Origin: a virus
Length of the DNA stretch: 20,871 bases
Strand: one strand, 5' to 3'
Virus record (IMG/VR): IMGVR_UViG_3300025930_000041
Span: 1 to 20,871 of that record
Position numbers and translations under genes: made by a program
The notes under the pieces: model-generated
Seen by the model: only the letters and a program-made list of their open reading frames with translations
What the model was told of the DNA's origin: nothing
Database searches by the model: none
Part shown: piece by piece, positions 1 to 20,871 of the stretch
How the letters are laid out: each line of letters starts with the position of its first letter
How positions within the stretch are numbered: the first letter of the stretch is position 1

Positions 1-1
1 C

Positions 2-91
2 CCGCTCGAGGGTGGCGGGCGACTCGTCGTCGAGCTCAACGCGCAGGAGGTCAGTGATCTGGCCGACGCGCTGAAGGCCGTCCTCTCCTGA
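2..91 (+). CDS. C-terminal fragment of an unidentified protein (5' end outside window)
   Basis: The frame beginning at base 2 is open from the window edge to a TGA at 89-91 and gives 29 residues ending in DLADALKAVLS. The acidic/hydrophobic spacing looks like a real amphipathic C-terminal helix. It lies on the same strand as, and just upstream of, the coupled genes at 189 and 515, so it is probably the preceding member of the same early or recombination operon. Too little is present to name a family. Confidence 0.5.
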   Translation, partial: PLEGGGRLVVELNAQEVSDLADALKAVLS

Positions 92-105
92 CCGGCAAGC
101 CGCGG

Positions 106-192
106 GTGCGCCGCCAGCGGGCGCCACGGCTCGTGGAGACGCCCCCGGAGGCGCCTGAGCCGGCACAGCGCGAGATGGAGGGCGCGGCGTGA
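106..192 (+). CDS. Tiny ORF translationally coupled to the next gene
   Basis: A frame open from about base 58 ends in TGA at 190-192, which overlaps the GTG start of the next gene at 189 in a GTGA arrangement. The most plausible start is the GTG at 106, giving 28 residues rich in Arg, Pro and Glu. A CTG at 88 overlapping the upstream stop is an alternative. No convincing SD is visible for either start. The stop/start overlap is what argues that this frame is translated, because such overlaps recur throughout the window. It could also be a chance open stretch in GC-rich DNA. No function can be assigned. Confidence 0.33.
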   Translation: MRRQRAPRLVETPPEAPEPAQREMEGAA

Positions 193-518
193 GCGACCGG
201 CCCAACCTCCCGCTGCCAGATGAGTTGGCGCAGGTCCGCGCCGACATCAAACGCCTGGAGGAGCGCGAGGCGGCGATCCGCGGCATCCTGCTCTCGGACC
301 CCGACACGCGCACCGGCGCCTCCTGGATCGCCGAGGTGAAGACGGTGCAGCAGGAGCGCGTGGACTGGAAAGAACTGCGCGCTAACCATCCCGGCATCAC
401 CGACGAATATACCTTCCCTGTGCAGGTCACGCGCGTCGTGCTGAGCGGTGTCGATGAGCACGGCGAGATCATCCCAGCGCGGCAGTTCCGCAAAGCCACA
501 GAAAGCCAGTCGCTATGA
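189..518 (+). CDS. Hypothetical protein of the recombination operon (109 aa)
   Basis: GTG start with a strong SD (GGAGGG at 177-182, 6-nt spacer). The stop overlaps the next gene's ATG in an ATGA (515-518). The N-terminal half is a charged helix (about residues 10-33, with motif IKRLEEREAAI). It is followed by a segment with TGASWIAEVKTVQQERVDWKEL, compatible with a short helical DNA- or protein-binding domain, and a beta-rich C-terminus. Small helical proteins of this layout often precede phage recombinases, and coupling to the annealing-protein gene supports a role in recombination or replication. I do not recognise a named family. Confidence 0.75.
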   Translation: MSDRPNLPLPDELAQVRADIKRLEEREAAIRGILLSDPDTRTGASWIAEVKTVQQERVDWKELRANHPGITDEYTFPVQVTRVVLSGVDEHGEIIPARQFRKATESQSL

Positions 519-1336
519 ACGCAGTCACGACACAGGAAACCGTCTCGGCTCAGACGCTGGAGCATGTGCTCGGTACAGGCGACCTCTCCAAACTGACAAC
601 CGGCCAGCGGGTTGAGTTCATGGCCCGCACCTGTCAATCGCTTGGCCTCAATCCATTGACCCGGCCATTCAGGTTCCTGCAACTCAATGGCCAGATCCAG
701 ATGTACGCGACGCGCGACTGCACGGATCAGCTCCGCAAGCTCCACAAGATCAATCTGGCGGTGATCGACAAACAGCAGGACGGCGACGTTTACATCGTCA
801 CGGTGCGGGCCAGGACACCAGACGGCAGGGAAGATGAGGACATCGGCGCCGTGACGCTTGGACAGCTACAGGGCGACGGCCGGGCTAATGCGCTGATGAA
901 GTGTCTCACCAAGGCCAAGCGCCGGGTGACGCTTTCGATCTGCGGGCTGGGCCTGTTGAGCGAGGATGAACTGGACACGCTGCCGGGCGCGGCTGTGTTC
1001 GATGCCGATGAACGGCCACCGGTTCAGACACGTCGCGAGCAGATCAACAGCGAAGTGCCGTTGGAGCAGCAGCCCGGCGTGCAGAAGATGACGCTGCGCC
1101 AGTGGCTCGATGACTTCGAGCTGCGCTGCCAGCGGGCCGAGACCGAAGAGCAGGCCAACGCGATCCTGAACGAAGAGCGGGTGCTGCGGCTGGATGATCC
1201 GGCGCTGGTCATCAACGAGAGCGCGCGCCAGCGGGCACTGGCCGCACGCAAGGCGATGGTGAATCGCATCTGGGCTGAGCCGCCGAATGAGGACGAGGAC
1301 GAGAGCGCGCTGGACCCGGAATCGGTGCCGGCATAA
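515..1336 (+). CDS. RecT/Sak-like phage protein, putative single-strand annealing protein
   Basis: The 273-residue protein opens with an acidic helical segment, then a conserved core: SLGLNPLTRPF (about residues 43-53), ATRDCTDQLRKLH (about 70-82) and KAKRRVTLSICGLG (about 134-147) followed by an acidic DELDT. Phage proteins with the pattern 'NPLTRPF ... DQLRK.H ... KRRVTLSICGLG' occur in recombination modules and resemble the RecT/Sak annealing superfamily. That assignment is from memory of the family, not a search. The C-terminal third is charged and probably flexible, as in many annealing proteins that use it for SSB contacts. The ATG is coupled to the upstream 109-aa gene. No exonuclease partner lies in the window; it could be upstream. 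Transcription should end at the hairpin at 1363-1412. Confidence 0.65.
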   Translation: MNAVTTQETVSAQTLEHVLGTGDLSKLTTGQRVEFMARTCQSLGLNPLTRPFRFLQLNGQIQMYATRDCTDQLRKLHKINLAVIDKQQDGDVYIVTVRARTPDGREDEDIGAVTLGQLQGDGRANALMKCLTKAKRRVTLSICGLGLLSEDELDTLPGAAVFDADERPPVQTRREQINSEVPLEQQPGVQKMTLRQWLDDFELRCQRAETEEQANAILNEERVLRLDDPALVINESARQRALAARKAMVNRIWAEPPNEDEDESALDPESVPA

Positions 1337-1362
1337 GCTGCGCGGCGGAAGACAAGCAACTT

Positions 1363-1412
1363 GGGCCGGGGCGCATCCCCCCGATGTGTAACCAACCCCG
1401 GCCCCTATTTTT
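1363..1412 (+). terminator. Rho-independent terminator of the plus-strand early operon
   Basis: GGGCCGGGG (1363-1371) is perfectly complementary to CCCCGGCCC (1396-1404), a 9-bp GC stem with a 24-nt loop. On the plus strand it is followed by TATTTTT (1406-1412). It starts 27 bases after the recombinase stop codon. On the minus strand the stem lies immediately after the TAG of the membrane-protein gene (1407-1405), but no T-run follows on that strand, so it is convincing only for plus-strand transcription. Confidence 0.75.
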
Positions 1413-1656
1413 CCTCATCCGATGGCGGCTCGCGCGCGGCAATGATCAGCGCCAGGATGCCGGCCAAGGCCTCCGAGAAGACGCCCGATGCGCGCGTGCC
1501 AAGGTCAGCACAGGCACCGAGCGGGTAGGCGCGCTGGTAAATCAGTATGACGCACGTCAATGCCGCAATGCTTACCCAGATGCATTGAAGCAGTACCACG
1601 ACGCCGAACAAGGCAAAGCACGCCCGCAGCATCGAGAACGGCGGCCGCCCGGCCAC
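1405..1656 (-). CDS. Small membrane protein, possible holin
   Basis: A GTG start at 1656 lies one base after the TGA (1660-1658) of the 660-aa gene, so the two are coupled. An internal ATG eight codons in would give 75 residues. Two hydrophobic stretches are clear: about residues 12-40 (LFGVVVLLQ ... CVILIY) and about 58-74 (FSEALAGILALIIAA). The tail is charged (REPPSDEEK). Size, two membrane segments and a charged C-terminus fit a phage holin, and its place at the end of the late minus-strand region fits too. No dedicated endolysin gene is adjacent, so holin is only a suggestion; a generic small membrane protein is the alternative. Its stop codon abuts the terminator stem at 1396-1404. Confidence 0.6.
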   Translation of the reverse strand: MAGRPPFSMLRACFALFGVVVLLQCIWVSIAALTCVILIYQRAYPLGACADLGTRASGVFSEALAGILALIIAAREPPSDEEK

Positions 1657-1657
1657 A

Positions 1658-3640
1658 TCAGTCTTCGCCGCGGATGGCGTCGATGATGTCCTGCAGCTTG
1701 GCGTTCCGCTGCAGATCCGTCCGGTCTGACCGCCGGTGATGCCGCCGGCGCGTTGCGGTCCCGGGCACCACGGCCCAGTTGTCGCCGACCGGCAGGTTTT
1801 TGCTGCTCACCAGCCGCCGCACCTCGCCGTCGAGCCACGCATAGGCGTCGGCCAGGCCAGGCACCTCCAGCCCGCTGTGCAGCGCCTGGGCGAGCGCCGC
1901 GCGCTGATAACTGGGATACGTCAGGTCGGTCGTATTGGCGGGCAACTGGTCGCCGTCCGCCGCGACATCCCAACCATAGGTCAGCACGTTGAGATCCGTC
2001 GCCTCGCGCCAGCTCAGGCACTTGGCGCCATACACCGGCTTGTTGATGGCGTGGTCCGCCGGCTTCGGCCTCGATGCGATTTCCCACGTCAATCCGTCCG
2101 CGCTGTCGCCCAGCGTCAGCGTCTCGCTGTCAATCGTCACGCTCATGCCGGGCAGGAATTGCTGCACATATTTGATCGTCAGCTCGCAGCTCGATTTCGT
2201 CATCGCCGTCGCCAATACCGAAGCATTCTGCATGCGGATGTGGTACGGCGCGCAGCGCGTCCGGCACCAGCCGCTGGTCGCCGAGGCGCGGTCGATGCTG
2301 GAGTGCATGAGCCACTCGGCCGGCTCGACCCACTCCGGCCGCCAGGATGCGATCCACGCCGCGGTCAGGTCCACAAAGGCCTGCTGCCAGACATGATCGC
2401 CCGACCGGTTGGGGTCCAGTTCCGACGACTGGCCGCTCTCGTAGATCGTATGGAAAACGTAGTAATACGGGTCAGAGGCGTTCGCCATCCGCGTCTCGAC
2501 GTGGCCCCGGTTCACCTCCAGCCAATGCTCCCAGTACGACCTCGGCAACAACCACGACGGCACCACGGCGGGCGTTGCGACGACGCATTCCGCGATGGCT
2601 CGGGTCGGCCACGCCCAGTATCGTCCCATCACCATGCAGCGCGAATCACTGGGTAGCGAAAGCTGCTGGTAATTCGTCGTGAATTGCATTGCCTCCAGAT
2701 AGTACGGATCGCCGGTCAGCAGGAAAGGTATATACACCGCAGAGGGCAGATGCCCTTGGTCCGTCCGCAGCGGGCTGGGGCCTTTGGCGATGTAGGGCGT
2801 GCCCTCGCTGCTGCTGTACATGTTGGCGCCGGGGAAGTCGTCCACGATATCACCTGGCGCTGGGGCAAGCGTCTCGGGATCGCGCACCACGCACGGATAG
2901 CTGTTGATTGCCTCGGCCTGATCGCGCCACGGAGTCTCCGGGGCGTTGCGCACGAGGTACTGCGCCTGCCATCCCGTGATGATGCCCAGTCCTGGGTAGC
3001 CGCCGGTCTGGCCCTGATTGCCCGGCATGCCACACGTCGCCATCGGCTTGTAGGCGCTCACCGACAGGATCGGGCCTTTCGCCAGCCCGGTCGTGTCGAG
3101 CGGCGGGATGAGGTTCTGCGCCACGAGCTGTGCGTAGGTGCGACGCACCGGGCGCGGTGCCGACTGCCAGCGCCAGCGCCCAAACCAGTAGTGCCCGCTG
3201 GTGGCCTCTACGGTGGCTGTGGAGCCGTCGCGGCGCGTGATGGTGGCGGTGTAGGCGGGAAGGTTGGCGGCCTGTGCGGTGGCGCGTGGCTGGCCGTGCT
3301 CGAACACCCACTCTTCGCGGCCGCCGGACCTGTCCGGGCGGTAGAACGCCAGCATGTGCGGCAAGCCGGGATTCACGCACAGCACGTTGTCCATGACGAA
3401 CCTGCCGTCCGGGTCGGTGTAGCTGTCGAGCGCCTGGCCCTCGCTGGCGAGGAACACGTAATCGTTGCCGCCCATGCGGATTGTGGCGCGCGCCTCGCCG
3501 TCGTCCGGTGGTGGCTCCTCCGGGTCCGGCGGATCGGGTGGATCGGGCGGCTCCGGCTCCACCTCCGCAGGCACGAACAGCCGCTGCGTCTCGGCGGTCT
3601 CGAATACAATGATGTGCGGGTAGGTCGGTGGCTCGGCCAT
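1658..3640 (-). CDS. 660-aa putative virion or carbohydrate-active protein with Pro/Asp linker
   Basis: ATG at 3640 is preceded by a GGGGAAA SD. Residues 1-27 form a short N-terminal module. Residues 28-47 are a low-complexity (PPD)n/Glu linker. The remainder is a long globular domain rich in Trp, Tyr and Pro. The segment around HLPSAVYIPFLLTGDPYYLE, with repeated aromatic helices, resembles alpha/alpha-toroid (six-hairpin) glycosidase-like proteins. That points to polysaccharide binding or cleavage, as in a tailspike or accessory depolymerase, but I cannot name catalytic residues. The C-terminus is basic (RRRHHRR) and then helical. It is transcribed like the late genes but separated from them by the plus-strand cassette. 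It overlaps no other real gene; the long plus-strand frames opposite it are codon-bias shadows. The existence of the gene is firm, its function is not. Confidence 0.7.
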   Translation of the reverse strand: MAEPPTYPHIIVFETAETQRLFVPAEVEPEPPDPPDPPDPEEPPPDDGEARATIRMGGNDYVFLASEGQALDSYTDPDGRFVMDNVLCVNPGLPHMLAFYRPDRSGGREEWVFEHGQPRATAQAANLPAYTATITRRDGSTATVEATSGHYWFGRWRWQSAPRPVRRTYAQLVAQNLIPPLDTTGLAKGPILSVSAYKPMATCGMPGNQGQTGGYPGLGIITGWQAQYLVRNAPETPWRDQAEAINSYPCVVRDPETLAPAPGDIVDDFPGANMYSSSEGTPYIAKGPSPLRTDQGHLPSAVYIPFLLTGDPYYLEAMQFTTNYQQLSLPSDSRCMVMGRYWAWPTRAIAECVVATPAVVPSWLLPRSYWEHWLEVNRGHVETRMANASDPYYYVFHTIYESGQSSELDPNRSGDHVWQQAFVDLTAAWIASWRPEWVEPAEWLMHSSIDRASATSGWCRTRCAPYHIRMQNASVLATAMTKSSCELTIKYVQQFLPGMSVTIDSETLTLGDSADGLTWEIASRPKPADHAINKPVYGAKCLSWREATDLNVLTYGWDVAADGDQLPANTTDLTYPSYQRAALAQALHSGLEVPGLADAYAWLDGEVRRLVSSKNLPVGDNWAVVPGTATRRRHHRRSDRTDLQRNAKLQDIIDAIRGED

Positions 3641-3663
3641 GCGGTTTCCCCTGCATTATTGTG

Positions 3664-3693
3664 TTGACTGCTGGTGCGTCGGTGGTGCATATC
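3664..3693 (+). promoter_or_regulatory. Putative sigma70-type promoter of the plus-strand cassette
   Basis: TTGACT (3664-3669, five of six consensus bases) is followed after 18 bases by CATATC (3688-3693, three of six). Transcription would start near 3700, which is the ATG of the ribbon-helix-helix gene, so the transcript could be leaderless. The -10 lies inside an array of heptamer repeats, so the promoter looks repressible. The -10 match is weak, so the assignment is tentative. Confidence 0.4.
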
Positions 3694-3701
3694 GGGTGCA
3701 T
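3673..3701. promoter_or_regulatory. Three phased GGTGCRT heptamers: putative ribbon-helix-helix operator
   Basis: GGTGCGT (3673-3679), GGTGCAT (3684-3690) and GGTGCAT (3695-3701) are direct repeats with start-to-start spacing of exactly 11 and 11 bases, about one helical turn. They span the promoter spacer, the -10 region and the ATG at 3700. Ribbon-helix-helix repressors such as the omega/ParG/CopG type are known to bind arrays of tandem short repeats cooperatively. The first gene downstream encodes such a protein, so autoregulation is the natural reading. They also lie 33-61 bases upstream of the divergent gene that starts at 3640 and could control it. Confidence 0.6.
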
Positions 3702-3828
3702 GGCAAGAATGTCTCTGACCATGACAGAACCGCAGTTGGTTTGGCTGCGCCGCGAGGCGAAGAGGCTCGGCATCACCGTGGCCGATCTCATCCGCCGCAT
3801 CATTGACCAAAAGAGGATTGACCAGTGA
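3700..3828 (+). CDS. Ribbon-helix-helix (Arc/CopG-type) transcriptional regulator, 42 aa
   Basis: The frame is open from 3628 but the real start is most likely the ATG at 3700 (or 3709), because the ribbon-helix-helix fold begins there: a strand (MSLTMTE), helix A (PQLVWLRREAKRLG), then helix B (TVADLIRRIIDQ). This matches the family pattern of a short beta strand, a Leu/Ala/Arg helix ending in Gly-Ile/Val-Thr, and a second helix with IRR. Such proteins are obligate dimers that place the beta strands in the major groove. No clear SD precedes the ATG, consistent with a leaderless message. The stop overlaps the next gene's start (GTGA). It is the first gene of the cassette and lies directly on the phased heptamers. 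Confidence 0.72.
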   Translation: MARMSLTMTEPQLVWLRREAKRLGITVADLIRRIIDQKRIDQ

Positions 3829-4136
3829 CAACGACAGAAATCACCGCCGCCGGCTACATCGTCCACGACGACAGTGGCGTGATCTACGGCTACGGCGCGA
3901 CCGATAAGGCCGCATGGGACGACATGCGCACCAACATGGAACTCGACGGCATCAAACTGCTAGGCGAAGACGATGACGCCACCGACGAGCTGGGTTCCTG
4001 GACCCGCGAAAGCAGCATGACCGTTATGCCGGCGTCGAAGGCACTGCTGGAAATGGTGGAAGACGAGGGCGGCGACTGCTCGTGGAGCAACATCAACGGC
4101 ATCGCCTGCACGACGGATGAAGAGACAGACGAATGA
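3825..4136 (+). CDS. Acidic hypothetical protein (103 aa)
   Basis: GTG start overlapping the regulator's stop, with a good SD (AGAGGA at 3812-3817, 7-nt spacer). The N-terminal half (AAGYIVHDDSGVIYGYGATDKAA) looks like a beta-rich segment followed by a helix. The remainder is strongly acidic, with many Asp and Glu and few basic residues. It has two Cys near the C-terminus but no transmembrane segment. Strong acidity can indicate DNA mimicry or an anti-host protein, but that is speculation. The stop overlaps the next start by ATGA. I recall small accessory proteins of similar opening sequence on alphaproteobacterial replicons but cannot name a function. Confidence 0.75.
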   Translation: MTTTEITAAGYIVHDDSGVIYGYGATDKAAWDDMRTNMELDGIKLLGEDDDATDELGSWTRESSMTVMPASKALLEMVEDEGGDCSWSNINGIACTTDEETDE

Positions 4137-4345
4137 GCGAGACGCCCGACAATCTGGTGCTGGCCCGGTTGCGCGAGATCCGCGACATGCTTGGCCGCGT
4201 GCTGGAGGACACCGCCGATCTGCGGCTGCGCGTTGGCGCCCTGGAGGCACAATTCGCCTCGGTGTCATTGCGAGTGGACCGGCTGGACGGACGGCTGGAG
4301 CGCATCGAGCGCCGGCTTGGCCTCATCGACGAGCCGGCACATTAG
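4133..4345 (+). CDS. Small coiled-coil protein (70 aa)
   Basis: ATGA overlap with the previous stop. After MSETPDN the whole protein is a heptad-patterned helix (LVLARLREIRDMLGRV, then LRLRVGALEAQ, then LRVDRLDGRLERIERRLGL). Small proteins that start with 'SETPDNLVL' and continue as a coiled coil are common in Rhizobiales genomes and their mobile elements, without a known role. Here it is the third gene of the cassette. It may form a homo-oligomeric scaffold or serve as a partner for neighbouring small proteins. It has no catalytic motif and no membrane segment. Confidence 0.8.
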   Translation: MSETPDNLVLARLREIRDMLGRVLEDTADLRLRVGALEAQFASVSLRVDRLDGRLERIERRLGLIDEPAH

Positions 4346-4365
4346 GCAGGCAGGGAAGACCGACA

Positions 4366-4539
4366 ATGCGCATGTCACGAACTGAACGGGACCAACTGAT
4401 CATCTCCATCTGGGAGATGATCGAGGACGCCGAACCGGACATTTCGACTGAGCGCCTAATGGCGATGGTCGAGAATGACACCGGCGCCGACTATCATCGC
4501 ATCATAGAGGCGCTGGAGCGGGCCGGAATATTAACATGA
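4366..4539 (+). CDS. Small hypothetical protein (57 aa)
   Basis: The start at 4366 (or the ATG at 4372) is chosen because a purine-rich GGGAAG SD (4353-4358) precedes it and because the frame further upstream overlaps the coiled-coil gene. The sequence is helical and acidic (ERDQLIISIWEMIEDAEPD, then a helix ending YHRIIEALERAGIL). This is compatible with a compact helix-turn-helix-like or winged-helix mini-domain, though no DNA-binding residues stand out. The stop TGA overlaps an ATG at 4536 in the next frame. I do not recognise the family. Confidence 0.65.
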   Translation: MRMSRTERDQLIISIWEMIEDAEPDISTERLMAMVENDTGADYHRIIEALERAGILT

Positions 4540-4613
4540 TCCACACTAGAGCGTTCAGCGGCGCAGCGCTTTGGATGACACACGCGCCGCATTCACACGA
4601 AAGGCTTTTGAGT

Positions 4614-4832
4614 ATGACTAGACTAGCACTCGCCGCGGCACTCCTGCTCGCGGCAACGCCCGCCTTCGCACAGACGTCACAGGGCTGGCAGCAATACGCG
4701 CCAGGAAACAGCAACTGGGAACAATACGTGCCAGGGAATAGGCCGATGCCCAGAATGCAGGATGTGGATGCCAGAGGGTGCCGCCCCGTGTTCATCCCAG
4801 GGCAGGGTTATCAGACGCAGTGCGGCTACTGA
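4614..4832 (+). CDS. Secreted small protein with Sec signal peptide (72 aa)
   Basis: The start at 4614 is chosen over the in-frame ATG at 4536 because it puts a textbook signal peptide at the N-terminus: MTR, a 12-residue Ala/Leu core, then TPAFA|Q with cleavage after residue 19. An AAAGG sequence lies about 9 bases upstream. The 53-residue mature protein contains an imperfect tandem repeat (QQYAPGNSNW / EQYVPGN) and two Cys near the C-terminus (RGCRPVF and QTQCGY) that could form a disulfide, as expected for a periplasmic or outer-surface protein. A phage-encoded secreted protein next to a membrane protein suggests envelope modification or superinfection exclusion. The alternative start at 4536 would be coupled to the previous gene but would bury the signal sequence. 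Confidence 0.72.
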   Translation: MTRLALAAALLLAATPAFAQTSQGWQQYAPGNSNWEQYVPGNRPMPRMQDVDARGCRPVFIPGQGYQTQCGY

Positions 4833-4833
4833 C

Positions 4834-5091
4834 ATGGAACTGATGATTGGCGCCGGCCTTGCACTCGCGCTGCTGTATTTCTGGCTGATCGGGCACTGGT
4901 TTGCCCGCGTGGTGACATTCCTCGCCTTCGGCGCTGGGTTTGTCTTGCTCGGATTAGCCATAGAACACGGGAAGAGTGCTGCCGCAGAACTGGCCTGCAT
5001 CGCGCTCGGATTCGTCGCTGGATGGTTCGTCGCAAGCCTGCCGACTTACTACTGGCGCCACCAACTCAGACAGATGCTGCAGCCCTACTAG
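4834..5091 (+). CDS. Three-TM small membrane protein (85 aa)
   Basis: ATG at 4834 follows the previous stop (TGA at 4830-4832) by one base, so translation is probably coupled; no clear SD is visible. Three hydrophobic segments are evident: about residues 4-20 (IGAGLALALLYFWLIG), 25-43 and 50-69 (AAELACIALGFVAGWFVAS). A short polar tail ends in QPY. It could be a holin, or a superinfection-exclusion protein acting with the secreted protein encoded just upstream. Its TAG (5089-5091) overlaps the stop codon of the convergent ejection-protein gene, with no terminator between them. Confidence 0.72.
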   Translation: MELMIGAGLALALLYFWLIGHWFARVVTFLAFGAGFVLLGLAIEHGKSAAAELACIALGFVAGWFVASLPTYYWRHQLRQMLQPY

Positions 5092-7706
5092 CGAGCCAAC
5101 GGGTTCACGGGTCCGTAGTCGTAGCCACCAGGCGGTGGGTTAAGCCCCCGCCGCACAGCCCGTCGAAGCATGACGTTGCCGGTCAATTCGCCTCCTTTCT
5201 TCAGGGCGCCATGCAGCATCAGGTTTGCAAGCGGGGCACCTTCCGTGGCCGCCGCAATCGCAAGGTGCGCAGCCCCTATCCCGCCTGCCTGGGCAAGAGC
5301 AAAAAGCAGGTTCGTATTCGAGCCTCGCGCTTTACCAAGATCGATGTTGCTGGCGCGCTTCAGATCCTTATCGATCATAATGAGGCCGCGCATTGTTTCG
5401 TCGGATATACCCATCGCAGGATCGACGCCCGGCCTCGCTCGCCGGATCGCCAGATCTGTCACGAATTTATGGAACGCCGTGGCGTTGATATCCCCGTTTC
5501 GGTTAGTGAGCTTCGGCCGGAACTTCTGCAACTCTTCCATCGAGTTGATATCAGCAGCGAATTTCGCCTGGTTATCAAGGAATGTTTGGAATGCTCCATC
5601 ACTGGCGGCGTTGTTAACCCCATCAATGATCCTCTTGTATTCGACCAGCAGCTTGGTGGCGTAGCGTTCAGCAGCCGTCCTGTCACCCGCCTTGTCCAGC
5701 CGGTCGATTAGGTTGTCATGCATCCCCCAGCCTGATCCTGGGTCGGTCTTTAGAGCGCCTTTTTCATCAAACAGCGCCCCTCGCAACTCGCGCAGAACTC
5801 GCATTCGTTCCGGTGATTCGCGCATGCGAGGATCGGCCATCTTCTCATCCAACCACCTCACGGCTGGGCTGTAGTCGAGATCCTTGGCCACTCGCATATA
5901 GGCCGCACCGTCTTTCTCTGCCGCGGCTGCCTTTGCGTCGCGCAAATCCTGAAGCTGCGGCGCGGTTCCTTCCATCTTCTCGTAACTATCAACGCGTGCC
6001 TGGGTGTTTTTTCGGAGCCGCTCATCGAATTGGTTAGGGGCGCGTTCGCGGTGCAGTGACTCCTTTTGCGAGACAGCAGCATCCCCCGAATATTCGGCCA
6101 ACGTCGGTTCCGAGCCATGCACATAAATGTTCTTGTCCATACCGCGCACTGGTGGCGCGAGAACCTCACCCAGCTCAGCTTGCTTACGGTATGCCTTCAT
6201 CTGCGCAGGCGTCAGCCTTGCAAGCTCTTCAGGCGTCGCCGCAGCGCCAACACTTCCCGGAACACCTGCCGCCTGGTTTTCTTGCTGGATTTCGGCGACG
6301 CGATCCCGCACGCCACTGACCCATTGATGGTCTTCCGGGGACAGAGGCGGCAGCGCGCCGCCCGGCTTTGCTGCGGGGCCGGGCTGCGGAGCGCCGGCAT
6401 CGCCAGTTGACGGCACGACCCCTGGCGGCTTTGCACCAGGACCAACTTCGCTGGGCGGCACAAATGCCGGAGGCTCTACTGGCGCCACAGGACGAGGGGC
6501 CACATTGACGCCCGGCGGCACAAAGGCCGGTCGCTCTGGTGGCGGGGCTGCTGCCAGCGGGTTCGCTGGCGTACCTTCGCCGTAGTATTCCTGCACAAAC
6601 CTCGGGCCTGATGATGGCGCCTCCGGGATGGGCGGCCTGCCTGGCACGCGCAACTCAGCGCCGCCGGTCGGGAATGCCTCCGGCAGCGCCGCGATCTCAC
6701 GGCCAAGCGATCCGGGTGTGAGTTCACCGGACAGTTGCCGTCCACCACCGAGCGGGATCGTCACACCCGGCGGCAACGACGGCAGATGAATGTCTGGCGT
6801 CGCCTCCACAGCGGTCTGCTGAGCGCCACGAAGCAGCGCGTTACCGCCGCTCAGCACGGTCTCTGCGGCGGTAATGAACGGATTGTAGATAGGTGCTGTC
6901 ACGTAAGAAGACGGCACCCGCGGGAAAGATGGACCGCCCTCCCAGCCTTCCTTGACCGCTCCCACAATGCGCTGTGCAGCGGGTGACGGCGTGCCGGATG
7001 GTGGCGCATTGATGCGGTCCATGTCGGTCGGCGATACCAGCGTGTCGCCCACAGCGACCGGCGCTGGTCCTTGCTCGCGTGGCGGAGCTGTGGTGGCCGC
7101 TGACGGCTTCGGAGCCGGCGGCAGCAGGTCTAGCGGGCTACCGCCTGGAGCGGCCTCCTGCCCCGTCCCAGCGCCACCGCTGGGCATCTGAACGGGTGCC
7201 GCACCACCACCAGCCTTCGGAGCCGGCGGCAGCAGCTTCAGCGCGTCTTCACTGGCCATGGGTTTTCCCGGCGCTGTATCGGTGATGACTGTCGGCGTCG
7301 CCTGCGCGACCTGCACGCGCGCTGCGGCGTCCTGCTTCGGCGCCAGCTTCACGTATTGCGCCGTGACGGCCGGCACGTAGCCGCGGCTCTCCGGCCCGAA
7401 GCTCTGCCGCCAGCCGGGTCCGCCGTGATAGTAGAGCAGCGCCTTGTCCGGCGTGCCTTCCTTGTCCAGCGCCTCATTCAGATACTTCGCCGCGCCGTAG
7501 ATCGACTGCACCGGATCGTGCGGGGCGGTAACGCCGAGCTGCCGCTGGGTCTCCGGCATGATCTGGCCAAGGCCCTGCGCGCCGGCCTTGCTGACGGCCA
7601 TCGGGTCGCCGCCGCTCTCGTGCAGGATCAGCGCCTTGAGCAGCCGCGGGTCGAGGTTCCACTCGGCCGCCGCGTCGTTGATGATCGTGTCGTAGTTATC
7701 AGCCAC
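5088..7706 (-). CDS. Large ejection (internal virion) protein with N-terminal lytic transglycosylase domain
   Basis: GTG start at 7706 overlaps the preceding gene by 8 bases, with a GAAGG SD inside it. Residues about 6-130 form an SLT/goose-lysozyme-like lytic transglycosylase domain: catalytic Glu30 in LHESGGDP, then SKAGAQGLGQIMPETQ and the later YYHGGPGW corresponding to the family's Y-N-A-G-P-G. A Pro/Ala/Gly-rich disordered linker follows (about residues 140-480) with repeated LLPPAPK and PAFVPPG motifs. The rest is a long helical region with an Ala/Leu-rich near-membrane segment close to the C-terminus (LLFALAQAGGIGAAHLAIAA). Position after two other ejection-type genes matches P22 gp16. 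It would be injected with the DNA, cut peptidoglycan and help form the trans-envelope channel. It is the last gene of the main late operon. Confidence 0.85.
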   Translation of the reverse strand: MADNYDTIINDAAAEWNLDPRLLKALILHESGGDPMAVSKAGAQGLGQIMPETQRQLGVTAPHDPVQSIYGAAKYLNEALDKEGTPDKALLYYHGGPGWRQSFGPESRGYVPAVTAQYVKLAPKQDAAARVQVAQATPTVITDTAPGKPMASEDALKLLPPAPKAGGGAAPVQMPSGGAGTGQEAAPGGSPLDLLPPAPKPSAATTAPPREQGPAPVAVGDTLVSPTDMDRINAPPSGTPSPAAQRIVGAVKEGWEGGPSFPRVPSSYVTAPIYNPFITAAETVLSGGNALLRGAQQTAVEATPDIHLPSLPPGVTIPLGGGRQLSGELTPGSLGREIAALPEAFPTGGAELRVPGRPPIPEAPSSGPRFVQEYYGEGTPANPLAAAPPPERPAFVPPGVNVAPRPVAPVEPPAFVPPSEVGPGAKPPGVVPSTGDAGAPQPGPAAKPGGALPPLSPEDHQWVSGVRDRVAEIQQENQAAGVPGSVGAAATPEELARLTPAQMKAYRKQAELGEVLAPPVRGMDKNIYVHGSEPTLAEYSGDAAVSQKESLHRERAPNQFDERLRKNTQARVDSYEKMEGTAPQLQDLRDAKAAAAEKDGAAYMRVAKDLDYSPAVRWLDEKMADPRMRESPERMRVLRELRGALFDEKGALKTDPGSGWGMHDNLIDRLDKAGDRTAAERYATKLLVEYKRIIDGVNNAASDGAFQTFLDNQAKFAADINSMEELQKFRPKLTNRNGDINATAFHKFVTDLAIRRARPGVDPAMGISDETMRGLIMIDKDLKRASNIDLGKARGSNTNLLFALAQAGGIGAAHLAIAAATEGAPLANLMLHGALKKGGELTGNVMLRRAVRRGLNPPPGGYDYGPVNPLAR
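7107..7235 (-). repeat. Direct repeat encoding the LLPPAPK motif
   Basis: A 21-base sequence occurs identically at 7107-7127 and 7215-7235, 108 bases (36 codons) apart, within the linker of the 872-aa ejection protein. Both copies encode the core LLPPAP. The in-frame spacing indicates an internal duplication of a linker motif rather than a mobile element. Confidence 0.8.
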
Positions 7707-9246
7707 CGAAAACCTTCAGATCCTTGGCCTTCTGGATCGCCGCACCGAGTTGCTTCTGTGTCGTGTCGTCCAGGCTCTTCCAGTAGCTGTCTCGCTGTGG
7801 CTGTGTCATGCGAGCAAGATGGAACACGCGCGGGTCAAGTTCCTTCACGCTCTCCTGGAATGCCGGGTAGTTCGCCTTGTCGGGGTACTTAGCGGCGAGC
7901 GAGGCACGGGCGCGGATGTAATCGGCATTGCCCTGCAGCGTGCGGATGATGAAATCGACGCCCTCCGGTGATTGTGCCGAATGTGGAGTGGCCGCCATGT
8001 TCAGGTTCATACGTCCGTCGCTGCCTGGGTTCTGCGCCTGCACCATCTGAGCCGCAACCTTATCGAAGCTCTCCTGCGCCGCGACTTCTTCTGGTTTGAT
8101 GTTGAGCGCCTTCGCCAACCCCGGCGCCCATGTGACGGCCGCGCGCTTCCAGTCGAGCGTCCTGCCGGCGCCTGAACCTGAAGTGAATTTCGTCAGGTCG
8201 GAGAGCATGGTGCCGTAGTTGGCCAGCTGCATCTGCGCGGCGGTGTCGGCCTCCGCTTCCTTCTGGAACAGCGGCGGGCCGAGGTCGCCCTGCTTCTCGG
8301 TCGCCGCTGCGGTCGCTTTCTGTGCCGGCGTCGGGCCACTGACCCCCGTCCCTGCCGGCGACGGGGCTGGGGTCGCTGTAGGCGGCCTCTTGGGGTTCAG
8401 CAGTTCCGGCGGCGGGCGCCCGGTTCCGAGCGGCGATGCCTGCGAGCCAGGCGAGGCCGGAGCACCGCCAGGATAGACGTATTGGTCCGGCACCCCGCTA
8501 TCCCGCAGGAATGTCTCGTTGGTGCCGTGCTTGACGACAGTGGGATTGGCCGGGTCGGGATAGTCCCGCGGCGACTTCAGCCAGCGTTGATATTCCAACG
8601 TGCTCTCTGGCGACACTCCTTGCGGCGCCCCCGGTTGCGTCGGCGCATCCACGGCACCCGTGCGGAGGTTCTGGCGTGTACCGATTGTCTGACCGCCCGG
8701 CCCGGTCTGTGTGCCCAGCCTGCCGGAAATCTGCTGTTGCTGCAGCTCAGGCGGCGACAACGAAATCTGGATCTGCTGCAGCCGTTGCCGTAGTTGCGTC
8801 GGGTTGTCGGCCGGTAGAGCGAGCGCCGCTCTGGTTGCTTGTTCCTGTGTCCAGCCACCGTTGGCAACGAGGCCATGCAGCCCAGCAACAACGCGATCAT
8901 GCAGCCCGGCATCATCGCCATCCAGCGCGCCAATGATGGCGTTACTCACCGCCTTCTTCCGTGCAAGTCCCTGATCAAGTTGCTGGCCTTGAATGGTCGA
9001 TGTCTGTCCCAACGCCTTGAGCATGCCCTGGCGCGCCAGCGGGTCTTTCGAGGCCAATGCCTGCGCCCTTGGGTAATTGACATTGCCATCGGCGTCCGTG
9101 GCCTGCTGCAGTGCGTTGCCCCACGCCTCGGTCGCCTGCTTGTCGCGCAGGTCGTAGACCTTGCCCGCCGCATCGAGCGCCGTGGTCTGCGCCTGCAGCG
9201 GGTTGACGACAACCGGATCGGCCAGGCCGTGCGTGCTGCCACTCAT
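7699..9246 (-). CDS. Putative ejection (internal virion) protein, gp20-like position
   Basis: ATG at 9246 has an AGGAG SD that overlaps the upstream stop region. The 515-residue protein is Ala/Gln-rich and mostly helical in its first 180 residues. A Pro/Gly/Thr-rich disordered stretch follows (about 190-325), then a helical C-terminal domain (from about DTAAQMQLANYGTMLSDL to the end, KAKDLKVFGG). There is no signal peptide, membrane segment or enzyme motif. Its placement between a short Ala/Gly-rich ejection protein and the transglycosylase ejection protein parallels P22 genes 7-20-16, so delivery with the DNA is inferred from synteny and composition. The stop overlaps the next GTG start. Confidence 0.7.
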   Translation of the reverse strand: MSGSTHGLADPVVVNPLQAQTTALDAAGKVYDLRDKQATEAWGNALQQATDADGNVNYPRAQALASKDPLARQGMLKALGQTSTIQGQQLDQGLARKKAVSNAIIGALDGDDAGLHDRVVAGLHGLVANGGWTQEQATRAALALPADNPTQLRQRLQQIQISLSPPELQQQQISGRLGTQTGPGGQTIGTRQNLRTGAVDAPTQPGAPQGVSPESTLEYQRWLKSPRDYPDPANPTVVKHGTNETFLRDSGVPDQYVYPGGAPASPGSQASPLGTGRPPPELLNPKRPPTATPAPSPAGTGVSGPTPAQKATAAATEKQGDLGPPLFQKEAEADTAAQMQLANYGTMLSDLTKFTSGSGAGRTLDWKRAAVTWAPGLAKALNIKPEEVAAQESFDKVAAQMVQAQNPGSDGRMNLNMAATPHSAQSPEGVDFIIRTLQGNADYIRARASLAAKYPDKANYPAFQESVKELDPRVFHLARMTQPQRDSYWKSLDDTTQKQLGAAIQKAKDLKVFGG

Positions 9247-9255
9247 GCTCAGCTC

Positions 9256-10107
9256 CTAACCAGCGGTAAATCCGCCAGGCGCCACCTGGCCCGGCACCAT
9301 AGACGGCGCATACCCGGTCATCACGGGATTGCCCGACGCGCTGAAACCCGGCGTCCCAGGCGCAGCGGTGCCGTAGGTGTTCTGTGGGTTCATGTAGCGG
9401 CTGAACGCGTCGTAGCTCAGGTAATTCTGCAGCCCCTGGTTCAGCGCGTTGCCGGTGTTGGTCAGCCCGCGCGCTTCCGCCTCGCCCGCCGCCTGCAGCG
9501 CATTGCCGGCATTGCCTGCCGCCTGCACGCCTTGTGATCCAAGTCCCGCCGCAGCATTGGCGCCAAGCGTTGCCGTGTTCTGTAGCCGCTGGAACTGGTT
9601 GGTGAGCTGCCCCTGCTGGCCGGTGTTCAGTTCCAGCACGTCCTTGAACCGCTGCTGCGCGTTGTTGAACTGGTTCTGGTAGTTCTTGTCCGCCAGCCCG
9701 GTCACAAACTCGGCCGCGCCCTTGAGGCTCGCACCTGACACACCAAGCCCACGCATAGCCGCTGCGCTCTGTATCTGTTTCAACCCTTGCTGGAGCTGAA
9801 ACTGATAACCGGGCGTCTGCTCGAGTTCCGCCTGCGTCATCCGTGGCGGCAGGTATTGGTTATAGGCCAAGTCAACATAATTCGGCCCGCCGCCGGTCGG
9901 CCCGCTGCTCGCCAGCGTCGCCAAGCCAGGCAATGCGCTCGCACCTGCAGCCATGAACGGCGACAGGTCCTGCCGCGTCATCAGATACTGCATCTTCTGC
10001 AGGTTGGCGCTGTCCTTCGCCGCACCGGCCGCCTGGCTGCTGCCGTATAGCTGTGAGCCAACGGTGGCGGCTGTGCCAACTGCTGCAACAGCTGCTGCTG
10101 CGCCCAT
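9256..10107 (-). CDS. DNA ejection/transfer protein, gp7-like
   Basis: The ATG at 10107 is preferred over the GTG at 10110: the SD AGGAGGG (10119-10113) is 5 bases from the ATG but only 2 from the GTG. The protein begins with an Ala/Gly-rich hydrophobic segment (GAAAAVAAVGTAATVGSQLYG). It continues with the characteristic phage motifs QTPGYQFQLQQGL and AAAMRGLGVSGASLKGA, followed by Gln/Asn/Ala-rich helices (YQNQFNNAQQRF). These motifs recur in podophage proteins annotated as DNA transfer or ejection proteins. The C-terminus is Gly/Pro-rich. It is the first of three ejection genes in a row and follows the sulfotransferase/GNAT gene by a TAGTG overlap. Confidence 0.8.
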   Translation of the reverse strand: MGAAAAVAAVGTAATVGSQLYGSSQAAGAAKDSANLQKMQYLMTRQDLSPFMAAGASALPGLATLASSGPTGGGPNYVDLAYNQYLPPRMTQAELEQTPGYQFQLQQGLKQIQSAAAMRGLGVSGASLKGAAEFVTGLADKNYQNQFNNAQQRFKDVLELNTGQQGQLTNQFQRLQNTATLGANAAAGLGSQGVQAAGNAGNALQAAGEAEARGLTNTGNALNQGLQNYLSYDAFSRYMNPQNTYGTAAPGTPGFSASGNPVMTGYAPSMVPGQVAPGGFTAG

Positions 10108-10109
10108 CA

Positions 10110-11177
10110 CTACCCTCCTAGTTCTAATCTATAAAGCTGCCCGAAGTCAGACATTCCCAGCCGGCGATAAAACGTGCCGAGCCGCGGCCCCGAGCCGCGA
10201 TGCCCGGCGCGCGCGATAACGCCTGTGACACCGCGCTGCTTTAACCGTTCCAATGCCTCCCGCTGCAGCTTCATGCCAAGGCCGCGGATATCGGGGGAGG
10301 CGAAGAAGATCGTATGCCACCCCTCGAGCACATCTGGCGCGTCCAGCGTCGGTGCAACAATCGTCATCAGGTAGCCATGCATCAGGCCATTACGGCTGCG
10401 CGCTGTCAGTATCTGCAACAGTCCCAGGTCATCCATCGCTTTTGCCAGCGGCAGGTTCTTCAGCGCGTGGTCGTCCGGCGACTGTTCGGTCTGCACCAGG
10501 TGCTCGTGAAACAGATGCTGCGCATCCCGATAGAACACATCGAACGGCTCTACCTGGAAGGTCACGCCGTCAATTTCGCTGCGGTGGCTTTGCATGCCGG
10601 CAATGATGCGGTGCTTTGCCACCTTTGCCAGCTTATCGAGTTGAGGCCGGTGGGCCGCCATATAGCGCATCAGCAACGGCAGGCTGATCTGGATGTTGAT
10701 GCCATGCCAGTGTTGCCACCAGGCGGCGTCCCACGGATACGGCAGGCAATGCTCCCAGACGCGGCGACAGCCATCCTCCGTGGCAAGGTCATCAAACGTC
10801 ACAGCGAGCACGTCCGGCAGGCGACGCGCGATCTGGCGAAGCTTCGCCTCGAGATGCTGCATAACGGCCCGCATCACCGTGTCATCGAACACCAGTCCGC
10901 CACGGCGCAGCGATGCCAGCACCTCGTCCACCGAGCGAGTGACCGTGACTATTTTCATACCCTTGGGAATGAGACGCCAAAAAGGCGCAAGGCTTGTTTC
11001 ACACGAGCCGCTCATAGGCTGACTCAGCCATGCCCGCACATCGTCCAGAGAACGCATGTGCCTGATTTCGTCATGCCCGCAGCAATACTCACCGTATGAG
11101 AGGTAGCGCGAGAGCCACGCCGACCGGCTTCTGGGCATGGCGACCACTAAAAACTGTGTCGGATGAGCGGCTAGCAT
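10110..11177 (-). CDS. Sulfotransferase-like domain fused to a GNAT acetyltransferase-like domain
   Basis: The N-terminal part (about residues 1-230) has the two PAPS-binding signatures of P-loop sulfotransferases. The 5'-phosphosulfate loop is seen in VVAMPRSRSAWLS (Pro15-Arg16-Ser17, usual form PRSGT-T-L). The 3'-phosphate motif is seen in KIVTVTRSVDEVLASL, with Arg81 and Ser89 at the canonical 8-residue spacing. The C-terminal part (about 240-355) resembles a GNAT domain: IRGLGMKLQREALERLKQRG, close to the family's R/Q-x-x-G-x-G/A CoA loop (Arg298, Gly301, Lys at the last position), then a strand and FYRRLGM typical of the final helix. Ser19/Ala20 where a Gly/Thr is usual may weaken sulfotransferase activity. 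It sits between a small tail protein and the ejection genes, so it may modify virion proteins or act on host targets. Two active domains, or one degenerate and used for binding, are both possible. Confidence 0.65.
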   Translation of the reverse strand: MLAAHPTQFLVVAMPRSRSAWLSRYLSYGEYCCGHDEIRHMRSLDDVRAWLSQPMSGSCETSLAPFWRLIPKGMKIVTVTRSVDEVLASLRRGGLVFDDTVMRAVMQHLEAKLRQIARRLPDVLAVTFDDLATEDGCRRVWEHCLPYPWDAAWWQHWHGINIQISLPLLMRYMAAHRPQLDKLAKVAKHRIIAGMQSHRSEIDGVTFQVEPFDVFYRDAQHLFHEHLVQTEQSPDDHALKNLPLAKAMDDLGLLQILTARSRNGLMHGYLMTIVAPTLDAPDVLEGWHTIFFASPDIRGLGMKLQREALERLKQRGVTGVIARAGHRGSGPRLGTFYRRLGMSDFGQLYRLELGG

Positions 11178-11178
11178 G

Positions 11179-11535
11179 CTAGAAGCGGGGCGGCATCAGC
11201 GTGTCCGCGCCAATGCCGGCCTCCAGCGCATCGAGGCGGACGAGCACGGACGCGATGGCGCCGGCGATCTGCTGGTCGACGTATGCCTTCGGGGTAGCAT
11301 CGTTGCCGTCCACCGGCATGACGTTAGGCAGCGACACCGGCTCCGGCTCCGGCACAGGCGGCGGCTCGTAGGGCGAGACTTTGTAGTTGTTGGCGATGAT
11401 GTCCTGGTATTCGGCATTCGCCGGATCAGTAGGCACGTAGAACACGCCGGGGCCGGTGAGATTGCCGAGTGTCTCCTTGTCGTCCAGCGTCGCCTGGATC
11501 GTGGTATTCGCTGCGTTTGTGTATACGAGTTCCAT
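11179..11535 (-). CDS. Small tail-associated protein (118 aa)
   Basis: ATG at 11535 with a GAGGCAA SD that overlaps the tail-fibre stop. The N-terminal half (MELVYTNAANTTIQATLDD ... YQDIIANNY) is a compact domain often found in short proteins just after phage tail-fibre genes. A Pro/Glu linker follows (YEPPPVPEPEPVS), then a helix (PKAYVDQQIAGAIASVLVRLDALEAG). A fibre-assembly or chaperone-like role, or a minor virion part, is suggested only by position. Its stop and the next gene's ATG lie in a 12-bp perfect palindrome (11171-11182). Confidence 0.7.
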   Translation of the reverse strand: MELVYTNAANTTIQATLDDKETLGNLTGPGVFYVPTDPANAEYQDIIANNYKVSPYEPPPVPEPEPVSLPNVMPVDGNDATPKAYVDQQIAGAIASVLVRLDALEAGIGADTLMPPRF

Positions 11536-11543
11536 GGGTTGCC

Positions 11544-12608
11544 TCAGAGGTCCGCCGACAGGTTATATCCGACGTTGATAGCCCATTGCCCTGCGGCAGC
11601 AGCTATTCCCTGTGTGTATAAAAAACCGCTACCCGCAACGGATGTGACGCTATTAAGATTTAGCGGCGCGCTACCAGTCATCACGACAGTTGGTGTCGCT
11701 CGCATGGCTACTGGAATTGATACCGATGCAGCTATGGTCAATCCAGCACCGCTTGCATAACCAGCAACATATTGTCCTAGCGTCTGATAGAACCGCTGGC
11801 AGGCGGCGAGCTGTTGCTGCGGCGGCAGTGCGACCCACGGCGTTGCAACAGATCCTGGCTCGAACTTCACTTGCGATAATGTGCCGGCGTTGAACTCGAT
11901 GGTGGTGTTGGCTCCTGCCGTGACGCTGCCGCTGACCGGTGACGCGGCATAGGAGCCGACGCCGATGCGTCCCTGTGCGGTGCCGGTCCATGACAGCGTG
12001 TAAGTGCCGCCAGCGAGCGCGCCACCTTCTATGATCTGCTGCAATGTGCCGGCGGTGATGGTGATGCTGGTGGACGGCCCTGATGGTGCGGCGAACGTGT
12101 ATGTCGCGCCACCCGCGCCGGCCTTCCATCGGTCGTGGCCATAGCTCCCGGCGGTGAGCGCGGCACCGCTCGTATAGGCCCTCTGGTTGATGGTGAATCC
12201 GCCGTTGTCGGCGTAGCTGGCGCCTGGAATAGCGGCGGCGGTTCCACCTGTAACAGCATTCAGAACATAGGCCGTTGTCGCGATCTGTGTGCTGTTGGTG
12301 CCTGCCGTTGCTGTCGGTGCAGCCGGTGTGCCGGTGAAGGTCGGTGATGCCAGCGGCGCGCGGGTAAGGTCGGACGGGTGGATGTGATCGCCGCGCGAGA
12401 CCGCTGCCGCCACGCCAGGCGCTGCTGTGCCGTCCATCATCGGCGGCGCCGCGCTGTAGTTCGGCGTGTAGGCGGTATTCGCGTAGCTGGCGATCTCGGC
12501 CATCGTCGCGGCGTAGGCTGTCGTGGACGCACTGCGCGCCAGCGGCAGCTTGTCGGTCGCCGTCAGCGTGCCGGGATCTGCGCCCGCACTGATTTTGGTG
12601 TCAGCTAT
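11544..12608 (-). CDS. Tail fibre protein with apparent AUA start codon (354 aa)
   Basis: The first ATG is at 12503, but the frame is open for 35 further codons up to an ATA at 12608-12606. The translation there, xADTKISAGADPGTLTATDK, is a normal tail-fibre N-terminus. A perfect SD AGGAGG (12619-12614) sits 5 bases before it, and an in-frame TAG lies only three codons further up, so no ATG, GTG, TTG or CTG start is available near the SD. The fibre then has the repeat-like HIHPSDLTRAPLASPTFTGT ... QIATTAYV, a beta-sandwich module (INQRAY ... YGHDRWKAGAGG ... YTLSWTGTAQGRIG ... EPGSVATPW) and a QRFYQTLGQ segment before the beta C-terminus. These are well-known phage tail-fibre modules for surface recognition. 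Confidence 0.78.
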   Translation of the reverse strand: MADTKISAGADPGTLTATDKLPLARSASTTAYAATMAEIASYANTAYTPNYSAAPPMMDGTAAPGVAAAVSRGDHIHPSDLTRAPLASPTFTGTPAAPTATAGTNSTQIATTAYVLNAVTGGTAAAIPGASYADNGGFTINQRAYTSGAALTAGSYGHDRWKAGAGGATYTFAAPSGPSTSITITAGTLQQIIEGGALAGGTYTLSWTGTAQGRIGVGSYAASPVSGSVTAGANTTIEFNAGTLSQVKFEPGSVATPWVALPPQQQLAACQRFYQTLGQYVAGYASGAGLTIAASVSIPVAMRATPTVVMTGSAPLNLNSVTSVAGSGFLYTQGIAAAAGQWAINVGYNLSADL

Positions 12609-12620
12609 GGTATCCTCCTA
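12606..12620 (-). promoter_or_regulatory. Strong RBS directing initiation at an ATA codon
   Basis: Reading the minus strand, TAG (12620-12618, stop of the upstream gene) overlaps AGGAGG (12619-12614); five bases later comes ATA (12608-12606). The only in-frame codons between stop and ATA are GAG, GAT and ACC. The SD therefore points to AUA initiation. A G-to-A change of an original ATG, or a base error in the assembly, would give the same picture. Confidence 0.65.
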
Positions 12621-13169
12621 GCCCCAGATCCATGCGCCCGTGCCGTCTTCCAGGCCCCAGCGCCCCGTGCCATCCTCTTTTCCGATGCCGACCACGCTCG
12701 ACGACGACGTGCCCACCGCGATGTGGATGCCGTCGAGCCAGGGCATGCCGCTGCCAGGATCCGCTGTCGGCAGGAACGACAGGTCGCACGCCGCCCACAT
12801 CGAGCAGAGCTGCGCGATGGGCACCAGCAGCGCGTCGGCATTCTGCCGCGCCGTCGCCTCGTTGCTGTCGGCCCGCGCCCGCAGCGTCGCCTCGCGGGTC
12901 ACCGCGGTGTTCAGCGTGGTATCGGCCGCCGCGCGTGTTGCCGCCTCGCTCGCCAGTCCGGTCGCCAGCCCGGTGTCCGCCGTGCTGCGCGCCGCCGTCT
13001 CGGCCGCGAGCTGCGCCTCCAGTTCGGACGTATCGGACGACTGCCCGACTGCGCCGCCGGTGCGCTGATACAGTGCCAGCAGAAACGCGCGCCAGGCCGG
13101 CGTGACCTGCCCGCTGACCGGATCGACCAGCGGCGCCGAGGGCACGCCCGTGTTGAGCGCGACGGTCAT
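12618..13169 (-). CDS. Tail protein with coiled-coil stalk (183 aa)
   Basis: The ATG directly follows the upstream TGA (TGAATG). The N-terminus contains a widespread phage motif: LVDPVSGQVTPAWRAFLLALYQRTGG (about residues 14-39) fits the pattern VDP-G--TPAW--FL--L--RTGG seen in small head-tail proteins. Residues about 47-112 are Ala/Thr/Asp/Glu repeats (AAETAARSTADTGL) typical of trimeric fibre coiled coils. The C-terminus has two near-identical EDGTG(R/A)W units. Its amber stop is in the same frame as the downstream tail-fibre gene, so read-through would yield one continuous fibre chain of about 540 residues. Confidence 0.75.
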   Translation of the reverse strand: MTVALNTGVPSAPLVDPVSGQVTPAWRAFLLALYQRTGGAVGQSSDTSELEAQLAAETAARSTADTGLATGLASEAATRAAADTTLNTAVTREATLRARADSNEATARQNADALLVPIAQLCSMWAACDLSFLPTADPGSGMPWLDGIHIAVGTSSSSVVGIGKEDGTGRWGLEDGTGAWIWG

Positions 13170-13937
13170 TCAGTTCCCTGTGGCGATCCAGCAGAACGCC
13201 GCCGGGATCGGATGCACCGTGTCGTCGGCCAGCGGGATGCTCGACCAGATATCGAAGCCGTTGGCGTCGTAGTTAACCGATAGCCACACCGCGCTCAGGT
13301 CGCTGTTCATGAGCTGCGTCACAACGGCGGTGGTGTTGGTAGGGAATGGCGTCGGGAAGTTCACCCTGAGATGGCCCGACGAGTCAGTCACGTTGGTGCC
13401 CACCTTGAGGCTCGTGGCGCCCAACGCGGTGATCTTGTTCTGCAGGTCGGTGTCCGCGGCGATGCGCGCGGCTTCCTCCGCGTCGATCTGCGACTGGAGG
13501 TCGTTCTCCTTGTTGGTGGCGCGGGTGACCTCGTTGTTGATCTGCGTCTGCAGGTTGGCCTCGGCGGCGAGCGCCCGATCCGTCTCCACCTGGATCGCGT
13601 CCTCGATCCCGAGCAGCGCGCGTGCATCGGCCAGCGTCGGCGCGGTGGTGAACGGCAGCAGCGCGTCGGAAATGCCGGTGGAGGTCCAGCCGTCGTACAC
13701 CAGGTTGCCGGCGGCATCGCGCACGATCAGCCGGTAGTCGGCGCTGCCCAGGATGATGGCGCGACCTGCGGCATCGAGGACCACCGGGTTGGTGTTGGCG
13801 GCGGCTTTGTCCGGGTCCAGCCACGTGTCCTTGGGCGTACTGGTCCCAGGTATCAACGTCTGGATAGTGCCCCCGGCTATTGGGTTGCCATCGGCGTCGA
13901 TCCACTGAGCTTGCGGAGGTGGAAGCGGTAGCGGCAT
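13170..13937 (-). CDS. Tail fibre/spike with P22-tailspike-like head-binding domain (255 aa)
   Basis: Residues about 10-90 match the pattern of the P22 tailspike N-terminal head-binding domain: QWIDADGNPIAGGTI, then GTSTPKDTWLD, ANTNPVVLDAAGRA, ADYRLIVRDAAGNLV. Residues about 112-172 form an Ala/Gln/Glu trimeric coiled coil (ETDRALAAEANLQTQIN and following). The C-terminal part (VNFPTPFPTNTTAVVTQL ... FCWIATGN) resembles the gp53-like tail-fibre tip domain. It would attach to the tail hub via the N-terminus and bind the cell surface with the tip. SD GAGGT lies on the stop of the HNH gene inserted upstream. It has no enzyme domain, unlike true P22 tailspike. Confidence 0.82.
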   Translation of the reverse strand: MPLPLPPPQAQWIDADGNPIAGGTIQTLIPGTSTPKDTWLDPDKAAANTNPVVLDAAGRAIILGSADYRLIVRDAAGNLVYDGWTSTGISDALLPFTTAPTLADARALLGIEDAIQVETDRALAAEANLQTQINNEVTRATNKENDLQSQIDAEEAARIAADTDLQNKITALGATSLKVGTNVTDSSGHLRVNFPTPFPTNTTAVVTQLMNSDLSAVWLSVNYDANGFDIWSSIPLADDTVHPIPAAFCWIATGN

Positions 13938-13945
13938 TGGTTACC

Positions 13946-14638
13946 TCAAAGAAGTCGGCCGATTTCCCTTGCCCATCGAAGGGGGTCTTTAGCCCATTTG
14001 CGGTGATTGCAAGTAGGACAGAGAAGCTGAATGTTGGTGATCCAGTTCGTGCCGCCTTTGCTGAGCGGCACGATGTGGTCAACGTGATAACCCGGCTTTA
14101 GCGATGCAGCACAACTAGCGCATCTTGCGCGCTGCCTCAGCAGCAAGTCCTTCACCTCAGCGCCACTATGGCGACCTTCGGCACCCTTCTTTCTTGCGTG
14201 TCTGCGCCGGTTATTGGCCTGCACCTGTTCTGGGTTGGCGGCGGCCCAGCGCTTGTATCTTGATCTTACTACCTCGGGATTTGCCTTGCGCTCTTCAGCT
14301 TTTTGCTTCGCTCGCTTCTCTCTGTTTCGCTCATACCAAGCCCTGAAAAATGCGCGCTTCTTGTCGGGGTTGGCAGCATCGTAGGCGTTGGCTCTTGCGC
14401 GTATCTTCTTTCGATTGGCCAGATAATATGCCCTGACCGCAGCGATTTCCGCTTCAGGATTTCGTCGGTAAAACTTAATGCGGTGGAGACGTTGGCACTC
14501 AGCACACTGCCGCGTGCTAACATAACGCTCAGTAATATGCCCCAATCGGCAAGGGGCGCCTGTAAAGTATCGTCTCAGTCCTCTGCGTCGAGCTTCTTCT
14601 AAGCCGACGATGGGACGGGTATCATTGGCGTCAGCCAT
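13946..14638 (-). CDS. Free-standing HNH homing-type endonuclease (230 aa)
   Basis: The C-terminal HNH domain is complete. Zinc-ribbon cysteines C173-x2-C176 and C207-x2-C210 flank the HVDHIVPLSKGGTN motif (His185, Asp187, His188, Asn202), with His212 in CNHRK. The N-terminus has a second metal site typical of phage HNH proteins (PC30-x3-H34 ... C45-x2-C48). In the middle are Lys/Arg-rich repeats built around Asn-Pro (RRNPEAEI, AANPDKKR, KANPEVVR, AANPEQVQ) that likely wrap DNA. It interrupts the late operon between lectin-like and fibre genes, with a 66-bp non-coding leader (14639-14704) holding only an imperfect hairpin. By eye it is less GC-rich than its neighbours, which fits recent acquisition. 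It would nick or cut cognate alleles to spread. Confidence 0.88.
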   Translation of the reverse strand: MADANDTRPIVGLEEARRRGLRRYFTGAPCRLGHITERYVSTRQCAECQRLHRIKFYRRNPEAEIAAVRAYYLANRKKIRARANAYDAANPDKKRAFFRAWYERNREKRAKQKAEERKANPEVVRSRYKRWAAANPEQVQANNRRRHARKKGAEGRHSGAEVKDLLLRQRARCASCAASLKPGYHVDHIVPLSKGGTNWITNIQLLCPTCNHRKWAKDPLRWAREIGRLL

Positions 14639-14704
14639 GGCGAATGTTCCGTTCGTTCGCTGTGGTTAGGGTCGGCGTGGTGCGCTAACACCGCGTCGAT
14701 CCGC

Positions 14705-15772
14705 TTAGGATTTAGCCGCTGTCAACTCAATCCAAGCGCCTTGCAGTGCAGTGGGGCGAGGACAAGACCATGTTAACCGCCAGACACGATCTCTGGCTAC
14801 CCCTAAGCGCTGCCATTGAACGAAGGTCCGATACTCGCCGAGCGCGCCCATCTGCTGGCCGACCGGCGAGCCGTAGCTATGCCCACGATCATCCGACCAA
14901 TCGAGGAATAGCTGGCACGGCGGTGTCGGAATGGTGCGGACCTGCACGTCGTCCAGCGTGAGGAACACGTCAGGCGGTGGTGGCGGCTCGTCCGCGCATG
15001 GATTGCCATAGGCGCCGGTAGCCGTGCCGGGATTGGCCGCAAGCGTGCCTCCTGCGGCGCCGCGATTGATCAGCCAGTCGCTGGCTGTCGTGCTGCCTTC
15101 CGGCAACTGCTGGAACACTGTCGGCGCTGTGCCGAACGGCAGCGCGCCCGTAGGTCCGAGATTGGCCGGCGTCAGATCGGCATTGACGAACTTGCGCCGG
15201 TTGGCCGTGACGGTGAGGTCAACGAAACTCGGCGTCTGCCCGAACCAGAGATCGCTGACATAGGCCGTCGTTGTGTGGGTGCCTGGGAAATGCTCGTCCA
15301 GTGCGGTGTTGGTGAGGGGGATGCCGGCGGTGAACCAGGCCGCCGGCGGGTTTGCGACATTGGCAACCGAGACCGGCACGTCGTTGACATAGACCTGCAC
15401 GGTGAATGTCAGGAAGTCGATGCTGGCGAGCATATGCGTGGTGCAGGCCGGCCACGGCGCCGGCGCATTCATGGCGACCGACCAGGCGATTTCACTGGCA
15501 CCACCGCTGGGCTGACGCAGCACCGCGACGCCGAAGCTGTTGGCGTTGTCAAAGCCGATGCCGAAGCTCCACCAGGTCGCCGGAGCCAGTGCGCTGTCGT
15601 CCACGTCCAGCGCCATGTTGTGCATCTGCGGCGGCGCGCTCTCCCAGTTCGGGTCATGGAGCCAGCACGACCAGACGGCCGATGTCAGGTTGCCGGAGAA
15701 CAGCGGCCGCGCCGGCAGCGAGATGCCGGGATTACCCGCCGAGCGGAACAGGTAGACCGGATTGAGCGCCAT
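14705..15772 (-). CDS. Lectin-like virion protein carrying a gp10-type C-terminal module (355 aa)
   Basis: Residues about 10-240 look like a concanavalin/LamG-type jelly roll (many beta strands, VQVYVNDVPVSV, AAWFTAGIPLTNTALDEHFP, YVSDLWFGQTP), expected to bind glycans or proteins. A PPPPPD linker leads to the last 70 residues (about 286-355): FLDWSDDRGHSYG, GALGEYRTFVQWQRLGVARDRVW, SCPRPTALQGAWIEL. That ending is the hallmark C-terminus of phage gp10-type DNA-stabilisation proteins, yet the gp10 homologue is the separate gene just upstream, which lacks it. Translation is coupled (TAA-A-ATG, no clear SD). It probably assembles on the tail hub next to the gp10-like protein. Confidence 0.75.
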   Translation of the reverse strand: MALNPVYLFRSAGNPGISLPARPLFSGNLTSAVWSCWLHDPNWESAPPQMHNMALDVDDSALAPATWWSFGIGFDNANSFGVAVLRQPSGGASEIAWSVAMNAPAPWPACTTHMLASIDFLTFTVQVYVNDVPVSVANVANPPAAWFTAGIPLTNTALDEHFPGTHTTTAYVSDLWFGQTPSFVDLTVTANRRKFVNADLTPANLGPTGALPFGTAPTVFQQLPEGSTTASDWLINRGAAGGTLAANPGTATGAYGNPCADEPPPPPDVFLTLDDVQVRTIPTPPCQLFLDWSDDRGHSYGSPVGQQMGALGEYRTFVQWQRLGVARDRVWRLTWSCPRPTALQGAWIELTAAKS

Positions 15773-15773
15773 T

Positions 15774-17564
15774 TTACCAGGTGCCGCCGATGGTGACCTG
15801 TCCAGGCGCCGGGTGCGTGTCGTCGTTCACCGTCACCGCGTTGCTGGCCGTCACGGTCCATGCGCCGTCGCCGCGCAGCCAGAGACTGTCGGACGAGCGC
15901 TGCACCGAGAGCGTGATGGTGGCACCCTGCAGCCGCAGCGTGACGGCATACCAGCCGGACGGGATGGTGCCCATGGCGATGGACGTGGAGGAGCCGCCGC
16001 TCACCGCCAGGTCCACCCAGTATTGCGCGCCGTCGCCGCGGATCGTCGCGGTATAGCCGGAGCGTGCCGTGGCGTGGACGTTGCCGGTCGGCACAATGCT
16101 GTAGTCGGTCGGGATCGCTTTGAACGTCAGGATGTAATCCGGTCCCGCCATCAGTGCCGTCGAGCGATACTCGGCGACGCCCGACCCGAGCAGCGCATTG
16201 CTGGTGATCTGTGCCGCGCCGCTCACCACGGCCCACGTCCCGACATCCGCCTCGTTGGTGTAGTTCTCAAGCGGCGTGCCGTCGGGTGCGGTGAACGTCG
16301 TGCGGATCAGCGTCTGCTCGATCACCTCACCGCCGCCTGTGCCGGTGTCGATGTCGGCGACGAACTGCCGGTAAAACACCCGGTTGCCGTCGTTGAGCAG
16401 GTGCGGGAACGCGCGCACCCGTTTGATCGGCTGGCCGTCATCTGTGTAGACATCGCGGTCCAGCGCATAGAGGTTGCCGCTCTGCCAGTCGCCGACCACG
16501 ATGGTGTCGTTGCACGGATAGCAGCAGTTGGCGCGGTGGCGGTGCTCGTCGCCGTTGCTGTCGATCCAGCACCATTCGTGCCACAGGCCGGTGACGATAT
16601 CGTAAACCCAGGTCCTGTCCGCCTTGGGAAAGGTCAGCGCATAGAAGGCGTGGCCGGCCATCATGTAGCAGAAGCCGATGGCGTCCGAGAGCGTCTCGTA
16701 GCCGGCCATTTCCTGCTCGATGGCGTGAGTGGAGATACGCTTGGTCAGGTAGCCGGCGCCCTGGACGACGTTGCCGCGGCCCTGCCGGTCCTTCGACAGC
16801 CAGAACACCGAATTATCGTGAACGGCGGCGCTGTATTTCGCGCAGGTGCCGTGGTCCACGAATGTGCCGGGCTGCTCCTCGAACGTGAAATCCGGCTTGC
16901 CGCTGTTGTACCAGACCTCGGTCGTTCTATCGCCCAGCAGCCAGATCTCGCGCTTGGCCACCGCCAGCGTCACCAGCAGATCGCTAAACGATTGCTTATT
17001 GGCGAACCACAGCGGGTCGAATTTCAGGCTCAGGCTGTCGGACGAATAGAACTGCGGCGTCCTGGGCTTGTTGAATAACAGATAGGTGTCGAGGTACTGC
17101 ACCACGTCGGCGCCGCTGAACATGCCGGTGGGATCGCTGATGGCGGCGAACGTGTCGTTGGTGAGGTCGATGGACCAGCCATAGGGCGAGCCGTCCACAA
17201 TCGCCATCTGCAGCCCGTTGTCCTGCATGCTGACGGGCGTGCGGTGGCCGGAGGTGATGGAGCCGAGCAGTGTGCCGGCCCAGGTGCTGGGGTCGATGCG
17301 ATACACGCCGGAGCCGGCCACGGCGTAGATACCGCCGGTCGTCGCCTGCCTGATGGCGCGGACGCCGTTCTGCGGCAGGGTGGAGAGCTTACGCAGGCCG
17401 GGCGTCGGGTAATAGGCGAACTGCACCGGCTCGCCCTGGCCGGTGGCACCGGTGTTCTGGTTGCCGGTCGGCACGGTCTCGGCATAGAGGTTGAGGCACC
17501 GCTGTGCGCTTGCGATGACGCTGCGGGCCTCGTAAGCGCCGCCGCTCAATGCGAGCCGGGTCAC
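15774..17564 (-). CDS. Packaged-DNA stabilisation protein, P22 gp10-like, with C-terminal lectin-like module
   Basis: GTG start overlaps the previous stop (GTGA). Residues about 1-410 have the repeated beta-strand pattern of gp10-type tail-hub proteins: CLNLYAE near the N-terminus, YYPTPGLRKL, then IYAVAGSGVYRID, WLLGDRTTEVWYNSG, FVDHGTCAKYSAAVHDNSVFWLS, TWVYDIVTGLWHEW, and RVFYRQFVADIDTGTGG. In the family this last motif is normally followed by the WSDDGGH/RLGxARDRV ending. Here it is replaced from about residue 425 by a second LamG/concanavalin-like module (FTAPDGTPLENYTN ... WYAVTLRLQGATITLSV). Such proteins close the portal channel after packaging. P22 gene order (gp4 then gp10) is preserved, with two receptor-type genes in between. 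Confidence 0.83.
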   Translation of the reverse strand: MTRLALSGGAYEARSVIASAQRCLNLYAETVPTGNQNTGATGQGEPVQFAYYPTPGLRKLSTLPQNGVRAIRQATTGGIYAVAGSGVYRIDPSTWAGTLLGSITSGHRTPVSMQDNGLQMAIVDGSPYGWSIDLTNDTFAAISDPTGMFSGADVVQYLDTYLLFNKPRTPQFYSSDSLSLKFDPLWFANKQSFSDLLVTLAVAKREIWLLGDRTTEVWYNSGKPDFTFEEQPGTFVDHGTCAKYSAAVHDNSVFWLSKDRQGRGNVVQGAGYLTKRISTHAIEQEMAGYETLSDAIGFCYMMAGHAFYALTFPKADRTWVYDIVTGLWHEWCWIDSNGDEHRHRANCCYPCNDTIVVGDWQSGNLYALDRDVYTDDGQPIKRVRAFPHLLNDGNRVFYRQFVADIDTGTGGGEVIEQTLIRTTFTAPDGTPLENYTNEADVGTWAVVSGAAQITSNALLGSGVAEYRSTALMAGPDYILTFKAIPTDYSIVPTGNVHATARSGYTATIRGDGAQYWVDLAVSGGSSTSIAMGTIPSGWYAVTLRLQGATITLSVQRSSDSLWLRGDGAWTVTASNAVTVNDDTHPAPGQVTIGGTW

Positions 17565-18160
17565 GCCAGCACCATCACGCGCGCCTGCGTGGCCGCTGCG
17601 GCAGCCGGGCCAAAACCGGCGGTAAAGCCGGATGGCACCGCGCCGACAAGCGTCGTGGCGCCGAAGTTGGTGCTCCAGTTAGCCGTGCCAATCCCCGCGA
17701 GTAGTGCGAACAACGGAGAGCCAAGCACTGCTATGTTAAGCCCGCCCACGTTTGTCGCCGGATTGTTGGCGACGTTGTTATTCCAGTTGCCGCTGGTGGT
17801 CACATTACGGAACCAGATGCGTTGAGCACCCAGGTCGATGGCAACTGCTACCGTGTGGCCGGTGAGAATTGTGAAGCCAGCACCGCTCTGGGAGACGTTA
17901 TTGACGTCGATACTACCGTTATACGCCACCACAGCGTTGGTCGAAGTGGTCCAGACCGTGCTCAACACGGCGCTGGCATTGGCAAATCCGATGCACTGCG
18001 AGCTGCCCGAGTTGTACGTCGCTTCCCAGTACCACTTTCCAGCCGTGTCGCTGTAGATGGACCGGACACCGTTTCCCGTCGCCGTGAATACAACAGTCAG
18101 ATTACCATTCGATAGTGTGGTGCCGGCTGTCTTGTCCGAGGGATTCCACGTCGTCGGCAT
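17561..18160 (-). CDS. SPRY-like/beta-sandwich virion protein (199 aa)
   Basis: ATG at 18160 overlaps the upstream TGA (TGATG). The sequence follows the SPRY-like pattern seen in phage proteins: WNPSDKTAGTTLSNGNLTV, then GVRSIYSDTAGKWYWEATY, SGSSQCIGFANASA, TVAVAIDLGAQRIWFRNV, and WSTNFGATTLVGAVPSGF. This is a protein- or glycan-binding beta sandwich with no catalytic residues. The C-terminus is Ala-rich. Placed between the collagen-like fibre and the gp10-like hub protein, it probably serves as an adhesion or decoration module on the tail. A lamin/LamG-like sandwich is the nearest alternative. Confidence 0.78.
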   Translation of the reverse strand: MPTTWNPSDKTAGTTLSNGNLTVVFTATGNGVRSIYSDTAGKWYWEATYNSGSSQCIGFANASAVLSTVWTTSTNAVVAYNGSIDVNNVSQSGAGFTILTGHTVAVAIDLGAQRIWFRNVTTSGNWNNNVANNPATNVGGLNIAVLGSPLFALLAGIGTANWSTNFGATTLVGAVPSGFTAGFGPAAAAATQARVMVLA

Positions 18161-18855
18161 CAGACGCGGCTCGCCAGGATCGAGATGCCCACGTCAGCGA
18201 GCGTGGCATCCTGCGTCGGCGCCACGATCTGCAGCACGTCACCGGCATTCAGCGTGCCACCAGCGCCCGCAAGCGTGCAGCTCGTGTTCGAGGTGCTGGT
18301 GATGGTGACGGTGCCCAGCGCTGTCGTGCTGCCGCCGCTGATCTTGTTCACGGTGAATGCCGCATTAGCCGTCGTCTTGGTGGTGTCGTAGACCACGCTG
18401 CCAGCGAGCGATGCTGGCACGGTCACGCCGAACGCCATCGGCACGTTGACGAGCGCGCCCGCTGCGGGCTTCCCGGAGAACGGGAACGAGATCGGCACCT
18501 GCTGCACGGCGGGCGGCAACTGTGCGTAGGTCGCGCTGCCGGTCAGGCCGGAGAACGACGTAGCGCCGGGAGTGCCAGCCGGACCCTGCGCGCCGGTCGC
18601 CCCAGGAGGCCCAGGAACGCCCTGCGGCCCGGTGGCTCCCGTTGGCCCCGGCACCGTGCTGGCGGCGCCTGGCACGCCCTGTGGCCCCGGCGGGCCTTGC
18701 AATCCCGTGGCGCCCGTTGGCCCTATTGGCCCGACCGGCCCCTGTGGCCCTGGCGGCCCGGACGGACCCGCCTGCATCTGAATCGCCGCGTTGAGATCCG
18801 CGGCGGTGAGCACCTGCCCCGGCTCCCACGGATAGCCTGTGGATGAACCGCTCAT
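18160..18855 (-). CDS. Collagen-like tail fibre/appendage protein (231 aa)
   Basis: ATGA overlap with the gp4-like gene. Residues 1-29 form an N-terminal attachment segment ([20 protein letters not shown], a pattern common in phage proteins that begin fibre subunits). Residues 30-99 are collagen Gly-X-Y repeats: 12 triplets, a four-residue STVP break, then 10 triplets. Residues about 105-231 form a beta-rich globular tip ([20 protein letters not shown] ... [15 protein letters not shown]). Collagen repeats in phages form trimeric stalks. Gene order suggests it sits close to the head-tail junction and displays the C-terminal tip for receptor contact. Confidence 0.85.
18559..18768 (-). repeat. 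Collagen Gly-X-Y triplet repeats
   Basis: This segment encodes 22 Gly-X-Y triplets, mostly GPx, GPP, GPQ and GAT, with one four-residue interruption (STVP) after the twelfth. At the DNA level it is a degenerate 9-base repeat of Gly/Pro codons, a likely site of length variation by slippage or recombination between relatives. Confidence 0.9.
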
Positions 18856-19625
18856 CCGAGCACCGGCAGGCCGCTATCGAGCACGATGACGCTCTGGTGC
18901 GGCCCCACAGCCCCGCTGATGCCGCCTGTGCCGCCCATGCCGGGCACCAGCGGGCCGGGCACCTTGAGTTGCGCCACATGCGCGTTGGCCGCGCGGATGC
19001 CCGCCTTGATGCCCATGAGCGTCGCCACATGGTCGGGCCGCGCCGGTAGCCCGTACTCCATCTGCAGCTTCACCGCCAACTCGTAGCGTGCCGCGGCGAC
19101 ATACTCCGGCGGCAGGCCCAGCGGATCGGTGAGCGCCGTGTAGGTCGGCAGCCCGGCGCGGTAGAACACGTGCAAATCGAACTGGCCGGCCGGCGGGATC
19201 GGCCAGAACCACAGCGAACTCGTCGGATAGTCCGGCGAATACCAGACGGCAGCCGGAAACGTGCTGAGCTGCTTCAGGCTGATCTCGTTGTATTCGTCCA
19301 TGCTGTCGATGAGGTAGAGCGGGAAATCCACCGGCCCGGCGTTGTAGACGGTCGCCACCTGCTGGCCGGTCAGCAGCCGCGCATAGGCGCTGTCGAGCCG
19401 TGGCGGGCGGTCCAGCATCGCGTAGGACTGCGCGCCCGTGCTCGGGATGATCTGCTCGGTCAGCCGCCATGCCAGGAAGCGCTCGCGCTGCCAGATGCCG
19501 ATCATCTCCACCAGGTATTCAAACGCGGTGGTGATGTCCTCGGCGAGTGGCGTCTGGCCCACTCCGGTCACGCCGCTGGTGCGCAGCACTGACGCGAGTA
19601 GATCCTGGCATGTGCGGATGGCCAT
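18852..19625 (-). CDS. Head-to-tail adaptor, P22 gp4-like (tail accessory factor)
   Basis: ATG at 19625 overlaps the upstream TAA (TAATG). The 257-residue protein has the family features: N-terminal helices ([17 protein letters not shown], then [22 protein letters not shown]), the [10 protein letters not shown] segment, [30 protein letters not shown] and a C-terminal helix bundle ([22 protein letters not shown]) ending in a Gly-rich tail. This architecture is that of gp4, which docks under the portal ring after packaging and forms the platform for gp10 and fibres. In P22, gp4 is also reported to have muramidase activity; I see no clear catalytic motif here. It follows coat and two small genes as in P22-like late operons. 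Confidence 0.88.
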
Positions 19626-20137
19626 TACAGTGGCTCGGCCATGCCGCGGCGCACAGCTTCCTCGGCCTGCACGCTGCTGCTCACGACCGGCAGGCCGGCG
19701 TCCTCCAGTTCCTTCAACTTGCGGAGCTGGTTATGTGTCCGCACCTGCTCGGCTTCGGTGTAGGTGCGGGCCATGTCGGCCAGTTCGGCGCTGTCGAACC
19801 ACGCATAAGGCGGTTGCAGCAGGCCCTCCTCAGAAGCGTCGCTGACGCGCACGCCGCCATAGATCGGGTGGAACTTCACCTTCGGGTAGGCGGTGGGTGC
19901 GCCCGGCGCTCCTTCGCCGAACACGTCGGCTGCGTTCGGATAATCCGGCGGCACCTCGGTGGGCGCCTCGGGATGTGCCGGGTTCGCCACCTTGTCGCCC
20001 GGCTTGGGCTGCGGCATGACGCCGCCCGGCCCCGCCTCCGGCTCGCGCTGCTGGCGGTCGCGCTCCTGCTGCTGGCGCTGCTGCTGTTCCTCGCGCTTGC
20101 GCTGCTCTTCGCGCTCGTGCTCCGTGTTGTTTGGCAT
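19625..20137 (-). CDS. Hypothetical protein between coat and gp4 (170 aa)
   Basis: ATG overlaps the upstream TGA (TGATG). Residues 1-33 are almost entirely Glu, Gln, Arg and Lys (EREEQRKREEQQQRQQQERD), a single charged helix or coiled coil. A Pro/Gly segment follows, then a compact domain with YPKVKFHPIYGGVRVSDASEE and a C-terminal helix (AEQVRTHNQLRKLKELED). Proteins with the 'KFHP.YGGV.V...EE' motif lie at this spot in several P22-like phages. They may be minor head or head-completion proteins, but the role is unknown to me. Confidence 0.75.
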   Translation of the reverse strand: MPNNTEHEREEQRKREEQQQRQQQERDRQQREPEAGPGGVMPQPKPGDKVANPAHPEAPTEVPPDYPNAADVFGEGAPGAPTAYPKVKFHPIYGGVRVSDASEEGLLQPPYAWFDSAELADMARTYTEAEQVRTHNQLRKLKELEDAGLPVVSSSVQAEEAVRRGMAEPL

Positions 20138-20328
20138 CAGTTGGTCCTTTCCTGGCGAACGCGCTGCACCGGCTCGATGACCTCGGCGATGGCGCCGGCC
20201 GCTTTGCGGATTTTCATGATCTCATCGTCGGTGGCGGCCTGTGGTGCCGGCTGTGAGGTCTGGTGCGCCGCCTGGCGCTGCCGCTCCCGCTCGTCCGCCG
20301 CGTGGTCCTTGCGTGTCGTATCTGACAT
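20137..20328 (-). CDS. Small charged hypothetical protein (63 aa)
   Basis: ATG at 20328 follows a good SD (AGGAGA, minus strand about 20339-20334) in the 28-base gap after the coat gene. The protein is hydrophilic, rich in Gln, Arg, Asp and Ala, with a helical centre (DDEIMKIRKAAGAIAEVIEP). It has no membrane segment. The stop overlaps the next gene. Its place directly after coat is consistent with a minor head component; no family is recognised. Confidence 0.65.
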   Translation of the reverse strand: MSDTTRKDHAADERERQRQAAHQTSQPAPQAATDDEIMKIRKAAGAIAEVIEPVQRVRQERTN

Positions 20329-20356
20329 TGGTTTCTCCTGTATCCATCAACAACGA

Positions 20357-20871
20357 TCAGAGGATATCTGGCACCCTACAGGCCCACTCGGGCCGGACCC
20401 ACTTCCAGCCATAGAGCACGTCGAGCCTGGTGATCATCTGGTCGTTGATGCCGTCGTAGAAACTGATGAGACGGATGCTCACGCCGTCCTGACTCTCGCG
20501 GTAGCTCTCGACCACGCCGCGCGTCGGCATCTCCATCGGCACAATCGCCAGGGTGACGGCGAGCGGATGGAAGATGAAGTTGTTGCGGTAGGTTTCGGAC
20601 GCGTTGGTCAGGCAGACGATGGTGCCGCCGGCGGTGGGCGAGGCGGTGACCGTCTGATAGGCGACGGGATTGCCGCCGCTGGCCGGGATCAGCGCCGGGT
20701 AGATCGGGATCGAGGTGGCACCGCCCGCGACATCCGCCGTCACCGCGAACTGCGCCAGTTGCCCCGTCGTGGTCTTGGTCACGCGATTGACCGCGAAGGC
20801 GCCCGGGAAAGTAATGATATCGCCCTTCTTCAGCGGTCCGGCGAGTGCGCTCGTGGTGATGGTGCTGCCGT
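20357..20871 (-). CDS. Major coat protein, P22 gp5-like (C-terminal 171 codons; 5' end outside window)
   Basis: The frame is open to the window edge, so the apparent GTG start at 20782 is an internal valine. Upstream of it are codons reading LKKGDIITFPGAFAVNRVTK, the conserved KGD/AVN region of P22-type coat proteins. The C-terminal hallmark follows: GVVESYRESQDGVSIRLISFYDG, then MITRLDVLYGWKWVRPEWACRVPDIL. The protein forms the HK97-fold icosahedral shell. The gene heads the visible part of the late operon. Scaffold and portal genes should lie to the right, outside the window. Confidence 0.9.
   Translation of the reverse strand, partial: GSTITTSALAGPLKKGDIITFPGAFAVNRVTKTTTGQLAQFAVTADVAGGATSIPIYPALIPASGGNPVAYQTVTASPTAGGTIVCLTNASETYRNNFIFHPLAVTLAIVPMEMPTRGVVESYRESQDGVSIRLISFYDGINDQMITRLDVLYGWKWVRPEWACRVPDIL

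Follow-up and report, generated by a model that had tools for sequence, protein, structure and literature searches.

Phased heptamers over the start of a small phage ribbon-helix-helix gene: a possible operator in an exchangeable promoter slot

Introduction

Autoregulation by ribbon-helix-helix (RHH) proteins through short phased repeats is already an established principle. The locus described here raises the question whether a phage RHH protein of 42 residues controls its own synthesis through three heptamers that run into its start codon. A sequence-only reading had proposed this and had gone further, describing a compact autoregulated switch between divergent genes. We examined the proposal in the window, by which we mean the whole analysed stretch of 20,871 nucleotides (positions 1 to 20,871 of IMG/VR virus record IMGVR_UViG_3300025930_000041).

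The window is a fragment from an approximately 42-kb tailed phage. Ten relatives share the 660-aa gene that diverges from the RHH gene, and several of them measure about 41-43 kb. These are probably complete genomes, since the first bases are repeated at the end in three of the four relatives inspected. By its structural genes (head closure Hc3, ejection protein, lytic tail protein), this is a short-tailed phage with a tail like that of P22. The closest isolates, all under 50% identity, have Pseudomonas, Rhodoferax, and Acetobacter as hosts. One relative, G002 (L162), stands for a phage type with host-like regulators: it encodes GcrA, a NusG-like protein, a DnaA C-terminal domain, and methylases of two types (a DNA methylase and MT-A70). 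It also has an HTH_3 protein, encoded about 1 kb beyond the window's left end. GcrA is an alphaproteobacterial regulator, and because G002 carries it, the host is probably alphaproteobacterial.

Results and Discussion

The plus-strand gene at 3700-3828 encodes the 42-aa protein MARMSLTMTEPQLVWLRREAKRLGITVADLIRRIIDQKRIDQ. Against Pfam this protein scores with RHH_1 (14.9 bits, cut-off 20.5) and with the NikA-like family (16 bits, cut-off 27), in both cases below the cut-off. Its relatives score with the same two families, and the orthologue from relative L007 exceeds the RHH_1 cut-off with 20.8 bits. An AlphaFold monomer model of the window protein (pLDDT 87.5) places helices at residues 10-23 and 27-41 behind an extended N-terminus, in which the ribbon strand is modelled with low confidence. 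The leading PDB matches found by Foldseek are the RHH DNA-binding proteins ParG (probability 0.99), CopG (0.98), Arc, and PutA; the E-values of these matches exceed 0.1, as expected with 42 residues, and it is the agreement among the top hits that carries the argument. The model shows the features of the fold, a beta-alpha-alpha unit that measures about 40-50 residues and begins with a ribbon strand. Because the model is confident, the fold matches are RHH proteins, and an orthologue scores above the RHH_1 cut-off, we conclude from predicted structure and homology that this is a real RHH protein of the MetJ/Arc/CopG kind. The first claim of the earlier reading is therefore upheld, and relatives use the same start. 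The protein is rare: when 2.9 million viral contigs were searched by alignment, it turned up at only six loci, and no relatives were found in the 84,980 genomes searched or in plasmid and phage records.

The segment 3664-3707 reads TTGACTGCTGGTGCGTCGGTGGTGCATATCGGGTGCATGGCAAG. It contains three exact plus-strand copies of GGTGCRT, namely GGTGCGT at 3673-3679 (copy 1), GGTGCAT at 3684-3690 (copy 2), and GGTGCAT at 3695-3701 (copy 3), as the earlier reading had said. The copies are spaced by exactly 11 and 11 bp and run from the spacer of a candidate promoter to the start codon: the ATG (3700-3702) opens within copy 3, which includes its first two bases. The four-base linkers, CGGT and ATCG, and the flanks are unlike between copies, so the array is no simple tandem duplication, and recent slippage by 11 bp is rejected. 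The promoter segment holds no inverted repeat of at least 5 bp.

Is this arrangement more than coincidence? The main rival explanation holds that there is no operator array: copy 3 would belong to a conserved translation-start region of the RHH gene (GGTGCATGGCAAG), and copies 1 and 2 would be GT-rich matches that are in phase by accident. Two counts lend it weight. GGTGCRT is not enriched across the window, where six occurrences face 9.9 expected, and 7-mer triples of the same quality (at least 6/7 identical columns) are expected 0.47 times per window, or about half a triple, over periods 8-22, with five observed. Against it stands the local rarity of three exact, equally spaced copies within 29 bp of promoter. 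At period 11 the expectation for such triples drops to 0.013 per window, and the heptamer array is the sole one observed at period 10-11. Dinucleotide shuffles of the local 70 bp produced three GGTGCRT in 2 of 20,000 cases and equal spacing in none, a result that overstates the surprise because the test is post hoc. The array is probably not due to chance, though a scan of 20 kb for any phased repeat has fair odds of a find.

The promoter under the array is a candidate. A possible -35 element, TTGACT, lies at 3664-3669 on the plus strand and is kept as TTGACA, TTGACT, or TAGACA in relatives. By its sequence, CATATC (3688-3693, plus strand; 3/6 matches, spacer 18) could serve as the -10 element, and GCATAT (3687-3692; 2/6 matches, spacer 17) is an alternative. 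A consensus scan called neither the TTGACT nor any other sigma-70-type site here, and no canonical promoter was found. The proposal that the array covers the spacer, the -10 region, and the ATG thus stands as to its position in the promoter and start segment of a divergent region; the promoter itself is a candidate with a poor -10. If the candidate -10 is used, transcription would start about 7 bp past it, at or beside the ATG, and the RHH mRNA would therefore be leaderless. Leaderless mRNAs are common in alphaproteobacteria (PMC7566282).

The comparison with relatives gives a mixed picture. The intact array is confined to two near-identical records, L002 and L003, which are 99.6% identical over the stretch and represent the same phage; their shared array is uninformative on conservation. 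Relatives L007, L008, and L011 encode an RHH protein of 45% identity in the same place and with the same MAR start. Upstream of it, GGTGCATGGCAAG is kept, so that copy 3 and the bases following it are identical, copy 2 is cut to its TGCA core (4/7 identical positions), and copy 1 is gone (1/7 at the aligned place in L007). Copy 3 may thus be just the translation start region. This pattern supports the incidental-match explanation, and together with the counts above it makes that explanation the main rival, albeit one that we rather doubt. The L007 promoter does contain another phased pair, CACCGAT/CACAGAT with an 11-bp period, but it was rejected as a replacement array: such a pair arises in 3% of shuffles, and it is broken in L011.

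The closest orthologue, from L006, is 80% identical and has the same ribbon S/T/T residues. It forms the C-terminal part of a 150-aa frame inside the cassette of that phage, where it has neither a promoter nor heptamers, and a tandem heptamer pair with at most one mismatch is absent from the whole 42-kb L006 genome. The sequence-only reading had proposed a search for the heptamers upstream of homologous regulators and had counted their absence against itself. In this respect it fares half badly: copy 3 is kept at 45% protein identity, but the array as such is missing there and with the 80% orthologue. These relatives are a weak test, because ribbon residues of the window protein are changed in the L007 group (S5 to N, T7 to V) and because the RHH domain of L006 is part of a fusion.

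The L006 frame (3332-3781 of L006, minus strand) joins a T4-like HNH-type front half in frame to the 80%-identical RHH domain. The front half matches phrog_16521 (8e-20) and is about 43% identical to a Citrobacter phage protein annotated as HNH endonuclease. From 3722 on, the window and L006 share 95% of the DNA that encodes the RHH body, and because of this the stand-alone and the HNH-fused arrangements are recent recombinants, the outcome of a domain exchange between a stand-alone RHH protein and a possible homing-endonuclease-like protein. The same two observations, the fused orthologue and the near-identical DNA, could be turned around to argue that the 42-aa protein is the leftover DNA-binding domain of such a protein, no regulator at all, and that the array is unrelated to it. 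We regard this as very improbable: a free-standing RHH protein with the MAR start is kept at 45% identity in L007, L008, and L011, so the stand-alone form is no fresh remnant.

The surroundings of the array are organised into a fixed and an exchangeable part. On the fixed side lies the divergent 660-aa gene (1658-3640, minus strand), which has no Pfam or PHROG family and is conserved in all relatives, forming the conserved flank of the cassette. Upstream of it, a 20-bp block, CCCTGCATTATTGTGTTGAC, occupies 3649-3668 and ends in TTGAC of the candidate -35. The block is conserved in the complete relatives G002, G005, G006, and G004; complete genomes of three phage types carry it unchanged, and a fourth type has one mismatch. 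It is kept though the rightward genes differ, and also where identity in the 660-aa gene falls to 79%. Each genome holds one good match, with the next best at 6-7 mismatches, and the idea of a repeated phage-specific promoter was rejected on this ground. The block may be the promoter of the 660-aa gene; it contains AATAAT on the minus strand (3660-3655).

To the right of the conserved TTGAC, everything is exchanged with the cassette, and the promoter segment differs with each phage type. The plus-strand genes at 3700-5091 form a short cassette between two blocks of minus-strand genes. It comprises the RHH gene, a 103-aa gene (3825-4136, plus strand) whose start overlaps the RHH stop and which has no match above chance among Pfam and PHROG families, and the remaining small genes at 4133-5091 on the same strand. 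The first cassette gene of L006 encodes a different RHH protein (phrog_4738, a transcriptional repressor family of phages; 5.3e-10). In the corresponding slot (the promoter of the L006 cassette, at 2492-2508 of L014), between TTGACT and the start of this first gene, lies a perfect 17-bp palindrome, CGGCATACGTTATGCCG, with 7-bp arms, of a kind that arises in about 1.5% of comparable shuffled sequences. In L004 and L005 the first gene is not an RHH gene and the second encodes another RHH protein (RHH_5). On sequence grounds, a divergent promoter region with one fixed and one exchangeable side would be the natural reading. The exchangeable side holds the heptamers, the palindrome, and the other sequences, in exactly the position that one would expect of an operator serving a regulator from the cassette itself.

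This organisation also bears on the proposed switch. The segment conserved with the 660-aa gene is the block at 3649-3668 and not the array, and an effect of the array on the divergent gene is not supported. What survives of the compact autoregulated switch is an RHH gene with an array in its promoter and start segment; the array is not conserved, and the divergent-gene part lacks support.

A second set of observations concerns the possibility that the array is the operator of another regulator, either the phage's own HTH_3 protein or a host protein. An HTH_3 protein is encoded near this region in G002, and the 80%-identical RHH domain of L006 occurs without the array, which implies that the RHH protein and the array are separable. 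However, a tandem heptamer pair, even with one mismatch, occurs nowhere else in the sister genomes, and single heptamer copies follow no obvious pattern, so there is no sign of a regulon under another factor. We consider this possibility improbable.

The triple GGTGCRT pattern also occurs elsewhere, in 23 viral stretches and in more than 118 genome stretches. Those inspected are mostly plain 11-bp tandem repeats or lie inside genes for DnaD-like helicase loaders or primosomal proteins. In L025, L028, L033, L036, L040, L042, and others, the 11-bp-phased repeat GACGCACC sits inside DnaD-like helicase-loader genes and is read as DAPxTHxRRT. By analogy, these repeats look like origin iterons embedded in a replication gene, as in lambda O. 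In two unrelated phages, L031 (about 9980-10060) and L034 (about 11590-11670), a CopG-type RHH gene is immediately preceded by six to seven CACC repeats of 11 bp. By inspection, only these two and the window's phage have the pattern before an RHH gene, and we rejected it as a general RHH operator; a screen for RHH proteins by sequence pattern overlooked L031 and L034, and its negatives are therefore unreliable. The pattern is not diagnostic of RHH operators; L031 and L034 provide one independent case with the same layout. As in the window, an RHH_1 gene stands directly behind an 11-bp-phased array that contains GGTGCRT. The two loci differ from ours in copy number, in the opposite strand of the repeats relative to the gene, and in the RHH subfamily, and they are likewise uncharacterised.

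Characterised RHH systems offer closer comparisons of architecture. Omega (ParB) of pSM19035 is a small RHH dimer; its sites are non-palindromic 7-bp repeats (WATCACW) that overlap its own promoter (PMC9499535). Omega sites consist of 7-10 contiguous heptads, spacerless and in both orientations, and serve plasmid partition with ParA; the window has three heptamers in the same orientation, with 4-bp gaps, and no ParA is seen. The RHH partition protein ParR of plasmid R1 binds direct repeats on both sides of the parC promoter (Dam and Gerdes 1994, as cited in PMC5016525). The parC arrangement resembles ours in placing direct repeats about a promoter, and it differs in that ten repeats flank the promoter of an actin-like partition operon, of which there is none here. 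The parC repeats are 11 bp long. Among the cassette genes at 3825-5091, none matches an ATPase family that could supply a ParA or ParM partner.

RelB dimers bind 6-bp repeats on the same helix face with strict spacing and repress their own synthesis (PMC2812701). The RelB/relO system shares these traits with Arc. Arc is a repressor of phage P22. Both differ from the window in their symmetrical (palindromic) half-sites, and RelB acts with the toxin RelE, whereas no toxin is recognised in the window. An antitoxin role would call for an adjacent toxin gene; for the 103-aa neighbour (3825-4136), comparison with Pfam and PHROG gave nothing above chance, a search that novel toxins could escape. CopG of pMV158 (1b01, 1ea4, 2cpg) is a stand-alone RHH repressor of about 45 residues and among the best fold matches of our protein. 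The CopG operator is an inverted repeat, unlike the promoter segment of the window.

As at omega and ParR sites, phased short direct repeats lie over the (candidate) promoter of an RHH gene; the companion feature, repeats that are kept with the regulator in relatives, is not seen. We prefer an autoregulatory operator to the other explanations because RHH proteins such as omega and RelB autoregulate through short phased repeats and because the 11-bp period suits dimers side by side on one face. RHH proteins are in general obligate dimers whose ribbon enters the major groove. In this mechanism, dimers of the 42-aa protein would bind the heptamers next to each other on roughly one face of the helix. 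Cooperatively bound dimers would then lie over the stretch from the spacer through the -10 region to the start codon, and would shut off the protein's own promoter together with the downstream cassette of small genes.

Conclusions

We tentatively interpret the heptamers as a lineage-specific operator in an exchangeable regulatory slot, autoregulatory for the 42-aa RHH protein. In favour of this still uncertain assignment are the exact and locally improbable array, the RHH fold, the palindrome that accompanies a different RHH protein in the same slot of L006, the layout in L031 and L034, and the precedents of omega and RelB. What holds our confidence below an even judgement is that the array occurs only in L002/L003, that copy 3 stands alone in the L007 group and no tandem array exists in L006, that no canonical promoter was found, and that most of the triple arrays inspected elsewhere do not precede RHH genes.

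The exchangeable promoter slot is more interesting than the heptamers themselves. A bolder and more doubtful model would combine a fixed half of the divergent promoter, the TTGAC block, with a plug-in half, such that every incoming cassette of small genes supplies an operator (11-bp direct heptamers, a 17-bp palindrome, or another sequence) and in many cases an RHH protein to go with it. The RHH domain would even move between two settings, as a free-standing regulator and as the C-terminal end of an HNH-type protein, and the slot would swap repressor-operator pairs.

If the operator assignment is true, the window's phage has a very small repressor with a simple phased operator. Its sister phages would then plug different repressor-operator pairs into the same spot, a set of compact and comparable switches in which to follow how RHH specificity and operator architecture change together.

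Follow-up and report, generated by a model that had tools for sequence, protein, structure and literature searches.

A sulfotransferase-GNAT fusion encoded immediately ahead of the gp14-like DNA-ejection gene of uncultured podophages, with a possible role in late protein modification

Tyrosylprotein sulfotransferases (TPSTs), among them bacterial RaxST, have a P-loop sulfotransferase fold, and sulfotransferases more generally depend on an arginine or lysine in the PSB, a serine in the PB helix and a histidine or glutamate base between the two (PMC6637879; PMC11625862). Sulfotransferases are also encoded by phages, where their function has been stated to be unclear (PMC10580990). One unfused phage family, phrog_10855, is annotated as 'hydrolase' in Pseudomonas Mesyanzhinovviridae (phage Ab18 ORF36, for example) and is encoded among early/metabolic genes, away from ejection genes. 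Stand-alone GNATs, by comparison, are found beside the internal virion proteins of podophages (phrog_1249; Zobellviridae, Cobavirus pc40). In T7, gp13 (phrog_308, DUF2833; 138 aa) is encoded between the gp12-type and gp14-type genes, and gp14 is the first protein to be ejected and ends in the outer membrane, its N-terminus being located, prior to ejection, within the gp15 dome (PMC8954989). Here we describe a viral locus in which a sulfotransferase-like domain and a GNAT domain are joined in one protein, encoded directly ahead of the counterpart of gp14.

Domain composition and genomic setting of the fusion protein

The window analyzed, a stretch of 20,871 bases, is a complete IMG/VR virus record. 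An earlier note on this DNA had described a sulfotransferase-like/GNAT-like fusion gene between tail and ejection genes; its coordinates stand, but the strand had to be corrected to minus (read from 11177 to 10110), and the plus strand across the same interval is interrupted by stops (Table 1). The placement was confirmed: tail-fibre genes lie upstream, with the head-closure protein Hc3 (phrog_578, E 6e-91) encoded farther upstream still, and a phrog_598 ejection gene lies directly downstream. The ATG of this gene begins two bases past the TAG of the fusion gene and a GGAGGG ribosome site lies within the fusion's last codons, so that translation of the two genes is very likely coupled. Elsewhere in the window, a 273-aa protein of phage RecT/Bet-like appearance (515-1336, plus strand) had no Pfam match, and a 230-aa protein inserted among the structural genes (13946-14638, minus strand) carries an HNH-endonuclease-like motif, CxxC...HxxxDHIVPLSKGG...N.

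Table 1. Features of the fusion gene and its neighbours (coordinates are those of the window)
Feature	Coordinates	Strand	Basis
Sulfotransferase-GNAT fusion gene, 355 aa	10110..11177	-	start ATG 11177, stop TAG 10112-10110; open frame and homologues
N-terminal sulfotransferase-like P-loop domain, residues 1-195	10593..11177	-	AlphaFold; Foldseek to TPSTs; phrog_10855
5'-PSB-like loop PRSRSAWL, residues 15-22	11112..11135	-	R16 invariant
CGHDEI segment, residues 33-38	11064..11081	-	H35 invariant; candidate catalytic base by analogy
3'-PB-like motif R81-x3-E-x3-S89	10911..10937	-	R-S spacing equals RxxxDxxxS consensus
C-terminal GNAT domain, residues 205-355	10113..10565	-	Foldseek; phrog_1249; hhalign to stand-alone slot GNATs
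DNA-ejection protein, gp14-like, N-terminus MGAAAAV, 283 aa	9256..10107	-	phrog_598, E 8.6e-24
515-aa protein, gp15 position of ejection operon	7699..9246	-	position; homologue in same place in relatives
Internal virion protein in gp16 position, 872 aa, with SLT transglycosylase domain	5088..7706	-	PF01464, E 3e-18; phrog_342 and others
118-aa protein directly upstream of fusion	11179..11535	-	upstream placement kept in near relatives
Tail-fibre protein	11544..12503	-	phrog_4492, E 1.4e-32

The sequence motifs on which the earlier note had based its reading (PRSRSAWL, the pair R81/S89 eight residues apart, and YRRLGM at residues 337-342) were all located and exceed chance expectation. AlphaFold2 modelled the whole protein at pLDDT 90.4 and pTM 0.68, using a 38-sequence alignment of homologues that spans about 28-66% identity, and residues 1-200 alone at pLDDT 92.7 and pTM 0.88; in the latter model a strand (residues 75-80) and a helix (residues 83-92) are predicted at the PB-like motif. 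When the N-terminal part was compared with the PDB by Foldseek, tyrosylprotein sulfotransferases ranked at the top (E 1.7e-4, TMq 0.54), and P-loop kinases came next, scoring close behind. Residues 8-165 of the window protein furthermore matched phrog_10855 (E 1.4e-8). No Pfam model matched the window protein, and its homologues gave weak matches to Sulfotransfer_3 (12/38) and Sulfotransfer_4 (11/38), the best at E 6e-6 and all below the gathering cut-off where the score was given. A PDB sequence search with the N-terminal half had as its top match a designed helix bundle, aligned over a 20-residue repeat, which was dismissed as chance.

Within this domain, P15, R16, R18, W21, H35, G57, E60, T61, W67, R81 and S89 are each invariant in 38/38 homologues, and position 85 is E or D in 34/38. 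The published essentials of a sulfotransferase are all present, with R16 in the PSB, S89 in the PB, and H35 and E60 between the motifs, either of which could be the base. Both the PAPS-type signatures and the sulfotransferase-like character described in the earlier note are thus upheld, by the invariance of R16, R81 and S89 and by a predicted P-loop sulfotransferase fold with TPSTs as best matches, and we consider it highly probable that the N-domain is of sulfotransferase rather than kinase type.

For the C-terminal part, Foldseek gave 395 PDB matches at E<1e-3, and among the matches listed almost all were GNATs. Residues 246-352 matched the acetyltransferase family phrog_1249 (E 8e-4), Acetyltransf_1 was matched in 9/38 homologues, and one homologue (L056) passed PF00583 with 20.9 bits against a cut-off of 20.7, the window protein itself being unmatched. 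This half keeps H226, R260 and the majority of its glycines. The CoA loop of the window protein, RGLGMK, departs from Q/R-x-x-G-x-G/A, and the loop varies among homologues: R298 is R in 17/38 and P in 15/38, G301 is kept in 37/38, and at position 303, where the motif ends in G/A, 34/38 have K or R. Across ten pairs of relatives, dN/dS was 0.05-0.25 in each half, a sign of purifying selection on both. With two domains predicted as well folded within a single 355-aa protein, and the GNAT fold recovered by structural comparison, the two-domain architecture proposed earlier is close to certain; models lacking either fold, the outcome that would have spoken against the earlier note, did not arise.

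Distribution of the fusion and contents of the slot

Relatives of the fusion protein are encoded on at least 287 IMG/VR stretches. They were found with a seven-member alignment as query, a scan of viral contigs with the single protein having returned nothing, and the best 80 of the 287 are all full-length two-domain fusions of 47-66% identity. A first scan of a genome collection was likewise without any relative, and with a tighter alignment one relative emerged, in the genome of Azospirillum rugosum IMMIB AFH-6. The fusion was not found among 50,697 phage records, which hold only the separate halves, and a BFVD fold search gave no two-domain match among the 50 matches listed (best TMq 0.35). 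Thus, the earlier statement that such a fusion is not known holds for these phage records, but the search for it elsewhere that was proposed alongside shows it to be common in uncultured viruses and widespread on their contigs. No anti-phage defence model of PADLOC was matched, and a defence function was set aside on that ground. Separately, the related phage CBW1004C-Prop1 (L132:1-77) has a gene annotated as sulfotransferase family 2 just upstream of its head-closure region.

The ejection gene adjoins the fusion gene in nearly all of the 80 loci, usually with a gap of -1 to +3 nt; at L046, short unrelated frames lie between them. Across diverse phages this adjacency stays while the genes upstream of the fusion vary. 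We compared the slot directly upstream of the ejection gene in 74 loci and found it occupied by a stand-alone GNAT, the sulfotransferase-GNAT fusion, a mini-GNAT, a hydroxylase with a cupin, or a cupin, with stand-alone GNATs and fusions making up the majority. Near relatives of the window phage, retrieved via their Hc3 protein for this comparison, carry a fusion of 64-65% identity (L014, L017), a diverged fusion (L010), a hydroxylase with a cupin (L016), or a sulfotransferase domain with a different short C-terminal domain together with a separate Asp/Asn-hydroxylase gene (L007, L008, L015; PF05118, above cut-off). As in L007 and L015, another C-terminal domain stands in place of the GNAT in L189, and L200 has no C-terminal domain. 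Since the GNAT can be replaced or missing, it does not follow that both domains act on one substrate.

Fused and stand-alone slot GNATs are homologous (hhalign 99.7%), and on the GNAT tree the sulfotransferase domain changes state a single time; the fusion is the sulfotransferase-equipped form of the GNAT that holds the slot upstream of the gp14-like gene. In the tree built from the sulfotransferase domain, variants with another C-terminus are nested among fusions and therefore look like later swaps or losses.

The slot is also filled by stand-alone proteins of ~95-105 aa with HxxVxRW...MGF motifs (L117:2057-2374, L118:1300-1608, L139, L176, L184), of which the C-termini of L007, L015 and L189 are a fused copy. 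These small proteins resemble a minimal GNAT or a gp13-like protein, profile comparison supported neither assignment, and hhalign did not support the mini-GNAT C-termini of L007 and L189 as true GNATs. Sulfotransferase-mini-GNAT remnants with frameshifts and stops lie at both ends of contig IMGVR_UViG_3300044699_000085 (L012/L031/L116), and represent either a damaged copy or an assembly/long-read error.

Residue 2 of the ejection protein

Among fusion loci of the main type found in the scan, the ejection protein starts with Met-Gly in 79/79 readable cases, the contig of the 80th ending too soon. Counted as distinct proteins, those that follow a type-a fusion have Gly at residue 2 in 60/60, compared with 6/199 for other genes of the same contigs. 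Met-Gly is kept even at L055, L056, L084, L085 and L093, where no similarity to the ejection family was detected in the protein encoded downstream. Behind other slot enzymes, the ejection protein mostly starts with MV, MP, MS or MA. Residue 2 is V in 15 and G in 4 of the distinct proteins behind a stand-alone GNAT plus hydroxylase, the four G cases without a sulfotransferase forming one GNAT clade; it is P in 9/9 distinct proteins behind hydroxylase plus cupin, and S, T or A behind cupins. Exceptions exist: MP starts follow some fusions whose GNAT is ordinary (L010, L152, L161) or diverged (L172, L173), and Pro at the N-terminus is an unusual acceptor for GNATs. The Gly2 codon itself varies (GGT, GGC, GGA, GGG), on which ground an RNA-level reason for it was rejected; selection probably acts on the protein.

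Nearly all residue-2 types found here permit removal of the initiator Met, which would expose them, and podophage pore proteins seem to be limited to such residues at this position. Two further observations concern these starts. A PF05118 (Asp_Arg_Hydrox) gene with a cupin in the slot and a Met-Pro ejection start occur together at L016:16785-17686, L140, L145, L166, L179, L188, L193 and L205, and most T7-like gp14 proteins compared (L112, L208-L214) start with Met-Cys (MCW, MCEP, MCDP), PPpW-4 being an exception.

The match between slot enzyme and residue 2 could arise without any enzymatic relationship if exchange of the cassette dragged the first ejection codons along. Consistent with this, residue 2 lies 4-8 nt from the stop codon of the enzyme, and part of the association is therefore linkage. 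Moreover, positions 3 and 4 also fit the GNAT tree better than the tree of ejection-protein bodies (23 versus 35 and 18 versus 28 changes, respectively). However, linkage by itself does not freeze one residue, and within the type-a class residue 2 is invariant across body clusters below 50-60% identity while the adjacent position 3 has five states. For residue 2 the GNAT tree requires 6 changes, compared with 18 on the body tree and 19 in the best of 300 shuffles, whereas residue 3 requires 23 on the GNAT tree; the opening codons thus move together with the gene for the enzyme, and residue 2 is additionally held fixed. The body tree is weakly supported and had too few pairs for independent-pair tests. 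Hitchhiking as the full explanation is a genuine contender, if one with less than even odds.

Proposed role and comparison with known systems

We propose, with a probability of roughly 40%, that the fusion is a late podophage transferase of two domains whose target is the ejection protein translated along with it: the GNAT would acylate the newly exposed N-terminal Gly, and the sulfotransferase would act on some acceptor. Host methionine aminopeptidase would strip Met from the ejection protein and bare the Gly, whose amino group the GNAT domain would acylate, or whose N-terminus it would at least bind. The sulfotransferase domain would use PAPS, R16 and S89 contacting the cofactor and H35 serving as base, and sulfate a hydroxyl on the ejection protein, by our proposal a nearby one, or on another late protein. 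In modified form, the ejection protein would become part of the virion core, and core assembly or membrane insertion would be affected. Translated from the neighbouring frame, the enzyme is in a good position to act on the ejection protein as it emerges. The residue-2 pattern supports the acylation step, though exceptions of the L010 type weaken it, and conservation of the active site is what points to a sulfation step. Of the targets offered by the earlier note (virion proteins, host glycans or a host factor), we infer from gene position and residue 2 that virion proteins are favoured, specifically the adjacent ejection protein, and its identification as the substrate is tentative.

Doubtful, in our judgement, is a non-catalytic role in assembly, in which the protein would chaperone ejection proteins into the procapsid as T7 gp13 does from the same position, using both folds for binding. 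The gene order equals T7 12-13-14-15-16, the annotation of T7 gp13 describes a scaffold required to incorporate gp6.7, a GNAT beside internal virion proteins was earlier proposed as a gp13 counterpart (PMC6775973), and the CoA loop is non-canonical; however, the invariant R16, H35, R81 and S89 exceed what a scaffold needs, and hhalign detected no homology between the fusion GNAT and gp13/phrog_308 (probability 0.1%). T7 gp13 is thereby ruled out as a true homologue at the profile level and kept as a positional counterpart. A BFVD match in phage PPpW-4 was dropped as gp13 of that phage because the lengths disagree (140 vs 145 aa). Least probable is a moron-type enzyme that, late in infection, would add sulfate and acyl groups to surface glycans of the host or to a host factor, for superinfection exclusion or lysogenic conversion, in a merely convenient late operon: NodH and Stf0 sulfotransferases do act on glycolipids (PMC11625862) and separate sulfotransferase genes occur in phages (PMC10580990; CBW1004C-Prop1), but the slot is kept across very diverse phages while its upstream neighbours vary, residue 2 is matched to the slot enzyme, and the fusion sequence shows no evident signal peptide or membrane segment.

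Modification of the ejection protein may be one case of something broader, which we regard as unlikely at present: an exchangeable modification cassette (GNAT, sulfotransferase-GNAT, or Asp/Asn-type hydroxylase with cupin), each type matched to an ejection N-terminal residue (Gly, Val, Pro or Ser/Ala/Cys), would amount to a system, encoded by the phage, that modifies the N-terminus of the pore protein by which the host membrane is opened. If the enzyme does modify the ejection protein, podophages would chemically tune the first protein entering the host membrane, and a role would emerge both for the GNATs whose presence next to internal virion proteins is puzzling and for the phage sulfotransferases.

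No earlier description of the fusion, of its abundance in uncultured phages or of its fixed tie to the ejection gene was found in a literature search of incomplete coverage, and the nearest known systems each share part of it. TPSTs have the same fold (best PDB matches 8w5z, 5wrj and 3ap3), PSB Arg, PB-helix Ser and intervening base, whereas the N-domain of the fusion has ~15% identity to them at a TM of ~0.5, offers His rather than Glu as base candidate, is much smaller and is fused to a GNAT. Proteins of phrog_10855 are stand-alone homologues of the N-domain (~27% identity, profile E 1e-8 to 1e-10), and differ from the fusion in domain composition and gene neighbourhood. The stand-alone podophage GNATs are homologous to the GNAT domain of the fusion (hhalign 99.7% for that domain against the slot GNATs) and similarly positioned, but are without a sulfotransferase domain and accompany other ejection-protein starts. 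T7 gp13 shares the position, although fibre genes intervene upstream in the window, and has no sulfotransferase part. Compared with these systems, the fusion is a new domain architecture built from known kinds of enzyme, and one that is widespread in uncultured phages.
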